From Verrucomicrobiota bacterium (GTDB lineage Bacteria > Verrucomicrobiota > Verrucomicrobiia > Limisphaerales > UBA9464), in the NCBI GenBank assembly GCA_017309115.1, contig JAFLEF010000007.1, positions 143,843 to 207,842 on the forward strand: DNA of 64,000 nucleotides, written 5' to 3'. Position numbers and translations under genes: made by a program. The notes under the pieces are model-generated. The model was not told the origin of the DNA, ran no database searches, and worked only from the letters and a program-made list of their open reading frames with translations. Positions 1 to 64,000 of the stretch are shown here, piece by piece. The first letter of the stretch is position 1; the number at the start of each line of letters is the position of its first letter.

Positions 1-2
1 GG

Positions 3-305
3 GAACGGGCCAAGGTTCTGGGAACGGTATCGGTCGAGGAACGCCAGGAAATGGAAGCTACTCTGGCCCGGTTTGCGAGTTTGCCCCCCGAGCAGCGGGA
101 ACGCGCCGTTCGAGGATTCCGCCGCTTTCTGGCGCTGACCGCTCCCGAACGCGCTGAATTTCTCCAGAGTATCGCACGGTGGCAGCTGATGACCCCCACC
201 GAGCGCGCTACGTGGCGTCAGATGGTTTCGCTGATCACTGCTCCGCCTCCTCTGCCTCCGGAACCTCGGGGCCGGTCGGCACTCGTCAGCACCAACAGTC
301 CTTAA
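3..305 (+). CDS. DUF3106-like protein, C-terminal part (partial)
   Basis: The reading frame is open from the left edge of the window, so the gene begins upstream; the ATG at 51 is probably internal. The visible 100 residues contain repeats of the kind LPPEQRERAVRGFRRF and LTAPERAEFLQSIARW, alternating 'S/T-P-E-x-R' turns and amphipathic helices. This is the pattern of DUF3106 proteins, small exported helical proteins of unknown function found in many Gram-negative bacteria. The tail is Pro-rich. It converges with argH, leaving only a few bases between the stop codons. Family assignment rests on the repeat pattern only. Confidence 0.55.
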   Translation, partial: ERAKVLGTVSVEERQEMEATLARFASLPPEQRERAVRGFRRFLALTAPERAEFLQSIARWQLMTPTERATWRQMVSLITAPPPLPPEPRGRSALVSTNSP

Positions 306-311
306 CCAGAC

Positions 312-1730
312 TCACCGCTTCGCGGCTTTGAGCCGCCGTTCCCAAGCCTTCAACTGGCGACTTACCTGAGCGGTCCCAGGTGCTCCGATCGACTGTCGCC
401 GGTCCATAGCCTGGTTCAGATCGAAAACGTCCACCACATCGGCTCCGAATTCCGGGGAGATCGACTGAAACTCCGACAAAGTAACTGCATTCAGCGGTTT
501 CCCCGAAGCCTCGGCCAACCCCACCACCGCACCCACCCAATGATGGGCTTGCCGAAACGGAACCCCTCGCCGAACCAGGTAATCCGCCAGGTCCGTCGCC
601 AACAACTGCGGATCCTCAGCCGCCGCCCGGCAATTCACCGCCTTGGCCGTTGTGTGGTCCACCATGCCGGCCATCAGCCTCAGACACGCCCGAACCGTGT
701 CCGCAGTGTCAAAGACCCGCTCCTTGTCCTCCTGCAAATCCCGATTGTATGTCATTGGAAGGCCTTTCAATAAGGTCAGCAGGGACATGAGGTTTCCCAC
801 TACCCGCCCCGTCTTACCCCGGGTCAGTTCCGCGACGTCCGGATTCTTCTTCTGCGGCATTAGCGACGAACCGGTGGTGTAAGCGTCAGCGATCTTGATA
901 AAGTTGAATTCGCTGGTGGCCCACAAAATAAGGTCCTCCGCCAGACGGCTCAGGTGAACTGCGGTCAACGCCGCCGCCGCCGCAAACTCGACGAGAAAAT
1001 CACGGTCGCTGACGCCGTCCATGGAATTGGCCGTGACCCGGGCCTTGCCGCGGGAATCCACGAATCCCAACTCCCGGGCCACATACTCACGGTCCAAAGG
1101 CAGCGTGCTCCCCGCCAAGGCTCCAGAGCCAAGGGGACAAACGTTCGCCCGTTCCCGCGCGTCGGCGAATCGCCCCAAATCGCGTTCCAACATTTCCACG
1201 TATGCCAGGCAGTGATGCGCGAGATACACCGGCTGTCCCCGCTGCAGATGAGTGTAGCCCGGCAATAGAACCTCCACATGACGCCGGGCAAAACCCACGA
1301 GGGCCCGTTGCAGTTGGAGCACGTCGGCCCGAACCCCTTCACATTCGTCACGCAGCCAGAGACGGATATCGACCGCTACTTGGTCGTTGCGCGAGCGACC
1401 AGTGTGCAGCCTGGCACCGGCCGGAACCCGGCGAGTCAGTTCCGCCTCCAGGTTCATGTGCACGTCTTCCAACGCCGGCTTCCACTCAAACGTTCCTGCC
1501 TCAATCTCCGCTGCGATCTCCCGGAACCCCCGTTGAATGGCCTTCAACTCCGCGGCGGTGAGAATCCCAATCCGACGCAACATCGCCGCATGCGCCAACG
1601 ATCCGCGAATGTCCTGACGCCACAATCGCCAATCAAAGGAGATGCTTTCCGAAAACGCCGCCACCGTGGCTGCGGGACCGGACGCAAACCGACCCGACCG
1701 CGAAACAACCGACGACCCTGCTCGACTCAT
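312..1730 (-). CDS. argH: Argininosuccinate lyase
   Basis: Cleaves argininosuccinate to arginine and fumarate, the last step of arginine synthesis, in the cytosol. The 472-residue product has normal family length. Visible signatures are HTGRSRNDQ near residue 110 and the fumarase/aspartase-superfamily signature GSSLMPQKKNPD near residue 286, which carries the flexible catalytic loop. The first 25 residues are rich in Ser, Arg and Ala and look like a non-conserved extension, so a slightly later start is possible. The gene follows ftsZ on the same strand after a 64-base gap and may be read as the tail of the dcw transcript, although its function is unrelated. Confidence 0.96.
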   Translation of the reverse strand: MSRAGSSVVSRSGRFASGPAATVAAFSESISFDWRLWRQDIRGSLAHAAMLRRIGILTAAELKAIQRGFREIAAEIEAGTFEWKPALEDVHMNLEAELTRRVPAGARLHTGRSRNDQVAVDIRLWLRDECEGVRADVLQLQRALVGFARRHVEVLLPGYTHLQRGQPVYLAHHCLAYVEMLERDLGRFADARERANVCPLGSGALAGSTLPLDREYVARELGFVDSRGKARVTANSMDGVSDRDFLVEFAAAAALTAVHLSRLAEDLILWATSEFNFIKIADAYTTGSSLMPQKKNPDVAELTRGKTGRVVGNLMSLLTLLKGLPMTYNRDLQEDKERVFDTADTVRACLRLMAGMVDHTTAKAVNCRAAAEDPQLLATDLADYLVRRGVPFRQAHHWVGAVVGLAEASGKPLNAVTLSEFQSISPEFGADVVDVFDLNQAMDRRQSIGAPGTAQVSRQLKAWERRLKAAKR

Positions 1731-1794
1731 GGTCAGTAAGCGTGCCTTGAAAAGGTGCCCTGGGGCAAGCCGGGGGCCGATCCCCGCCAGCCAC

Positions 1795-3072
1795 TTAATT
1801 CAGCTTCACTCCACGCCGCACAAACGTGGGTTCGTCCAAATTTTCGCCTTGATGCAGCGTTCCTTCCGCGCTGTCGAATCGACCCGTCCACGGCGGAACA
1901 AAGTTGAACTGTTGCTGCTGCGCCTTTCGGGCCGCTTGGGCCGACCGGTTTCGCGCCTCCCGGCTCTCCGCAGCCAGATCCAGACCCACCATTCGGGAAT
2001 CTCCCGCGGGAGGAGCATCTTCAAACAACAGGGTCTTGATCGGCGCCGGGGTTGGGCGACCCCCGGCTGACTCCAATCCGGGAACGTTCGTGGCCGCGGT
2101 TAAGCCAACACCGTCACGCACGGCCAACAGAAACACTTGAACCTTCCCGGTCGACTCCGGATCAACGCCCGCTCCCACTAAAACTTGCGCCCGAGGACAT
2201 CGCTGACGCAACTCCCGTTGCACCCACTCCAACTCGTCCATGCGCAGATCCGGACCGCCCATGACATGCACCAAGGTGCCACCCGCATCGGTCAGGCGGT
2301 TGGAAGGCTGGAGGAAAGGATGCTGAATCAAGTCCTCCCAGACCCGTTGAATCCGCTCCGCACCCTCAGCCTCGGCAAACGCCGCCACTCCTTGAGCCTG
2401 GCGTCCCCGAGCCCACCGCTCCAACTCGGCCAGACCAACCGGCACCAGCGAAGATCGCTGCAACAGTCCCAACAACCCGCTGATCACGCGAGCGACATGA
2501 CGATCCGCCAGATCCATGAGCTCCTGAATCGCAGACAATTCGGGGTTCAGGCGAGCCACGGCCTGATTCGATACCCGGATCACAGCATCGCAGGCGCCCT
2601 GCAGCGTGATCAGACACTGCTCGGCGTTGCGTTGCCGCAAGCCGCCCTCGAACTCATACGGTTCAATTACCACGGCCACCACTATGGCTCCAGCTTCCCG
2701 GGCCAATCGAGCGACTACCGGGCTGATACCCGCGCCAACGCCTCCGCCGATTCCGGCAACCAATACCAATAAGCCGGGTCCCATTCGGGATTGGATTCGG
2801 GCGACTTCCGCTTCCGCAATTCGCTGGGCGTAGGCCGCATCCCCGCCGCAACCGAGTCCCCGGGTGGTCCGTTCTCCCAATTCAACTCGGCCGATGTCTT
2901 CGGTGGCCTGACTTTTGGCCTCGGACTCCGTGTCTACGGTCCAGGCGGAACCCGAAAAGGAACCCGCGACCAGCCGAACGAGACGCGCACCGGCCCGCCC
3001 CACGCCACAAAGTGAAACAGACCGATCATGGGCCGATCTCGCTGGCGCCAATTCAGGAGCTTGGAAATTCAT
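1795..3072 (-). CDS. ftsZ: Divergent FtsZ with degenerate GTPase site
   Basis: The position (last dcw gene, directly after ftsA) and the fold pattern identify this 425-residue protein as FtsZ, the tubulin-like ring protein of division. Recognisable parts are GVG near residue 23, TRGLGCGGD near 70, the T4 loop at 109-115, EPYEFEG near 137, and a C-terminal peptide DEPTFVRRG like the FtsA-binding tail. The nucleotide site is altered: the T1 glycine run is GRAGAR, T4 reads GGGVGAG instead of GGGTGTG, and the T7 loop NxDFADV is VPVGLAEL (210-217), so the catalytic Asn and first Asp are lost. I chose the ATG at 3072 because it forms an ATGA overlap with the ftsA stop; the frame is open further upstream but that part lies inside ftsA. 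Confidence 0.85.
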   Translation of the reverse strand: MNFQAPELAPARSAHDRSVSLCGVGRAGARLVRLVAGSFSGSAWTVDTESEAKSQATEDIGRVELGERTTRGLGCGGDAAYAQRIAEAEVARIQSRMGPGLLVLVAGIGGGVGAGISPVVARLAREAGAIVVAVVIEPYEFEGGLRQRNAEQCLITLQGACDAVIRVSNQAVARLNPELSAIQELMDLADRHVARVISGLLGLLQRSSLVPVGLAELERWARGRQAQGVAAFAEAEGAERIQRVWEDLIQHPFLQPSNRLTDAGGTLVHVMGGPDLRMDELEWVQRELRQRCPRAQVLVGAGVDPESTGKVQVFLLAVRDGVGLTAATNVPGLESAGGRPTPAPIKTLLFEDAPPAGDSRMVGLDLAAESREARNRSAQAARKAQQQQFNFVPPWTGRFDSAEGTLHQGENLDEPTFVRRGVKLN

Positions 3073-4295
3073 GACGACCTCCGGGAAGTGAGTCCGGCAA
3101 AACTGGTCAGCCGCGAAAACAGTCGCGGCCGCGGTCGCTGCTTCGCCCGCATGGCTCCATAGCGCACCAATCCAATGGGCGTGGCAAACTCTGGATTCTC
3201 TAGAACCGTCGCCGGCCCCGATACACTTTGGACGATTCCTCGGTGGACCGGCAGTTGAAAGATCCGCTGCGCAAGCTCTTCGATACCGGGAGTTCGCGCT
3301 CCCCCACCGCACAGGAACACCCCCTCAGTCGCCAGTCGCAACGCATCGGCAGCCCGCAGACGAAGCGCCAGTAATTCCAAGGTCTCCTCCCAGCGCATGC
3401 TCATGATGCGCTCCAGCTTTCCCAGCGACACAGGCCGATCCGTGAGACCCGCTCCGGCCGTGGGGCCCGACATGGCCGCGCTGTTCTCCTTGCGCACCAA
3501 CGCCGATCCGTGGGCCAGCTTGAGCTCTTCCGCGCGGCTTAACGGCACTCGGAGCCCGTAGGCCAGGTCGTTCGAAACGTGATCGCCGCCGACCGCCAGA
3601 ATCCCCGAGTGCCGCAGCAACCCCTGATGAAAAAAAGCAAACTCCGTCGTGCCACCCCCCAAATCCACCACAATGGCGCCGGCCTGCTTTTGCTCGGTAG
3701 TCAGTACGGCCAGCGCCGAAGCCAAGCCACTGAACACGGTCTTTTCCACCCGGACGGGCACCGCGGCTTCCACCGCCTGACGCGAGGTCGCCAGCCGGTT
3801 GGCATGCCCAAGGATCACGTGCACCCGAGCCTCAATCCGGGCGCCCACCACTCCCACCGGGTTTTCGTAAACGGCATGATCGTCCACGAGGAAATCCTGC
3901 CGGACACTGTCGATGATTTCGGCACCGGCCGGACAGCTCTGGTACTTGGCATTGCGCAAGGCCAGTTGGACATCCTCGGCGTCAATGGCTCGGTCCACCG
4001 TCGGGATGGTATGAACCCCGCGGAAATTGGCGCATTCCAGGTGACGCCCGGTTACGGCCAGGTAAATGGACTCGATCGTTACGTCGGCCATTTCCTCGGC
4101 CTCGGCCAAGGCCTGACGAATGTCTTCGCCTGCCTTTTCGGCATCGAACACTTCGCCCTTGCGCACGCCTCGCGAGCGGGCCTGGCCCAATCCCAGGATA
4201 TTGAGTTCACCCCCTTCGGCTACCTCGCCGACAGCAGCACAAACCTTGGAGGTGCCAATCTCGAGTCCAATCAGGATTTGTCCGGGTTCAAACAT
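3069..4295 (-). CDS. ftsA: Cell division protein FtsA
   Basis: Actin-like ATPase that tethers FtsZ filaments to the membrane and recruits late division proteins. The 408 residues show the phosphate-1 motif GLEIGTSKVCAAVGE at the N terminus, the SHS2 (1C) insert region, the phosphate-2 motif VVDLGGGTTEF near 205, and FLCGGGARTPGIEEL near 335. The C terminus LFSRLTSFAGLTSRR is a basic amphipathic stretch fitting the membrane-targeting helix. Unlike its FtsZ partner it looks catalytically intact. It overlaps ftsQ by 8 bases upstream and ftsZ by 4 bases downstream, so the three are probably translationally coupled. Confidence 0.95.
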   Translation of the reverse strand: MFEPGQILIGLEIGTSKVCAAVGEVAEGGELNILGLGQARSRGVRKGEVFDAEKAGEDIRQALAEAEEMADVTIESIYLAVTGRHLECANFRGVHTIPTVDRAIDAEDVQLALRNAKYQSCPAGAEIIDSVRQDFLVDDHAVYENPVGVVGARIEARVHVILGHANRLATSRQAVEAAVPVRVEKTVFSGLASALAVLTTEQKQAGAIVVDLGGGTTEFAFFHQGLLRHSGILAVGGDHVSNDLAYGLRVPLSRAEELKLAHGSALVRKENSAAMSGPTAGAGLTDRPVSLGKLERIMSMRWEETLELLALRLRAADALRLATEGVFLCGGGARTPGIEELAQRIFQLPVHRGIVQSVSGPATVLENPEFATPIGLVRYGAMRAKQRPRPRLFSRLTSFAGLTSRRSS

Positions 4296-5253
4296 GGCGA
4301 CGGGCGGGTTTACGTTTCGTGGGACGAACGGGGGGAACCGGTTCGGGAGTCACTGTCCCAGGCTCGGCCCAACGCAACGGCGGATGATTGGTCACGCTGA
4401 GATCCAGCTGGGCGATGGCCAGTCCCTGGCGCTGTCCGAACTGATTCACCGAAAACCATTCCGCCAGCTGACGATCGTAGTCCCGTTGCGCCCCAACAGT
4501 GATTCGGCTGCCGCCGCGGGTGAGCAACCGGAGGACGCCCGTTTCGGAAACATCCACCTCGACCAAATTGGCCACGGTGATCATGGGAGACCGTTCAAAG
4601 GCCGATAACCAGCGCAGGGCTGAAAGCACCCGCTCATCCTTGAACTGACTGCCGCTAACGACCCCGGTCAGGCCAACTCCCACCAGGTTGGGCAGCACGG
4701 CTTCGGCTTCGAGGACATCCGGCGGAACATCCCCTCGTCGAAATGGCAGAAACACCGCCCCCAAATCGTCCACCAGGTAATAGGCCTGCGCCGATCCCAA
4801 CGGCGGCAGGACTATGCGGGCGACTGGAACTCGCTCCCGAACGGCAATTCGCAAAATGTCGGGAAACTCAATTTCAACCCGAGCCTCTTCGATGCGCGGA
4901 TGTCGCAGCAATCGCTGGCGGACCTGATACAAATCCACCGTCAATGCGTTCCGACCCACTTCCACTCCGGCCAAACGCCGGAGTTCATCTTCGGTCAGCA
5001 GACCTTCGCGATTGATGATGATCTGCTTGAGGGCCAGGCTTTCCACCCGGTGCAACCACCGGTCCTGCGCCACGCGTGTCACCCACACGCCACCGACGGA
5101 GAGGACTGCCAAAATGACCAGCCAGCGGACCGGCTTGAGCCACCAATTGGAGCGGGCGGGCCGGCTAGATCCAGAGCCGCCCGATTTAACGGCGAACACG
5201 AAATCAGAGTCGCGGCGGCGGTTTTTGCGGGAGTTTCCGAAAAAGCGAATCAT
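4288..5253 (-). CDS. ftsQ: Cell division protein FtsQ/DivIB
   Basis: Bitopic division protein that bridges early and late divisome components. The 321 residues have a basic cytoplasmic head of about 40 residues, one membrane segment (WLVILAVLSVGGVWVT, about 48-63), then a POTRA domain beginning around LALKQIIINREGLLTEDEL and including HPRIEEARVEIEFPDILRIAV, and the beta domain. The Pro/Arg-rich C terminus is not conserved. Length and topology are typical. It lies between ddl and ftsA, the standard dcw order. Confidence 0.92.
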   Translation of the reverse strand: MIRFFGNSRKNRRRDSDFVFAVKSGGSGSSRPARSNWWLKPVRWLVILAVLSVGGVWVTRVAQDRWLHRVESLALKQIIINREGLLTEDELRRLAGVEVGRNALTVDLYQVRQRLLRHPRIEEARVEIEFPDILRIAVRERVPVARIVLPPLGSAQAYYLVDDLGAVFLPFRRGDVPPDVLEAEAVLPNLVGVGLTGVVSGSQFKDERVLSALRWLSAFERSPMITVANLVEVDVSETGVLRLLTRGGSRITVGAQRDYDRQLAEWFSVNQFGQRQGLAIAQLDLSVTNHPPLRWAEPGTVTPEPVPPVRPTKRKPARRHV

Positions 5254-5259
5254 GGCCGG

Positions 5260-6177
5260 TTAGGGGTGCGCGCGGCGGACCGCGAGTTCGATCATGCGTT
5301 CACAAAGGTCTCCAAAGCTCATCCCGGCAGCTTGGGCGGCCTTGGGCAACAGGCTGGTTTCGGTCATTCCTGGCAAGGTATTGACCTCCAGAACGACCGG
5401 ATCGCCCTGTGCCGTGACCATGACATCAACCCGGGCGTAGTCCCGACCGCCCACCGCTTGGAAGGCTCCCAGGGCCGCCGCCTGAATTTTTCGCGTCACT
5501 TCCTGAGGGAACTCCGCCGGGCAGAAGTACTCGGTACACCCCGCCGTATACTTGTTGCGGTAATCGTAGGCGCCCGCCTTGGGTCGCACTTCCACCACGG
5601 GCAGAGCCACGTTCTCCAAGATTCCCACAGTCGTCTCTCGTCCCACGATTCGTTCCTCCATCAAAACTTCCGAATCATGTTGGAAGGCTTCCGCCAACGC
5701 CGCCGGGAACTCCTCCACCGCGTTAACAAACTGAAGTCCCACGCTGGAACCTTGGCGAACCGGCTTTAAGACCACTGGCGGTTGCCAGTCGACGCCCGGC
5801 CAAGTCGACGCCACCGAGCGAAAGGTCAGCGATTTCGCCGTGGGCACGCCCCGTTCACGACACCTCTCCTTGGTCAAAACTTTGTCGAAGGCAATCCGGG
5901 ACGCCTCCACACCGCAACCCGTGTAGGGAACACCCAGCCGTTCGAGTTCTTCCTGAACCGTTCCGTCCTCTCCGTACGTGCCATGCAAGGCGAGGAACAC
6001 CACTTCCGTCCCAGGCGGAAGCTTCAAGGCTCCCGGGAGCGGATCCACCTCGTAAACATGATGACCCGCGCGACGCAGGGCTTGAGCCACCGCCGCGCCC
6101 GAGCGCAGAGAAACCTCCCGCTCGGCCGAAGGACCGCCCAACAAGACCGCAATCGTGCGAGGTTTGGCCATGATCAA
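5260..6177 (-). CDS. ddl: D-alanine--D-alanine ligase
   Basis: ATP-grasp enzyme that makes D-Ala-D-Ala for the MurF step. The 305 residues include VLLGGPSAEREVSLRSG at the N terminus, LHGTYGEDGTVQ in the substrate region, VLKPVRQGSSVGL for ATP binding, and the metal/ATP site VLEVNTLPGMTETSL near 265. The ATG at 6177 overlaps the murB stop by 4 bases (ATGA); a second in-frame ATG two codons later is an alternative start. It appears fully functional. Confidence 0.96.
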   Translation of the reverse strand: MIMAKPRTIAVLLGGPSAEREVSLRSGAAVAQALRRAGHHVYEVDPLPGALKLPPGTEVVFLALHGTYGEDGTVQEELERLGVPYTGCGVEASRIAFDKVLTKERCRERGVPTAKSLTFRSVASTWPGVDWQPPVVLKPVRQGSSVGLQFVNAVEEFPAALAEAFQHDSEVLMEERIVGRETTVGILENVALPVVEVRPKAGAYDYRNKYTAGCTEYFCPAEFPQEVTRKIQAAALGAFQAVGGRDYARVDVMVTAQGDPVVLEVNTLPGMTETSLLPKAAQAAGMSFGDLCERMIELAVRRAHP

Positions 6178-7160
6178 TCTTCGCCCAGAATTTCCACTTC
6201 CGTCTCCAACTCAACTCCACGGGCCTGACGTGCCCGGGTGCGGACCAACTCAATCAACGCCAAGACATCGCTCGCCCGAGCCTCGCCGAGATTCACAAAA
6301 AAATTCGCGTGCACATCACTCACCATGGCGTCGCCCACCCGAGTTCCTTTGAGCCCCAGTTCATCAATCAATCGACCCGCCGGCAGCTCCGGCGATGGAT
6401 TCTTGAAGGTGCAACCGGCACTCGGTTGATTCGGCTGACTGTCCCAGCGTTTGCGGCTGTAGGTATCCATCTGCCGGCGGATGTCCTCGACCGCCCCCGA
6501 GTGGGTGCGCAGGGTGGCTCCGAGTGCCAAGTGCGTTCGCAGCAGCGGGCAACTGCGGTAACTCACTTCAATCTCGGCCACGGGCAGGTCCCGAATGACT
6601 CCCTCCGGGCTCATGCAGCGCATCCGCTCCACGCGATCGAACATCCAGGCACCCATGGCTCCGGCATTCATCCGCAGCGCCCCTCCCACTGAACCCGGGA
6701 TACCCTCCAAAAACTCAAGCCCGGTCAGACCCATCCGCCGAGCCTCCACCGCCAGCGTCTTGAGGCGCGCTCCGGCTCCCACTTCCAGCCGGTCTTCCAC
6801 CCGCTCAATACGGCTGAAATGGCCGTGCGCGAGCGAAATGACGACTCCGCGAAAGCCCCCATCCCGGATCAACAAATTGGACCCCCGCCCCAGCACAAAC
6901 CACGGAACGCGCCGCAACGCACACAATTCGAGCACGCTCGTCAGCGCATTCTCACTGGACGGTTCCACCCAAAGATCGGCCGGCCCACCCACCCGCAAGG
7001 TGGTTCGCCGCGCCAAAGGTTCGTCCCGATGCACGAGCGTGTCTTTGGGCAGGGCGATGGAAAAGTCACGGAACAGGTCTGAAATGACCTCGGCATGTAG
7101 GGCCGCCTGGTTGATGACGTCATCAACAGGCTCGGGGGACAATTGAAGGGTTGATTTCAT
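6174..7160 (-). CDS. murB: UDP-N-acetylenolpyruvoylglucosamine reductase
   Basis: FAD enzyme reducing UDP-GlcNAc-enolpyruvate to UDP-MurNAc. From the ATG at 7160 it is 328 residues: TTLRVGGPADLWVEP for FAD, VLGRGSNLLIRDGGFRGVVI, LEFLEGIPGSVGGALRMNAGAMG, and the late catalytic segment SAGCTFKNPSPE with the type I pattern, then ANFFVNLGEARASDVL. The open frame runs upstream to 7865 but that part is Gly/Ser/Arg-rich shadow of murG; the 7160 start makes an ATGA overlap with the murG stop. murC, which often sits between murG and murB, is not present. Confidence 0.95.
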   Translation of the reverse strand: MKSTLQLSPEPVDDVINQAALHAEVISDLFRDFSIALPKDTLVHRDEPLARRTTLRVGGPADLWVEPSSENALTSVLELCALRRVPWFVLGRGSNLLIRDGGFRGVVISLAHGHFSRIERVEDRLEVGAGARLKTLAVEARRMGLTGLEFLEGIPGSVGGALRMNAGAMGAWMFDRVERMRCMSPEGVIRDLPVAEIEVSYRSCPLLRTHLALGATLRTHSGAVEDIRRQMDTYSRKRWDSQPNQPSAGCTFKNPSPELPAGRLIDELGLKGTRVGDAMVSDVHANFFVNLGEARASDVLALIELVRTRARQARGVELETEVEILGED

Positions 7161-8329
7161 CCGGCCTGTCCTCCAGCAAACGCCCGACCCGGCGACAGCG
7201 AAACCGCCGACTCCGTTCCCCAACGTTCGCCCAATTGCCGACAAATTAGTTCGGCAATTTCCGCCGCGGCCTGCGGCCGATCCAACCGAGCCAACGCCGC
7301 CGCCATTTGGTCCCGAGTCGATTCCGATTCGAGGAGGCCAAGCAAACTTCGCCCCAACACAGATCCGTCGGAAACCGTTTGATCCACCATTCGCGCGGCT
7401 CCGATTCGCACAAATACCTCGGCATTGCGCCGCTGGTGATCGCCCGCCGCGCTCGGATAGGGAATCAGCACCGAGGGCAGCCGGCGGGCCGCCAACTCGG
7501 CCAGAGAGGAAGCTCCACTCCGGGAGACCACCACCGTCGCCGCCGCCAGCAACTGATCCATTTGGTTCGAGAAGGGACGGATCAGAGCCGGAATTCCCGC
7601 GCGCCGATAGGTTTCCGAAACCTCCTTGAAGTCCGCCGATCCCGTCAGATGCACCAACTGAAGTCCGGGAAAGGTTTGTGCCAACTCCGGCAAGCACGCG
7701 AGGAACAGCTGATTCACTCCGTGCGCGCCCTGACTTCCCCCGGTCACCAACAGTACCGGCCGATCCTCGGCCAGACCCTGAGCCCGCCGCGATGCGCCCT
7801 GCTCTGCCAGGCGAATTTCCGGCCGAACCGGAGTGCCGGTCACGCACACTCGCCGAACCCGCCATTGCGAGACGGCATCGGTCATTCCAGCAAAGCCCAA
7901 GTCGGCCAAGCGCCCCAGCCAGACATTGGCCCGGCCCGGGACCGCGTTGGATTCGTGTAGAAAAATCCGGGCGCCCACGCGACGTCCTGCCAGCACCGGA
8001 GCCGCCGCGGTAAAGCCGCCCATGGCCAAAACTGCAGCCGGTCGAAGGGACTTAAATTCTCGAACGGACTGGCGATACCCTTGCCAAGTTCCGCGCAGAA
8101 ATCCCGCGAACCCCCGCCGGGTTAGCGCCACCTGGGGAAGAGTGACCACCGTAAAGCGATGTCGGCTTGCCGCCAGACCCTGCTGATCAATCTCTTTGGG
8201 CGACACAAACAGAACCAACCGAGCGCCGCGCTCGGCCAATTCCTGGGCCACTGCCAACCCTGGAAAGAGATGGCCTCCGGTGCCCCCACAGGCGAGAGCC
8301 ACCGTCACACCTGGTTTCAATTGGGTCAT
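7157..8329 (-). CDS. murG: Undecaprenyldiphospho-muramoylpentapeptide GlcNAc transferase
   Basis: Adds GlcNAc to lipid I to form lipid II at the cytoplasmic membrane face. The 390 residues show the first G-loop ACGGTGGHLFPGLAVA, the second MGGFTAAAPVL, HESNAVPGRAN, and the donor-site signature of the C-terminal Rossmann domain, VVVSRSGASSLAELAARRLPSVLIPYP, with TGGSQGAHGVN before it. The 3' end extends about 25 residues past the usual family end. ATGA overlaps join it to ftsW upstream and murB downstream. Confidence 0.96.
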   Translation of the reverse strand: MTQLKPGVTVALACGGTGGHLFPGLAVAQELAERGARLVLFVSPKEIDQQGLAASRHRFTVVTLPQVALTRRGFAGFLRGTWQGYRQSVREFKSLRPAAVLAMGGFTAAAPVLAGRRVGARIFLHESNAVPGRANVWLGRLADLGFAGMTDAVSQWRVRRVCVTGTPVRPEIRLAEQGASRRAQGLAEDRPVLLVTGGSQGAHGVNQLFLACLPELAQTFPGLQLVHLTGSADFKEVSETYRRAGIPALIRPFSNQMDQLLAAATVVVSRSGASSLAELAARRLPSVLIPYPSAAGDHQRRNAEVFVRIGAARMVDQTVSDGSVLGRSLLGLLESESTRDQMAAALARLDRPQAAAEIAELICRQLGERWGTESAVSLSPGRAFAGGQAG

Positions 8330-9462
8330 TCCGGAAAGTCAGTGTCCGTCGAGCCGAACGGATTCGGTACCGCGCTTCCCACGTTTGCCGCGGTCGGCAC
8401 GTGAGCTTGGCGCGCAACGCTGATCAAAAGGCCGATCATGGTCAGGAGAACCACGGTCCCAGTACCACCGCGGCTCATAAACGGCAGCGCCATTCCCTTG
8501 TTAGGCAGAAGATGGGTGACCACACCGAGATTCACCAAGGCCTGGAGACCGATGACAAAGGTGATACCCGACGCCAGCATCATTCCAAATCCGTCACTCG
8601 CCCAATGAGCAATCAACGCCCCACAAAACAAAATGAACGCAAACGCCACCACGACTCCGAGGGTGGCCGGAAGCCCCAACTCCTCCCCGACTGCCGGCAG
8701 AATGAAGTCGGTATGGACTTCCGGCACTTTGAATTTGTGAGTGCCCCGACCAAAACCCGCCCCATGCCAACCGCCGGCTCCGAACGCATCCATTCCCCGG
8801 TCGACCTGGTAAGTCAGGGACTTGTTATCGCCCGGATTGAGGAAGGCTTGCACCCGGTCTCGGGCATATCCTGGAACAGAAAGCAGCACAGCAAAGGCTG
8901 CCAGGCCGGCCACCAGCGGAACCATGACCTGAGACCAGCGGGCCCCGCCCACCAGCATGAGAGCCATGGTCACGGCACCCAACAACAGCGTAGTTCCCTT
9001 GTCGGGTTCGATCACGATGAGCCCCAACATCGGCACCGCAATGGCCCCCATTCCCAGGATTCCCCCAGTGAAGGTGGCCATCCGGTGCTGAAACCGAACC
9101 GCGTACCAAGACAACACCAGGATCAGGGCCAATTTGGCAAACTCAGAGGGTTGCGTTCCCCACAACCAACGCTGTGCCCCCTTGTTGTTCGTTCCCAGAG
9201 GAGTCAATACCAACGCCAGAAGGATCAGAGCGACCAAGTAGACCGCCCAGACGAGACGATCCAGCCGCCGATAATCCACAAAGGCTGCCGCCATCAAGCC
9301 GGCGAAACCGATGCCGCAAGCAAGGGCCTGTTTCACCAACCAGGGATGCAACCAATCGGCCCCGGGCGTGGCTCGTGACATCGTGATACTTGCCAGTGTC
9401 GCCAACCCCAACACCAACAATCCAGCCACGGCGCCGAGCAAAACAGTAATCGTTCGGTTCAT
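8326..9462 (-). CDS. ftsW: SEDS glycosyltransferase FtsW
   Basis: Lipid II polymerase of the division septum, partner of FtsI. The 378 residues carry about ten membrane segments, the PSEFAKLALI motif, IVIEPDKGTTLLLG (the conserved PDxGT region), a large periplasmic loop VDRGMDAFGAGGWHGAGFGRG with HTDFILPAVGEELG, and LVNLGVVTHLLPNKGMALPFMSRGGTG near the C terminus, all FtsW/RodA/SpoVE hallmarks. The ftsW identity over rodA comes from the dcw context. It overlaps murG by 4 bases. Confidence 0.95.
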   Translation of the reverse strand: MNRTITVLLGAVAGLLVLGLATLASITMSRATPGADWLHPWLVKQALACGIGFAGLMAAAFVDYRRLDRLVWAVYLVALILLALVLTPLGTNNKGAQRWLWGTQPSEFAKLALILVLSWYAVRFQHRMATFTGGILGMGAIAVPMLGLIVIEPDKGTTLLLGAVTMALMLVGGARWSQVMVPLVAGLAAFAVLLSVPGYARDRVQAFLNPGDNKSLTYQVDRGMDAFGAGGWHGAGFGRGTHKFKVPEVHTDFILPAVGEELGLPATLGVVVAFAFILFCGALIAHWASDGFGMMLASGITFVIGLQALVNLGVVTHLLPNKGMALPFMSRGGTGTVVLLTMIGLLISVARQAHVPTAANVGSAVPNPFGSTDTDFPE

Positions 9463-9519
9463 GTGGCAGAATTGGAAGGGTTGAGCGGGCGGGCGCCGGA
9501 CGGGGCTCCTGATTCCCGT

Positions 9520-10365
9520 TTATTGCGGGAGCGGATTGGCCGGGATGGCGGTCGGAGCAGTGGCGGGGAACGGGGGGGGAACCGAAGGTACCGGAGCCGG
9601 CTCCGTAGCCGCCGCGGTCTTGGACGGAATCTTCAGCTTCTGCCCCACCCGGATGTCATTGGATTTCATTCCATTGACATCCCGAATCGCCTTCACCGTT
9701 GTGCCGTACTTTTTGGCGAGACGTGAGAGGTTGTCCCCACCTTTGACCACGTAGGTGACCGATTCAGTACTGCCGGCGCGGGCGGTCACCGCAGAGCTTC
9801 CTGCGGTCGAAGCGGGAGTACCTCCGGCCGGAATGATCAGCTTATCGCCGACCTTTAGCTTTGCCAGGTCACGTCCGGGATTGGCTTCCTGCAATTGCTT
9901 GAAGGTCACGCCATTCTTCTTGGCGATGACAAAGGCCACTTCGCCCTTCTTCACCACGTGCTCGCTACCACCAAGGGTTCCGCCTCCACCGCTCGGATCG
10001 GTGGCGGTCGAGGGCACGAACGGAGGAGGAATCGTCGCCTCCGGCGTCTGTGTCACCGGCGGGAAGGCCGCATTGGTGCTTGGGTAGGACGGCGGAATGC
10101 CAGTCACAACATTCGACGCCGGGGCGTACGGATCCAGCGTTGGGAAATCGTTGGTCTCAGTCAAAACTGGCGGAGGGGGAGCGAAGGAATCCCCGGCCAA
10201 GGACGGGGCTTGGTTTTCCTCTTTCTTGCAGCCCAAGAAAAGGAAACCGCCGAGCACCACCACATGCAGGGCGACGATGAAGGCCGCCATCTGAAAAGTG
10301 GATTTGCTGCGGGCTTGCTGTTCCAGCAAGGAGCCTTGGGGAACCAACGGATTGGGATTGCTCAT
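9520..10365 (-). CDS. Membrane-anchored protein with two LysM domains
   Basis: A 281-residue protein in the place where murD commonly lies (between mraY and ftsW). From the ATG at 10365 there is a short cytoplasmic head, one membrane segment MAAFIVALHVVVLGGFLFLG (about 25-44) ending at a Cys, a Pro/Thr-rich linker of about 85 residues, then two LysM repeats: VVKKGEVAFVIAKKNGVTFKQL (about 135) and YVVKGGDNLSRLAKKYGTTVKAI (about 200), each closing with LxVGxKLxIP. LysM domains bind N-acetylglucosamine in peptidoglycan. I infer an envelope protein acting with FtsW/FtsI. Specific function unknown. The frame is open upstream to 10440 but the later ATG starts the conserved part. Confidence 0.85.
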   Translation of the reverse strand: MSNPNPLVPQGSLLEQQARSKSTFQMAAFIVALHVVVLGGFLFLGCKKEENQAPSLAGDSFAPPPPVLTETNDFPTLDPYAPASNVVTGIPPSYPSTNAAFPPVTQTPEATIPPPFVPSTATDPSGGGGTLGGSEHVVKKGEVAFVIAKKNGVTFKQLQEANPGRDLAKLKVGDKLIIPAGGTPASTAGSSAVTARAGSTESVTYVVKGGDNLSRLAKKYGTTVKAIRDVNGMKSNDIRVGQKLKIPSKTAAATEPAPVPSVPPPFPATAPTAIPANPLPQ

Positions 10366-10788
10366 GGATTCGAAACGCCAGACGAAGGCGAAGGTTGAGG
10401 ATGATGGGTAAAAACGCGGATCCAGTGATAAACCCTCCATTCACCACTGCACCCGGGAAAGCCCACACGGGGCGAAAATTCGATGTTGCCTCCCGCACTC
10501 GGGGAGGACACAGCCCGAAAAGGAGATCTGCTCGTTCGGGAACCGACCCTCCTTCTCCAAGCTGGAACTGCATTGACTTCACACCGGCCGGCGCCGCCGT
10601 GTACGCCACCCAGAGGACGGCTCGTTGCCAAGCCTTCCCACGCGTCCATTAAAGAGAAGCGGGCCACTACTGCAAGGGGCGAATGGATCGGAACCCACAA
10701 TATCTCGCGTATTCCGTTCCAAAGCCCTCCTCGAAGCCGCACCCCCACGGTTCGCTTCTGACACCTACTTGAGACCATGAGTTTCACG
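10366..10788. other. 423-base gap inside the dcw cluster, no gene seen
   Basis: This is by far the largest gap in an otherwise tightly packed cluster, lying between the mraY stop and the LysM gene start. Short open frames on both strands have no family features. Nothing in it resembles murD, which is expected near this point. It may hold a promoter for the LysM-ftsW-murG-...-ftsZ half of the cluster, but I could not identify a convincing -35/-10 pair. Confidence 0.5.
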
Positions 10789-11913
10789 TTAACGAATTTT
10801 CAGGGTGCTCAAGGCCAGAACCGCACAGAAAACGGCTACAATATAAAAGCGGGTCACGATCTTGGACTCCGGCCAACCCTTCTTGCGAAAGTGGTGATGC
10901 AAGGGGGACATCAACAAGAGACGCTCCCCTTGTCCGCGGGTTCGGCGAGTGTACTTGAACCAACTCACCTGCAGCATCACGCTCACGGCCTCCGCCACAA
11001 ACACTCCACCCGCAATCAGTAGAATAAATGGCTGATGAATCAGGACCGCCATTAGCCCCAGGGCTCCGCCCAACGCCAGGGATCCGGTGTCCCCCATGAA
11101 CACCTCAGCCGGATGACAGTTGTACCAGAGAAATCCCAAGCTGGCCCCAATCAGCGCCGCGCATACCACGGTCAACTCACCGGCCCCCGGCACATGCGGT
11201 ACCAACAGGTACGATGCGAACAGCTTGTTGCCGGCAATGTAGGTCATTACCAGGAAAACCAGAGCCGTGATCAGAGTGCATCCGATCGCCAAGCCATCCA
11301 TGCCGTCGGTCAGATTGACGGCATTGGAACTGCCCACGATGGCCAGCACCGCCAAGATCAATCCCACCGCCGGCATTCCTGTCAGCAAGGCATTTTTCAA
11401 AAAGGGAATCTGGACGTCGGTGATCAAGGCTTGGGTCGAAGGCAATCGCCACAAATAGATCCCGATGACCAAGGCCAGACCCACTTGGATCAGGAACTTC
11501 GCCCGGGAACTTGTGCCCTCATTGTTCTGACGTGTGACCTTCAGCCAATCGTCATAGAATCCGAGTCCAGCGAGCACAATCAGCGAAAGAACGGTCAGCA
11601 GTACCAACGCGTTCCACCGCGCCCACAGCAGGACACTTAAATCCAGGACCAACACGATCAGAATTCCGCCCATGGTGGGAGTTCCCCGTTTCGCCAAATC
11701 GGCCGCGGCGGCTGTGGCGTCTTTGGCCCCGGCCACATCCTTGGGGCGATACTCCTGCCGAAACCGCAAATCCCGCAGCCACTCAATCACCCGGGGCCCC
11801 AGCAACATGCTGAGGACCAAGGCCGTCAAGGCTGCGCCCGCGCTGCGAAACGTGATGTATTGGAACACCGTCCACGGCGCGACCGGATACTGTTCTGACA
11901 GGTGATACAACAT
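10789..11913 (-). CDS. mraY: Phospho-N-acetylmuramoyl-pentapeptide transferase
   Basis: Integral membrane enzyme that moves phospho-MurNAc-pentapeptide to undecaprenyl phosphate, forming lipid I. The 374 residues show about ten membrane segments, the signature KRGTPTMGGILIV near 75, GFYDDWLKV (Asp pair for Mg2+) near 120, NAVNLTDGMDGLAIG near 205, FMGDTGSLALGG near 270 and the HHH motif MSPLHHHFRKKGWPE near 335. Start is one base after the murF stop. It looks intact. Confidence 0.97.
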   Translation of the reverse strand: MLYHLSEQYPVAPWTVFQYITFRSAGAALTALVLSMLLGPRVIEWLRDLRFRQEYRPKDVAGAKDATAAAADLAKRGTPTMGGILIVLVLDLSVLLWARWNALVLLTVLSLIVLAGLGFYDDWLKVTRQNNEGTSSRAKFLIQVGLALVIGIYLWRLPSTQALITDVQIPFLKNALLTGMPAVGLILAVLAIVGSSNAVNLTDGMDGLAIGCTLITALVFLVMTYIAGNKLFASYLLVPHVPGAGELTVVCAALIGASLGFLWYNCHPAEVFMGDTGSLALGGALGLMAVLIHQPFILLIAGGVFVAEAVSVMLQVSWFKYTRRTRGQGERLLLMSPLHHHFRKKGWPESKIVTRFYIVAVFCAVLALSTLKIR

Positions 11914-11914
11914 T

Positions 11915-13333
11915 TCAGCTCACTTCGGAAAACTGGGGATCCACCCGCTGATCCAGACGTTCCAGCAAGAGGTCAACCAACCGGTCCAAACGACTGGAGC
12001 GGGAGGCCTTGACGAGCAGGGTATCCCCCGCGCGCAACTCCGACAGCAGGGCTTGGGCAGTCGCCTCCCAATCGGCCGAGGCGTGGGCCAAGGATTGACC
12101 TGCAGCGCCGGCCATAATGGCGGCATAGCGGCCCACTGCGTAAACCCGATCCACTTCCAAACGTGCCGCCGCCCTTCCCACCTCCGCATGCGCGGTCTCA
12201 GAGTGCGGTCCCAGTTCCGCCATATCTCCAAGTACCGCCACTCGACGGCCCGCGCACGGGAGGTCGGAAAGGGTCTGCAACCCTGCCAACATCGAGTCGG
12301 CATTGGCGTTGTAGGTATCGTCCAGAATATGGACTCCTGCGGCCGCCCGAGGATTGAGCCGACGGGAGGCCGGTTGAAAAGCAGCCAGGCCGTCGCGGGC
12401 GGCGGTGGGTTCCACGCCCAACTCGCACGCAACCGCCAGTGCATAAAGCGCGTTGGGCACTGAATGACGGCCTGGCAAAATCATGGTGTATTCTCCGCTC
12501 CATTCCGGTCGAGGGGAGCGCACCGAAAATGTGGTTCCGCTCCAATCCATAGCCCGGATTCCCGCGGTCCACTCGTTGGCGGCGCCATAGCCCACCCGAA
12601 CAACCCGGGCTCGGGTTCTTTGCGCCAACTCTTCGGCATGCGGCGAAGCCCCATCCAGCACCAAAACTCCTCCCTGCTCAGCCGGCGGTAGAAGTTCGGC
12701 AAGCCACCCCTCTTCCTGGAGCACTCCGTTCAAATCCTGGAAAAACTCCAGATGCTCACGCCCAATGCTGGTGATCACCCCGATTCGCGGCGCAATCATC
12801 CGAATCAGCGGAGCCAATTCCCCCGGATGATTGGTTCCCGCTTCGAGCACCGCGACACCCAGCTTGGATTCCAACCTCAGCAACGTCGCCGGGACGCCAA
12901 TGTCATTGTTGAAACTCGCCTCACTTCGCAGGGTGGGGAACGCCTGATTGAGCACCGAAGCAATCAGGTCCTTGGTTGTCGTTTTACCATTCGACCCACC
13001 CACACACAGGACCGGCAGGTCAAACTCACGACGATAAAACGCCGCCAGTTCTCCGTAGGCCCGACGCGGATCATCCACCACCACCAACGGCAGCCCGGGC
13101 GGAACGTCGTTCAGACGCGTGCGAGCCACCATCGCCACCAAACCTGGTCGCCCCACCATCTCTCCCAAGAAGTCGTGGCCATCAAACCGCTCACCCTTCA
13201 GACAAACAAACAGGTCGCCCGGTTGGGTCGACTGGGAATGGGTCGTCACCCGGGTAATCACTTGGGTCGGCGAACCGTGATACAGTTCGCCGCCGCACGC
13301 CGCCGCCACATACTGGAGAGTACGAGGTTCCAT
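11915..13333 (-). CDS. murF: UDP-MurNAc-tripeptide--D-Ala-D-Ala ligase
   Basis: ATP-dependent ligase adding D-Ala-D-Ala to the UDP-MurNAc tripeptide. The 472 residues contain the N-terminal UDP-binding domain (SQSTQPGDLFVCLKGERFDGHDF), the ATP P-loop GGSNGKTTTK near 115, VLEAGTNHPGELAPL near 160, ITSIGREHLEFF near 190, and the C-terminal domain with DDTYNANADSM and LGDMAELG. Every active-site motif is present, which contrasts with the MurE-like protein just upstream. A 113-base gap separates the two; mraY follows directly. Confidence 0.96.
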   Translation of the reverse strand: MEPRTLQYVAAACGGELYHGSPTQVITRVTTHSQSTQPGDLFVCLKGERFDGHDFLGEMVGRPGLVAMVARTRLNDVPPGLPLVVVDDPRRAYGELAAFYRREFDLPVLCVGGSNGKTTTKDLIASVLNQAFPTLRSEASFNNDIGVPATLLRLESKLGVAVLEAGTNHPGELAPLIRMIAPRIGVITSIGREHLEFFQDLNGVLQEEGWLAELLPPAEQGGVLVLDGASPHAEELAQRTRARVVRVGYGAANEWTAGIRAMDWSGTTFSVRSPRPEWSGEYTMILPGRHSVPNALYALAVACELGVEPTAARDGLAAFQPASRRLNPRAAAGVHILDDTYNANADSMLAGLQTLSDLPCAGRRVAVLGDMAELGPHSETAHAEVGRAAARLEVDRVYAVGRYAAIMAGAAGQSLAHASADWEATAQALLSELRAGDTLLVKASRSSRLDRLVDLLLERLDQRVDPQFSEVS

Positions 13334-13446
13334 TCAGTTCCTGACGGGTGGCGTCACTGCGTCGTTCCGGTCGGAGGACCCCGCTGTGAGGAAAATCTTC
13401 ATGGTGTGAATTCAAAGTCCGGGCGCTGGCGTCCGCGGTGGCTGTG

Positions 13447-14742
13447 CTAAAGCCTGGTCCCTCCGTAACCACGAACCGCCAGCGCCGCCGAAAGTAGATC
13501 GCGGTCATCCCAGGGAATGACCGTGCTTTGCCGAATCTCCGTGCGGGTATGCGCCTTCCCCGTCACCAACACGACATCCCCCGCTCGCGCCAGACTGATG
13601 GCCCGGAACAAAGCGCGTTCGCGATCCGGTTCGAGCCCCCAGGCTCCCGCCTTTAAGCCCTCCGCCAACTCGGCACTCAAGGATTCCACGGAGGACTGAC
13701 CGGGATCATCGGAGGTGACCACCGTAAAGTCAGCACTGGAGGCCGCCTGCCCCAGTTCACGCCGACCCCATTCCCCCAAGGACTCCGGAGCACCCAGAAC
13801 CAGGATTAACCGGCCCGTCGCGAACGTTCGGACGTCGTCCAGGAGATTACGAACAGCGACCGGGGTTCGGGCGGCATCGACCAACACCCCGAATGGTTGC
13901 CCCGCCTGAACCGGCTCGAGAAAGCCGGGGGTCGGCCGCAACCGGGGGATCCGGCCCAACTCCGTCGCCATTCCAGCTGACTGAACCGTTCGCCATGCTT
14001 GATTCAGAGCCCGCCAGTTTTGCCGACCCACCAAACGCGAACTGACGGGGGCGCCGTCGATTCGGCCGACAGATCCCCGCCAGGTTCCTTGGAAATCCAC
14101 GTCATCCAGACCGCCGCCAGGCCCCATTTTGAACCGCAATTCAGGCTCCAAGGCGTGACGCCACTGAAGATTGAGTTCAACGACGACCTGTTGTTGGCCC
14201 CGCCGGACGGCCTGCGCCAACAACTCAAAAAACTCAAAGAAATCGAGCTCCGAAACGCGCCGGTGAAGCACGCGATCCGCCGCCTCGCAGCTCAATTCCG
14301 AAAAGCCGGCCGCAGCTTGGCCGGGTCGGGACAGCAATTGAGCCAACAGATGAGTGACGTTGGTTGAGAACAGCCGGGTTTCTCGCCCGGAGTCCGCCTC
14401 GGAAGGCACCCCGAAAAACTGGAGACTGCGTTCGGGATGGCCAAAAAACGCCGCTGCAGCTTGGGCAAAGGCCCGCCGACAATCCGGCACTTCAATTCTC
14501 GCCAGACCTGCCGGCAAGATGGCGTCCGGCTCGCAGATCACGGCCCGGGCTCCGCGATCCGCAGCCGCATAAGCCGCCAACGGATCCGCCCGATGGCGCT
14601 CGGGCAGGGCGACAAAAACGGTTCCGGGCGATACCCGCCGGACATCCGGCGTCAGACCGCGGACTTCCTGCCGCCGATGCGCGGAGGAACCAGCCGGCCG
14701 TCGGCCCGGTGCAATCTGAAGCATGACGTCTTCGAGGAGCAT
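13447..14742 (-). CDS. MurE-like protein lacking ATP-binding and catalytic motifs
   Basis: Occupies the murE slot between ftsI and murF. Its 431 residues follow the three-domain MurE plan: N-terminal domain (VRGLTPDVRRVSPGTVFVALPE, 27-49), central domain and C-terminal domain (FGVLVDAARTPVAVRNLLDDV near 284, RAGDVVLVTGKAHT near 386). The key residues are replaced. The P-loop GxTGTNGKTTT is GVPSEADSGRE (111-121); the MEVSSHAL segment is VELNLQWRHAL; RDHLDYHGT is LDDVDFQGT (212-220); the C-terminal GGDRD is GAPES; the amino-acid recognition DNPR is DDPG (345-348). No ligase activity is expected. I prefer the ATG at 14742 (stop of ftsI, one base, start); a GTG at 14775 and an ATG at 14724 are alternatives. 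Confidence 0.8.
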   Translation of the reverse strand: MLLEDVMLQIAPGRRPAGSSAHRRQEVRGLTPDVRRVSPGTVFVALPERHRADPLAAYAAADRGARAVICEPDAILPAGLARIEVPDCRRAFAQAAAAFFGHPERSLQFFGVPSEADSGRETRLFSTNVTHLLAQLLSRPGQAAAGFSELSCEAADRVLHRRVSELDFFEFFELLAQAVRRGQQQVVVELNLQWRHALEPELRFKMGPGGGLDDVDFQGTWRGSVGRIDGAPVSSRLVGRQNWRALNQAWRTVQSAGMATELGRIPRLRPTPGFLEPVQAGQPFGVLVDAARTPVAVRNLLDDVRTFATGRLILVLGAPESLGEWGRRELGQAASSADFTVVTSDDPGQSSVESLSAELAEGLKAGAWGLEPDRERALFRAISLARAGDVVLVTGKAHTRTEIRQSTVIPWDDRDLLSAALAVRGYGGTRL

Positions 14743-14743
14743 G

Positions 14744-16924
14744 TCAGGGATTGCGAACGAGGTGAGCTTGGCCACCCGAATCGAGAAATTGGGCGGCCGC
14801 TGAATTGGTGGTCTGAATCGTCGGCGCCAACTTCATAATGTTGGCGATCTCCAAGGCGATCTGACGAAACACCGGCGCGGCCGCCTTGCCGCCGTAATAG
14901 CTTTTCCCCGCCGTGGTCGGTTCATCAACCGTCACAACAATCGCCGCCACCGGCTGGCGCGCCGGGAAGAACCCAACGAATGATCCGTAATAGTGGGTCG
15001 CGTTGTAACCGCCGTTGACGAACTTCTTGGCCGTACCGGTTTTCCCCGCCACTTCGAAGTCTTCCAAGGCCGCCTGTCCCCCAGTTCCCTTTTCGACCGC
15101 CGACTCCATCAACGTCGTCATGGTTGCCGCAGTCTTGGTGCTAATCACCCGTTTCCCGGGCAGCACCGGAAATTCCTGAACCAACTGCCCATCAGCCGTG
15201 CGTAGTTCCCGGACAAGTCGTGGCTTCATCAGCACGCCGCCATTGGCAATCGCCGCCGCCGCCATCGCGGTTTGCAGCGGAGTCACCCGCAAACCGTATC
15301 CAAACGGCAACGAACTCGGGGTCCAACCGTCCCACGACGGGATCGCTCCCGATCGTTCCCCAAACGCCCAGAACTGGTTCGTGACGTAGTTCGTAATCCC
15401 CGGACGCAGAACCACCGGACGAATCTGCGTCCGCAACTCCTGCTCTCCGCACTCAATATCGGTCCGAGTCAGGAAACCGAAGTCACGGATGTATTGAACA
15501 AACCGATTCGTCGGAACACGCAATCCCAATATCACCGCTCCTACATTGCTCGACTTCGCGAATGCTTCCTCCACCGACACCCGATTCATATAGTGGCCCT
15601 GATCATCGCGAATCACCCGCCGGGTTCCCGTCACGGTCCATCGACCGCCGTGGCAATCAATCTGATCGTCGATGGAGGCCAACTGCTCGTTCAGAACCGC
15701 GGCGTAGGTTAGGATCTTGAAGGTGGACCCCGGCTCGAAGGGCTCATTGATCGCCCGATTTTTGAAGGCGGCGATGGGATTGGTCACCCCCTTCAGGAGG
15801 CGCAGACTGCGGTCGTTTGGATTGAAGGTAGGCCGGTTCGCCAAGGCGAGGATGTCACCGGTCTGAGGCCGCACCACCACCGCCGAAATGGCCAGCGGTC
15901 GAAGCTTTTCCGCCGCCTCGTCCAACGCTCGTTCAACGGCTTCCTGAATCTGAATGTCGAGCGTGAGCAGCACATTGATTCCGTCCACCGGCGCAATATC
16001 TCGCTCCCGCAACGGAACATATTCTCGACCACCCACCGTTTGCCCTTGGAGGACTCCTGCCTTGCCCACCAACGCCTCGTCGAACCGCTGCTCGATACCC
16101 TGAGCCCCGCCGAGTTCGACGGGAAGATTCCGCTGCCGACGAGTGCTTTCCGCCTTGTTGGTGGTAAACCCGAGGACATGGGCCGCGAGGTGGTCGTACG
16201 GATACCGCCTGAGCTCGAAGAATTCCGCGTACAACCCTGACTCCCGACACTCGAGCAGGTTGGTTTCCATCAGCTTTGCGGTCCGGCGGATGGATCGGAG
16301 GCGCTGGCTTTGGTCGCGGCTCAGCCGCCAACGCGTCGGGAGATCCCACCAGGGCGTGCTTTCCAAAGTGGCCCGCGTGCTGGCCACGACATTGGATCGC
16401 TCCGCAAGCAACAGCCGTTCCGCTTCAAATCGGTTGGTTCGAAGCGCCGCTGCCAAGTGATCCCAAACTTCCGGCGGAACATTGGTGGCGACCAAATTGG
16501 ACCGCAGCACCCGCGGAACCAACTGCCGGTTCGTGGTGACAATCCCACCGTTGGTCACCCGGGTGTACTGCGTTTGGGTAAACGGGACCGGACGGAACCG
16601 AGCCAAAACGTCGGCTTCCGAAAGATTGAGGTGGGCGGCCGCGAGGCGGGCCACATCGGTCGCAAACGGACCCAGCCGAACCGGATCCGCCCGAATGACC
16701 ACCGCCATTTGGGATTGGACCAGTACAGTGTCGTTGGCATCGCGAATCTCGCCCCGGCTGGCGGGTCGCAGACGTTTGATCTCAGGATCATTCGCGCTGA
16801 ACGGCGTGGGCTCCTGGGGGTCAATCAATTGGATGTACGTCAGGCGCACCGCCACCAAGGCCAAACCACCGGCCAGGAGCCAGGTGATGACCCATAGATT
16901 GCGATAGGAAGCGGCGCGATTCAT
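14744..16924 (-). CDS. ftsI: Penicillin-binding protein, FtsI-type transpeptidase
   Basis: Class B PBP that cross-links septal peptidoglycan as the partner of FtsW. The 726 residues comprise an N-terminal membrane anchor (LWVITWLLAGGLALVAVRLTYIQ, about 9-31), a dimerisation/pedestal domain containing DPEIKRLRPASRGEIRDANDTVL, and a transpeptidase domain with SxxK as EPGSTFK near 400, SxN as KSSNVGAV near 455 and KTGT as VAGKTGTAKK near 625. The pedestal is about 100 residues longer than in E. coli FtsI. All catalytic motifs are intact. Neighbours ftsL and the MurE-like gene give the ftsI identity. Confidence 0.95.
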   Translation of the reverse strand: MNRAASYRNLWVITWLLAGGLALVAVRLTYIQLIDPQEPTPFSANDPEIKRLRPASRGEIRDANDTVLVQSQMAVVIRADPVRLGPFATDVARLAAAHLNLSEADVLARFRPVPFTQTQYTRVTNGGIVTTNRQLVPRVLRSNLVATNVPPEVWDHLAAALRTNRFEAERLLLAERSNVVASTRATLESTPWWDLPTRWRLSRDQSQRLRSIRRTAKLMETNLLECRESGLYAEFFELRRYPYDHLAAHVLGFTTNKAESTRRQRNLPVELGGAQGIEQRFDEALVGKAGVLQGQTVGGREYVPLRERDIAPVDGINVLLTLDIQIQEAVERALDEAAEKLRPLAISAVVVRPQTGDILALANRPTFNPNDRSLRLLKGVTNPIAAFKNRAINEPFEPGSTFKILTYAAVLNEQLASIDDQIDCHGGRWTVTGTRRVIRDDQGHYMNRVSVEEAFAKSSNVGAVILGLRVPTNRFVQYIRDFGFLTRTDIECGEQELRTQIRPVVLRPGITNYVTNQFWAFGERSGAIPSWDGWTPSSLPFGYGLRVTPLQTAMAAAAIANGGVLMKPRLVRELRTADGQLVQEFPVLPGKRVISTKTAATMTTLMESAVEKGTGGQAALEDFEVAGKTGTAKKFVNGGYNATHYYGSFVGFFPARQPVAAIVVTVDEPTTAGKSYYGGKAAAPVFRQIALEIANIMKLAPTIQTTNSAAAQFLDSGGQAHLVRNP

Positions 16925-16930
16925 CGCTGA

Positions 16931-17344
16931 TTATCGGGAAGGAACCCAACCGGCGGCGTTGGCCAACGACCCAACCGAAGTCGACGACTCATTGGTGGCC
17001 ATAGGTCGAGCGCTTGCCACTGCCGAGGGTGCCGCTAGGAGTGGGATGGTCAGACGCTGACTGGAGACAACATCCGTAAGACCCAATCCCATCAGGTTTG
17101 CGCGGCCGACCAGAACATCCTTGCGACGTGACCGCTCCAACTGTTCGCGGCCCTCTTTGACCCGACGCTTCGCCCAGCCGATTTCCCGCTCGACCTCCTT
17201 GATCTGCTGCCCGAGTTCGTCGTGAGCCCGACGCTGGACAACGTAGCCCACGGTCAAGCCGGCGATGGCAATGACCAAGCCGATCACCAGGACCAAGCGC
17301 TGCCAGCGCAATTCGACGGTTGCCCGCTTTTGATTCTTGGCCAT
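16931..17344 (-). CDS. ftsL: FtsL-like divisome protein
   Basis: Small bitopic protein between rsmH and ftsI, the usual ftsL place. From the ATG at 17344 (one base after the rsmH stop, TGACATG) it is 137 residues: a short basic head, one membrane segment LVLVIGLVIAIAGLTVGYVV (about 16-35), then a coiled-coil-like stretch AHDELGQQIKEVEREIGWAKRRVKEGREQLERS and a low-complexity tail. FtsL sequences are poorly conserved, so assignment rests on topology, size and position. The longer open frame upstream is shadow of rsmH. Confidence 0.8.
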   Translation of the reverse strand: MAKNQKRATVELRWQRLVLVIGLVIAIAGLTVGYVVQRRAHDELGQQIKEVEREIGWAKRRVKEGREQLERSRRKDVLVGRANLMGLGLTDVVSSQRLTIPLLAAPSAVASARPMATNESSTSVGSLANAAGWVPSR

Positions 17345-17345
17345 G

Positions 17346-18281
17346 TCAGAGTTTCTCCAGAACCCGCAATTGCGCGCTGCGCGACCGGGGATTGGTTTGC
17401 TGCTCGACCTCAGTCGGCAAAAGCGCTTTGCGGTGCACGAGTTGCCCGCGGGGAGGGCGCGCCGTTCGGAGATGCGGCAAGTCGTCCTCAGCTCCCGGGG
17501 GTAAATCGTAATCGCGACATTCCCTGCGCATGAAGTTGCGCACCAACCGATCTTCCAGGGATTGGAACGTGATAACCGCGAGTCGACCTCCTGGTTCAAG
17601 AACGTCGAAGGCCGCCCGCAGCCCTTGCTTCAGCGAACCCAATTCGTCATTCACTTGAATGCGGAGGGCTTGAAACACCTTGGTCGCCGGATGAGCCCGC
17701 CGTCCTTGGCGTGGGCACACCCGCTCCACCAAATCCGCCAGCTGCAAAGTTGTTTCGAAGCGTCGCATGGACCGTTCCCGTACCAAGGCCCGGGCAATGC
17801 GGCGCGACTCGCGCTCATCCCCCAGTTCCCAAAAAATCGTGGCCAGCTCCTCGGCTGACAGCGTGTTCACCAGATCCGCCGCGGTGGCGTCCTGACGTCG
17901 GTCCATCCGCATGTCGAGCGGTCCGTCCTGCTGGAAACTGAACCCTCGAATCCCGGTATCGAGCTGATGCGAACTGACCCCGAGGTCGAGTAACGCACCC
18001 GCACAACTGGCTCGAGGGATCCAATCCCCAATTTCGGCAAAATTCAGGCGCCGGAGCTCGAATCGGCCCGCGAATCGGGCCAGGCGTTCAGTCGCCACCG
18101 CCACGGCGTCCCCGTCCCGGTCGCAGGCAAACAAGAACCCCGTCGGCGAACTCGCTTCCAGAATCGCCGCGCTGTGCCCAGCCCCACCGCAACAGCCGTC
18201 GAAAAAGCGCTTTCCGGCCCGAGGTCGGAGCACTGCCAGCACTTCCGCCAGCATGACGGGTTGGTGAGAAAACTCGGACAC
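17346..18281 (-). CDS. rsmH: 16S rRNA (cytosine-1402-N4)-methyltransferase
   Basis: SAM-dependent methyltransferase acting on 16S rRNA C1402, a standard second gene of dcw clusters (formerly mraW). From a GTG at 18281 it is 311 residues, the family length: SHQPVMLAEVL near the start, the SAM loop FFDGCCGGAGHSAAIL, ALLDLGVSSHQLD near 100, GPLDMRMD, the ATKVFQALRIQVNDEL segment and a late GRLAVITFQSLEDRLVR. The GTG is preceded by an AAGG ribosome-binding-like sequence about 9 bases upstream; the frame is open further but that part has no family similarity. Confidence 0.93.
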   Translation of the reverse strand: MSEFSHQPVMLAEVLAVLRPRAGKRFFDGCCGGAGHSAAILEASSPTGFLFACDRDGDAVAVATERLARFAGRFELRRLNFAEIGDWIPRASCAGALLDLGVSSHQLDTGIRGFSFQQDGPLDMRMDRRQDATAADLVNTLSAEELATIFWELGDERESRRIARALVRERSMRRFETTLQLADLVERVCPRQGRRAHPATKVFQALRIQVNDELGSLKQGLRAAFDVLEPGGRLAVITFQSLEDRLVRNFMRRECRDYDLPPGAEDDLPHLRTARPPRGQLVHRKALLPTEVEQQTNPRSRSAQLRVLEKL

Positions 18282-18291
18282 TGCGCATACC

Positions 18292-18714
18292 TTATTCCCC
18301 CGGTACCACCAGGGACTGCGGACGACGGTTTCGTAACCGGTTCCAAGCGTGATCCTGATCATCGCGCCGCTCCGGAGCCGGCGGTGTTTCGTACAAAACT
18401 TTCGGGTTCCGACGGCCCAGCGAACCGGAATCCTCCCGAAAATCATTCCGCATCGGCCGTACCTGCCGAAGGAGCAGCTCACCTTGAACCAAGCGGTCGG
18501 GCGATTCGCGTCGACGATTCCTGCCCGTCAGCCATCCGAACCACGACCGAGGAGCCCGGGAGCCGGCGCTGGCCGGCGGTTTGAATTCCGGACGAACCGT
18601 CGATTCAAGCGACGTCAGCCGGATGTCATGTCGGGGGGTGAGCTCCAGCGCCACCGCCTCCCCGCCCGCGAATGGACTCGAACGCTTCCAGAATTTGAGC
18701 CTCGACCAGTTCAT
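18292..18714 (-). CDS. Small Arg-rich hypothetical protein between mraZ and rsmH
   Basis: An open frame of 140 codons whose ATG lies 3 bases after the mraZ stop and whose stop lies 10 bases before the rsmH start, so it fits the operon exactly. The product starts MNWSRLKFWKRSS, has a moderately hydrophobic ELTPRHDIRLTSLESTVRPEF segment, and is rich in Arg, Pro and Ser. There is no membrane segment or known domain that I recognise. Its support is purely positional. It may be a lineage-specific dcw gene or untranslated spacer that happens to be open. Confidence 0.5.
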   Translation of the reverse strand: MNWSRLKFWKRSSPFAGGEAVALELTPRHDIRLTSLESTVRPEFKPPASAGSRAPRSWFGWLTGRNRRRESPDRLVQGELLLRQVRPMRNDFREDSGSLGRRNPKVLYETPPAPERRDDQDHAWNRLRNRRPQSLVVPGE

Positions 18715-18717
18715 GAG

Positions 18718-19242
18718 TTAGACCAATTGGGTGTAAGCATCGGCCGCCAACTCGGCCTCGGCTTGGGTGCACTTCTCGTAAAGTCCGGGATCCCAGATTT
18801 CGAAGTCGGCTCCGGTTCCGACATAGAGCACTTCCTTCTGGAGCCCAATGGCATCCGCCATTCGGACCGGCAATACCAACCGGCCCGAAGGGTCCAGAGG
18901 CATGGTCGTGGAATTGCCGAAGATCGCTCGCCGCAAGGCGCCCGCCCGGGCATCACCCATCCCGGCTTTCTCCAGCTTAGCCAATAGGTCCTGGAAACGC
19001 CGCTGCGACAGGCCGTAAACGTACGCATGATTGCGCCCAGCCCCTTTGTGAGGCCACAATACCAACGTGAAAAGAGTCTTAGGGTCAGCCGGTCGCCACT
19101 CACTCGGGAACGCCACCCGCTTCTGCGCATCCAGCTTGTACGTGTACTGCCATGTAAACGCCGGGAGCCCACCGTCGGTTGTCCGGTCAGACAACACGGC
19201 CTCCGTCGGCGTTGAGCCGCTGCTCGGAGCAGGGTCAGGCAT
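18718..19242 (-). CDS. mraZ: Transcriptional regulator MraZ, divergent
   Basis: First gene of the dcw cluster. MraZ is a DNA-binding repressor of its own operon with two SpoVT/AbrB-type half-domains. The 174 residues contain the two motifs: TYKLDAQKRVAFPSEWR near residue 35 and MPLDPSGRLVLPVRMADAIG near 115, followed by VLYVGTGADFEIWDPGLYE. It is about 25 residues longer than typical, with an extra Pro/Ser-rich head. The ATG at 19242 gives the conserved frame. Five phased TAGGG-like boxes lie 17 to 61 bases upstream. Confidence 0.87.
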   Translation of the reverse strand: MPDPAPSSGSTPTEAVLSDRTTDGGLPAFTWQYTYKLDAQKRVAFPSEWRPADPKTLFTLVLWPHKGAGRNHAYVYGLSQRRFQDLLAKLEKAGMGDARAGALRRAIFGNSTTMPLDPSGRLVLPVRMADAIGLQKEVLYVGTGADFEIWDPGLYEKCTQAEAELAADAYTQLV

Positions 19243-19258
19243 GGCGATTCGGGCATTT

Positions 19259-19303
19259 CCCTAAAATTAACTACCGGCCCCTAGAAAACCCTAGATCCGC
19301 CTA
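19259..19303 (-). promoter_or_regulatory. Candidate MraZ operator: five 10-bp-phased boxes
   Basis: On the minus strand, reading toward mraZ, pentamers TAGGC, TAGGG, TAGGG, TAGTT and TAGGG occur at exact 10-base steps (plus positions 19299-19303, 19289-19293, 19279-19283, 19269-19273, 19259-19263) with unrelated 5-base spacers. MraZ proteins are known to bind TGGGN direct repeats spaced by 5 bases upstream of mraZ. The period, location and orientation match; the second base differs. Operator function is inferred. Confidence 0.65.
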
Positions 19304-19310
19304 ATCCGTC

Positions 19311-19341
19311 AAACGGTTTTGACACCGTTGTCGAACCGTTT
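19311..19341. promoter_or_regulatory. Imperfect inverted repeat between mraZ and queA
   Basis: Arms AAACGGTTTTGACA (19311-19324) and TGTCGAACCGTTT (19329-19341) are complementary apart from one bulged T and one G-T pair, around a 4-base loop. There is no T-run after either arm, so it is not a standard terminator. It lies upstream of both divergent genes (mraZ and queA), adjoining the phased boxes, and could be a protein-binding palindrome. Function unknown. Confidence 0.45.
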
Positions 19342-19458
19342 CCCGTGCAATGAATTAGACTCCCATCAGAACCCACAACAACGAACCCAATCCTGCTCCG
19401 TTAACGATTTCGAAGCTGAAATCATCGTTCGCGCGCCCCAAAAAACCTCTGCCGACCC

Positions 19459-20538
19459 GTGTTCACTCGAGAGTTTCACTACGATTTACCTCCGGAGTTA
19501 ATCGCCCAGACTCCGACCTATCCGCGCGACGCCTGCCGCCTGCTGGTGGTCCATCGGCAGACCCGAACCTGGGAACATCAGCATTTTCCCCAAATCACCC
19601 AGTGGATCCAACCAGGCGACGTCCTGGTCCTCAATGATTCGCGGGTTCTTCCCGCCCGGCTCCGAGGTTCCAAAGCCGACACGGGTGGCCAGTTTGAGAT
19701 TCTCCTCTTGGAGGAAATCGAACCAATGGACTGGTGGGTCCTGTTGCGACCTGGCAAACGCGTTCGACCGGGGACCGTACTGCTTTTTCACAATCCTCAG
19801 GGAAGTCCCTCGCCACTGCGGGCTACGGTGCAGGAGAAAAACTCGGAAGGTTGGTGCCGATTGAAGTTCTCCGGGGTCGCCGACCTGTTCGCCTGCCTTC
19901 AGGAAATCGGCGAACTACCCCTCCCCCCGTATATAGATCGGTCCGATCCAGCCTCCCGTTCTGACGATGAAATCCAATATCAAACCGTTTATGCCAAGAA
20001 ACTTGGATCGATAGCTGCCCCGACCGCAGGCCTTCATTTTTCCCCGGAGATTCTGACCCAATTGGAACAGCACGGAGTGGAACTCCAAAAGGTGACCCTC
20101 CACGTCGGGCACGGCACCTTTTCTCCGGTCAAAGTGGACCAAGTGGAGGATCACCTGATGCACGAAGAGCGGTTTGAAGTTTCGGAGGAAGCGGCCACAG
20201 CCATCCAACGAGCGCGGTCTGAAGGACGCCGGATCATCGCTGTCGGCACAACAACCGTGCGGGTTCTGGAGAGTGTCGCTCGCCAAAACGACGGCCGGAT
20301 CGTCCCCGGCCCCGGACGAACTCGGATTTTTCTCTACCCTCCCGCGCCATTTCTGGTGGTCGGCGGGCTTTTGACCAATTTCCACCTTCCCGAGAGTACG
20401 CTCCTGATGTTGGTGAGCGCATTCGCCCAACCCAGGCGGCATCCCGAGGGACGAGATTTCATTCTCTCCGCCTATCAGGACGCCATCCGGGAGCGGTATC
20501 GGTTCTTCAGCTACGGCGACGCCATGTTGCTCCTTTAG
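19459..20538 (+). CDS. queA: tRNA preQ1(34) S-adenosylmethionine ribosyltransferase-isomerase
   Basis: Converts preQ1 in the tRNA wobble position to epoxyqueuosine using SAM as ribosyl donor. The 359 residues show the family landmarks FHYDLPPELIAQTP, LNDSRVLPARL near 58, YQTVYAKKLGSIAAPTAGLHF near 178, HVGHGTFSPVKVD near 217, VGTTTVRVLES near 264 and LTNFHLPESTLLMLVSAF near 303. The start is a GTG at 19459. It is transcribed away from the dcw cluster and is followed after 9 bases by a RibD-like reductase gene. Confidence 0.97.
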   Translation: MFTREFHYDLPPELIAQTPTYPRDACRLLVVHRQTRTWEHQHFPQITQWIQPGDVLVLNDSRVLPARLRGSKADTGGQFEILLLEEIEPMDWWVLLRPGKRVRPGTVLLFHNPQGSPSPLRATVQEKNSEGWCRLKFSGVADLFACLQEIGELPLPPYIDRSDPASRSDDEIQYQTVYAKKLGSIAAPTAGLHFSPEILTQLEQHGVELQKVTLHVGHGTFSPVKVDQVEDHLMHEERFEVSEEAATAIQRARSEGRRIIAVGTTTVRVLESVARQNDGRIVPGPGRTRIFLYPPAPFLVVGGLLTNFHLPESTLLMLVSAFAQPRRHPEGRDFILSAYQDAIRERYRFFSYGDAMLLL

Positions 20539-20547
20539 GCCTCCGGA

Positions 20548-21300
20548 ATGAAGCCCGCCCACCCTTCCTTCGATACCCGACCGAACCGACCATTCGTCCT
20601 GATCAACATGGCGATGACTGCGGACGGAAAGATTGCTACGGCCAATCGTTCCGTCACCAGTTTCGGCAGCCCGCGCGATCTACACCACCTTTACGAACTT
20701 CGGGCCACGGCCGATGCCATTCTTTGCGGCGCCCGAACATTGGAGCAATCCCACGCCACCCTGGGAAACGGGGGGGAATCCTTCCGACGGCGTCGGCTTC
20801 GAAAGGGCCTAGCTGAATATCCTCTCCGGGTGCTGGTCAGCGGTTCCGGCACGATTTCGCCAACGGCCGAAGTGTGGGCCCAACGTTTTTCGCCGATCAT
20901 CCTGCTCGCCACCTCCCGGGCGAAACCTCACCTAACGGCTCTCCGAGCGCTCGCCGACGAAGTCTGGATCGCTTCAGGTCAGACCCTGAACTTCCACTCC
21001 ACTTTGGAACGGCTATACCGGGACCGAGGGGTACGCCGCCTACTCTGCGAGGGCGGCGCTGAACTCAACGATGCGCTCCTTCGGGCGGGGCTCGTGGACG
21101 AGCTACACCTCACGATTTGCCCCCGGTTGTTTGGTGGACGAACCGCCCCGACGATCGCCGATGGCGAGGGTGTTCCTCAACTGGCCCGAGCGGCCCAGTT
21201 CACCCTGAAATCGCGCCGCTGGGTGGATGGCGAGCTGTTTGCCGTGTTTCGCCGCCAAGTCGACTCAAAACCTGTCGGCCAACGACCTCAGCGCCGATAG
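20548..21300 (+). CDS. RibD C-terminal-domain reductase
   Basis: A 250-residue NADPH-dependent reductase of the RibD C-terminal / bacterial dihydrofolate-reductase-like family. Visible features are PFVLINMAMTADGKIATA, the GSPRDLHHLYELRATADAILCGARTLE stretch (family pattern D...R..ADA...G..T), VRRLLCEGGAELNDALLRAGLVDELHLTICPRLFGG. There is no deaminase domain, so it is either a stand-alone riboflavin-pathway reductase (the deaminase encoded elsewhere) or a related reductase of unknown substrate. It overlaps the 3' end of the convergent glcF by 13 bases. Confidence 0.82.
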   Translation: MKPAHPSFDTRPNRPFVLINMAMTADGKIATANRSVTSFGSPRDLHHLYELRATADAILCGARTLEQSHATLGNGGESFRRRRLRKGLAEYPLRVLVSGSGTISPTAEVWAQRFSPIILLATSRAKPHLTALRALADEVWIASGQTLNFHSTLERLYRDRGVRRLLCEGGAELNDALLRAGLVDELHLTICPRLFGGRTAPTIADGEGVPQLARAAQFTLKSRRWVDGELFAVFRRQVDSKPVGQRPQRR

Positions 21301-22586
21301 GCCTCGGCCAACAGGGTAATCGGGTGGACGACCCGCAAATCCATCCCTCGTTGGCGGCAACCGGTGACCAGTTGCAGGAGACAGCCCGGATTACCCGTCG
21401 CCACCACCGTCGCCCGCGTGGAACGTAGGTGGGTCATCTTGCGCTCGAGTAACTGACCCGCCATCTCCGGCTGGGTGAGATTGTAGATACCAGCGCTTCC
21501 GCAGCACCAATTTGCCTCCGGCAATTCCACCAATGTCACCCCCGGGATCAGCCGCAGGAGCTGCCGGGGCTGGCTGGAAACTTTCTGCCCGTGGCACAAG
21601 TGGCAGGACTCGTGGTAGGTCACCACCAATTCTTCGGCAGACTTGGGAGCTGGCGCAGTTATCCCAATCTCAACCAGCCATTCGTGGATGTCCTTGACCT
21701 TCCGGTCCCACACTGCCGCCCGGGCTTCGTACCGGGCATCCCCAGCGAGGAGATGAGAATAATGCTTGAGATGGGAGCCGCAGCCACCGGCGTTGGTGAT
21801 GATGGCGTCAAACTCCTCTGGCGGGAACTGGTCCAGATTTCGTCGGGCAAGGCTTTTGGCGAGCTCCCATTCCCCATTATGAGCATGCAGGGAACCGCAG
21901 CAATTCTGGACCGGAGGTGTCACCACCTCACACCCATTATACGCCAGCACTTCCACTGTATCGCGGTTGACCGTCGCGAAGGTCAGATCCTGGGCACAGC
22001 CGATCAACATCGCGACCCGGTACCGGCGCGATCCCCGTGCAGGGGTGACCGGCCCAACCAGATCCGCCGTGAACTCCGGCTCCACCAGGGGAGTCATTTC
22101 CTCCAATTCCCGAAGCCGCCGAGGGAACAGCGACATCACCCCGCTTCGCCGAAGCAGGCCCTGAAGTCCGCTGGCTTGCCACCAATACAGCGCTTTGCCC
22201 ACCCACTGCAGCCGTCGTAGATCATCAAACAACCAATGGAGGGTAAAACCCCGAATCAAGGTCCGCCGGGGCGACTGGATCAGATTCTTGGCCTCAACCT
22301 CGGCTCGGGCATGTTCGAACAATTCCGCGTAGTTGACTCCCGCAGGACAGGCCGTCATGCAGGCCAGACAGCCGAGACAAAAGTACATTTCCTCGGCGAA
22401 CGCCGTGGAAGGTTCGATGCGTTCATCGGCAATGGCCCGCATCAAGGCAATCCGGCCTCGCGGAGAATTACGCTCGAGTTTGGTGGCGTCGTAGGTCGGG
22501 CAAGTCGGCAGGCAAAGGCCGCAATGCATGCATTGCTGGACTACTGAGTAGTCCAGACTCCTAAGGTGCGAAACGGGCGCGGTCAT
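21288..22586 (-). CDS. glcF: Glycolate oxidase iron-sulfur subunit GlcF-like
   Basis: Two-cluster iron-sulfur protein with two CCG domains, as in GlcF, which passes electrons from the FAD subunit of glycolate (or another 2-hydroxyacid) oxidase. From the ATG at 22586 it is 432 residues: CMHCGLCLPTCP near 18 and CLGCLACMTACP near 70 are the 4Fe-4S motifs; PVQNCCGSLHAHNGE and YHESCHLCHGQ with NWCCGSAG are CCG-type segments. The glcD/glcE partners are not in the window. The longer frame upstream to 22802 lacks family features. Confidence 0.87.
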   Translation of the reverse strand: MTAPVSHLRSLDYSVVQQCMHCGLCLPTCPTYDATKLERNSPRGRIALMRAIADERIEPSTAFAEEMYFCLGCLACMTACPAGVNYAELFEHARAEVEAKNLIQSPRRTLIRGFTLHWLFDDLRRLQWVGKALYWWQASGLQGLLRRSGVMSLFPRRLRELEEMTPLVEPEFTADLVGPVTPARGSRRYRVAMLIGCAQDLTFATVNRDTVEVLAYNGCEVVTPPVQNCCGSLHAHNGEWELAKSLARRNLDQFPPEEFDAIITNAGGCGSHLKHYSHLLAGDARYEARAAVWDRKVKDIHEWLVEIGITAPAPKSAEELVVTYHESCHLCHGQKVSSQPRQLLRLIPGVTLVELPEANWCCGSAGIYNLTQPEMAGQLLERKMTHLRSTRATVVATGNPGCLLQLVTGCRQRGMDLRVVHPITLLAEAYRR

Positions 22587-22755
22587 CGAACTCCCGAAGC
22601 ATCCGTCAAACCCCCGTCTGGGAGCGAGAAAAACGGAGCGAAAGCCGTCGCCAAAGTGCCGCTTGCCGGATTCAAAAGCCTCGGATCTGCGATCGGCCAC
22701 TCCTAAACAGCCGCGCGGCTTGTTCCTTGAAGATTCTCGCGCTAGCTTGGATCCG

Positions 22756-23154
22756 ATGAACGGAGCAGCCGCGGTGGTTGAACTGACAGATCTTCGGGTC
22801 ACGCTGGACCGCCTCTTGTACCAGCACCTACCCCCAGAGAAGTGTCACGGTCGCCCGCACGCATTCATCTACTTCCTCTCTGTCCACAACGACAGCCCGA
22901 CAGCGGTGACGATTCGGGGCCGAAAGTGGGTCGTCACTCACGAAGACGGAACCCAGCAAGTGGTGGAAGGTGACGGGGTGGTGGGACAAAAACCAGTCAT
23001 CCCGCCCGGTGGAAAGTTCAGTTACAACAGCTACCACGCCATCGGCACGCGAAGCGCGGTTGCCGAAGGAGCTTTTGTCGGCGTGGACGCCAAGGGACGC
23101 TCAGTTTTGGCGCGAATTCCCCCCTTCAAACTGCAGGTCCCGACCTCCGAGTAA
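22756..23154 (+). CDS. apaG: ApaG-domain protein
   Basis: A 132-residue ApaG/DUF525 protein, a fibronectin-III-like fold of unclear biochemical role. Family landmarks are FIYFLSVHNDSPTAVTIRGRKWVVTHEDG, VVEGDGVVGQKPVIPPGGKFSYNSYHAIGT and AFVGVDAKGRSV. The ATG at 22756 starts the conserved domain; the frame is open to 22663 but the extra 31 residues are not family-like. It is divergent from glcF. Confidence 0.88.
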   Translation: MNGAAAVVELTDLRVTLDRLLYQHLPPEKCHGRPHAFIYFLSVHNDSPTAVTIRGRKWVVTHEDGTQQVVEGDGVVGQKPVIPPGGKFSYNSYHAIGTRSAVAEGAFVGVDAKGRSVLARIPPFKLQVPTSE

Positions 23155-23201
23155 GCCGGCGGCCGCTGCAGCTGAAGCTCCCGAAGAACTGCGACTTCGG
23201 G

Positions 23202-23423
23202 TTACATCCGTTGGCGGAAGGTAATCCGAGCCTTCCCCAGGTCGTAAGGCGACATCTCCACCTGAACTTTGTCACCTACGCCAATGCGAATGAAGTTCTT
23301 GCGCATCTTTCCCGAAATGTGAGCCAAGACAACGTGACCGTTGGGCAACTGGACGCGGAACATGGTCCCGGGGAGCACCTGGGTCACCGTCCCGATCAAC
23401 TCGATGGGTTCTTCTTTCGCCAT
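23202..23423 (-). CDS. infA: Translation initiation factor IF-1
   Basis: A single S1-like OB-fold protein that binds the ribosomal A site during initiation. The 73 residues match the family over their whole length: [32 protein letters not shown], then [36 protein letters not shown]. It stands alone here, not next to ribosomal protein genes, and is divergent from the BFN-domain gene across a 179-base spacer that must hold both promoters. Confidence 0.97.
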
Positions 23424-23602
23424 GCTTAAGTTCGCTTGCCGGTGCGGGGGCTACGGCAACCGGCGCCGGGACAGTGACGAAAGCCAGTTCTCCCGCGCAA
23501 GCCGAGTTTTGAAGGGATTGTGGGAAAACTACTCTTCTCTCCCCGTTCACCATCGGCCGCCCAATCCTTGCCTTCACCCTCTTCGCTTCCCACACTCAGC
23601 TC

Positions 23603-24076
23603 ATGAAGAAGGACGTCGTGCCGGTGCAGATCCGCGGCCTGTTACCCTCCGCCAACGGAGTCGCCCTCTTCATCGGGAACGACGACAAGGTCTTTGTCAT
23701 CCAGGTGGAACACAATATGGGAGCCATCATTGGGATGGCGCTGCGGGGCAGCCATCATGAGCGTCCCCTCACCCACGACCTCATTGGCCACGTCTTCCAG
23801 GGGTTTGGCATAACCGTGGAACGAGTGATCATCACCGAGCTGCGCAATTCCACTTACTTCGCTCGGTTGATCCTCCGTCAGGATAGTGAACTAGGATCCA
23901 AGTTGGTCGAACTGGATGCCCGTCCCAGCGACTGCCTCGCACTCGCGGCCGCCCAAAAGCGACCCATCTACGTCACCAGCCATCTGTTCCATGAAGTCGA
24001 GGACATGAGTGAGGTTCTCGCCCGAATTGGCGAAGAAGGTCAGAGTGGAGAAAACCCCGGCGGAGAAACTCCCTGA
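23603..24076 (+). CDS. Bifunctional nuclease (BFN/DUF151) domain protein
   Basis: A 157-residue protein of the BFN (DUF151) family, whose plant member has DNase and RNase activity. Landmarks are VALFIGNDDKVFVIQVEHNMGAIIGMAL, RPLTHDLIGHVFQGFGITVERVIITEL, TYFARLIL and LDARPSDCLALAAAQKRPIYV. The role in bacteria is not established. Its stop overlaps the holA start (TGATG), so the two are probably co-translated. Confidence 0.9.
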   Translation: MKKDVVPVQIRGLLPSANGVALFIGNDDKVFVIQVEHNMGAIIGMALRGSHHERPLTHDLIGHVFQGFGITVERVIITELRNSTYFARLILRQDSELGSKLVELDARPSDCLALAAAQKRPIYVTSHLFHEVEDMSEVLARIGEEGQSGENPGGETP

Positions 24077-25242
24077 TGGCCCGGGCAACAAAAGACCCGG
24101 AGGCAGCGGCCTCAGCCCGCTGGCCGGTGACCCTGATCTGCGGAGACGACGAATTCTCCGTCAAGCAAAGGGCCCGAAAGATTTGGGAGTCGTGGAGCGC
24201 CGAGGTGGGCGGGATGGATCATGAAGTTCTAGAAGCCAGCGCCGGTTCGGTGGACGAGGCCCTGACTCGTTTGCGCCGGCTTCGGGAGGCTCTGAACACC
24301 CTGCCCTTTTTTGGCGGAGAGAAGCTGATCTGGTTTCGGGATTGCACCTTTCTGGGCGAGGATCGAACCGGACAGTCTGCCACGGTCACTGAGGCTCTTG
24401 GAGAACTCGCCGAGCAATGGAAGACCTTCCGCTGGTCGGGCCTGCGCCTGCTCATTTCGGCCAGCAAGCCAGACAAGCGTCGGGTCTTCTTCAAGGCGCT
24501 TGATAAACAGGCTGAAGTCGAATTCTACGGTTCGCTCGCGGAGGAAAAGGATTGGGCCGACCGGGTGGAGGCGGAAGCGCTGAAGCAGTTTCGCGCCGCC
24601 CGCAAGTCCATCGCAGATGAGGCCCTGGCTGAATTTGTGTCCCGGGTGGGACCCAATCTGCGAACACTCCACAACGAGGTGGAGAAGCTAATCCTGCATT
24701 CCGGAGATCAGCCGGAAATCACCCTTTCCGCAGTCCAATTGCTCACGCCGCTGCAGAAGCTCGCCGAGGGTTTCGCCTTGGGCGAAGCGGTGGGTGAACG
24801 AGATCTGGTACGGGCTCTCCATGTCCTGGATGAAGAGCTCTGGACCATCCGCACCGGTGCCGACAAAAAACGGAGCGAAATCGGCCTCGTCTACGGACTG
24901 ATCTCCAAGATGCGCCTGCTGTTGCTGGTAAAGGAGCTCCGCCGCACAGGTCAGCTCCGCCCGGCCCGCGATTACAATTCGTTCCGTTCGCAGGTCTCCC
25001 TCATCGACGCCTCCCAACTGCCGACCGATAAGCGTTTCAATCCGCTGGCCGGTCACCCTTTCCCGGTATTCCAGGCGCTCAAACAGGTGGATCGGTGGGA
25101 ACCCCCAGACCTCATCCGGGCCATGGACCTCCTCCTCGAGGCCAATGTCCAACTGGTCGCCTCCGGGCTCGATGAAGCCGTCGTGTTGCAGCGAACGTTG
25201 ATCGAGATCATCGGCCCCAACAAGGCGGCTTCCCGCAACTAA
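24076..25242 (+). CDS. holA: DNA polymerase III delta subunit
   Basis: Clamp-loader delta subunit that opens the sliding clamp. The 388 residues show the family pattern: an N-terminal AAA+-like domain without Walker motifs (VTLICGDDEFSVKQRARKI; NTLPFFGGEKLIWFRDCTFL), the middle LRTLHNEVEKLILHSG and ALGEAVGERDLVRALHVL segments, then the C-terminal collar helices with LIASxx-type KMRLLLLVKELRRTG. It is somewhat longer than E. coli HolA. Translationally coupled to the BFN gene. Confidence 0.9.
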   Translation: MARATKDPEAAASARWPVTLICGDDEFSVKQRARKIWESWSAEVGGMDHEVLEASAGSVDEALTRLRRLREALNTLPFFGGEKLIWFRDCTFLGEDRTGQSATVTEALGELAEQWKTFRWSGLRLLISASKPDKRRVFFKALDKQAEVEFYGSLAEEKDWADRVEAEALKQFRAARKSIADEALAEFVSRVGPNLRTLHNEVEKLILHSGDQPEITLSAVQLLTPLQKLAEGFALGEAVGERDLVRALHVLDEELWTIRTGADKKRSEIGLVYGLISKMRLLLLVKELRRTGQLRPARDYNSFRSQVSLIDASQLPTDKRFNPLAGHPFPVFQALKQVDRWEPPDLIRAMDLLLEANVQLVASGLDEAVVLQRTLIEIIGPNKAASRN

Positions 25243-25312
25243 GTCGCACCCGGCAAACCTCCCGGCTCGATTCGCAGTTTTCCTCCGACCCCATCTCGGT
25301 CACCCTCCCGAT

Positions 25313-26500
25313 ATGACTTCCCCGGCAATTTCCCGGCGTCAACTGATGCGAGGTTCAGTGGCGCTGGCGGCGTACGTTCTGGCAGCGCGTCCCCTGAAGG
25401 CCTGGGGTTGGGAGCCCGCACCCGGCGAAGAGCTGGTCCCGTTTCTGGATCCGCAGCCCTACGACCCCAAACGTCCCATGCTCAGGTGGGCCCAATTGTC
25501 CCAATGGATCACGGATTCCAAGGATCTGTACGAAGTCAGTCACTATCCCAAACCGACCATTGATCCTGGATTGAAGCCGGCGGACTGGAAGATCGAATTC
25601 ACGGGTTATCTCAAAAAGCCAGCCGTGCTCAGCCTGGCTGATCTGATGAAGCGACCGCAGCGGACCGTAACGGCCACTTTGGAGTGCGGTGGCAACGGGT
25701 CCAACCCGGGATTTGCTGGAGCGTGTGGCAATCTGCGTTGGACCGGCACTCCCCTGGGGCCGGTGCTGCGCGATCTGGGACTGACCAAGCGATCCGAGGA
25801 AATCGTTTTCTACGGAGCCGACGAGAAGGTGGAGAAGATCCGCGACAAGGATTTCCCCCAACACTTTGCGCGCAGCCTTTCCCGGGAACATGCCCTCCGT
25901 GACGAGGTCCTGCTGGCGTGGGCACACAACGGTGAACCACTGCTCCCGATTCATGGGTTCCCGCTCCGACTCGTGGTGCCGGGATGGTTTGGAATCGCCT
26001 GGGTGAAATGGCTCAACCGGGTGGAGGTGCTGGACCGACGTTTCATGGGCAAATGGATGGCCCGAGAGTATGTCACGCTGCGAGGGGTGCCGCAGGAAGA
26101 TCCGGAGGCCACGAACTGGCGGGAAACCAGCGTCTGCAACCTGTGCTGCAAATCCGTCACCGCCCGCGCGGTCAAGCGGCCGAACGGGGAAATTCGGTTG
26201 AGCGGCGCCGCCTGGAGTGACGGCACACCTCTACGTTCGGTGCAGATCCGAATCGATGACGGGCCTTGGCAACCCGTGGTTCTGGAGAAAAAACCCGTCC
26301 GGGGCAGCGAAGGCCGGTTCACTTGGAGCTTTTGGCATTTCGATTGGAACTCACCCTCCCCCGGCGAACATACCGTGGTCTCCCGAGCCGAGGATGAGGA
26401 CGGACGAATCCAGCCCGCGCCCGACGATCCCGCCATCAAAAACAAGGTGACCTATTGGGAAGCCAATCAGCAATGGCCCCGCCGCTTCCGAGTAAGCTAA
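25313..26500 (+). CDS. Sulfite-oxidase-type molybdopterin oxidoreductase
   Basis: A 395-residue protein of the sulfite oxidase family. The N terminus SRRQLMRGSVALAAYVLAARP is a twin-arginine-type signal, suggesting folded export to the periplasm. The molybdopterin domain runs from about 85 to 250 and contains the Mo-ligating cysteine in TLECGGNGSNP, RWTGTPLGPVLRDLGL, and GEPLLPIHGFPLRLVVPGWFGIAWVKWL; the C-terminal dimerisation domain starts near 275 with a CNLCCKS segment. No heme partner gene is adjacent. The substrate is inferred from the family only. Confidence 0.88.
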   Translation: MTSPAISRRQLMRGSVALAAYVLAARPLKAWGWEPAPGEELVPFLDPQPYDPKRPMLRWAQLSQWITDSKDLYEVSHYPKPTIDPGLKPADWKIEFTGYLKKPAVLSLADLMKRPQRTVTATLECGGNGSNPGFAGACGNLRWTGTPLGPVLRDLGLTKRSEEIVFYGADEKVEKIRDKDFPQHFARSLSREHALRDEVLLAWAHNGEPLLPIHGFPLRLVVPGWFGIAWVKWLNRVEVLDRRFMGKWMAREYVTLRGVPQEDPEATNWRETSVCNLCCKSVTARAVKRPNGEIRLSGAAWSDGTPLRSVQIRIDDGPWQPVVLEKKPVRGSEGRFTWSFWHFDWNSPSPGEHTVVSRAEDEDGRIQPAPDDPAIKNKVTYWEANQQWPRRFRVS

Positions 26501-26512
26501 ATGTTGGCCAAA

Positions 26513-27073
26513 TCAGGTTCCCGAACGCAGAGGCGCGCCAACATGTAGCTGGTGGCGCAGGCAGTAGGCGCCGTTGACCACATACTTCTCGGCCCAGTGC
26601 TTGAGCCCAGCCCGCTCCTCGGGTGTCAACGCTCGCTTCACGACCGCCGGCGCTCCCACCACCAGTGAACCCGGAGGAATCTGGGTCCGGGGCGTAACGA
26701 GCGCATTCGCCCCCACCAAACTTTGAGCTCCAATGACCGCCCCATCCAAAATCGTCGCCCCGATGCCAATCAGACACTCATCTTCCACCGTACACGCATG
26801 CACATTGGCGGAATGACCGATCGTAACCCAATTGCCGACCAGACAGGGAAAATCATCCGCCAAGTGCAGGACCGCATTGTCCTGAACATTGCTGTGGTGC
26901 CCCACGACGATCCGGTTGATGTCCCCTCGCAGTACAGCTCCATACCACACGCTGCTGTGATCCCCAAGGGTAACGTCCCCCACCACCACTGCCGTCCGCG
27001 CGAGATACACCCCCGCACCCAGCCGGGGCTCCCGGCGAAGAAAGGTGTCGAGTTGGCCAACCAACGCATCCAT
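26513..27073 (-). CDS. Gamma-carbonic-anhydrase-like hexapeptide protein
   Basis: A 186-residue left-handed beta-helix protein of the YrdA/CaiE/PaaY gamma-carbonic anhydrase group. Hexapeptide repeats are visible from VVVGDVTLGDHSSVWYGAVLRGD to VIGAQSLVGANALV. The three zinc histidines fit VQDNAVLH and GHSANVHAC, and the C terminus has the usual PAVVKRALTPEE helix. Whether it hydrates CO2 cannot be judged from sequence. It converges with the sulfite-oxidase-type gene after 12 bases. Confidence 0.87.
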   Translation of the reverse strand: MDALVGQLDTFLRREPRLGAGVYLARTAVVVGDVTLGDHSSVWYGAVLRGDINRIVVGHHSNVQDNAVLHLADDFPCLVGNWVTIGHSANVHACTVEDECLIGIGATILDGAVIGAQSLVGANALVTPRTQIPPGSLVVGAPAVVKRALTPEERAGLKHWAEKYVVNGAYCLRHQLHVGAPLRSGT

Positions 27074-27213
27074 GAGCGAATCCTCCTGCAGGTCCCGAAG
27101 AAGGACAAAGAAAACTTCCCAAGCGGAGTCCCAAGAAAATTGTGCCCGCTCCGTTCTTCAGGGAGTCTGTCGCGCTGGTTCGGTTGTTCTGATTCGACCC
27201 ACCTTCAATTCAT

Positions 27214-28092
27214 ATGACGATTCGTGAGGCCATCCGCGCCGGGGAAAGCCAGCTCGCCGCCGCCGGTATCGACACGGCCCGTCTGGACGCCGAGCTGCTG
27301 CTGGGGCATCTGCTTGATCTGCCGCATCTGGAGTTGTGGCTCCGCCAGTCCGAAGCCCTAACCCAAGCCCAGGCCGCCAAGTTCGAACGGCTCCTGGACC
27401 GGCGGGCAGCTCGTGAACCGCTCCAGCACATCACCGGCTGGACCTCCTTCCTCAGACTGGATCTGCACGTAACTCGGGACGTTCTCGTGCCGCGACCCGA
27501 GACGGAAATTCTCGCCCAACTGGCGATTGAGCACCTCAAGCTCCGGCCGCCCCCTTTATCCGCCCTGGATTGGGGGACCGGTTCGGGCTGCCTAGCCTTG
27601 GCGCTCGCCCGGGGAGTACCGACCGCCGAGATTGTGGCCATTGACGCGTCGCCCGACGCGCTCCGAATCGCCCGGGCCAATGCCACGGCCCACCGCCTCG
27701 CGGATCATCTGCACTTCCTCGCTGGGCGGGGATGGGAAGCCTTACGAACCGCCAACCCGGCCCGGGCACTGCCCTCCCGGTTTGACCTGATTGTCTCCAA
27801 CCCGCCGTATATTCCCACGGCGGAGATTGAAACCCTGTCGCCCGAAGTCCGGGATCATGACCCACGCCTCGCCCTGGACGGCGGCCCCGACGGCCTGAAT
27901 TGCTTTCGCGAACTGGCCACGACCGCGGCCTCCTGGCTCAAGTCAGACGGACGGATGTTACTGGAGTTCGGCGATGGACAGGCCCCCGCCCTCCAGGATT
28001 TGTTCCGCGAAAACGGCTGGGGAATAAATGCCGTGGAGAAAGACTTGTCCGGGCGCGAACGGATTCTCATCGTCGATCCACCGCGCTCCTGA
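27214..28092 (+). CDS. prmC: Release factor glutamine methyltransferase
   Basis: Methylates the GGQ glutamine of RF1 and RF2. The 292 residues show the N-terminal helical domain (DAELLLGHLL, REPLQHITGW), VLVPRPETEIL, the SAM motif ALDWGTGSGCLALALA near 118, and the catalytic NPPY motif as FDLIVSNPPYIPTAE near 190, then LEFGDGQAPAL. Normal length. prfA, its usual neighbour, is not here; murA follows after 60 bases on the same strand. Confidence 0.95.
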   Translation: MTIREAIRAGESQLAAAGIDTARLDAELLLGHLLDLPHLELWLRQSEALTQAQAAKFERLLDRRAAREPLQHITGWTSFLRLDLHVTRDVLVPRPETEILAQLAIEHLKLRPPPLSALDWGTGSGCLALALARGVPTAEIVAIDASPDALRIARANATAHRLADHLHFLAGRGWEALRTANPARALPSRFDLIVSNPPYIPTAEIETLSPEVRDHDPRLALDGGPDGLNCFRELATTAASWLKSDGRMLLEFGDGQAPALQDLFRENGWGINAVEKDLSGRERILIVDPPRS

Positions 28093-28152
28093 CCGCTACG
28101 GTGGCATCAATCACCGGCTGGCCGTGGCGGGCCACCGCGGTAACACCACTTC

Positions 28153-29415
28153 ATGGACAGCTTTCTTATTGAAGGTGGCCGGCCGCTCCGAGGCGAGGTC
28201 ACCATTGGCGGATCCAAAAACGCGGTTCTTCCCATTCTCGCCGCGACCCTGCTCACCTCCGACACCTGCACACTCCATCGGGTTCCTGACCTCAGCGACG
28301 TGCGGTTCATGCTCAAGATCCTGGAGTCGTTGGGAGCCGAAGCCGAATTCAAGGACGGTACCGTCACGGTCCGCGCTGCTCGCATTAAGGGTTTCGGGGA
28401 TTACGAATTGATCCGCAAAATGCGGGGAAGCATTTGCATCTTGGGACCACTCTTGGCGCGATGCGGTGAAGCTCGGGTCTCGCTCCCCGGTGGATGCGTC
28501 ATTGGGACCAGACCCATCGACCTACACTTGAAGGGGCTCGCCGCGCTCAAGGCCCAAATCACCATCGACAGCGGCTACATCCAAGCGGAAGCCCGTAAAC
28601 TCGGTGGAAACACCGTGTTCCTCGGAGGACGCGCCGGCCCAACGGTTCTGGGCACCGCTAACGTGATGATGGCCGCCACCCTGGCGGAAGGAGTGACGGT
28701 TATTGAGAGCGCAGCGTGCGAACCAGAGGTTGGCGACTTGGCCAACTTTCTTGTTTCCATGGGCGCCCGGATCCAGGGCATCGGAAGTCCCACTCTGACC
28801 ATTACGGGCGTCAAGCAACTGCACGGCACCGAACATGAGGTGATTCCCGATCGGATCGAAGCCTGCACCTTCATTTGTGCCGCCGCCGCCACTCGGGGCG
28901 AGATCATCGTCCACGGATCCCGACCGGAACATTTTGCCGCCGTTCTCGACAAGCTTCGCGAGGCCGGAGTCCGCGTCGATCGCAAAGCAGGCACCCTGCG
29001 GGTCAGTGGACCGACCCGCCTGAAGCCCGCCGACATCACGACCATGCCTTACGCGGGATTCCCTACCGACGTGCAGGCTCAGTTCATGGCCCTGATGTGT
29101 CTAGCCAAAGGAACCAGCGTCATCACCGAACGAATCTTCGAGTCCCGCTTCATGCACGTGGCGGAGCTCATGCGATTGGGTGCCGACATCGCCATTGAAG
29201 GTCCCAACGCCATCGTCAAAGGCGGGAAACCACTGAGCGGCGCTCCGGTAATGGCGAGTGACTTGAGAGCCAGCGCGGCCCTGGTGATTGCCGGGCTCGC
29301 CGCCCGGGGTTCTACTCAGGTACACCGCATTTACCACCTGGATCGCGGATACGAACGGATGGAGCAGAAGCTGCGTGCTCTCGGAGCCAAGATCGACCGT
29401 GTTGCTGGGGAGTAA
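28153..29415 (+). CDS. murA: UDP-N-acetylglucosamine 1-carboxyvinyltransferase
   Basis: First committed step of peptidoglycan synthesis, adding enolpyruvate to UDP-GlcNAc. The 420 residues include [16 protein letters not shown] at the start, [15 protein letters not shown], the catalytic-loop cysteine in [19 protein letters not shown] near 115 (the fosfomycin target residue is present), [16 protein letters not shown], and [13 protein letters not shown]. Length and motifs are normal. It lies far from the dcw cluster on the opposite strand. Confidence 0.97.
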
Positions 29416-29502
29416 TTAATCCCACCCCTTCCCGCCCAAGGCCAAAGCTTCCCTCGCTCGCCTTTTTGCGCTATCCCTTGTCGCAATCCTCAAGGAGCCA
29501 TC

Positions 29503-29976
29503 ATGGACATTGTTTTTAAATGCCCGTCCTGTCGGCAAGAATTGGAGGTTGATGCGGGCGCCGCCGGTCAATCCATTGCCTGCCCTTCCTGTGGCAAATC
29601 AATCGTCATCCCGCCGCCGGATCCGACGAACATGAAGGTCGGCATTGCCGCACACAGTTCGGCTGCCTCCCGCGAGGAAAAGCACTTTTCGGTGCCCGTC
29701 AGTGAAAAACCTGTGGAATTACTGATCAAGAAAGCCCTCCCCACGCTGGAAACCGCCGTCAAGGACGGAGCCCGCCGGCTCAAGGTGAAGACCATCCGTC
29801 ACTCTGATTGCAAGGAGGTCGGCCACGACAACTTTGACGTCATTGTTTCCGAAGCCCTCGGCAAGATCGGGGATGATAACATCGTCAGTATCAATTCGAT
29901 CAATTACAGCTACGTGGAAATGGGTTCCCAGAAGATCCTCGCGGACTTTGGCGTGTTGATCGTCTATCGCGGGTGA
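29503..29976 (+). CDS. Zinc-ribbon protein of unknown function
   Basis: A 157-residue protein with an N-terminal zinc ribbon formed by two CPSC knuckles (FKCPSCRQELEVDAGAAGQSIACPSCGKSIVIPPP) of the MJ0042-like kind common in Verrucomicrobiota and Planctomycetes. A Pro-rich linker leads to a C-terminal domain of about 95 residues (LLIKKALPTLETAVKDGARRLKVKTIRHSD ... VSINSINYSYVEMGSQKILADFGVLIVYRG) that looks like an alpha/beta fold. I do not recognise the second domain. An AAGGAG-like ribosome-binding site (CAAGGAGCC) precedes the ATG. Confidence 0.75.
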   Translation: MDIVFKCPSCRQELEVDAGAAGQSIACPSCGKSIVIPPPDPTNMKVGIAAHSSAASREEKHFSVPVSEKPVELLIKKALPTLETAVKDGARRLKVKTIRHSDCKEVGHDNFDVIVSEALGKIGDDNIVSINSINYSYVEMGSQKILADFGVLIVYRG

Positions 29977-30031
29977 CCGTGGGCTCCGCCGGTTTCGTTC
30001 TCCCGGATTGGCCCTAACCTGCGGCGACGAC

Positions 30032-30823
30032 ATGCACCGTTACGTCAATCCACAGATCTCCACGCTCCGCGCCCAACTCAAGGAGCCCGTCCAATTTCTT
30101 GAGGTCGAGATCCGGGAGAAACCACCCGGATTCCTGCTGCGTCACATCGCCGATCGCGATCGAAATGTAGGAGAGTTACAGGACCTCGCGCTGGACAATT
30201 TGGCCACTTGGGCAGACTCGACCCTTCGGGGAGCTTTTCGACCGAACAAAGCCGCACCCTCTCTTCGCACCGGCTGGTGTTGCCACCTAGCCACCGAAGC
30301 CGATCTCGCAGTGGCCTTGGACCAGTTGTACCCCGGTGCCCTTGCCGACTGGTATGCTTGGGAGATGGGCGTGGCCGAGGTTACGTCGTTTCGGGACTTC
30401 ATGGCGCGGCAAACGGGTATGTACCGCAGCACCCAAAACCTGACTGATACGCAGGCCGACCAAGTCGCTACGGCGGGATGTGACTCCTCCTTGTGTCTCC
30501 GACGTCGTTGTTGGCCCACCCCAGGCTTGGGCGCTGCTCCGGCCGGTCCGAATCTATCCGTTCCCTGTTTGGAACCTTGCGCCCTGCTCTTGGAATTCGC
30601 CCGTTGGACTGCCCGACAAGCGCGCGAAACGATCCAGTCCCTGCCTGTGACCGAGGCGGAACGCGCGACTTTAGTGGCGGCTCTGGAATACTCCTTGGCT
30701 CACCCGCCTGAGGATGTGCGCGAAGGTGACACACGGAATCCAGCCAATCCCCGCCGAATCCGGCAACTGCGGAACCGGCTGAAGGCGGATCAATCTGAGT
30801 CCCGGCCCAACAAAGAGGCTTGA
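30032..30823 (+). CDS. Cys-rich protein, possibly DR2241-type 4Fe-4S
   Basis: A 263-residue protein from the ATG at 30032 (the frame opens at a TTG at 30008). It has a middle segment LYPGALADWYAWEMGVAEVTSF followed by ARQTGMYRSTQNLT, then a cysteine group CDSSLCLRRRCWP near residue 150 and CLEPCALLLEFAR near 180. This arrangement resembles, at low confidence, the Fe-S domain of the DR2241/CbiX-associated family. No chelatase domain is present. A WCC pair near 85 adds to the unusual cysteine content. The Arg-rich C-terminal 40 residues look unstructured. Confidence 0.55.
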   Translation: MHRYVNPQISTLRAQLKEPVQFLEVEIREKPPGFLLRHIADRDRNVGELQDLALDNLATWADSTLRGAFRPNKAAPSLRTGWCCHLATEADLAVALDQLYPGALADWYAWEMGVAEVTSFRDFMARQTGMYRSTQNLTDTQADQVATAGCDSSLCLRRRCWPTPGLGAAPAGPNLSVPCLEPCALLLEFARWTARQARETIQSLPVTEAERATLVAALEYSLAHPPEDVREGDTRNPANPRRIRQLRNRLKADQSESRPNKEA

Positions 30824-30868
30824 ACCCCGGATTCCAACGACGACGGTTGTGGCCAGCAAATCACCCCC

Positions 30869-31978
30869 ATGAAACTCACTCGTTATCTCTTGGCGCTCGT
30901 TCTGACCTCGACGGCGGCCGCCGTCGTCTCGGCCCAAGAGGGGAAACCTGCTCCCAACGCGGCAGCCAACGACGCAGAAGCAGTCGCCTGGAAGGCCGTC
31001 CTGGATGCTTCCCGCCCGCCCCTGCCGCCTTCGGAGTGGAATACCCAGAAGCCCACTGATGAGGAGTACGCCGCCTTCCGGAAAAAAATGGGTGAGTCGG
31101 CCGCCGCCGCTGCGGACAAAGCCAAGGAGTTTGCGGAGAAGTATCCTGAGAGCAAAAAGGCCGCCGAAGCCCAGGAGATCCGTTTGGGAATGCTTCAGGC
31201 GGCGGTGCAGTTGGGTGTTACTGATCGCGAAGCGGAATTAGGTAAGTTGGCCGGCGCCGCCAAACGGACGGAAGCGGCTGACAATGATGCCGACCCCTTC
31301 ATGCAGAAAATGAAGGCCGCCGTCGCCAAGGCCACGGCGCTCCAGGACAAGGGCATGGAGGCTATGCTGCTGGAGTTCGAGATCGGGGTTCGGGAGATTA
31401 TGAAGGAGTTCCCCAATCGTCCCGAGGTGTATGTGGCCCTAATCCAGATCGCGGACGGACTAGGGGGAGACAAAGCCAAAGCCATCGGCAAGGAGATTGC
31501 CGACAGCCAGGCCCCTGACGAAATTAAGAAGATGGCGGCAGCTCAGCTCAAGAAACTGGACATTCTGGGCAAGCCGCTGGAAATGGCCTTCACAGCCGTG
31601 GATGGCCGGAAGGTGGATGTGGCTGAAATGAAGGGAAAAGTCGTGCTGATCGATTTTTGGGCGACTTGGTGCGGACCGTGTGTCGCTGAGCTTCCCAAGG
31701 TGAAGGCGGCCTACGACCAACTGCATTCCCAAGGATTTGAGATTGTCGGGATCAGTTTTGATCAGGATCAGGAATCCTTGGAGTCATTCGTCAAGAAGAA
31801 GGCCATGGAGTGGCCTCAGTTCTTCGACGGTGCGGGGTGGCAGAACAAGTTTGGCCAGCAGTTCGGAATCCAAGGGATTCCCACCATGTGGCTGGTCGAC
31901 AAACAGGGAAACGTGAGGGACTTGAACGCCCGCGAGGATTTGACGGGCAAGGTGAAGAAGTTGCTGGCAGAGAAGTGA
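30869..31978 (+). CDS. Exported TlpA-type thioredoxin-fold protein
   Basis: A 369-residue protein with a signal peptide (LLALVLTSTAAAVVSAQ), an Ala/Lys-rich helical region of about 200 residues with TPR-like alternation (KAKEFAEKYPESKKAAEAQEIRLGML), and a C-terminal TlpA/ResA-type domain with the redox motif FWATWCGPCVAELPKVK near 270 and a cis-Pro segment GIQGIPTMWLVDKQG near 335. It probably acts as an envelope thiol-disulfide oxidoreductase. The helical region may be a binding module, a common verrucomicrobial architecture. Confidence 0.88.
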   Translation: MKLTRYLLALVLTSTAAAVVSAQEGKPAPNAAANDAEAVAWKAVLDASRPPLPPSEWNTQKPTDEEYAAFRKKMGESAAAAADKAKEFAEKYPESKKAAEAQEIRLGMLQAAVQLGVTDREAELGKLAGAAKRTEAADNDADPFMQKMKAAVAKATALQDKGMEAMLLEFEIGVREIMKEFPNRPEVYVALIQIADGLGGDKAKAIGKEIADSQAPDEIKKMAAAQLKKLDILGKPLEMAFTAVDGRKVDVAEMKGKVVLIDFWATWCGPCVAELPKVKAAYDQLHSQGFEIVGISFDQDQESLESFVKKKAMEWPQFFDGAGWQNKFGQQFGIQGIPTMWLVDKQGNVRDLNAREDLTGKVKKLLAEK

Positions 31979-32051
31979 TCCCAGAAGTGGAACCGGGCCA
32001 ACTGGGAAGACGGCTTTAGCCACTTCCCTACCTTCTGGGCTGATCGAAAGC

Positions 32052-32345
32052 TTACACTTTCGGCGTCAGTTGGATCACCGCTTCCCGCATTTCCTTGCCC
32101 GGCTTGAACTTAACCACCGCTCGAGGGGGAATAGGGACGTCCCGCTCGGGTTGATTTGGATTACGGCCAATCCGCGCCTTGCGGACTTTGACCTCAAAGA
32201 CCCCGAAGTTTCGCAACTCCACGGTCCTGCCTTGGGATACTGCCTCGGAGATGTAGTCCAATGTCTTTTGGACTACCTCTTGAACTTTTTCTTGAATGAG
32301 CCCGGTTTCGGCCGAAATCCGGACTACGAGATCGCGCTTTGTCAT
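32052..32345 (-). CDS. HU/IHF family DNA-binding protein
   Basis: A 97-residue histone-like protein that bends DNA as a dimer. MTKRDLVVRISAETGLIQEKVQEVVQKTLDYISEAVSQG forms the helical base, then VELRNFGVFEVKVRKARIGRNPNQPERDVPIPPRAVVKFKPGKEM matches the HU/IHF signature including the Pro-bearing beta arm. I chose the ATG at 32345; an in-frame GTG at 32384 adds 13 unconserved residues. It lies downstream of the NIL-domain gene by 121 bases and may have its own promoter. Confidence 0.93.
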   Translation of the reverse strand: MTKRDLVVRISAETGLIQEKVQEVVQKTLDYISEAVSQGRTVELRNFGVFEVKVRKARIGRNPNQPERDVPIPPRAVVKFKPGKEMREAVIQLTPKV

Positions 32346-32466
32346 AGGGAGCTGATTTGGATTGGATGCTTGGTTGCCAAGCACTTGATTGGCAAATAAG
32401 ACCGCTTCCCAATCTGGTCAAGCAGCGAGTCACAGCCCGAGCCTGCGGTTCGCCCCAAAATTACCG

Positions 32467-32751
32467 TCAGGATTCGACCGTACTCAGCTCCACGGGCTCA
32501 ACATTGACCCCCAACGTGCGGAGCCATTTGATCCCGGCTTCCACCTCAATTGGGCTTCCTTCCAATTCCAGACAAACGATCCCAATCTCGTCGTTGACAC
32601 TGGCTTGGCGCACATTGGTGACCAACTCGAACTTATGTCCCAACTCCCAGATAATCGGCTGCTGAATCAGCCGAGGCGGGAACATTAACCACAACCGCGA
32701 AGACTGAGGTCGGGCGAACCGGTTGGTCGAATTGGAGTCACGGGCCGCCAC
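32467..32751 (-). CDS. NIL-domain protein
   Basis: A 94-residue protein containing one NIL domain (LWLMFPPRLIQQPIIWELGHKFELVTNVRQASV, then GIVCLELEGSPIEVEAGIKWLRTLGVNVEPVE). NIL domains occur at the C terminus of MetN methionine transporters and in small proteins linked to methionine and homocysteine synthesis, where they are thought to sense or bind methionine or related thiols. It is the fourth gene after the SAM riboswitch, 16 bases downstream of a MoaD-like gene, so a role in sulfur amino acid synthesis is likely. Confidence 0.85.
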   Translation of the reverse strand: MAARDSNSTNRFARPQSSRLWLMFPPRLIQQPIIWELGHKFELVTNVRQASVNDEIGIVCLELEGSPIEVEAGIKWLRTLGVNVEPVELSTVES

Positions 32752-32767
32752 AAAGTTCCTCCTGCGC

Positions 32768-33043
32768 TCAACCTCCTGCGATTGCCGGAATGATGCTCAC
32801 TTCATCCCCATCCCGGATCGGAGTGTCATTGTTCTGGAGGAATCGAATGTCCTCCTCGTTGACGTAGATGTTCACAAAGCGCCGCACCTGACCGGCGTCA
32901 TCGACCAAACGCTCCCGAATTCCCGGGAACTTGGTTTGTAGTTCAGTAATGGCCCCGCCGATGGTGCCGGGCCCCACCTCGACCAATTCCTGTTCGAGGG
33001 TGAGTTTCCGAAGCGGCGTGGGAATGCGTACTTTGACGGACAT
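32768..33043 (-). CDS. MoaD/ThiS-like sulfur carrier, second copy
   Basis: A 91-residue beta-grasp protein ending in Ala-Gly-Gly, the tail that is adenylated and thiocarboxylated in MoaD, ThiS, CysO and related sulfur carriers. Landmarks are VRIPTPLRKLTLEQELVEV, TKFPGIRERLVDDAGQVRRFVNIYVNEEDIRFL and DGDEVSIIPAIAGG. From the ATG at 33043 the length is typical; the frame upstream is not conserved. It is a diverged paralogue of the gene just before it. No molybdenum cofactor or thiamine genes are near, and the SAM riboswitch points to methionine metabolism. Confidence 0.9.
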   Translation of the reverse strand: MSVKVRIPTPLRKLTLEQELVEVGPGTIGGAITELQTKFPGIRERLVDDAGQVRRFVNIYVNEEDIRFLQNNDTPIRDGDEVSIIPAIAGG

Positions 33044-33098
33044 GACAGTAAGACGAAGACAATCAACGAGGACGTGCCCCTGAGGCAAGCCGTCAGGT

Positions 33099-33371
33099 TT
33101 AGCCGCCCGCGAATGCCGGAATGATCGTGACTTCATCACCCGGTCGCAAAGCGGTATTTTGTTCCTCCAGGAAGCGGATGTCCTGATCGTTCACAAATAC
33201 CAGGACCGAACCGCGAATGCGGCCATCCTCGGCGCAAAGGCGTTCCCGCACCCCATGGTATCGACCCTGCATCTGGGAAATGGCATCCGCCACGGTACCC
33301 GCCCGCACTTGGACAGTTTCCTCGCCTCCACAAAATCGGCGCAAGGTCGGCGGAATGGAGATTCGAATCAC
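33099..33371 (-). CDS. MoaD/ThiS-like sulfur carrier, first copy
   Basis: A 90-residue beta-grasp protein 12 bases after thrC, ending PAFAGG with a free Gly-Gly, so no proteolytic maturation would be needed. It aligns with the next gene throughout: IPPTLRRFCGGEETVQV, GRYHGVRERLCAEDGRIRGSVLVFVNDQDIRFLEEQ and LRPGDEVTIIPAFAGG. Sulfur carriers of this type deliver sulfide equivalents as a C-terminal thiocarboxylate; CysO of Mycobacterium tuberculosis does so to a PLP enzyme. The neighbouring PLP enzyme here is ThrC. The activating E1-like enzyme is not in the window. Confidence 0.9.
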   Translation of the reverse strand: MIRISIPPTLRRFCGGEETVQVRAGTVADAISQMQGRYHGVRERLCAEDGRIRGSVLVFVNDQDIRFLEEQNTALRPGDEVTIIPAFAGG

Positions 33372-33383
33372 AAGCGCTCCCGA

Positions 33384-34625
33384 TTAGGCATTTACCAACT
33401 CCGGTTGATCTGCGACTCGCAACGCTTCGAATTCGCGCAGACTGGGTCGGATTTCCCGAGTTTGCCCGACGTGTCCGGCGACGGCGTCCAAAGTCTTGAG
33501 ACCATTGCCAGTGATGCACAGGACCGCACTCGAGTCGGCGGGAATCTTGCCCTGGGCAATCAGCTTCTTGGCCACCCCCACCGTGACGCCCCCGGCCGTC
33601 TCCGCAAAAATGCCCTCACACTCCGCCAGCATCCGGATGCCCTCACGAATCTCATCGTCGGTCACATCATCCCCGGATCCACCAGTCTCCTTCATCACTC
33701 TCAGCGCATAGAATCCATCCGCCGGCGTCCCGATGGCCAGGGACTTGGCAATGGTGTTGGGCTTTTGCGGCTTGAAGAAGTCGAGTCCGGCCTTTTGTGC
33801 CTGGGTGATTGGATTACAGCCGGTCGCCTGAGCTCCGTGAATCTTCCACTTCGTCTCCGGCACCAACCCCAGCTTCGTGAACTCCTGATAGCTCTTGTGA
33901 ATCTTGGTCAGCAGCGAACCCGACGCCATGCACACCACGGTGTGCTCCGGCACCCGCCAGCCCAGTTGTTCCTGGATCTCAAAGCCCATGCTCTTCGAAC
34001 CCTCGGCGTAGTACGGGCGCATATTGACGTTCACGAAGGCCCAGCCGTACTTGCCGGCGATCTCGGCACACAAGCGGTTTACTTCGTCATAGTGCCCCCG
34101 GATTCCGATGACATTGGCGCCGTAGACCAGCGAATTGACCACTTTGCCCTGCTCCAGGTCGTGCGGAATGAACACGTAGCAATCAAGCCCGGCCGCCGCA
34201 GCATTGGCCGCCACCGAGTTCGCCAGATTACCCGTAGACGCGCACGCCACTGTCTTGAAGCCCAACTCCACGGATCGGCTCAGCGCGACGCTGACCACCC
34301 GGTCCTTGAAGGACAACGTGGGGTAATTGACTGCGTCGTTCTTGACGTAGAGCTCGCGAATCCCCAGGCGCTTGGCCAATCGATCGGCCTTCACCAAGGG
34401 CGTGAACCCCACCTGCCGCCCGACCGAGGGTTCGCCGGCCACCGGAAGTAGCTCGCGATAGCGCCACATGGTCTGCGGTCGGGATTGGATGGCCGCGCGG
34501 GTCAACTCCGCCTTAATGCGGTCGTAGTCGTACGCGACTTCCAACGGTCCAAAATCAAACTCGCACACATGGGTGGCACCCAGCGCGTATTCGTGTCCGC
34601 ATTCGCGGCACTTCAGCGCCTTCAT
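33384..34625 (-). CDS. thrC: Threonine-synthase-family PLP enzyme under SAM riboswitch control
   Basis: A fold-type II PLP enzyme of the threonine synthase family, 413 residues from the ATG at 34625. An N-terminal zinc-knuckle remnant (CRECG ... HVCEFDFGPLEV; the fourth Cys is Asp) is followed by the PLP-lysine motif YPTLSFKDRVVSVAL near 105, the phosphate-binding ACASTGNLANSVAANAA near 127, and SGSLLTKIHKSYQEF near 237. Standard ThrC turns O-phosphohomoserine into threonine. The SAM-I riboswitch upstream and two sulfur-carrier genes downstream suggest it may instead make homocysteine from O-phosphohomoserine and a protein thiocarboxylate; that is inference. Alternative starts: ATG 34646 or GTG 34679. 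A CAGGGATTC stretch before 34625 supports my choice. Confidence 0.88.
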   Translation of the reverse strand: MKALKCRECGHEYALGATHVCEFDFGPLEVAYDYDRIKAELTRAAIQSRPQTMWRYRELLPVAGEPSVGRQVGFTPLVKADRLAKRLGIRELYVKNDAVNYPTLSFKDRVVSVALSRSVELGFKTVACASTGNLANSVAANAAAAGLDCYVFIPHDLEQGKVVNSLVYGANVIGIRGHYDEVNRLCAEIAGKYGWAFVNVNMRPYYAEGSKSMGFEIQEQLGWRVPEHTVVCMASGSLLTKIHKSYQEFTKLGLVPETKWKIHGAQATGCNPITQAQKAGLDFFKPQKPNTIAKSLAIGTPADGFYALRVMKETGGSGDDVTDDEIREGIRMLAECEGIFAETAGGVTVGVAKKLIAQGKIPADSSAVLCITGNGLKTLDAVAGHVGQTREIRPSLREFEALRVADQPELVNA

Positions 34626-34711
34626 GAATCCCTGGCTATGGCTCATAACGTCGTCGATCAGTGGACACTTGGCGTCCACAGCCCAGCCGAGTTGCTGCGA
34701 AATGGGGAAAC

Positions 34712-34745
34712 AAAAAACCCCTTCCCGCCGGACGAGAAGGGGTTC
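34712..34745 (-). terminator. Rho-independent terminator of the SAM riboswitch
   Basis: On the minus strand a 9-bp stem AACCCCTTC / GAAGGGGTT (plus 34736-34744 and 34716-34724) with an 11-base loop is followed by a run of T. It lies between the SAM-I aptamer and thrC, about 90 bases before the start codon. The 5' arm of the stem overlaps a segment (34731-34739) that can pair with the 3' strand of aptamer helix P1 (34763-34771, 9 pairs), giving an antiterminator when SAM is absent. Confidence 0.88.
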
Positions 34746-34765
34746 GGAAAGCCGGACCGGCGCTT

Positions 34766-34888
34766 CTCATCTTCGCCGAGATCTCGTTTCCGAAATCTCA
34801 GCCGGATTTGGCACCTGGTCGTCGAACTGCCGGTTCAACCGGTTGCCGTGGCGTCTGCGGGCCGTTTCCCTCAGCCACTCTGGATGAG
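34766..34888 (-). promoter_or_regulatory. SAM-I (S box) riboswitch aptamer
   Basis: The minus strand carries the SAM-I core: P1 CTCATC (34888-34883) pairs with GATGAG (34771-34766); between them lie GAGTGGCTGAGGGA (kink-turn region), GGCCC, GGCAACCGG near 34845, and GGTGCCAAATCC near 34810, in consensus order and spacing, followed by a short P4-like hairpin GAGATTTCGGAAACGAGATCTC. SAM binding would stabilise P1 and free the downstream terminator, shutting off thrC and the sulfur-carrier genes when SAM is plentiful. The motif was recognised by eye; a covariance-model search would settle it. Confidence 0.93.
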
Positions 34889-35050
34889 CTGCCTTGGTCT
34901 CCCAAGACGACGAAACCAATGCCGGAAGAACGGGTGCGGTGTCAAAATATTTTTCCCCCGACTCGTCCCAGCCTACCCAGAACACAGAACCCGGAAATTT
35001 TCTTCGCGCAACGTCGCCCTCCCGTGTTCCATCTCGTCACTTTTCGTAGC

Positions 35051-36637
35051 ATGCCGAAACGTACTGACATCCATTCCGTCCTCATCATTGGCGCCGGCCC
35101 CATCATCATCGGCCAAGCCTGTGAGTTTGACTATTCCGGAACCCAAGCCTGCAAGGCTCTCCGCGAGGAAGGGTATCGCGTCATCCTGGTGAACTCGAAT
35201 CCAGCCACCATCATGACCGATCCGGAGTTCGCCGACCGAACCTACATCGAGCCCATTACGCCCGAGGCCGTCGAGAAGATCATCGTTCGCGAGTTGGAAA
35301 CCATGCGGATCCTGGGCGTGCCCACTCAATCCGCCGATCCCGCCGTCGCCCACAAACTGGTGCTGCTGCCCACCCTCGGCGGGCAGACTGCCCTCAACAC
35401 CGCCATGAAACTCCACAAGAGCGGCGTGCTCGAACGGCATGGAGTGGAAATGATCGGGGCCAAGGCCGACGCCATCGAAAAGGGCGAGGATCGCCAAATT
35501 TTCAAAGACCTGATGCTGAGCATTGGCCTCGACGTTCCCATTAGCGGAACCGCTCACGACATGGCCGAAGCCCGCGCCGTCGCCGAGAAGATCGGAAAGT
35601 TCCCGGTGATTATTCGGCCGGCCTTCACCCTTGGGGGAACCGGTGGCGGCATCGCCTACAATCGCGACGAGTTCGAAGAAATCGCCAAACGAGGCATGGA
35701 CTTGTCGCCCGTCTCGGAAATTCTCGTCGAAGAATCGCTACTCGGCTGGAAGGAATACGAGATGGAGGTCATGCGCGACCGGGCCGACAACTGCGTCATC
35801 ATCTGCTCCATCGAAAATTTTGATCCGATGGGCGTGCATACCGGTGACTCCATTACGGTCGCCCCCATCCAGACGCTCACCGATAAGGAGTACCAGATCA
35901 TGCGCGATCAAAGCTTCGCCGTGATCCGGGCCGTCGGTGTCGAAACCGGCGGGTCGAACATCCAGTTCGGCGTCAATCCGGACACCGGGCGCATGGTCAT
36001 CATCGAGATGAATCCCCGGGTTAGCCGGAGTTCCGCACTGGCCTCCAAGGCCACCGGATTCCCGATTGCGAAGATCGCAGCCAAACTGGCCGTCGGCTAT
36101 CTGCTCGATGAGATTCGCAATGACATCACCCGGGAAACTCCCGCCAGTTTCGAGCCCACGATCGATTACGTCGTCACCAAGATTCCCCGGTTTGCGTTCG
36201 AGAAGTTTCCCCAGGCAGACCCGACCTTGACCACCCAAATGAAGAGCGTCGGTGAAGCCATGGCCATCGGACGGACCTTTAAGGAAAGCCTCCAGAAATG
36301 TCTGCGCTCCCTGGAGATTGGTCGCAGCGGGCTCGGCGGAGACGGCAAGCCGTGGCGCATCACGGGAAGCCTGCCACGGTTTGAACGCGCTGAAGGTCAG
36401 GCGGAAGAACCCCTCGTGGTCGAACTCTATGGCGACCGGGACATCCTTCCCCGCGAAATCATCACGCGAAAACTTAGCGTGCCCAATGCGGAACGAATTT
36501 TCTTTATCCGTCACGCCCTGCGCGCCGGATTCAGCATCGACGAGATCTTTCAGCTCAGCAAAATCGACCGGTGGTTCCTTACCCAGATCAAGGAGATCGT
36601 CGATTTCGAGGAACTGCTGGCCAACTCGCAGAATTGA
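35051..36637 (+). CDS. carB: Carbamoyl phosphate synthase large chain, N-terminal half only
   Basis: The 528 residues cover the carboxyphosphate ATP-grasp domain and the oligomerisation domain of CarB and then stop. Landmarks: [32 protein letters not shown] at the start, [13 protein letters not shown] near 108, [21 protein letters not shown] near 185, [24 protein letters not shown] near 315, and the [25 protein letters not shown] region near 490. Full CarB is about 1070 residues with a second ATP-grasp half and an allosteric domain; the next gene is unrelated. It is either a split carB or a truncated copy. The frame is open upstream to 34661 but that part runs through the riboswitch region; ATG 35051 gives the canonical N terminus. 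Confidence 0.92.
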
Positions 36638-36650
36638 TGTGGGTGGACAC

Positions 36651-36679
36651 CAGCCCTGTTTTTGAATCCAGCAGGGCTG
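36651..36679 (+). terminator. Possible terminator after carB
   Basis: An 8-bp perfect stem CAGCCCTG / CAGGGCTG (36651-36658 and 36672-36679) with a 13-base T-rich loop lies 14 bases after the carB stop. It is followed by TCTTCG, not a clean T-run, so it may be a weak terminator or simply a 3' stabilising hairpin. Confidence 0.4.
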
Positions 36680-36752
36680 TCTTCGCCAGTCCGTCCGCCC
36701 CAGAGCCACGCCCCTGCCCCGGTTTAGCGGAGACACGGTCAGGAAGCCGCCC

Positions 36753-37850
36753 ATGAAGGCCTTCCACTGCGACCGGTGCGGCGGCTTGGTCTATTTCGAG
36801 AATGTCCAATGCCTGAACTGCGGTCGCAAATTGGGGTTCCTTCCGGACTGCGGCGATCTCAGTGCCCTGGAACCTGGCCACGACGGCTGGGATCGGGCCC
36901 TGACCCCGAGAGCCCAAGGGGCTCGGTATCGTCGCTGCCGAAACGATCTCGACCATCATCTCTGCAACTGGCGAATCCCGGAAGGTGATCCACACGCGTA
37001 CTGCCGCTCCTGCCGCCTCAACGAGGTCATTCCCGACCTGGATCTTCCTGGCAATTTGGAGCGCTGGCGAAAACTGGAGGCGGCCAAGCGGCGAATCCTC
37101 TACTCGCTCGGACAACTGGGTCTTCCTCTCGGCGGCGTCCCAGCGGAGAACCGACCGGCCCTGCGCTTTCGCTTCCTCGGCCCCGACGCCTACGGAGCCC
37201 TCCCGCTCACCGGTCACTTCAGCGGGCTGATCACCATCAACATTGCCGAAGCCGACGACGACCAACGGGAAGGTCAGCGCATTCGTCTGCATGAGACTTA
37301 TCGCACGCTGCTGGGCCACCTTCGCCACGAGATCGCGCACTATTACTGGGAGCAACTGATCTCCTGGACCTCCCGAATTCCCGCGTTTCGCCGGGTATTT
37401 GGCAACGAGGAACAGAACTATGAGGAATCACTCGGCCGCTACTACTTCTACGGACCGGCCGCCAATTGGCCGGACCATTTTGTGAGCGCCTACGCCAGTG
37501 CCCACCCTTGGGAAGATTGGGCCGAGACCTGGGCCCATTACCTCCACATGTCCGATACAGTCGAAACGGCGACGAGCCTGGGAGTCATGTTGCGACCCAC
37601 ACATCCTGACGCGGCCAGCATGCAGGCCAACCCCGCCCTGCTCACCGGTCAGGACGACCCCTTCGACTCCATACTGGCCTATTGGCTGCCCCTGACCCGG
37701 GCCCTGAATTCGCTGAACCGCGGAATGGGCCTGCCTGATTTGTATCCGTTTGTTCTACCCAAACCCGCCCTCGAGAAACTCCGCTTTGTCCATGAAGTCA
37801 TCCGCGCATCCCGCAACAATCGAATCCATACCCTTCGTTCGGGATCCTGA
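36753..37850 (+). CDS. Zinc-ribbon putative zinc metallopeptidase
   Basis: A 365-residue protein of the putative zinc-binding metallopeptidase family with an N-terminal zinc ribbon. CDRCGGLVYFENVQCLNCGRKLGF starts the protein and a second Cys group follows (RRCRNDLDHHLCNW ... AYCRSCRLNEVIPDLD). The catalytic motif is LRHEIAHYYWEQL near 190 with WAETWAHYLHMSDT near 255 likely giving the third zinc ligand. No signal peptide is seen, so a cytoplasmic location is likely. Substrate unknown. Confidence 0.85.
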   Translation: MKAFHCDRCGGLVYFENVQCLNCGRKLGFLPDCGDLSALEPGHDGWDRALTPRAQGARYRRCRNDLDHHLCNWRIPEGDPHAYCRSCRLNEVIPDLDLPGNLERWRKLEAAKRRILYSLGQLGLPLGGVPAENRPALRFRFLGPDAYGALPLTGHFSGLITINIAEADDDQREGQRIRLHETYRTLLGHLRHEIAHYYWEQLISWTSRIPAFRRVFGNEEQNYEESLGRYYFYGPAANWPDHFVSAYASAHPWEDWAETWAHYLHMSDTVETATSLGVMLRPTHPDAASMQANPALLTGQDDPFDSILAYWLPLTRALNSLNRGMGLPDLYPFVLPKPALEKLRFVHEVIRASRNNRIHTLRSGS

Positions 37851-37958
37851 ACGGTAGCTCCACCCTCCCCGTCGGTCGCAATCGTTGTAATTTTTCGGCA
37901 CTCCGTCCGACTTGAATTACGGTGGGGAGCGGCAAGGCACTCCGCGCTAATTGAACCA

Positions 37959-39074
37959 ATGAAACCTAGCCCAAAATTTAGTTTGTCCCTGGTGCTCGTC
38001 CTGGGAGTTGTCACCGCCTCGTTTTTCTGGGTTCGCAGCGCCAACCCGGACCGCGAACCATCCCTCTCGCCATCCGCCATGAGCAATTTCGAAAAGCCCC
38101 ACGAATCCGAACTCAAACGCAAGCTCACCCCGGAACAGTTCGCCGTTACCCAGCAGTGCGGGACCGAACCGCCGTTTCGCAACGCCTATTGGGATAACAA
38201 GAAGCCCGGTCTGTACGTGGACGTCGTCTCGGGCGAACCCCTGTTCAGTTCGCTGGACAAGTTCGACTCCGGAACAGGCTGGCCCAGTTTCACTCGCCCG
38301 GTGTCAGGAGCGGAGGTCGTCGAGAAAAAAGATACTGAGTTCGGCATGGTCCGTACCGAGGTCCGTTCGAAAGGCGCCGACTCCCATCTCGGCCACGTCT
38401 TTGACGACGGCCCTGGGCCGACGCGCCAACGATACTGCATCAACTCCGCCTCCCTGCGGTTTGTGCCGGTGGAGAAGATGGCCGAGGAAGGTTACGGCGC
38501 CTATCTGGGACCGTTTGTGAAGGCCGGGCTGATTCCCGTCGCGACCAATGCCAACAGCGCGCCGGCCGCGACCGCAGCCCCTTCCAACCGGGAGACGGCA
38601 CTGCTCGCCGGCGGTTGCTTTTGGGGAATGGAGGAGATCGTCCGCAAAATTCCCGGAGTCCTGGAGACAACCGTCGGTTACACCGGCGGGACCGTGAAGA
38701 ATCCCACCTACGAACTGATTTGCACCGGCCGTACCGGACACGCAGAAGGGCTCAAGGTTGTGTTCGATCCGGCCCAACTGAGTTACGGACAGCTCCTGGG
38801 CTACTTTTTCCGGATGCATGATCCGACGACCCTCAATCGCCAGCACAACGACGTGGGCACTCAGTATCGTTCAGCCATCTTCTATCTGAATGACGAGCAA
38901 AAGGAAGTAGCTGAGCGCGTGAAGGCCCAAGTTGACCAGTCCGGGAAATGGAAGCGATCCATTGTCACCGAGATTACCCGTGCCTCGGAGTTCTACCCTG
39001 CCGAAGACTACCACCAGGACTATCTCATCAAGCATCCGGGCGGGTACAACTGTCACGTCCTGCGCCCCGAGTGA
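37959..39074 (+). CDS. msrBA: Exported MsrB-MsrA fusion, methionine sulfoxide reductase
   Basis: A 371-residue envelope protein that reduces both stereoisomers of methionine sulfoxide. A membrane/signal segment ([17 protein letters not shown]) precedes the MsrB domain (about 45-175) with [21 protein letters not shown] and the catalytic Cys in [11 protein letters not shown]. The usual zinc CxxC of MsrB is replaced ([11 protein letters not shown]), so it is a zinc-free form. An Ala/Pro linker leads to MsrA (about 205-371) with [17 protein letters not shown] and GYTGG. The domain order MsrB-MsrA is the reverse of many pathogen fusions. The electron donor is probably a thioredoxin-like protein; none is adjacent. 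Confidence 0.94.
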
Positions 39075-39099
39075 CCTCACCGTTTCGCGGTCTTCCTTC

Positions 39100-39131
39100 A
39101 CCCGCCGTCCTCACAAAGGCGGCGGGTTTTT
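39100..39131 (+). terminator. Terminator after msrBA
   Basis: An 8-bp GC-rich stem ACCCGCCG / CGGCGGGT (39100-39107 and 39120-39127) with a 12-base loop is followed by TTTTGG, continuing the T of the stem. It overlaps the last codons of the convergent small membrane-protein gene. Confidence 0.75.
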
Positions 39132-39374
39132 GGTGATCAGATATCGGACAAAGGATCCCAACCCGGAAAACCGATAACGCGAATCGATGTACCGTTCGAT
39201 GACGTAAAACGCAAAATAGTAGGACCGGCAAAACGCCCAGATGGTCAGCGCCAACAACAACGCCGTCCGCCAGTGAAAATTCTCGGCCAGCAAAAGCGCA
39301 CTACCGGAAACGCCAATGACCAGGAACAAGACCGCTTTGAGATACATCGCCCGGTGACTTCGGAGATCGGTCAT
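39111..39374 (-). CDS. Small membrane protein, unknown function
   Basis: An 87-residue protein with two predicted membrane segments (AVLFLVIGVSGSALLLAE, about 14-31, and WRTALLLALTIWAFCRSYYFAFYVIE, about 35-60) and a basic C terminus. The hydrophobic pattern and clean ATG support a real gene. I recognise no family. It converges with msrBA and shares its terminator region. Confidence 0.65.
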   Translation of the reverse strand: MTDLRSHRAMYLKAVLFLVIGVSGSALLLAENFHWRTALLLALTIWAFCRSYYFAFYVIERYIDSRYRFSGLGSFVRYLITKNPPPL

Positions 39375-39517
39375 GAGCCTACCCTGTCAAAAATGGCAAC
39401 CTAGGGCGCTGGTTTTCTAAACCCGCGTCGAGGTGGTCGACCGCGGGGCGACCTTGAATCCCCGGCTTGGCCTGACGGGTTGCGTCCAAACGGAAAATCG
39501 CGTGGCATGGCGGCAAC

Positions 39518-41554
39518 GTGAAACGCGACTCCTTGCTTGTGGCGGTGCTCTGTCTGATTTCCACCGATTCGCTGACGGCAGCGGAATCCTCCCGCCCGAT
39601 TCCTCCTCGGTTCGGCGTCGTCAACATGGACCTCACCGCCGATCCCCGCGTGGACTTCCCCCGCTACGCCTTTGGGAAGTGGCTGCAGGACCACCCGATC
39701 CCGGAAGACAAGTCGCGTTGGGGCGGTTTTGACGAACTCGCGCAGTACAATTGGGCGGCCCTCAAGGACATCCTCGAGCGAACTGCGGCCACCAACCATG
39801 CCCCAGGCTCAGTTGGCCAAAAGGTCGGCGACTTCTACGCGTCGGCCCTCGATGAAGCCACCATCAACGCCGCCGGACTCAAGCCCCTTGAGCCTCAGTT
39901 GTCCCAAATCGCGAACATCGCCACCAAGGAGGACTTGGCCCGCGTCCTGGCTCAATTGCACCAGCAGGGAACCAGTTCCTTTTTTGGCGTAGGTGTCGGA
40001 GCCGACCAAAAGAAGAGTGACATCAATGCCCTCTATGCCAGCCAGGGTGGATTAAGCCTGCCCAGCAAGGACTACTACTTCAGCGATCAGTTCGAAAAGC
40101 AGCGAACCGAGTTTCTGGCCCACATCGCCAAGATGATGGTTCTTGCCGGGAGTACCCCGGAGGCCGCCACGGCGGAGGCACAGACCGTTTTTGACGTGGA
40201 GAAGTCGCTGGCGGCCAATTCCAAGACTCCGCTGGAACTGCGCGATCGACTGGCCAACTACAACAAGATGGCCACCTCGGAGCTGGCGAGCAAAGTCCCG
40301 GCGTTTCCCCTAGGCCTGTATCTGTCCGAACGCGGCCTCACCGGGCCGGCCGCCGAGGAGATCATCGTCGGGCAGCCCAAGTTCTTTGAAGGCCTGCAGG
40401 AACAACTAGGCGCCCGGCCGCTCTCGGATTGGAAGACGTATCTCCGCTACAAAACCCTGAACGACGCCGCCCCCGCCCTCGCCGCGCCGTTTGAACAGGA
40501 AAACTTTCGCTTCTACGGCACGGTGCTCCGCGGCACTCCAGCCCAGGAACCCCGCTGGCAACGCGCCGCCCGAATGGTGGACGGCGGCATTGGTGAAGCA
40601 CTGGGCGAGCTCTACGTCGCCGAATACTTCCCGCCCTCAGCCAAGGCCCGCATGGACGAAATGATCGTCAACATCACTGCAGTGATGAAGGAGCGCTTGC
40701 AAAAACTGGACTGGATGACCGAGTCCACCCGCCAAAAGGCCCTGGCGAAGTTTGAACGGTTCGTCGCGCGGATTGGCCATCCGGACAAGTGGCGGGACTA
40801 CGGTCCGGTCGAAATTCGCCGTCAGGACCTGTTTGGAAACCTCCGGTCCGCCGCCCTTTTCGACACCAAGCGCAACCTCGCCAAGTTGGGCAAACCTGTG
40901 GATAAATCCGAATGGGGCATGACTCCACCCACGGTCAACGCCTACTTCCAACCCACCGCCAATCAGATCGTGTTTCCCGCCGGCATTCTGCAACCCCCCT
41001 TCTTCGACTTCACCTTGGATGACGCCGTCAACTACGGAGCGATCGGTGGCGTGATCGGCCATGAGATCACGCATGGTTTCGATGATCAGGGACGCCGCTA
41101 CGATGCCGACGGTAATCTGACCGACTGGTGGACCCCGGAGGATGCCGAGAAGTTCACAGCTCGTGCCACTGCCCTCATCGAGCAGTACAACAACTACAAC
41201 GCGCTGCCCGGACTGAATGTCAACGGCGCGCTCTCCCTGGGTGAGAACATTGCCGATCTGGGCGGCACTTCGATCGCGTTTGAAGCCCTCCAACGATCGC
41301 TCAAGGGCAAGGAGCGAAAACTCATCGACGGCTTCACCCCCGAACAACGCTTCTTCCTCTCTTGGGCCCAGCAATGGCGGACGGCTTTCCGGCCCGACGC
41401 CCTCCGCCGCCAGGTTGTAGTCGGTCCCCACTCCCCGGGAATGTTCCGGGCCATTGGTCCGATTTCGAACATGCCGGAGTTTTTCGAGGCCTTCGGAATC
41501 AAGGAAGGGGACCCCATGTGGAGAAAGCCCGAAGCAAGGGTGAAGATTTGGTGA
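39518..41554 (+). CDS. M13-family (neprilysin/PepO-like) metallopeptidase
   Basis: A 678-residue exported zinc endopeptidase. After a short signal peptide (LLVAVLCLISTDSLTAAES) comes the N-terminal M13 domain (FPRYAFGKWLQDHPIPEDKSRWGGFDEL), then the catalytic domain with NAYFQPTANQIVFPAGIL, the zinc motif VIGHEITHGFDDQG (H515, E516, H519) and the third ligand in GENIADLGG near 575. The final residues lack the CxxW motif of eukaryotic members, as normal in bacteria. Typical length and all catalytic residues are present. It likely degrades peptides in the envelope. Confidence 0.95.
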   Translation: MKRDSLLVAVLCLISTDSLTAAESSRPIPPRFGVVNMDLTADPRVDFPRYAFGKWLQDHPIPEDKSRWGGFDELAQYNWAALKDILERTAATNHAPGSVGQKVGDFYASALDEATINAAGLKPLEPQLSQIANIATKEDLARVLAQLHQQGTSSFFGVGVGADQKKSDINALYASQGGLSLPSKDYYFSDQFEKQRTEFLAHIAKMMVLAGSTPEAATAEAQTVFDVEKSLAANSKTPLELRDRLANYNKMATSELASKVPAFPLGLYLSERGLTGPAAEEIIVGQPKFFEGLQEQLGARPLSDWKTYLRYKTLNDAAPALAAPFEQENFRFYGTVLRGTPAQEPRWQRAARMVDGGIGEALGELYVAEYFPPSAKARMDEMIVNITAVMKERLQKLDWMTESTRQKALAKFERFVARIGHPDKWRDYGPVEIRRQDLFGNLRSAALFDTKRNLAKLGKPVDKSEWGMTPPTVNAYFQPTANQIVFPAGILQPPFFDFTLDDAVNYGAIGGVIGHEITHGFDDQGRRYDADGNLTDWWTPEDAEKFTARATALIEQYNNYNALPGLNVNGALSLGENIADLGGTSIAFEALQRSLKGKERKLIDGFTPEQRFFLSWAQQWRTAFRPDALRRQVVVGPHSPGMFRAIGPISNMPEFFEAFGIKEGDPMWRKPEARVKIW

Positions 41555-41781
41555 GTAACCCCGACTGTCCCTGGAATTCGGGTGTATTCGCACGCCCGAT
41601 TCTCGGTTCCAAGAAACGACTCCTCTAGTGTCAAAAGTGGCTTTGGAGGCCGTCTCTAGGGGCAAATTTCGCTCTCGAGGCGAAGCAATTCTGAGATTTG
41701 CCACGGGGTGGATCGGCGGCACACATCCTGCGCGGGGCGGGCCGACTGTCTCGGAATTGACCCACAGTCCACCTCCAAACC

Positions 41782-43749
41782 ATGCGCCTGAAACTGCTTG
41801 CCCTCCTGCTTGGCTCCACTTGGGTGGCTCACGCCAAAGTAACCCTCCCAATCGAAGTCTTGGGATCCGCCGGACACCAGGAATCGGTCACGCTGACCGT
41901 TCCGGCCGGTTCCCCGGAAATCACCGGACTGCAACTGCAAATCCACGGATTGACCTTCGAAAACAAGGCCAGCATCCGGATCAACAATTCCGGTTGGAGC
42001 AATCTTAACAATACCTCCGTGGTGTTGCCCCAGGTCGAACGAGCCTTCTGGGGAATCGGCGGAGCCATTGGAACGTTGCGCATGGTGCTGCCCATCGCGC
42101 AGGGCACCGCCGGCGAAGGCGACAATGTGGTCCAGTTTCGGTTCAATGACTTGGATGGCCAGTCCATTGGGTACCGGGTTCTCGCGGTGAATTTCGTCGC
42201 AGGCAACCAGCCGGTAGTTCCGGAAACCGAATTCGTTGCCGACGATCCGCGATCCTGGACGCCAGTGCTCAACACGCCCGAGGCCATCGCTGCCGGCAAA
42301 GCGCTTTGGTACTCCGCACCGCTGTGGGAACGCGGGATCGCCCTTCGTTCGAACTGTGGCGACTGCCACGCCCACGACGGACGTGACCTCAAGTATTTCA
42401 ACTACTCGGACAAATCGATCGTGGAACGTTCCGTATTCCACCGCCTCTCCCGCAGCGACGGTGAGAAGATTGCCAGCTACATCCGATCTCTGCCGATTCC
42501 TTACGAGGAGAACGGCCGCCCCTGGAACCCACCGTATCAACCGGGCCCAGGACTGGACCAGAAGCCCGTGCGCAGTTGGGCGGCCGGAGCCGGACTGGAA
42601 TGGGTACTCGACAACGATCTGGACACGCTCCGGTACCTGTTTCCCGGAGGCGCCACGACGAACTCCCTCGACTTCACCACCACGGTCAACGCCCGGGAGA
42701 TTCCGCTGGTGGTACAACTTCCGGACTGGAATCGCTGGTTGCCCAAGATTCATCCCAACGACGCGTACCCGCTCATTTTTCCCAACCACGACTTTGTTCG
42801 CATGCACACCTTCTTGCGAAACCAGTTGGTTGGGACCTCCGGTGAGGCGGCCGGCCGGATCATCAACGGCAACAAGAGCAATTGGGACCGCGCCAGTTCG
42901 GTCATTCCAGTGGTCAAGCCGAACCGCAACTCCAAGCAATTTGCCGCTTATAGCGATCGCGCCGTCGGACTAGCCCATTGGCGGGTCGTGAAGCTGTGGG
43001 AATTGATGACCGAGTTCCAAGCCGAGGACGTGGGACATGAACTGCAGGACCCTACCGTAAATGACCGGCGTTGGTTTCACGGGGAAGTCTTCCGCCTCGC
43101 GCCCCACATGCTGGGAACGCCCAAGAATCCCCAGTGGTTCACCGAGTCCATGCAATGGTACCAACTGCAATTGGTACTCAATGATGGCAATCGACTCAAC
43201 GGATCCACCGTCCCAATCGATTGGGGCTACCTGCATGCGCTCAACTTCAGCGCCTGGAACAATCCCGCCAAAATGCCCACCTACGGGATCGCGATCCTCA
43301 ATATGGTGAAGGGAGGCGAGGTCGGGGAAAACGGCTTGCCGGTGGGGGACAAAAACGGTTGGAACCCCTATAAGCAGAACATTTTCTGGCTTGCCCCGGG
43401 GAACCATTTGAAGGGCATGTATGCCAGCATCGACATCAACACCCGACGTGGAGTGGCTGAGGCGCTGATTAAACCCTGGTTGGAAAAAGCGGAGACCTAC
43501 ACCCGGCGGCAATACCAGGCCGCCGGCTACTTAAAGCCGGCTTTCCGGGACACGACCTTCGAAACCGCCCGTAATCTGCACGCCTTGGGCATCGACCGCG
43601 CGTTGGTCAACCGCATGGTCGCCTTTGGCCGGGTGCTGTGGCCCAACGCCAAGATCGCCCCCTTTGGACCGGAACTCCTCGAGTCGGCCGTCTCCAGTCT
43701 GCCCACCAACACCGATTCCCTGGACGCTCCCGAAGATCTGGGATTCTGA
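41782..43749 (+). CDS. Exported single-heme cytochrome-c-like protein
   Basis: A 655-residue secreted protein with a signal peptide (LLALLLGSTWVAHA), an N-terminal beta-sandwich-like region (about 20-150), then a heme c motif CGDCH (192-196) in SNCGDCHAHDGRDLKYF. The remaining 450 residues are aromatic-rich and contain WGYLHALNFSAWNN and FWLAPGNHLKGMYA. Only one CxxCH is present. I do not recognise the C-terminal domain. The pattern resembles large verrucomicrobial/planctomycetal cytochrome-domain proteins tied to carbohydrate or alcohol oxidation; function unknown. Confidence 0.8.
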   Translation: MRLKLLALLLGSTWVAHAKVTLPIEVLGSAGHQESVTLTVPAGSPEITGLQLQIHGLTFENKASIRINNSGWSNLNNTSVVLPQVERAFWGIGGAIGTLRMVLPIAQGTAGEGDNVVQFRFNDLDGQSIGYRVLAVNFVAGNQPVVPETEFVADDPRSWTPVLNTPEAIAAGKALWYSAPLWERGIALRSNCGDCHAHDGRDLKYFNYSDKSIVERSVFHRLSRSDGEKIASYIRSLPIPYEENGRPWNPPYQPGPGLDQKPVRSWAAGAGLEWVLDNDLDTLRYLFPGGATTNSLDFTTTVNAREIPLVVQLPDWNRWLPKIHPNDAYPLIFPNHDFVRMHTFLRNQLVGTSGEAAGRIINGNKSNWDRASSVIPVVKPNRNSKQFAAYSDRAVGLAHWRVVKLWELMTEFQAEDVGHELQDPTVNDRRWFHGEVFRLAPHMLGTPKNPQWFTESMQWYQLQLVLNDGNRLNGSTVPIDWGYLHALNFSAWNNPAKMPTYGIAILNMVKGGEVGENGLPVGDKNGWNPYKQNIFWLAPGNHLKGMYASIDINTRRGVAEALIKPWLEKAETYTRRQYQAAGYLKPAFRDTTFETARNLHALGIDRALVNRMVAFGRVLWPNAKIAPFGPELLESAVSSLPTNTDSLDAPEDLGF

Positions 43750-43808
43750 CCGAGGCGTCCGGCGGTTTTCCCAATTGGCGAGTTCTTCTGGCCTCGGCAT
43801 CGTCGGGC

Positions 43809-44396
43809 ATGGCCTTAACGCCCTCGACCATGTTGCCGCTGGGAACACCGGCGCCCGATTTTCAACTCCTGGAGCCCGCGTCCGGCCGACTGGTCCGTCG
43901 CGATCAATTCGCCGAAGCCCCCGCCTTGGTGGTGGTCTTCCTGTGCAATCATTGTCCGTACGTCAAACACCTGCGCGCAGGCCTAGCGCAGTTCGGTCGG
44001 GAGTGCGCCAACCGCGGCGTCGCCCTGGTCGCCATAAACTCCAACGACGCCGAAGCCTATCCGGCGGATTCGCCGGAGCGGATGGTCGAAGAAGCCCGCC
44101 TCTCCGATTGGACTTTCCCTTACCTCTTCGACGCCGATCAGACGGTCGCGCGTCTCTACCGGGCAGCCTGCACACCCGATTTCTACCTGTTCGATGCGAA
44201 TCGGAAACTGGTCTACCGCGGTCAGTTTGACGACTCCCGACCAGGGAACGGTCGCCCCATTTCCGGGGCGGACCTCCGGGCAGCTTTAGAGGACCTGTTG
44301 GCCGGTCGACCCATCTCTCCGCGCCAACTCCCCAGCATGGGCTGTAACATCAAGTGGAAGTCCGGCCAGGCTCCGGAGTACTTTTCCCGCTCCTAG
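43809..44396 (+). CDS. AhpC/TSA-type thioredoxin-fold protein
   Basis: A 195-residue redoxin from the ATG at 43809. APDFQLLEPASGRLVRRDQF and the redox motif VVVFLCNHCPYVKHLRAGLAQ (CxxC with His between) are typical of the thioredoxin/peroxiredoxin-like family with a CNHCP active site; AACTPDFYLFDANRKLVYRGQFDD follows with the cis-Pro. There is no signal peptide. One base separates its stop from the start of the ROK kinase gene, so the two are co-transcribed. Confidence 0.87.
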   Translation: MALTPSTMLPLGTPAPDFQLLEPASGRLVRRDQFAEAPALVVVFLCNHCPYVKHLRAGLAQFGRECANRGVALVAINSNDAEAYPADSPERMVEEARLSDWTFPYLFDADQTVARLYRAACTPDFYLFDANRKLVYRGQFDDSRPGNGRPISGADLRAALEDLLAGRPISPRQLPSMGCNIKWKSGQAPEYFSRS

Positions 44397-44397
44397 C

Positions 44398-45312
44398 ATG
44401 AACCTGGTCGGAATCGAAATCGGCGGCACGAAATTGCAAGTGGTGGTCGGTGATCTCGCGGGTCAAATCACCGATCGCCGCCGGTTCGCGGTGGACCGAT
44501 CCGCCGGCGGAGACGGAATTCGGGCGAAGCTGGCCGAAGTATTGGCGGAGTTGCTCCCCCAGTACCAACCCTCCGCCCTAGGAGTCGGCTTTGGCGGCCC
44601 GGTTGATTGGCGTACGGGACGGATCGCGTGCTCGCATCAAATTGCCGGCTGGCACGATTTTGAGCTCGGCCAGTGGTTGAATACCCTCACGGGACTTCCG
44701 GTTCACGTCGACAACGATGCCAACGTGGCCGCCTTGGGAGAAGCCCTTCACGGAGCCGGCCGGGGATTCAATCCGGTGTTTTGGATCAACATGGGAAGCG
44801 GGGTTGGCGGCGGACTGATCGCCGACGGACGCCTCTATCACGGAGCGACTCCCGGTGAGGCCGAAATCGGCCATGTCCGACTCGATAAAGCCGGCACGTT
44901 GGTGGAGCAGCGCTGTTCCGGATGGGCGGTCGACGAACGAATTCGTCAGGCCGTCGCCCTGCATCCCACCAGTCCCCTGGGACGACTCTGCGACGGAAAG
45001 GTGGGCGGGGAAGCACGTCATCTGCCCGCCGCGCTCGCCGCTCAGGACGAACTGGCCCACGCGATCCTCAGTGAATTGGCCGACAATCTGGCCTTCGCGC
45101 TATCCCACGTCATCCACCTGTTCCATCCCGAAATCGTGGTGGTCGGCGGTGGGCTTTCCCTGGTGGGAGAACCCCTCCGGGAGGCTCTGACTGCGGCGAT
45201 TCCCCAGTACTTGATGGATTCGTTCCAACCCGGACCTGCGGTGCGTTTGGCCGGGTTGGGGGAAGACTCTGTGCCGATTGGTGCCCTCGCCTTGGCCTCC
45301 CGAAGCCTCTGA
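44398..45312 (+). CDS. ROK-family sugar kinase without the zinc motif
   Basis: A 304-residue kinase-fold protein. GIEIGGTKLQVVVGD is the phosphate-1 motif, LGVGFGGPVDWRTG and NDANVAALGEA (with the catalytic Asp in VDNDANV) follow, then INMGSGVGGGLIADG and GEAEIGHVRL. The ROK zinc signature CxCGxxGCxE, normally about ten residues after the EIGH motif, is missing: the segment reads DKAGTLVEQRCSGWAV with a single Cys. Glucokinase-type activity on glucose, fructose or N-acetylmannosamine is the family default; specificity is unknown. Confidence 0.87.
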   Translation: MNLVGIEIGGTKLQVVVGDLAGQITDRRRFAVDRSAGGDGIRAKLAEVLAELLPQYQPSALGVGFGGPVDWRTGRIACSHQIAGWHDFELGQWLNTLTGLPVHVDNDANVAALGEALHGAGRGFNPVFWINMGSGVGGGLIADGRLYHGATPGEAEIGHVRLDKAGTLVEQRCSGWAVDERIRQAVALHPTSPLGRLCDGKVGGEARHLPAALAAQDELAHAILSELADNLAFALSHVIHLFHPEIVVVGGGLSLVGEPLREALTAAIPQYLMDSFQPGPAVRLAGLGEDSVPIGALALASRSL

Positions 45313-45393
45313 GTCCCGTCTCCAACACTCGGTCCTCGTCGAACCTCATTTTCTCCTTGGATGTTCGGCCCCGAGGCTTGGAAGCTCAGGGCC

Positions 45394-45963
45394 ATGACCG
45401 ATTGGATTTCCGCCTATTTGGCCGCTCAACAGAAAGCTCTGGCCAGTCTCAAGCCCGAGACCTTGAGCCCACTCATCGCCACCCTGCAGGAGGCCTACAA
45501 AAACGACGCCCAGATTTTTGTCATCGGCAACGGCGGCAGCGCGGCGAACGCCAGCCATTTCGCCGTCGATCTCGGCAAGGGAGCCTCGGATGTCTTGCCG
45601 CGACGATTTCGAGTCATGTCCCTGACTGATAACACCGCTTGGATCACGGCGTTGGGCAATGACTACAGCTACGAAGACATCTTTGTTCGGCAACTGATGA
45701 ACTATGCCCGACCGGGCGACGTCCTGATTGGCATCAGCGTCAGCGGGAATTCACCCAACTGTGTGCGGGCGTTTGACTGGGCTAAAGCCACCGGCATCAA
45801 GACCATGGCCCTGGTAGGATCGAAGCGGGGCCAAATGGGCGAACTGGCCGACCAACTCGTTGTGATTCCGGACGGACACTATGGCCGAGTCGAAGACGTC
45901 CAGATGAACATTCTGCACCTGCTGGCTTACGCCTTCTGGGAGAAGCCAGAACTGGTGAACTGA
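45394..45963 (+). CDS. SIS-domain phosphosugar isomerase, GmhA-like
   Basis: A 189-residue SIS-domain protein resembling sedoheptulose-7-phosphate isomerase. FVIGNGGSAANASHFAVDLGKG is the substrate-binding loop, then VMSLTDNTAWITALGNDYSYEDIFVRQL, LIGISVSGNSPNCVRA and the late ARVEDVQM-type segment YGRVEDVQMNILHLLAYAF. Start chosen at 45394 after a CAGGG sequence; an ATG at 45361 would add 11 residues. With the ROK kinase directly upstream it could take part in heptose or amino-sugar phosphate metabolism, an inference from position only. Confidence 0.87.
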   Translation: MTDWISAYLAAQQKALASLKPETLSPLIATLQEAYKNDAQIFVIGNGGSAANASHFAVDLGKGASDVLPRRFRVMSLTDNTAWITALGNDYSYEDIFVRQLMNYARPGDVLIGISVSGNSPNCVRAFDWAKATGIKTMALVGSKRGQMGELADQLVVIPDGHYGRVEDVQMNILHLLAYAFWEKPELVN

Positions 45964-46001
45964 CGAAACTTTGGCTGAAGGCAGCCTGGGACCACCGAGC
46001 G

Positions 46002-46185
46002 CTAGCCCGGATAATTCACAGGCTTTCGTCGCGAGGCGCCGCGAAAGCCCGTCTGGCAAGGCGGCCGAAGCGATTCCGAACCGGGCTGTATGGGGACATA
46101 CTGTCCGGCGAGGAATGCGAGGCCAACGCCGTCAGGCGAGGTTGCCGCCAGCCGCAGCAGAAAGAGTGTGAGATATCCGGGCTAG
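46002..46185. repeat. 184-bp element with 19-bp terminal inverted repeats
   Basis: The left end (46002-46020) and right end (46167-46185) are inverted copies matching at 17 of 19 positions, with a perfect outer 12 bp (CTAGCCCGGATA / TATCCGGGCTAG). The interior has further hairpins, for example GGCTTTCG / CGAAAGCC and GTATG / CATAC. No open frame fills it. It could be a MITE-like non-autonomous element or a structured RNA gene. The CTAG ends might include a target duplication. No second copy is present in the window. Confidence 0.7.
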
Positions 46186-46270
46186 TAGGGATCAGGTGTT
46201 CTGAAATATCAGCGGCGTTTCACGGACGATTCATTGACAGAATAGGGGGACCGAGTCGAAAGATACGGAA

Positions 46271-47128
46271 GTGAACGCCCTGCTCTCCCCGTCAAAGGCT
46301 GCCTCGCGCAGTCATGGCCGGGCGTTCACTTTAATTGAGCTGCTGGTGGTCGTCGGGATTATCGCCCTTCTCGCCGGAATGCTGTTGCCGGTCCTCACCC
46401 GCGTCCGCTCCAAAGCCACCGGGCTGGTCTGTGCCAATCATGTCCGGCAGCTGCAGCAGTCCCTCCTGCTGTATGCGTCGGAGAATCAGGAGCAACTGGT
46501 CGTCAATCTGGACACCGGCCGGCCCTATCGTTCCACCAGCCTGAATCTCAACCAGAACTGGGTGAACAACTATCTCACCTGGGATTTGTCGCCCTCCAAC
46601 ACCAATCTCAACTTCCTGGTCTACAGCCCGTTGGCTATCTACCTCGACCGCGGAAGCGAAGTTTTCCTTTGTCCGTCCGATCGGATTCTCAGTGACGCCC
46701 AAAAGGCCGCCGGATGGACCCGTCGAGTCCGCAGCATGTCCCTCAACGCGATGGTCGGTGATGCCATGGGTCATCGGACCAACGTATACAACCCGTGGAA
46801 CCCAGGCTTCCGGCAATATCAGACCGTTTCGGACGTCTCCAACCCCAGCAGTATCTTCACCTTTCTGGACGAGAATGCGGATAGCCTAGGGGATGGCTAC
46901 TTCCTGAACGATCTCCACACGTTGCAATGGAGTCATTTGCCGGCTTCCTACCACAGCGGCGCCGGGAACCTCGCCTTTATGGATGGTCACGTGGAAACCC
47001 ACCCTTGGGTCTCCTCCAGTACCCGACGTTCCGCCCGACCCAACGCCGGCCCCTTCCCCTTCCCGGTTTCTCCGTCGGCTTCCGCCGACTTTACTTGGCT
47101 GGCTGAGCGCATGAGCGAGCGGAAGTAA
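46271..47128 (+). CDS. Pseudopilin-like protein with prepilin N terminus
   Basis: A 285-residue protein starting at a GTG. The type IV prepilin cleavage/methylation motif [26 protein letters not shown] lies at residues 17-42, and the C-terminal part has the typical SGAGNLAFMDGHVETHPW (the late H-x-x-x-G-x-x-x-x-x-D-G-H motif of verrucomicrobial/planctomycetal pseudopilins). Such proteins are processed by a prepilin peptidase and held in the inner membrane or exported; most have unknown roles. Two more of this kind occur near the right end of the window. Confidence 0.87.
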   Translation: MNALLSPSKAASRSHGRAFTLIELLVVVGIIALLAGMLLPVLTRVRSKATGLVCANHVRQLQQSLLLYASENQEQLVVNLDTGRPYRSTSLNLNQNWVNNYLTWDLSPSNTNLNFLVYSPLAIYLDRGSEVFLCPSDRILSDAQKAAGWTRRVRSMSLNAMVGDAMGHRTNVYNPWNPGFRQYQTVSDVSNPSSIFTFLDENADSLGDGYFLNDLHTLQWSHLPASYHSGAGNLAFMDGHVETHPWVSSSTRRSARPNAGPFPFPVSPSASADFTWLAERMSERK

Positions 47129-47193
47129 GGGCTTTTCAGGGTCAGCGGATTGTCTGACATCCATTCCGGAAGTACTCTTCCACTTCCGCGGAC

Positions 47194-48885
47194 ATGCCCG
47201 TCACCGACCACATCCGGAACAAACTCTCTCAGGTCCCTCACCGGCCCGGGGTCTACCTGCATAAGGACCGGTTTGGAACCGTCATCTACGTCGGCAAAGC
47301 CCGGGATCTTCGCAAACGGGTTTCCCAATACTTCCATCCATCCCGACGCCTGGGATGGGACCTCAAGTTCAACGCCCTGGTCGATGCCATCCACGACTTC
47401 GACTGGCATGTGGTCAAATCCGAACCCGAATCCCTGCTCCTCGAAGGTCGTCTCATCAAGGACTTCCAGCCCCGGTTCAATCTGGATTTCAAGGACGACA
47501 AACGGTTCCTGCTGCTGAAGGTCAATCTGAACGATCCCATTCCCCGGTTCACCCTGACCCGCCTGCGCAAGGAGGATGGGTGTGTCTATTTTGGTCCATT
47601 TGCCCATTCCGGCAGTGTGCGCCGGGCCCTGACCCTGATGCGGCGCAAGTTTCATCTGCGCGGCTGCCGGCCCCTCACCCCCGGCGAGGCCGACTACAAG
47701 CACTGTCTCTACGGCAATCTGAAGCACTGCACCGCGCCGTGCATCGGCAACGTCACCCGGGATCAATACTTGGAGCAGGTCAAGGCCGGCATCGAGTTCC
47801 TCCAGGGTCAGTCCGAGGAACTCCGGACGGAGCTGGAGGCGGAAATGCAAAAGGCCGCCGCCAATCTCGAGTTCGAAAAGGCGGCCCAACTGCGAGATGC
47901 CTTGGAAGATCTCAAACGAACCACTCAGAAGACCGAGAAGTTTGAGCGGATTCCCTACAAGCTGCCGGTCGCCGTGAATCCCGAAGCCGACCTCCGGGAA
48001 CTGGCCCGGGTGCTCGAACTGGCCGAACCGCCCTCCCGCATCGAAGGATTCGATATCTCCAACATCAGCGGCACCTTTGTCGTCGCCTCGATGGTGAGCT
48101 TCTGGCACGGCCGTCCCGACCGTAGCAACTACCGACGGTTTCGAATGAAATCCGTCACCCAGCAGAATGACTTCGCGAGCATGGCCGAGACCGTTCGTCG
48201 CCGGTATTCGCGACTGCTAACCGAGGTGCGGAGCGGCCAAGTGGACCGGCCCCATGCCGACGGCGGTGAAGCCAGTCCACAGGAGTTGCAGCGAGCGGTC
48301 GATGATGTCCGGGATGTCCTGCGACAGCGACCCGTGCGGTTGGATACCGATGCCGCTGGAGTCGCCGCAGTGCCGGCTCCGCTGGATCCCGATTTGGCGG
48401 AAATCCCCTGGCTCCCCAAACCTCCCACCAAAGCCCGACTTCCTGACCTGATCCTCATTGATGGCGGGCTCGGCCAACTCAATGCAGCGTGTGCCGAGTT
48501 GGCCCGGCTGGGGCTCAGTCGGATTCCCATTTTGGGCCTCGCCAAGGAGTTCGAAGAAATCTATTTGCCGGGTCGAAGCCAACCTCTGCGACTGGGGTTG
48601 GACAGCGGGGCCGTGAAGCTGCTGCAGCGTGTGCGCGACGAAGCCCATCGATTCGCGAACACCTACAACGCCCAGCTTCGGCTCAAGAAGATTTCCGAGA
48701 GCATTCTCGACGAATTCCCGGGTATCGGCGAAGGACGAAAACAGGCCCTGTTGAAGCGCTTTGGCAGTGTGCAGCGCCTGCGACTGGCACGGATCGAGGA
48801 AATTGAGCTGATCCCGGGTTTTGGAGGAACGTTGGCCAGCGAACTGAAGCGCTTTCTCGAAGCCCGCCAAAATCTGAGCCAGTAG
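47194..48885 (+). CDS. uvrC: Excinuclease ABC subunit C
   Basis: Dual-incision nuclease of nucleotide excision repair. The 563 residues show the GIY-YIG domain (PGVYLHKDRFGTVIYVGKARDLRKRVSQYF), the Cys cluster RKFHLRGCRPL ... HCLYGNLKHCTAPCIG, the UVR motif MQKAAANLEFEKAAQLRDAL near 218, the RNase H-like endonuclease domain (RIEGFDISNISGTFVVASM; PDLILIDGGLGQLNAA near 425) and two terminal HhH motifs (LDEFPGIGEGRKQALLKRFGS). A Pro/Arg-rich insert of about 50 residues precedes DLILIDGG. Confidence 0.96.
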   Translation: MPVTDHIRNKLSQVPHRPGVYLHKDRFGTVIYVGKARDLRKRVSQYFHPSRRLGWDLKFNALVDAIHDFDWHVVKSEPESLLLEGRLIKDFQPRFNLDFKDDKRFLLLKVNLNDPIPRFTLTRLRKEDGCVYFGPFAHSGSVRRALTLMRRKFHLRGCRPLTPGEADYKHCLYGNLKHCTAPCIGNVTRDQYLEQVKAGIEFLQGQSEELRTELEAEMQKAAANLEFEKAAQLRDALEDLKRTTQKTEKFERIPYKLPVAVNPEADLRELARVLELAEPPSRIEGFDISNISGTFVVASMVSFWHGRPDRSNYRRFRMKSVTQQNDFASMAETVRRRYSRLLTEVRSGQVDRPHADGGEASPQELQRAVDDVRDVLRQRPVRLDTDAAGVAAVPAPLDPDLAEIPWLPKPPTKARLPDLILIDGGLGQLNAACAELARLGLSRIPILGLAKEFEEIYLPGRSQPLRLGLDSGAVKLLQRVRDEAHRFANTYNAQLRLKKISESILDEFPGIGEGRKQALLKRFGSVQRLRLARIEEIELIPGFGGTLASELKRFLEARQNLSQ

Positions 48886-48917
48886 CCGATCCGCACCGAG
48901 TCCCGCCGGCGAAACCC

Positions 48918-49250
48918 TCAGGATTCTGACGGTGGGTTCTGCCGCTGACGTTGCCAGGCTCGCACGACGGGATAGGCCACGGTCGCTAGCTTCACCAACC
49001 CCGAGATGCGGCCGAAGAAGGTTCCGCGTTTGAGCAAGGCACCCGCCGCCAACATTCCGGCCACCGGGGCGGCCAAGGTCAGCCAAGGGGTGGAGGAGGT
49101 CTTGGTGCTGGGCCGCAATTCCGTAACCCAACGGGTCTGATCCCGCAGGTCAGCAAACCCTTGCCGCAAGGTCAGGCGGTTCAGTTCGCTTTCGGCGACG
49201 AGGAGTCGGCGCCGGAGTTCGAGGGCCCGGAGAGAGTTTGATTCAACCAT
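48918..49250 (-). CDS. YqjK-like small protein
   Basis: From the ATG at 49250 a 110-residue protein: an N-terminal helical stretch LRALELRRRLLVAESELNRLTLRQGF, a central hydrophobic segment WLTLAAPVAGMLAAGALL, and a basic C terminus. The pattern and the place after YqjD- and YqjE-like genes suggest a YqjK-type partner. The start lies 70 bases inside the YqjE-like gene in another frame, an unusually long overlap; later in-frame starts are not evident. Confidence 0.6.
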   Translation of the reverse strand: MVESNSLRALELRRRLLVAESELNRLTLRQGFADLRDQTRWVTELRPSTKTSSTPWLTLAAPVAGMLAAGALLKRGTFFGRISGLVKLATVAYPVVRAWQRQRQNPPSES

Positions 49251-49609
49251 GACTGATCCTTTTTGAGTTCGCTGAGAGATCCCGCGAACGCCTCGTATCC
49301 AAACAACACCCGGGCCTGCCGCGCCGCGAGCCACGCGCCCACCGCATAAACGAAGGAAATCACCAGTAGCACCAAAACCGGCGACGTCTTCCACAGGGCG
49401 ACCACAATGGCCGCCGTTAAAGTGAGGATTGCCAGAAACGCCAGTACCAGCGTCACCAGCAACAACACCAAAATCTGCAAAAAGCGGACCCGCTCGATCT
49501 GGAGTTCCACCAGGAGCAACTCCAGGCGGTTGGACACGGTGGAGGACACCGTGGAGGCCAGTCCGCGCAGCGTTGCCAGCAGACCACGCGATTCAGGGGA
49601 ATCGCTCAT
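49181..49609 (-). CDS. YqjE-like phage-holin-superfamily membrane protein
   Basis: A 142-residue protein with two membrane segments (FLQILVLLLVTLVLAFLAILTLTAAIVVALW and VLVLLVISFVYAVGAWLAA), preceded by VSNRLELLLVELQIERVR, the pattern of the YqjE/phage_holin_3_6 family. Together with the YqjD-like gene upstream it makes the yqjD-yqjE pair known in proteobacteria, linked to membrane association under stress; precise function unknown. The Ser-rich C terminus overlaps the next gene. Confidence 0.8.
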   Translation of the reverse strand: MSDSPESRGLLATLRGLASTVSSTVSNRLELLLVELQIERVRFLQILVLLLVTLVLAFLAILTLTAAIVVALWKTSPVLVLLVISFVYAVGAWLAARQARVLFGYEAFAGSLSELKKDQSWLNQTLSGPSNSGADSSSPKAN

Positions 49610-49615
49610 CCTGAT

Positions 49616-49924
49616 TTAGCGCCGTCCCACCAGAACGCCAACGACCAGTCCCACCGCAAAGGCGACGCCTACTGATTCCCAGGGGTGTGACCGAACTGTG
49701 GCGTCCGTCGTTTCCAAGCCGTGGCGGACCTGTTCCGCTGCCTTGCCCTGCAAAGAGCGGCAGGTCGTCCGGGCGTTAGCCACAGCACCGGAAAGTCGGG
49801 CCCGAATCTCGGCGATTTTGGAGTCCGACTGACCCGAAGTCGCGTGCAGCAAGGCTTCCGCGTCCTGGACCAAGGCGGTCATTTCGCCGGCAATTTTGTC
49901 CGCAGTAAGTTCGTTCTGGCTCAT
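49616..49924 (-). CDS. ElaB/YqjD (DUF883)-like membrane-anchored protein
   Basis: A 102-residue protein with a helical N-terminal part (MTALVQDAEALLHATSGQSDSKIAEIRARLSGAV) and a C-terminal membrane anchor HPWESVGVAFAVGLVVGVLVGRR, the family hallmark (P-W-x-x-V/I-G-x-A-x-x-x-G-x-x-x-G-x-L-x-x-R-R). Related E. coli proteins bind ribosomes at the membrane in stationary phase. It starts the YqjD-YqjE-YqjK-like operon; 6 bases separate it from the next gene. Confidence 0.87.
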   Translation of the reverse strand: MSQNELTADKIAGEMTALVQDAEALLHATSGQSDSKIAEIRARLSGAVANARTTCRSLQGKAAEQVRHGLETTDATVRSHPWESVGVAFAVGLVVGVLVGRR

Positions 49925-50093
49925 GGCAATGTCGTTGTGGTGATTTCTACCGTGGACAAATAGCCCGGAAACCTTCCGCCGTGCAACTCGTTCTAGCGTT
50001 TCGTCGTTCCCACTTCACACCGCCCCGATCGGCGCATGAATGATTTTGACCGCCATGGCGTCATCGGAGAGCGTTGAAACGCGCTTGCTACGC

Positions 50094-50486
50094 ATGAAGA
50101 CCATTCCCTTTGTTTCCCTGATTACCCTCGCCACTGCGGGCCTGGCTTTGGCCGCGGTGGATCTGTCCAAACTCCCGCCGCCAGCAACCGCTAAAGGCGT
50201 GACGTTCGACAAAGACATCAAACCCATTTTCGAGAAATCCTGCGTCAAATGTCACGGCGCGGAAAAGCAGAAGGGCAAACTGCGTCTCGACTCGCTGGAA
50301 GCCACGCTCAAGGGCGGCGAAAACGGCGAAGGCATCGTCAAGGGCGACAGCCTCAAGAGCTCGTTGGTCGTCTCTATTTCCCGACTGGATGAAGACACGG
50401 CGATGCCGCCCGACGGCAAGGGCGAGCCTCTGACCCCCGAGCAGGTGGGTCTGGTGCGCGCCTGGATCGATCAAGGCGCGAAGTAA
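50094..50486 (+). CDS. Exported planctomycete-type cytochrome c domain protein
   Basis: A 130-residue protein with a signal peptide (FVSLITLATAGLALAA) and one heme c motif in IFEKSCVKCHGAEKQKGKLRLDS, the PSCyt1 pattern, ending with LTPEQVGLVRAWIDQGAK and AMPPDG, which supplies the Met axial ligand. It would be a small periplasmic electron carrier. The ATG at 50094 begins the signal peptide. It converges with the Tricorn gene over a strong shared terminator. Confidence 0.9.
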   Translation: MKTIPFVSLITLATAGLALAAVDLSKLPPPATAKGVTFDKDIKPIFEKSCVKCHGAEKQKGKLRLDSLEATLKGGENGEGIVKGDSLKSSLVVSISRLDEDTAMPPDGKGEPLTPEQVGLVRAWIDQGAK

Positions 50487-50511
50487 CCGCCCCCGATTAG
50501 CCAAAGACCAG

Positions 50512-50549
50512 CGGGAGCGAAGGGAACCCCTTCGCTCCCGTTTTTCTTT
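50512..50549 (+). terminator. Strong rho-independent terminator
   Basis: A 13-bp perfect GC-rich stem (50512-50524 with 50528-50540; arm CGGGAGCGAAGGG) with a 3-base AAC loop is followed by TTTTTCTTT. It sits between the convergent cytochrome and Tricorn genes and ends the + strand transcript. Confidence 0.92.
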
Positions 50550-53500
50550 ATTGTCCGCGTCGATCCGGATAGGCCGGCTTGCGAGGCGTCGGCGGAGGAT
50601 TCTTCTCCAGAGCCTTCTGCACTTCCTCAATCGCCCGCTCCAACTGCGGATCCACGCCCTTGGCCAGCTGAGTCGGATCATCCACGACTTCAATGTCGGG
50701 AACCACCCCGAAGCCTTCGATGATCCACGAACCGTTGAGGTCATAGATGCCAAAGGTGGGAACGGTGACACTGCCGCCATCCACTAGGCCCGGCGCACCG
50801 GTGATCCCAATCAGCCCACCCCAGGTGCGTTGCCCAATGAGGGGGCCTAGTCCGCTTTGCTTGAAGTAATACGGGAAACAGTCTCCGCCGGAACCGGACC
50901 AGCCATTGATCAACATGGCCTTCGGTCCTTGTTGGGCCGCCGGCGGCCAGGGCCAGTCGAGACCGTCGCGCACGCCCCACCAATTCCGTAGCGGCCGATT
51001 CAACAATTCCACGAAGCGATCGGGAATCTGGCCGCCGGAATTGAAACGTTCGTCCACCACCAAGCCGGCGCGGCTCACCTGTCCGCGAAACTGACGCACC
51101 AGTTCATTCTGTCCGTTGATCCCGGTGTCCGGGACATACACGTAACCGATGCGTCCCTGGCTCTTCTCCAGCACCCGCTTCCGGTTCTCGTCCTGCCAGG
51201 CCAAATGGCGCAAGCGCGCTTCGGAGTCCAGGGTGTTTACCAGCACTTCGCGGGTTCCCGTTAAAGTTCCGTTGGTGGACAGAGTGAGTAGCACCGTGCG
51301 GTCGGCGAGGCCTTGGAAGGCTGCCCAAGGATCTTCCGCGGGATCGAGCGGCTCCCCATTCACCGCCAAAAGGTAATCTCCAGCCTTCACCTTCAGGCCG
51401 GGCTGTTGCAGAGGCGAACGAACTTCAGAGACGTCCCAAGACGAGGGTTCGATAATCCGCGAAATCTGATACAGCCCGTTCGTCAGAACGAAGTCACACC
51501 CCAGATAACCCACCCCGCGACTCGGCGGATTCTCTAGGTCTCCCCCGCTTCGATAGGTATGGGAGGAGTTCAGTTCCCCGATCAGTTCGCCAATGACGTA
51601 GTTCACGTCCCAGCGAGTCACCGCGCTGTCGAGCAAGCGACCGTACCGCACTTTCATCAGCGCCCAATCCACGCCGTGCAATTTGGGGTCGTAGAAGTAA
51701 TCCCGCTGGAACCTCCAGACGTCATTGAAGATCTGGCGCCACTCGGCTTGCGGTTCCACGCGAGTCACAAGATCACCCGTGGGCACAACCTTATCGAGCT
51801 TCTGTCCCTCCTTCGGCTCGACCACCGCCCATCGTCCTCCCGAAGCAACCAGCAGCTTGTTGGAATCCGCCGACAATTCGGCCCCACCGCAGTCTCCCAG
51901 CACCGTCTTCTCCTCCCGCTTGTCCAAATCGTAGAGGAACAATGTGGCGTCTCCGCCGTCCGCCCCAACCCTGGGCGACCTCCGGTACATCACCTTTCCT
52001 CCGGCGAGCGGAATCACGGTGTCATACTGACCCGGAGTGATTGGCAGCATCACCACCCGTCGCTCGAAGTCCTCCAGATCAATCTCGGTCGCTTTCGGAG
52101 CATCGGCCTGGGCTACGGCGTTGGTGCCTCCCGCCGGAGCGTTGGTCCCCGCCAGCGCCGTGGTGTTGGTGGAACCCGCCACGGAATTCGTGACCGCTGC
52201 CGCCACCGAATTAGTTTCTCCAGCGGAACCAGCCGTGACCGGCGGTGAATTCGTTTCGGCCTTCTTCTCCCGACCCCGCTCTTCTTCGTCATTCTTGGGC
52301 GCCAGCGGACTCGGCATTCCCTGCTTCAAGGGCACGACTGCCACCCGGGCGCCATTCGCGTAGATCCACGAGTTGTCGTGCTCGCTGTAAAGCGGACTGA
52401 AGTTCCGCACGGTTCGGAAATAAAGATACTTCCCGTCCGGATCGAACGCCGGCAGATCGTCATTGTAGAACCCTTCGGTCACCTGGTGACTCTTCCCTTC
52501 CTTCAAGTCGTGCAGGAGAATCGCACTCTGCTGATTCGTCAGATCCTGGCCCCAGGCCATCCAGCGGCTGTCCGGACTCCAACTCACCCGGAAGTTCGCG
52601 AGGTCTCCGTGGTACTTCCACCACTGCCGGCCTACGACTTCGTTCGTCGCCCGCGCAAAGTCGTACACCTGAATCCGCATCGCCTGATCGATGAACGCCA
52701 CCTTCTTCGAGTCTGGCGACCAATACAGGCTGTACCGGAAACCGGGGCCAAGACGGGTCAAATTGGTCTCACCTCCAGTGCCGTCCGCCGCTCGAACCGT
52801 CAGCTCATACTCGCCGGTTCGATCCGAGAAGTAAGCGATCAACTTGCCGTCCGGCGACCACGATGGAAATCGTTCCGCGACCCCGGACGAACGGGTCAGA
52901 TTGCGCACCACTCCCTGTTCTGCCGGCGCCGAGAACACGTCGCCTCGGGCCCCCAGCAGCACACGCTTGCCCGTCGGCGAAATCGAGGCGTCCTGGAGCA
53001 GTCCGCTGGCATTGACGTCCCGCGGCTTGAGCGTGGCCTGGTCGGTGACCACTTCGACCTTCACTTCCCGAATCTGCTCCGTCTGATAGTCGAACAGAAA
53101 CAACTTGCCGCCGTTCTCGAACACCAACTCTTGAGGACCGGCGCTGGGGAAGTGAATGTCCTGATCCGTAAACGTCGTCAGCGCCCTCATCTGGTCGGTC
53201 TTGGAATTCCAAGCCCAGAGGTTGGCCCGTTTGGCTTCATTCCGATCGCTCAGGAAGTACAACGTGTCGCCCACCCATTGCGGAATGGAGTCGTCGGAGT
53301 CGGACTTCGTCAGATTCCGGGATTCAAGGGTCTCCAGATTGAAGATCCAAATATCCGGGGTCATGCCGCCGCGGTAACGCTTCCAGGTCCGGAAATCGAG
53401 CGAGATGGGTGTGTAGGCCAGGGTCTTGCCGTCCGCCTTCACGCTTCCGAATTCGCCGTAGGGCATCGGCAGCTTCGCCGGCAGTCCGCCCTGAGCACTC

Positions 53501-53934
53501 ACCCGATAGAGCTGATTGAAGCGATCCTTGTAGCTGGTCATGGAGGTCGCGTAGAGCAGCTGTTGCCCGTCCGGATACCAGTCAACCAAGCGGTCGGGGG
53601 CTCCGTGGTGGGTGATCCGCTTTGGCACTCCACCGGTGGCCGGCATCACGTAGAGGTCGGTGTTGCCGTCGTAGTTTCCGGAGAAGGCGATCCAGGCGCC
53701 ATCCGGGGAGAATTTCGGGAAGAGCTCCTCACCCCGGGGCGAACTCAGCCGGGTCGCCACCCCTCCTGATTTCGGTACGAGCCAAATGTCGCCGGCGTAG
53801 ACAAAGGCGATCTGGGTCGCCGAGACATCCGGATACCGCATCATGCGCGCATCAATCGGAGTCGGCTTGTCCTGAGCAAAAAGAGATCCGCACGCGACGA
53901 GAAAGAACCACACCCACACTGATCGAAACCGCAT
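50548..53934 (-). CDS. Tricorn protease homologue (S41 family)
   Basis: A 1128-residue exported peptidase. A signal peptide (WVWFFLVACGSLFAQ) is followed by two beta-propeller regions made of WD-like repeats (FPKFSPDGAWIAFSGNYDGNTDLYVM; FPSWSPDGKLIAYFSDRTGEYELTV), a linker near residues 555-620 rich in Thr-Asn-Ser-Val-Ala, the C1 core, a PDZ domain (LKVKAGDYLLAVNGEPLDP) and the C2 domain with the nucleophile in NGWSGSGGDCFPYYFK near 1025. It degrades oligopeptides, probably in the periplasm. Start at ATG 53934; the frame runs to 53970. Confidence 0.95.
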   Translation of the reverse strand: MRFRSVWVWFFLVACGSLFAQDKPTPIDARMMRYPDVSATQIAFVYAGDIWLVPKSGGVATRLSSPRGEELFPKFSPDGAWIAFSGNYDGNTDLYVMPATGGVPKRITHHGAPDRLVDWYPDGQQLLYATSMTSYKDRFNQLYRVSAQGGLPAKLPMPYGEFGSVKADGKTLAYTPISLDFRTWKRYRGGMTPDIWIFNLETLESRNLTKSDSDDSIPQWVGDTLYFLSDRNEAKRANLWAWNSKTDQMRALTTFTDQDIHFPSAGPQELVFENGGKLFLFDYQTEQIREVKVEVVTDQATLKPRDVNASGLLQDASISPTGKRVLLGARGDVFSAPAEQGVVRNLTRSSGVAERFPSWSPDGKLIAYFSDRTGEYELTVRAADGTGGETNLTRLGPGFRYSLYWSPDSKKVAFIDQAMRIQVYDFARATNEVVGRQWWKYHGDLANFRVSWSPDSRWMAWGQDLTNQQSAILLHDLKEGKSHQVTEGFYNDDLPAFDPDGKYLYFRTVRNFSPLYSEHDNSWIYANGARVAVVPLKQGMPSPLAPKNDEEERGREKKAETNSPPVTAGSAGETNSVAAAVTNSVAGSTNTTALAGTNAPAGGTNAVAQADAPKATEIDLEDFERRVVMLPITPGQYDTVIPLAGGKVMYRRSPRVGADGGDATLFLYDLDKREEKTVLGDCGGAELSADSNKLLVASGGRWAVVEPKEGQKLDKVVPTGDLVTRVEPQAEWRQIFNDVWRFQRDYFYDPKLHGVDWALMKVRYGRLLDSAVTRWDVNYVIGELIGELNSSHTYRSGGDLENPPSRGVGYLGCDFVLTNGLYQISRIIEPSSWDVSEVRSPLQQPGLKVKAGDYLLAVNGEPLDPAEDPWAAFQGLADRTVLLTLSTNGTLTGTREVLVNTLDSEARLRHLAWQDENRKRVLEKSQGRIGYVYVPDTGINGQNELVRQFRGQVSRAGLVVDERFNSGGQIPDRFVELLNRPLRNWWGVRDGLDWPWPPAAQQGPKAMLINGWSGSGGDCFPYYFKQSGLGPLIGQRTWGGLIGITGAPGLVDGGSVTVPTFGIYDLNGSWIIEGFGVVPDIEVVDDPTQLAKGVDPQLERAIEEVQKALEKNPPPTPRKPAYPDRRGQ

Positions 53935-54029
53935 GCGCGGGACCTTGCCCGAAGGAAGCGACAGGACCAAATCGAATCCGGCGCGGGTCCTCGTTGCCCG
54001 GCCGGGGTCTGCCCCGCTAGCGTCGCGGC

Positions 54030-55334
54030 ATGAAACTGCCGGTCTCCCTCAGCCTTTGTCTTTTGGCCGTCACCCTGCCGGGGAACGCCGCAGAGAACCT
54101 CAACTGGCCGGAGTTCCGCGGCCCCGGGGGCAGCGGTTACTCCTCATCCACCCAGATGCCGCTGACCTGGAGCGAAACCAACGGCGTCGCCTGGAAGACG
54201 CCCATCCACGGCCGCGCCTGGTCGTCGCCCGTCGTGTGGAACGACCAAATCTGGATCACCACCGCGACCGAAGATGGCCAGCAACTCTCCGCCGTGGCCG
54301 TTCACCGGGAAACGGGCAAGGTCCTCCACGACCGGGTCCTCTTCACCGTCGAAAAGCCGCAGTTCGCCCACAAGTTCAACTCCTACGGTTCGCCGACCCC
54401 TGCGGTGGAGGAAGGCCGCGTCTATCTGACGTTTGGATCCCCCGGCATCGCCTGCCTGGATACCAAGACCGGAGGCACGCTGTGGGAACGACGCGACTTC
54501 GTTTGCAATCACTACCGCGGTGCCGGCTCCTCGCCGATTCTGGATGCCGAGCGATTGTATCTGAACTTCGACGGCAGTGATCGCCAGTACGTCGTGGCGC
54601 TCGACAAGAAGACCGGCCGAACCGTGTGGGAGACTCCGCGCAGCATCGACTTCAAGGACCTGGGACCCGACGGCAAGCCAGAGGCCGAGGGGGATTGGCG
54701 CAAGGCCTACGCGACCGGCACTCTGGCTCGCTTGAATGGCGTCGAGCAATTGCTCAGTCAGGGCGCCAAGGCGATGTACAGTTACGATCCCCGGACCGGT
54801 GCCGAACTCTGGCGGGTCGAGGAACGAACCAGCCATTCCGGCGGAACTCGTCCCGCCGTAGGTCTGGGTTTGGTCTTCGTCCCGACCGGTTGGTCCCAAG
54901 GACAAGTGCTGGCCATCCGACCAGGAAAGTCCGGAGAAGTTCTCGACGCGAATGAACCCACCCCAGCGGGCTCCCCGATGGAAATAGTCTGGCGCTCCAA
55001 ACGGGGCGTCCCCAAGAAGCCGGCGTTGCTGCTCCTGAATGAGCTGCTGTTCGCCATCGACGACAGCGGCATCGCCACCTGCTGGGACGCGAAGACCGGA
55101 ACCGTGATTTGGAACGAACGCGTCGGCGGCAACTACTCGGCGTCGCCGGTGGCCGCCGGCGAGCGGATCTATGTGTGCAGCGAGGAAGGCAAAACCACGG
55201 TCCTCGCCGCATCCCGCACCTTCGCCAAACTGGCCGAGAATCAGCTCGAAGATGGCTTCATGGCCACGCCCGCTCTGAGTGGTGATTCGCTGATTCTCCG
55301 AACGAAATCCGCCTTGTACCGGATCGGACGCTAG
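54030..55334 (+). CDS. Exported PQQ-like beta-propeller protein
   Basis: A 434-residue secreted protein with a signal peptide (LSLCLLAVTLPGNAAE), the opening NWPEFRGPGGSGYSS and several propeller blades of the PQQ_2 kind (AVHRETGKVLHD, CLDTKTGGTLWERR, ALDKKTGRTVWETP, SYDPRTGAELWRVE, CWDAKTGTVIWNER). This is a common verrucomicrobial/planctomycetal group. There is no evidence that it binds PQQ or has dehydrogenase residues; probably a scaffold or binding protein. Confidence 0.9.
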   Translation: MKLPVSLSLCLLAVTLPGNAAENLNWPEFRGPGGSGYSSSTQMPLTWSETNGVAWKTPIHGRAWSSPVVWNDQIWITTATEDGQQLSAVAVHRETGKVLHDRVLFTVEKPQFAHKFNSYGSPTPAVEEGRVYLTFGSPGIACLDTKTGGTLWERRDFVCNHYRGAGSSPILDAERLYLNFDGSDRQYVVALDKKTGRTVWETPRSIDFKDLGPDGKPEAEGDWRKAYATGTLARLNGVEQLLSQGAKAMYSYDPRTGAELWRVEERTSHSGGTRPAVGLGLVFVPTGWSQGQVLAIRPGKSGEVLDANEPTPAGSPMEIVWRSKRGVPKKPALLLLNELLFAIDDSGIATCWDAKTGTVIWNERVGGNYSASPVAAGERIYVCSEEGKTTVLAASRTFAKLAENQLEDGFMATPALSGDSLILRTKSALYRIGR

Positions 55335-55370
55335 GTCGCCTTTCTCGTCTCCCAACTTTCCTTTGCTCCC

Positions 55371-56315
55371 GTGCTGGCCCCCTTGGTCGATGAATTCTTG
55401 GTGCATCTGCGGCACGAACGCGGCCAGGCCTTGCACACCCAGCGCACCTATTCCCACGCCTTGGGCCAACTGGTCGCCTGGGCCGAACAACAGGGACGCC
55501 AGTCGTGGCGGGACGTCACGCCCGCCGACTTGATGGCTTTCCTGGAACATCAACGGGGCCGACGCCATCTGGACACCCCGGACTCTCCCCAGAAACTAAG
55601 TTCCGCCACCCTCTACCTGCAGGTGGCCGCCCTGCGCGCCTTCTTTCGCTTCGGGCTCAACGAGGGCTTCATCACCCAGAATCCCGCCGAGAATCTCTCC
55701 CTACCCCGTCGTTGGAAGACCCTTCCCAAGAGTCTGTCCGCCGACGAAATCGACCGCCTGCTCCAGCCGCCGGTCGGCACCGTCACGCCCCGCGATCTCT
55801 GCGATCACGCCGTGCTGGAACTGGCCTATGCGAGCGGACTGCGTCTGGCCGAATTGCGCTCCTTGCGACTGGAGCAACTGCATCTGGAAGCCGGCTTCGT
55901 CACGGTCATCGGCAAGGGCAACAAGGAGCGCGTGGTTCCCGTGGGCCGGGCCGCCATCGCGGCGCTCAATCGTTACCTGGCGTCCGGTCGACCCAACCTG
56001 GTTCGCCCCCGTTCACCGGCCAATGTGTTCCTCACCCAACGCGGCACGGCCTTCGCCCCGGTGACCCTTTGGCTGCGTATCAAGCAATGGGTCAGCCGAG
56101 CCGGCATCACCCGTACGGTCACGCCCCACATGCTCCGGCACAGCTTCGCCACCCACCTCCTGGAACACGGCGCCGATCTCCGGGTAATTCAGGAACTGCT
56201 GGGCCACACCAGCATCAGCACCACCGAAATCTACACCCACGTCGCCGGACAACGTCTGCGCGACGTCCACGACGAATTCCATCCGCGGTCGGGAGGAAGA
56301 CCAGCTGAGAGCTGA
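55371..56315 (+). CDS. Tyrosine recombinase, XerC/XerD-like
   Basis: A 314-residue tyrosine recombinase from a GTG start. The N-terminal SAM-like core-binding domain (LVDEFLVHLRHERGQALHTQRTYSHAL) precedes the catalytic domain with Arg in GLRLAELRSLRL, Lys in GKGNKERVVPVG, HxLR in PHMLRHSFATHLLEHGAD, His in ELLGHTSISTTEIYTH and the Tyr nucleophile in the last motif. The size and similarity suggest the housekeeping XerD/XerC that resolves chromosome dimers. The last codons run into a heptamer repeat (AGCTGAG), so its C terminus is set by the repeat. Confidence 0.92.
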   Translation: MLAPLVDEFLVHLRHERGQALHTQRTYSHALGQLVAWAEQQGRQSWRDVTPADLMAFLEHQRGRRHLDTPDSPQKLSSATLYLQVAALRAFFRFGLNEGFITQNPAENLSLPRRWKTLPKSLSADEIDRLLQPPVGTVTPRDLCDHAVLELAYASGLRLAELRSLRLEQLHLEAGFVTVIGKGNKERVVPVGRAAIAALNRYLASGRPNLVRPRSPANVFLTQRGTAFAPVTLWLRIKQWVSRAGITRTVTPHMLRHSFATHLLEHGADLRVIQELLGHTSISTTEIYTHVAGQRLRDVHDEFHPRSGGRPAES

Positions 56316-56323
56316 GAGCTGAG
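56303..56323. repeat. Three AGCTGAG heptamers, inverted to the main array
   Basis: Three perfect copies of AGCTGAG lie across the stop codon of the recombinase gene. They are the reverse complement of the CTCAGCT unit of the nearby 9-copy array, so the duplicated hairpin region is bracketed by the same heptamer in opposite orientations. Confidence 0.9.
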
Positions 56324-56337
56324 AGACCGAACCGCCT

Positions 56338-56584
56338 GGTGGGGCGACGCTCCGCGGAGCCGTACGTGTGTGGACTCCTGACGCGTCATTTCGCCGAGAC
56401 GCGAACGGCTCGGCAGAAGCCTCGCCCTACCCATTCCGACCTCTCAGCTCTCAGCTTCCCGCCCCCGGTGGGGCGACGCTCCGCGGAGCCGTACGTGTGT
56501 GGACTCCTACGCGTCATTTCGCCGAGACGCGAACGGCTCGGCAGAAGCCTCGCCCTACCCATTCCGACCTCTCAGCTCTCAGCT
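56338..56584. repeat. Tandem duplication of a REP-like hairpin unit
   Basis: Two direct copies (56338-56456, 119 bases; 56467-56584, 118 bases) differ by one deleted base. Each starts GGTGGGGCGACGCTCCGCGG and contains a complementary right half ending GCCTCGCCCTACCC, giving a long imperfect hairpin, and each ends with CTCAGCT heptamers. The structure resembles REP/BIME elements. No convincing protein is encoded. Confidence 0.9.
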
Positions 56585-56633
56585 CTCAGCTCTCAGCTCT
56601 CAGCTCTCAGCTCTCAGCTCTCAGCTCTCAGCT
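56571..56633. repeat. Nine perfect CTCAGCT heptamers in tandem
   Basis: Nine exact copies of the 7-base unit CTCAGCT run without interruption up to 5 bases before the stop codon of the UxaA-family gene on the minus strand. The unit length is not a multiple of three and the array is untranslated. Such a perfect array is expected to vary in copy number by slippage. Confidence 0.95.
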
Positions 56634-56638
56634 TTCCC

Positions 56639-58213
56639 TCAGAACGTCGGCCCGAGAATCCAGGGGGCGAACTCCTCGTCGCCCAGTCCCTGCGCTTCGC
56701 TCTTGGTCGGTTTGCCATTCGCGACCGCCAAGATCTCCTCGAAGATCCGATGACCAACTTCCTCCACCGTTTCTGTGCCGTCGAGAATGGTACCGGCGTT
56801 GATGTCCATGTCGTCGCGCATCCAGTCGTACAGCGTGGTGTTCGTCGCCACCTTGATGCACGGCGCCGGTTTGCAGCCATAGACGCTGCCCCGCCCGGTG
56901 GTGAAGACGCCCACGTTGCAGCCGCCGCACACCAGGCCAGTCATGCTGACCGGATCGAATCCCGGGGTGTCCATGAAGGCGAAGCCCGGCCGGTCAATGG
57001 TCTCCGCGTACTTGTAAACCGCGCTCAACGGCGCCTGCCCACCCTTGGCCAGCGCCCCAAGACTCTTCTCGTAAATGGTGGTCAAGCCGCCCTCCTTGTT
57101 GCCCGGGCTCGGATTGTTGTCGATGGAGGCTCCGAACAACTTCACGTACTGCTCCCACCACCGAATGTGGCCGAGCAACCTTTCGCCAATCTCCCGGGTC
57201 AATGCTCGGCGGGTCAGCAAATGTTCGGCCCCGTAAATCTCCGGGGTCTCCGCCAGGACACTGGTTCCGCCCTGACGCACCAGTTCATCGCTGGCCACGC
57301 CCAACGCGGGATTGGCCGTGATGCCGCTCGCCCCATCTGAACCACCACAGTTGAGCGCCAAAATTAGCTGCCGCAACGATTGCGGGGTGCGGTGAACGGC
57401 ATTGGCCACCGGCAACAGCCGGGCCACGGCGGCGACCGCGGCGTCCACGGTCTTCTGAACGCCGCCCTGCTGCTGGATGTTCAGGAACGACGGCGCCGGT
57501 TCGCCCGGAAGCAGCTGATCCAGCTTCCCGTCGGCGCGAATGCCGCTGAGCTGATGTCCCTCGCAACCCAGACCAATCATCACGTAACCGAACACATTGG
57601 GATGCCGCGCAACTCCGGCGAGTACGCGCTGCAACATCGCGTGGGGTTCCCCCGGCTGCACGCAACAGCCACTCTTGTGCGTGAACGCCAGCACACCGTC
57701 CACGTTAGGGAAGTCGCGGTGCAATTGCTCCGGCGTAAACCGGGCCTTCACGTATTTGGACACACTCGCCGAACAGTTCACGCTGGAGATGACCGCGACG
57801 TAGTTGCGGGTGCCAGCCCGACCATCGGGACGAGCGAAGCCCTGGAACTGGCGCACCTGCTCCGCCGGCACCGGCGCCAAAGGTCGAATGTCGGTGCCGA
57901 ACTCGTAGTCCCGGCTGACATCCCGCAGCACGAGATTGTGCGTGTGAACCAAATCCCCCGCCGCGATGGCCCCCTTGGCGAAGCCGATCACCTGCCCATA
58001 TTTCCGAATCGGTGCGCCATCCGACAGGTCCCGCACCGCCAGCTTGTGGCCCCGACCGGCGGGCTGACGAATGCCAATGACCGCCCCGCCGGATTCCCAG
58101 GAGGTGCCAGCCGTCACCGGCTTTTTGAGGACCACGACATCATCGTCAGGATGAAGGCGAATTGAGACATCATTCAGTGCGGACACGGACTCGAGAATAC
58201 CGGAGTCGTCCAT
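56639..58213 (-). CDS. UxaA-family hydrolase (altronate/galactarate dehydratase-like)
   Basis: A 524-residue dehydratase-family protein. The N-terminal SAF-type domain (IRLHPDDDVVVLKKPVTAGTSW) is followed by the UxaA core: GFARPDGRAGTRNYVAVISSVNCSASV near 125, AFTHKSGCCVQ, MIGLGCEGHQLSGI, ALNCGGSDGASGITANPALGVASDELVRQGG, and a late CGGCNVGVFTTGRGSVYGCKPAPCIKVATNT. It would dehydrate a hexonate or hexarate such as altronate or galactarate. Cys residues fit metal binding. The ATG at 58213 starts the conserved region; no sugar-acid neighbours are present. Confidence 0.9.
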   Translation of the reverse strand: MDDSGILESVSALNDVSIRLHPDDDVVVLKKPVTAGTSWESGGAVIGIRQPAGRGHKLAVRDLSDGAPIRKYGQVIGFAKGAIAAGDLVHTHNLVLRDVSRDYEFGTDIRPLAPVPAEQVRQFQGFARPDGRAGTRNYVAVISSVNCSASVSKYVKARFTPEQLHRDFPNVDGVLAFTHKSGCCVQPGEPHAMLQRVLAGVARHPNVFGYVMIGLGCEGHQLSGIRADGKLDQLLPGEPAPSFLNIQQQGGVQKTVDAAVAAVARLLPVANAVHRTPQSLRQLILALNCGGSDGASGITANPALGVASDELVRQGGTSVLAETPEIYGAEHLLTRRALTREIGERLLGHIRWWEQYVKLFGASIDNNPSPGNKEGGLTTIYEKSLGALAKGGQAPLSAVYKYAETIDRPGFAFMDTPGFDPVSMTGLVCGGCNVGVFTTGRGSVYGCKPAPCIKVATNTTLYDWMRDDMDINAGTILDGTETVEEVGHRIFEEILAVANGKPTKSEAQGLGDEEFAPWILGPTF

Positions 58214-58310
58214 TTCGGGAAGTGTTCGTGCAGACGCCCGGCGACCGAGCACCTCGAGTCGGGTTCCTTCCCGCTGGTCAGCACCGGGCCAAATTCAGTA
58301 TTCCCGCCGC

Positions 58311-59246
58311 GTGACGTCCCATCGGATTCTTTCCCTGCTGCCTGCCGCCACCGAGATGATCCACTGCCTAGGCGCCGGCGCCCGCTTGGTGGGACGCAGC
58401 CACGAATGTGATTTTCCGCCAGAGGTTCAGGCGCTGCCCGTCGTGACCTCGACCCGGATCGACGCGTCGCAATCCGGGGCACAAATCCAAGCGGCCGTCT
58501 CCCAAGCCACCGCCCAACAACAGGCGCTCTTTCAACTCGATGCGCGGCAAATTCGCGCGCTGCAACCCGACCTGATACTCACTCAGGGTCAATGCGACGT
58601 CTGCGCCGTGAGCCCAGCGGACCTCGCCGCAGTGCTGGCGGACTGGTCGGGGCCCGCCCCTACAGTGATCTCGCTGGCGCCGGAACGATTTGCCGACCTT
58701 TGGACTGACCTGCGTCGGGTCGGCGCCGCCCTGGGATTGCCGGACGAAGGTCGATCCGTGATCAGCACCCTGAAGACCCGGGTGGTGGATGTGATTTCGC
58801 AGGTCGCCCGGGCCAAGGAGAAACCCACCGTGGCGTGCCTCGAATGGCTGGATCCGCTGATGGGCGCCGGCAACTGGATTCCCGAATTGGTGGAACTGGC
58901 CGGCGGAACTCCCGTGCTGGGACTGGCCGGAGTGCATTCCGGATGGATCACTTGGGATCAATTGCTCGCGACGAATCCTGACGTGTTGATCGGCCTTCCC
59001 TGCGGATTCGACCTCCCGCGCAGCCGCTCGGCGCTGGAGGCTTTCCTGAAATTACCCCAGGCCGGCTCACTCCAGGCCGTCCGCACGGGTCGAGTCTTCG
59101 CCGCGGACGGCAACGCCTTCTTCAACCGACCCGGCCCGCGACTGGTGGACTCACTGGAACTCCTGACGGAAGTGCTCCACCCGACGCTGTATCCCAAGCC
59201 CCAGTTCGCCGGTTCGGGCTGGGTGCCTGTGCCCGCGGTCAGATGA
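58311..59246 (+). CDS. BtuF-like periplasmic-binding-fold protein
   Basis: A 311-residue protein of the TroA/BtuF helical-backbone binding family, from a GTG start. RILSLLPAATEMIHCLGAGARLVGRSHECDFP and LQPDLILTQGQCDVCAVSP near 85 are typical of the cobalamin-binding-like subgroup with the Cys-containing CDVC motif. There is no signal peptide, so it may be cytoplasmic and not an ABC transporter component; no permease or ATPase genes are adjacent. The ligand is unknown. Confidence 0.85.
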   Translation: MTSHRILSLLPAATEMIHCLGAGARLVGRSHECDFPPEVQALPVVTSTRIDASQSGAQIQAAVSQATAQQQALFQLDARQIRALQPDLILTQGQCDVCAVSPADLAAVLADWSGPAPTVISLAPERFADLWTDLRRVGAALGLPDEGRSVISTLKTRVVDVISQVARAKEKPTVACLEWLDPLMGAGNWIPELVELAGGTPVLGLAGVHSGWITWDQLLATNPDVLIGLPCGFDLPRSRSALEAFLKLPQAGSLQAVRTGRVFAADGNAFFNRPGPRLVDSLELLTEVLHPTLYPKPQFAGSGWVPVPAVR

Positions 59247-59361
59247 ACGACGGTAGCTTTCCTCAGGATCAGATCGTCCGAAAAGTTCATTGGGAACGCG
59301 GAGTCAGCGTCTTCGTCCTCGGCTAGCGTGAATTCCCAGAAGGTTCTGCCTTCCTGAATTC

Positions 59362-60762
59362 ATGCCGTCCTATCGTCCCATCCTTCGGCTTTGTCTGCTG
59401 CTGCTGGTGTTCGGTGTCACTCTTGGGTCCGCCGCCGAACCCACCGCCTTTCCCCTGAAGGTGAGTCCCTCGCGGCGCTATCTGGTCGATCAACAGGACC
59501 GACCTTTTCTCTACCACGCCGACACCGCCTGGATGCTGTTCAACAAGCTGACGGTTCCCGAGGCCATTGAGTACCTCACCCAACGTCAGGCCCAGGGCTT
59601 CAATGTCGTTCAGGTTCAATTGACGGGTTTCCTGGGCATGACCAATCGGCAGGGACAATTACCCTTTGCCGGCACTCCGCCCGAACAACGCTTCGATCAG
59701 CCCAATGAAGCCTTCTTCGCTTCGGTCGATCAGGTCGTGGAGGCCGCTGGGCGAATGGGCCTGCTGCTCGCCATCGCCCCGGCGTGGTCAGGCTGTTGCG
59801 GCGAAGGCTGGGCCGGCCGCGACCGGGAAGGCCGACCCACACCGCTCAACACCAATGGTCCGGAAGCATCCCGGCGCTGGGGACAGTGGCTCGGGAAGCG
59901 TTACGGAAAGCACGGGCACATTCTGTGGATCCTCGGAGGCGACAATGATCCCAACAACGCCCGCGAAGAGATTCGGAGCCTGGGACTCGGTCTGAAGGAC
60001 ACCGCCCCAAAGCAACTCATCACCTACCACGCCGCCTCGACCCACTCGAGCACCGACGTTTGGCCCAGCGGCGAACCCTGGCTCGATGTCTCCATGGTCT
60101 ATACCTACTTCCGCGGCTTCAACAAGGCGTGGAACCGGAATCAACCCGACGTCTATGAAGTGAGTTTGGCCGAGTACGCCAAGACGCCCATCCGCCCCTT
60201 CTTCCTCGGTGAATCCACCTACGAAGGAGAACACGACGCCTGGGGCAGCGCACTCCAGGCCCGAAAACAGGCGTACTGGTGTCTGCTGAGCGGTGGCATG
60301 GGCCAGGCCTACGGTTCACCCAACTGGAATCTCCCGGAGAACTGGCGCTCGATTCTGGAGCAGCCGGGTGGAATCAGTCTGGGCCACCTGCGACGGCTGT
60401 TCGAATCCCGACCTTGGTGGACGCTGATTCCCGATCGCGATCATCAACTCACCCGGGAAGGCCACGGCACCTTCGCCACCAACAACTACGTCACCTCGGC
60501 CCGCACGGAAGACCGTTCCTCCGCCTTCGTGTATCTGCCGACCGCCCGTCCGGTGGTGCTGGATCTCACGCAACTGACCGGACCCAGTATCCGGGCCTGG
60601 TGGTTCAATCCGCGCACCGGCTCCGCCGAACTCTCCGGCGAACTGCCCCGCGAAGCACGCCGCACCCTGACTCCTCCCGGCGACGGGGATTGGGTGCTGG
60701 TGCTCGACGATAGTTCCCGCGCGTATCCGCCGCCTGGCACGCCCCGCCCTTCCCGACCATGA
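59362..60762 (+). CDS. DUF4038 apiosidase-like glycoside hydrolase
   Basis: A 466-residue secreted protein with a signal peptide (LRLCLLLLVFGVTLGSAAE). The DUF4038 TIM barrel (GH140-related) runs from about 30 to 355: SRRYLVDQQDRPFLYHADTAWMLFNKLT, GFNVVQVQLTGFL, GHILWILGGDNDPNNAR (candidate acidic catalytic region) and FLGESTYEGEHDAWG (second candidate acid). The C-terminal domain (about 370-455, putative collagen-binding type) has RPVVLDLTQL and RAWWFNPRTG. It probably cleaves a plant-type polysaccharide side chain. Its stop overlaps the next start (ATGA). Confidence 0.9.
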   Translation: MPSYRPILRLCLLLLVFGVTLGSAAEPTAFPLKVSPSRRYLVDQQDRPFLYHADTAWMLFNKLTVPEAIEYLTQRQAQGFNVVQVQLTGFLGMTNRQGQLPFAGTPPEQRFDQPNEAFFASVDQVVEAAGRMGLLLAIAPAWSGCCGEGWAGRDREGRPTPLNTNGPEASRRWGQWLGKRYGKHGHILWILGGDNDPNNAREEIRSLGLGLKDTAPKQLITYHAASTHSSTDVWPSGEPWLDVSMVYTYFRGFNKAWNRNQPDVYEVSLAEYAKTPIRPFFLGESTYEGEHDAWGSALQARKQAYWCLLSGGMGQAYGSPNWNLPENWRSILEQPGGISLGHLRRLFESRPWWTLIPDRDHQLTREGHGTFATNNYVTSARTEDRSSAFVYLPTARPVVLDLTQLTGPSIRAWWFNPRTGSAELSGELPREARRTLTPPGDGDWVLVLDDSSRAYPPPGTPRPSRP

Positions 60763-62510
60763 TTCCATTCGTCATTGCCGCCTCTTTCGCCGCCGCCACG
60801 ATCGCAGCCGCCGCCGAACCCCGACCGGTTCAGCCACCACCGGGCAAGGTCGAAGTGTCCTGGGTCGGCAACTCCTTCTCCGGCGCCAGCAATCGGTGGG
60901 TGCAAAACTTCTTCATCCACACCGCCGTTCAACCCGACGGCACGGTCAACACCTGGAGCCACTGGGATGAAGGGGGCAAAAAGTTCGGGGTCTACCGCGA
61001 CGGCGACGTCATCGGCGACACCGACGTTCAGGCGAACAGCCTCGAAACGAAGGATGCCCAGGGACGCCGCTGGCGACTCCGCGTCGACTACACCGACCCC
61101 CAACACCAGGAGTGGGAATTCATTCCTCGGGACATCACCTGCGATGACCAACCGGTGACGTTCCCGGGACTGTTCCAACCCACCGCCCTGGCCCTCGCCC
61201 GGGATGGCACCCTGATGGTTGCGGATTCCGGCACCGGACCGCGGCAACAGGTATTGTTCTATGACGTGACGCAGCGGGATGCCCCCAAGCTGGTACGAAC
61301 TTTCGGGGACTACGGCGGAATCGGGTCCGGCACACCAGGCCAGATCACTCCGACCAAGTTCTGGGGCATCCGCGGCATCGGCATGGACGCGCAGACGAAT
61401 CTCTACGTGGCGCAGAGTGAAATGGGGTCGGTTCTCCGGTCGTTCAGTCCCGACGGCCGACTCCGCTGGCAAGTCTATGGTCCTTTCTTTTGTGACGTCG
61501 CCTGCGCCGATCCCTCCAACGACGCCCTCGACGTGTGGGGCATCCAGGAACGCTTCGCGATGGATTGGTCCAAGCCTCCTGGTCAGCAGGCCACCTGGGT
61601 CAGCTACACTCTGGATCGCACCCGGTTTCCGGAGGATCCGCGCGGTCTCATGCACGTGAAGCAACAAGGCGAACACGGGCTGACGTCGCCTCAAATGGTC
61701 TATCTCCAGGGCCGCCGGTTCCTCTTCGTGGGCGGCATGTTCGCCAGCAACTTCATCAACATCTTCCGGTTCGACGGCGAGATCGCCATTCCCGCGGGAC
61801 TGATTCTCCAATGGGGTCACGGACTCTACAACACCGACCTGAAATGGCCGCCGCACAAGCCGGAGGGAACCTCCATCTGGCGCGACCTCAACGGCGACGG
61901 GAGCTATCAGGCCAACGAGTACGCTCCCAACACCGACCGCATCAAACCCGGTCCGTTCTGGGTGGACCAGAAAGGCAACCTCTGGATGGCCTACGGATTC
62001 TTTCGCTACGACTTCCAGGGCTTGGACACTCACGGCAATCCGCGCTACTCGGCGGACAAGATTACCGTGCTGGAAAAACCCCGCGGCGTGGGGACCGTCG
62101 CCCGAGTCTGCTATCTGGATGACTCCGACACCCTGATCGTTGCCGAGGAAGGTTCCGACATGCGGCACATCCGTCGGGTCTTCATTTGTCGGGGGTACCT
62201 CGCGGGGAATCGCGAGACCGTGTCCTTTGTTCCCGGGGCCGGGGCGGAAGCCAGCTGTGTAACCGCCGCCGGCGATTACGTCTTCACCGGCGGCTGGAAG
62301 GAACGCGGTCGCATCTGGGTGAACCGCCTAAGCGATGGCCAGGAACTGGGCGTCTTCGATCCCGGCCCGACGGTGGGTGGCGTGGCCAACACCGGCTGGA
62401 TTGACCTGCTGACCGGTATCACCGCGTTCCGACGCAGCACCGGCGAGTACCTGGTGTTCGTCGAGGAAAACTACAAGGCCAAATCCCTCATCTACCGGTG
62501 GACTCCCTGA
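60759..62510 (+). CDS. Exported NHL-like beta-propeller protein
   Basis: A 583-residue secreted protein (signal IAASFAAATIAAAAE) translated in ATGA overlap with the DUF4038 glycosidase. The sequence has repeated propeller-type segments: PTALALARDGTLMVADSG, GIRGIGMDAQTNLYVAQSEMGSVLRSFSPDGRLRW, WVDQKGNLWMAYGFFRYDF, and an LNGDGSYQANEY acidic loop that may bind calcium. No catalytic signature is seen. Coupling to the glycosidase suggests a shared substrate or complex. Confidence 0.83.
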   Translation: MIPFVIAASFAAATIAAAAEPRPVQPPPGKVEVSWVGNSFSGASNRWVQNFFIHTAVQPDGTVNTWSHWDEGGKKFGVYRDGDVIGDTDVQANSLETKDAQGRRWRLRVDYTDPQHQEWEFIPRDITCDDQPVTFPGLFQPTALALARDGTLMVADSGTGPRQQVLFYDVTQRDAPKLVRTFGDYGGIGSGTPGQITPTKFWGIRGIGMDAQTNLYVAQSEMGSVLRSFSPDGRLRWQVYGPFFCDVACADPSNDALDVWGIQERFAMDWSKPPGQQATWVSYTLDRTRFPEDPRGLMHVKQQGEHGLTSPQMVYLQGRRFLFVGGMFASNFINIFRFDGEIAIPAGLILQWGHGLYNTDLKWPPHKPEGTSIWRDLNGDGSYQANEYAPNTDRIKPGPFWVDQKGNLWMAYGFFRYDFQGLDTHGNPRYSADKITVLEKPRGVGTVARVCYLDDSDTLIVAEEGSDMRHIRRVFICRGYLAGNRETVSFVPGAGAEASCVTAAGDYVFTGGWKERGRIWVNRLSDGQELGVFDPGPTVGGVANTGWIDLLTGITAFRRSTGEYLVFVEENYKAKSLIYRWTP

Positions 62511-62514
62511 CCGC

Positions 62515-63240
62515 TCACTTCGTCGGAACGCGCGCGGGATCGCGGTAGAATTTCTCGAAGCTCCACTTACCGGACGGCAGCTTGGGTCCCATGACCACGT
62601 TGGACTTCATACTTTCCACATGACCGTCGGTGAACGAGATCGTTTCCCGCTTCAGATGCCGGTATTGCAGGATGAACAGGTCCTCGTAGGCGAAGAGCAT
62701 CGAGCCCCAACCCTCGCCCGGATTCGATACCCCGCCGAACGCGTAACTGGCCTTCTGATCGCGAATCTCGGTGAACGCCACCGTGCCACTGGGATTCCTC
62801 AGCGTCTCCGGCTGCACCGAAAACCCCGCCGCCATCACGCCGGTCTGACGCGGATTCCCCTCCGACTGCTGACCATTCTCGATGTTGGCGTTGGCCCAGT
62901 AGTGTCGCCGACCGAACTTGTGACTGCTGCAGATCAGGAGATTGGTGATGCCTCCGAAGGGCACGACCTGTTCGTCCCACGTCAGGTAACCCTTGGGCGA
63001 CCGGGAGGAATTCATGGATCCGCAGGGCAGATAACCCCGGTGATCCCCGGCGTAGAGCTGACAGGCCAGGATCAACTGCCGGCAATTGTTGAAGCACCGC
63101 GTCTTCCGCGCCTGCTCCTTGCCCGCCGCCAACGCCGGCAACAGCATCCCGGCGAGAATGGCGATGATGGCAATGACCACCAGCAGCTCGATCAGGGTAA
63201 ACGCAAGGCTGGAGCTGGCTCGCGGGTGGGAGGAAATCAT
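62515..63240 (-). CDS. Pseudopilin-like protein with prepilin N terminus
   Basis: A 241-residue protein. The prepilin signal [27 protein letters not shown] (about 12-38) is followed by a soluble domain with paired Cys ([18 protein letters not shown]) and the late motif [16 protein letters not shown], the H-x9-DG pattern. It is transcribed convergently with the glycosidase-propeller pair and may be processed by a general prepilin peptidase. Function unknown. Confidence 0.88.
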
Positions 63241-63256
63241 GGGCGGGGTCCGCTGA

Positions 63257-63406
63257 GATGTACTCTACAAAGGCAATTCCGAATGCTCGCGCGGGTCAAG
63301 CATCGGGTTGGACGAAGCCATCGAACGCGTCAATGACGCGAACTGGATTGTGGGTTATGGGACCAAAGCTGGCACGACACGTGCCTTCCTGCTGACGCCT
63401 CGATAA
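63257..63406 (+). pseudogene. Remnant of a HAF-repeat-type exported protein
   Basis: A frame without a start codon that ends at TAA 63404 encodes AIERVNDANWIVGYGTKAG followed by [10 protein letters not shown], the characteristic terminal repeat of HAF-repeat extracellular proteins (pattern 'N..G.IVGYG....G...AFLLTP'). Upstream it is closed by a TGA at 63254 and no further repeats are seen. I interpret it as the 3' stub of a deleted gene lying between two pseudopilin genes. Confidence 0.6.
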
Positions 63407-63425
63407 GGGGCGGGTGGGGCTAACC

Positions 63426-64000
63426 ATGGATCAGCGCCGGGGATTTACGCTCATTGAGCTGCTGGTGGTCATCGCGATCATCGCGGTGTTGGCCGCCCTG
63501 CTGCTGCCCGCCCTGGCCCGGGCGCGGCAGCAGGCGCGAAACATCCCGTGCGTGAACAACCAGCGTCAGCTTCACCTCGCCTGGCAACTCTACGCCGACG
63601 ACACCGGTCGCCTCCCCCGCAACTGGGACTATGGGTCGGGCTTGGCGCTGCCCACCGCCAATTGGGTAATGGGCAGTATGAGCTACGAACAGGTGCTCTC
63701 GGGACCTTTGTCCGATGCGACCAACACCGTCCTACTCGCGGACACCGAACGGACCCAGTTGGCCCGCTACGCCCGTTCGCCCGCGCTGTTCAAGTGTCCC
63801 GCCGATGCCTCCTACGCCCTGCGCGGCGGCCGCAAGGTGCCCCGCGTGCGCAGCTACGCGATGAACGGTTCGGTCGGGGAAACTTCCCGCTTTTCCGGCT
63901 ATGCCAATCCCAACTATCAGCGACTGGACGACCTGCAAAACCCAGGTCCAGCCAAGACCTTTGTGTTCATTGAAGAGCACGAGGACTCGGTCGAGGATGG
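63426..64000 (+). CDS. Pseudopilin-like protein, cut by the window edge
   Basis: A frame starting at ATG 63426 stays open to the right edge of the window (191 codons visible). It begins with a typical prepilin signal: basic head MDQRRG, then [20 protein letters not shown], followed by [34 protein letters not shown], the standard DUF1559-like region with NQRQL, and [14 protein letters not shown] and [12 protein letters not shown] further on. The late DGH motif would be beyond the window. It is an intact gene as far as can be seen. Confidence 0.88.

Follow-up and report, generated by a model that had tools for sequence, protein, structure and literature searches.

In Wolinella succinogenes, methionine synthesis is reportedly thiocarboxylate-dependent and involves HcyS, HcyD and HcyF together with MetY. 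In Streptomyces albulus, the carrier gene metO is said to lie directly downstream of metM, with the thiocarboxylated carrier serving as the sulfur donor. MetM itself is a ThrC-like homocysteine synthase that takes O-phosphohomoserine as its substrate and works with the sulfur carrier MetO (Hasebe et al. 2024, AEM 90:e01247-24; as related in the portion of PMC12172450 available to us), and the same portion places a SAM riboswitch upstream of metM. A further homocysteine pathway, in which the NIL domain takes part, combines DUF39 with NIL/ferredoxin and COG2122 proteins (PMC5764234, available sections).

The locus described here lies within a 64,000-nucleotide stretch (the window) of contig JAFLEF010000007.1 from a Verrucomicrobiota bacterium (assembly GCA_017309115.1), and its features are collected in Table 1. 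It resembles MetM-MetO in having a ThrC-like enzyme that falls off the ThrC branch, adjacent carriers ending in GG and an upstream SAM riboswitch, an identification that draws on Nonomuraea gerenzanensis as a stand-in and on the published description as far as it was available. Plasmid sequence searches for the Streptomyces MetM returned Nonomuraea as the only close match. The same gene order is found in this actinomycete, with a SAM riboswitch (68.7 bits), an enzyme 54% identical to that of the window and a carrier ending in PAVAGG, but it encodes a single carrier, and no NIL match turned up within 5 kb. The Verrucomicrobiota operon, by contrast, includes a NIL protein, and the window and four relatives possess two carriers. 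From other SAM-I elements of the RF00162 family, with which it shares the full aptamer and the terminator/antiterminator platform, the leader differs in its target, metM. At the core lies an enzyme system that had been named before (MetM); the NIL partner, the second carrier, carrier-NIL fusions and the phyletic reach are variant features. Judged from sequence comparison and genome content, a terminating SAM-I riboswitch very probably controls a homocysteine-synthesis operon here, and the gene annotated as thrC would encode a MetM-type synthase that uses O-phosphohomoserine and a carrier thiocarboxylate.

Table 1. Riboswitch elements and genes of the putative metM operon, in window coordinates.
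Feature	Position	Strand	Evidence
SAM-I (S-box) riboswitch aptamer, full model length	34764..34890	-	RF00162 68.0 bits, E 9.8e-14, gathering 44.4
Predicted antiterminator	34731..34771	-	34771-34763 (P1 3′ strand) with 34739-34731 (terminator 5′ arm), 9 bp including one G-U
Predicted intrinsic terminator hairpin with T-rich tail	34707..34745	-	stem 34745-34715; -22.4 kcal/mol
metM-like gene annotated thrC (PF00291 PLP enzyme)	33384..34679, likely true start ATG 34646	-	PF00291 227.4 bits
Sulfur carrier A (ThiS/MoaD family), ends ...PAFAGG	33099..33371	-	PF02597 46.9 bits
Sulfur carrier B (ThiS/MoaD family), ends ...PAIAGG	32768..33043	-	PF02597 63.4 bits
Stand-alone NIL-domain protein, related to MetN regulatory domain	32467..32751	-	PF09383 38.5 bits
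HU/IHF-like gene, next co-directional	32052..32384	-	PF00216 95.8 bits

A first-pass annotation had placed a complete SAM-I riboswitch at 34712..34888 in front of the thrC gene. The element was recovered as described, and its Rfam score lies well clear of the gathering threshold, with the RF00162 covariance model covered end to end (positions 1-108, by 34890-34764 on the minus strand); the aptamer start had to be moved to 34890. This is the single RF00162 match in the whole genome assembly (7.5 Mb, 95.3% complete). The terminator that had been read at 34712-34745 was found again, independently, as a hairpin of 14 pairs with a 3-nt loop and a T-rich tail, and the proposed pairing of 34763-34771 with 34731-34739 holds as nine consecutive pairs. 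When the transcript was ended at 34731, the antiterminator was the minimum-energy fold with no constraint applied. Folded to 34712 without constraint, the leader reached -82.9 kcal/mol with the terminator present and the SAM-I fold absent; forcing P1 gave -82.7 and forcing the antiterminator -73.2, so that in these computed folds the terminator form is favoured once it is able to form. Antiterminator and terminator are mutually exclusive as computed, and the modelled leader layout is the usual one of 'SAM present = off'. With SAM scarce, the 3′ strand of P1 would pair with the 5′ arm of the terminator, permitting read-through and production of the operon; with SAM bound, P1 would form, the terminator would fold and transcription would stop. 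Terminators in the region number three, which is not above the shuffle mean of 3.1; the aptamer-linked stem has 14 pairs and the other two local terminators have five each. A scan of 32000-35100 for sigma-70-type promoters found none. A decayed riboswitch was considered and ruled out by the full-length model match, the intact platform and conservation in relatives.

Among 76 distinct aptamers, changes on both sides were seen in five of the seven modelled pairs of P1 and all five of P4, the two helices assessed, in an alignment fitted to the model, which favours such a result. The model used to find matches (R1) contains two middle helices that are an RNAalifold guess, partly wrong, and do not represent SAM-I P2/P3.

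The enzyme passes the NCBIfam threonine synthase model TIGR00260 (278.4 bits against a cut-off of 167.1), falls below the cut-off of PRK08197 (285.7 against 303), and scores far higher with threonine synthase models than with CysM models. Six sequences of solved structures were matched, five of them threonine synthases and one another PLP enzyme, and no solved structure named MetM was found. These matches, with that to TIGR00260 well over its cut-off, are what would be expected of an ordinary threonine synthase under SAM control, with threonine synthesis following the methionine state. However, the genome has one other homologue, on contig C86 (35% identical), which is probably its threonine synthase in place of the riboswitch-linked 'thrC'. 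A maximum-likelihood tree, rooted at the midpoint, was computed from 45 proteins: 26 from the 90 MetM-type loci, the Nonomuraea protein and 18 of the 21 ThrC-like rows, three with internal stops having been dropped. For this tree the program cautioned that long branches come together, among them the MetM branch and some of the ThrC rows. In it, the 26 loci and Nonomuraea form one branch with support of 100/100. All 18 ThrC-like rows, the genome's own ThrC included, fall outside it. The motif SFKDRVV, whose lysine presumably holds PLP, is present in 91 of 91 MetM-type rows among the matches listed, and SFKDR[AG] occurs in 14 of the 21 distinct ThrC-like genes (own ThrC counted once), the pattern being unmatched in the remaining seven. 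By grouping and by motif the enzyme thus appears distinct from ThrC, though TIGR00260 was passed. The direction of control would also be wrong for the sharing of a precursor, as SAM would turn threonine synthesis off when methionine is plentiful. A threonine synthase is therefore very improbable, and was rejected on the second ThrC, the adjoining carriers, the separate branch, the motif and the lack of MetB/MetY in all 10 genomes with a MetM-type enzyme described below.

The textbook route to homocysteine appears to be missing from the genome. Its four PF01053 matches are weak and partial (best 31.6 bits, one over the Pfam cut-off of 27), and were rejected as MetB/MetY because they are other enzymes: one is a cysteine desulfurase of the NifS type, which scores 566.6 bits against the TIGR03402 cut-off of 530.75, two are aspartate-type aminotransferases and one is a serine hydroxymethyltransferase; no MetX match was found in the genome. 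It does encode ThrB (233.8 bits), a ThiF-type E1 with a C-terminal rhodanese domain at G000:C109:9835-10545, and it gives three matches to the PF02574 methyltransferase family. A survey of 193 genomes of the phylum found the enzyme at 63-100% identity in 10, with the next best at 38%. PF01053 at E <= 1e-20 is present in 179 of the 193, and the 14 without it include all 10 MetM-type genomes. Absence of PF01053 at this threshold thus marks 10/10 MetM-type genomes against 4/183 others (Fisher p 6e-14), or 6/6 against 2/102 by genus (p 1.5e-8), in tests that treat genomes and genera as unrelated. All 10 also possess an E1, nine have ThrB over the cut-off (the exception being G121), and PF02574 was found in eight (not in G036 or G057). 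Both PF01053 at E <= 1e-20 and a close MetM are lacking in four further genomes (G077, G106, G110 and G170).

Genome content, the sulfur-carrier and NIL neighbours, the tree and the anti-correlation with PF01053 all agree, and they support the first-pass suggestion that the target gene probably belongs to homocysteine or methionine synthesis. ThrB would make O-phospho-L-homoserine, and the MetM-type enzyme would divert it from the threonine branch, exchanging its phosphate for sulfur that the ubiquitin-like carriers encoded alongside would bring as a thiocarboxylate at their C-terminus (GG-COSH). The carriers would in turn be charged by the ThiF-type E1 with its rhodanese domain, encoded elsewhere in the genome. 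The formation of homocysteine from O-phosphohomoserine by the window's own enzyme is our inference from these comparisons. If it holds, the threonine synthase annotation would be corrected, and a wide range of bacteria might form homocysteine in the absence of the textbook enzymes.

The 915,884-base genome G036, a single contig, has the enzyme, a carrier and the E1, and no SAM aptamer was found near its metM. The homocysteine step can be filled there; for the last step there is no PF02574 match. The nematode symbiont Xiphinematobacter americani (915,884 bases) is described, in the sections of PMC4607532 that were available, as having mostly kept essential amino acid synthesis, with methionine as the exception, and the available part of PMC7857533 mentions missing methionine genes as well.

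A homologue from Microcystis, 51.6% identical to that of S. albulus, shows both threonine synthase and deaminase activity, and it also yielded an unassigned peak close to methionine (PMC12172450, in the portion available). This double activity calls for caution in assigning one activity from sequence, and together with the peak it speaks for a bifunctional enzyme that would form either threonine or homocysteine from O-phosphohomoserine according to whether the carrier is charged. Such a reading overlaps with the MetM-type one. A second ThrC-like match of 35-38% identity, however, occurs in all 10 MetM-type genomes (in G121 as two pieces of 35% and 33%), so that threonine synthase activity need not be kept, and bifunctionality seems rather unlikely.

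Among the matches listed, a carrier match lies downstream of metM in 90 of 91 loci, the sole miss having 128 nt of contig left. Two carriers are present in the window, L065, L067, L073 and L081, and in L114 the second is partial; in the window, carrier B is the form closer to the carrier of most relatives. The near relatives L066 and L068-L072 have an A-like carrier only and no NIL match; the frame looks broken in L069-L071, and 837 nt of contig are left in L066. In nine of the 10 surveyed genomes the metM-linked carriers end exactly at GG, and the seven complete Mariprofundus-type carriers run one or two residues past it. A JAMM-type protease scores over the cut-off among these 10 only in G121, and G121 alone has a metM-linked carrier that continues beyond GG; there (locus L148) the JAMM gene begins some 1 kb ahead of the ThiF match in a protein that fuses carrier, E1 and rhodanese. 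The window's own genome gives a single JAMM match, which at 23.7 bits stays under the cut-off of 25. Locus L140 encodes, besides its metM, a rhodanese-ThiF protein and a JAMM-type protease. The likeness to Wolinella thus lies in a carrier that would supply the sulfur and, in L140 and G121, in extended carriers accompanied by a JAMM protease. The differences are that the PLP enzyme here is a ThrC-like PF00291 protein and not a PF01053 one, and that nine of the 10 genomes have a carrier ending at GG and no JAMM above the cut-off.

A carrier thiocarboxylate could also serve cysteine synthesis, by reaction with activated serine as in CysO-CysM. The carrier, E1 and JAMM protease of L140 resemble the logic of CysO/Mec or that of HcyS/HcyD, and cysteine-synthase-like genes occur in the metM clusters at L138 and, by eye, L136. 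Against this stand the SAM control, threonine synthase scores far above those of CysM and the gap in the 10 genomes, which is the PF01053 family of methionine enzymes. Cysteine synthesis by the operon was rejected on these grounds and is scarcely credible. In L138 and L136 a SAM riboswitch heads a cluster of cysteine-synthase-like genes and metM (in L136 by eye only), and L138 additionally has NIL, carrier and ATP sulfurylase genes. Such clusters hint that cysteine and homocysteine synthesis may be controlled together.

Downstream of metM, a co-directional NIL match is found in 65 of 91 loci among the matches listed; none was found in the other 26, of which 21 have more than 900 nt of contig left. 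In L122, L131 and L140, carrier and NIL domain share one open frame with the GG in mid-frame, and both domains score above their Pfam cut-offs. L122 also encodes a nitrite/sulfite reductase-like protein that has 4Fe-4S domains and whose gene (L122:6776-7768) separates metM from the carrier-NIL fusion. The NIL protein recalls the DUF39 pathway, which differs in that DUF39/HcyBio (PF01837) was found in none of the 10 MetM-type genomes, the window's own included, and no ferredoxin domain was detected by Pfam on the window's NIL protein. Of 66 NIL proteins found, 21 were built into a profile, which hits the MetN regulatory domain (3dhx) at E 4e-9. N46 of the window's protein aligns with N295 of MetN, the asparagine being kept in 65 of the 66. 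This residue is presumably part of the motif that names the NIL domain, so its conservation alone is no proof of methionine binding. Unlike in E. coli MetN, where it is C-terminal to an ATPase, the NIL domain here stands alone or is fused to a sulfur carrier. The N295A variant of MetN 'does not bind L-Met' in the regulatory domain and has a Ki for L-Met increased 28-fold (PMC12357092, as far as available).

The NIL protein most probably serves as a partner that regulates the enzyme or positions its substrate. A more specific role is a tentative possibility: it may be a methionine-sensing allosteric subunit of the homocysteine synthase that gates the hand-over of the thiocarboxylate from carrier to MetM. 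SAM acting on the RNA and methionine on the protein would then give double end-product control, and the carrier-NIL fusions would be carriers with their own sensor, freed at the GG by JAMM. The novel piece of the system would lie in this NIL part and its possible role in methionine feedback, through which methionine sensing could be linked, in a testable way, to sulfur transfer by ubiquitin-like carriers. Titles and abstracts, with partial coverage of the literature, yielded nothing that joins NIL, a sulfur carrier and a ThrC-like enzyme; in the same partial coverage, nothing was found on a SAM riboswitch in verrucomicrobial methionine biosynthesis, or on homocysteine or methionine in Methylacidiphilum.

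Within the 193 genomes of the phylum, RF00162 gave 19 matches in 18 genomes under strict filters, by which weak ones may be lost. Seven precede a MetM-type enzyme, eight a metY-type and one a metX-type gene, with metY and metX assigned by eye from the downstream frames; the remaining three were left unassigned on this reading (L019 and L025 in genome G120, L024 in G178). Of the 10 MetM-type genomes, seven have a SAM riboswitch. When named genomes were scanned, at least 80 further loci of 63-89% identity were added, the titles among the matches listed covering Verrucomicrobiota groups, Mariprofundus and other Zetaproteobacteria, Nitrospira, Desulfobacterota and related bins, and Kiritimatiellae. 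A covariance model detected a SAM aptamer upstream of metM in 77 of 90 loci among the matches listed, mainly in Verrucomicrobiota and Mariprofundus. As the covariance model was built from 16 aptamers (A2), seven of which belong to surveyed loci, the count without these training loci is 70 of 83, again among the matches listed. In genomes, the SAM switch helps to tell MetM from true ThrC.

In 74 of these 77 loci (among the matches listed), 15-179 nt separate the aptamer from the estimated start of metM downstream; in L122, L136 and L138 (Desulfuromonadales, Deltaproteobacteria and Nitrospira bins) the aptamer is found 0.9-2.2 kb upstream, with genes between. In the window, the start had been taken as GTG 34679; ATG 34646, at which the relatives L094 and L114 begin, is likelier. 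Of 13 loci in which the aptamer was missed, four have at most 111 nt upstream; in nine with more than 500 nt (L056, L057, L063, L084, L090, L131, L139, L140 and L143), neither our own model nor Rfam found one, L139, L140 and L143 being Desulfobacterota, Syntrophaceae and Thermodesulfobacteriales loci. Among the matches listed, a terminator of -10 kcal/mol or lower lies between aptamer and gene in 47 of the 77, compared with 61 of 616 dinucleotide shuffles of the same aptamer-to-gene segments. With complementarity to the P1 strand of at least 6 bp also demanded, the counts among the matches listed are 42/77 against 13/616, and with at least 7 bp 33/77 against 6/616. The terminator/antiterminator platform therefore occurs across the relatives more often than expected by chance. 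In many of the remaining loci, largely of Chthoniobacter and Methylacidiphilales type, aptamer and gene are only 15-65 nt apart, and the switch may act on translation.

Several neighbouring genes bear mention. Some 7 kb ahead of the window lies a gene for a NifS-type cysteine desulfurase (G000:C79:136317-136781), a possible sulfur source for the E1-rhodanese protein. Divergent from the operon, a carB gene at 35051-36637 (+) matches positions 1-476 of the 1058-position profile of the carbamoyl-phosphate synthase large subunit, and the gene after it is an unrelated putative metallopeptidase; since only the N-terminal half is present and the next gene is unrelated, carB looks split. Further along, at 37959-39074 (+), lies a fused peptide methionine sulfoxide reductase B-A (SelR 161.1 bits, PMSR 223.5 bits).
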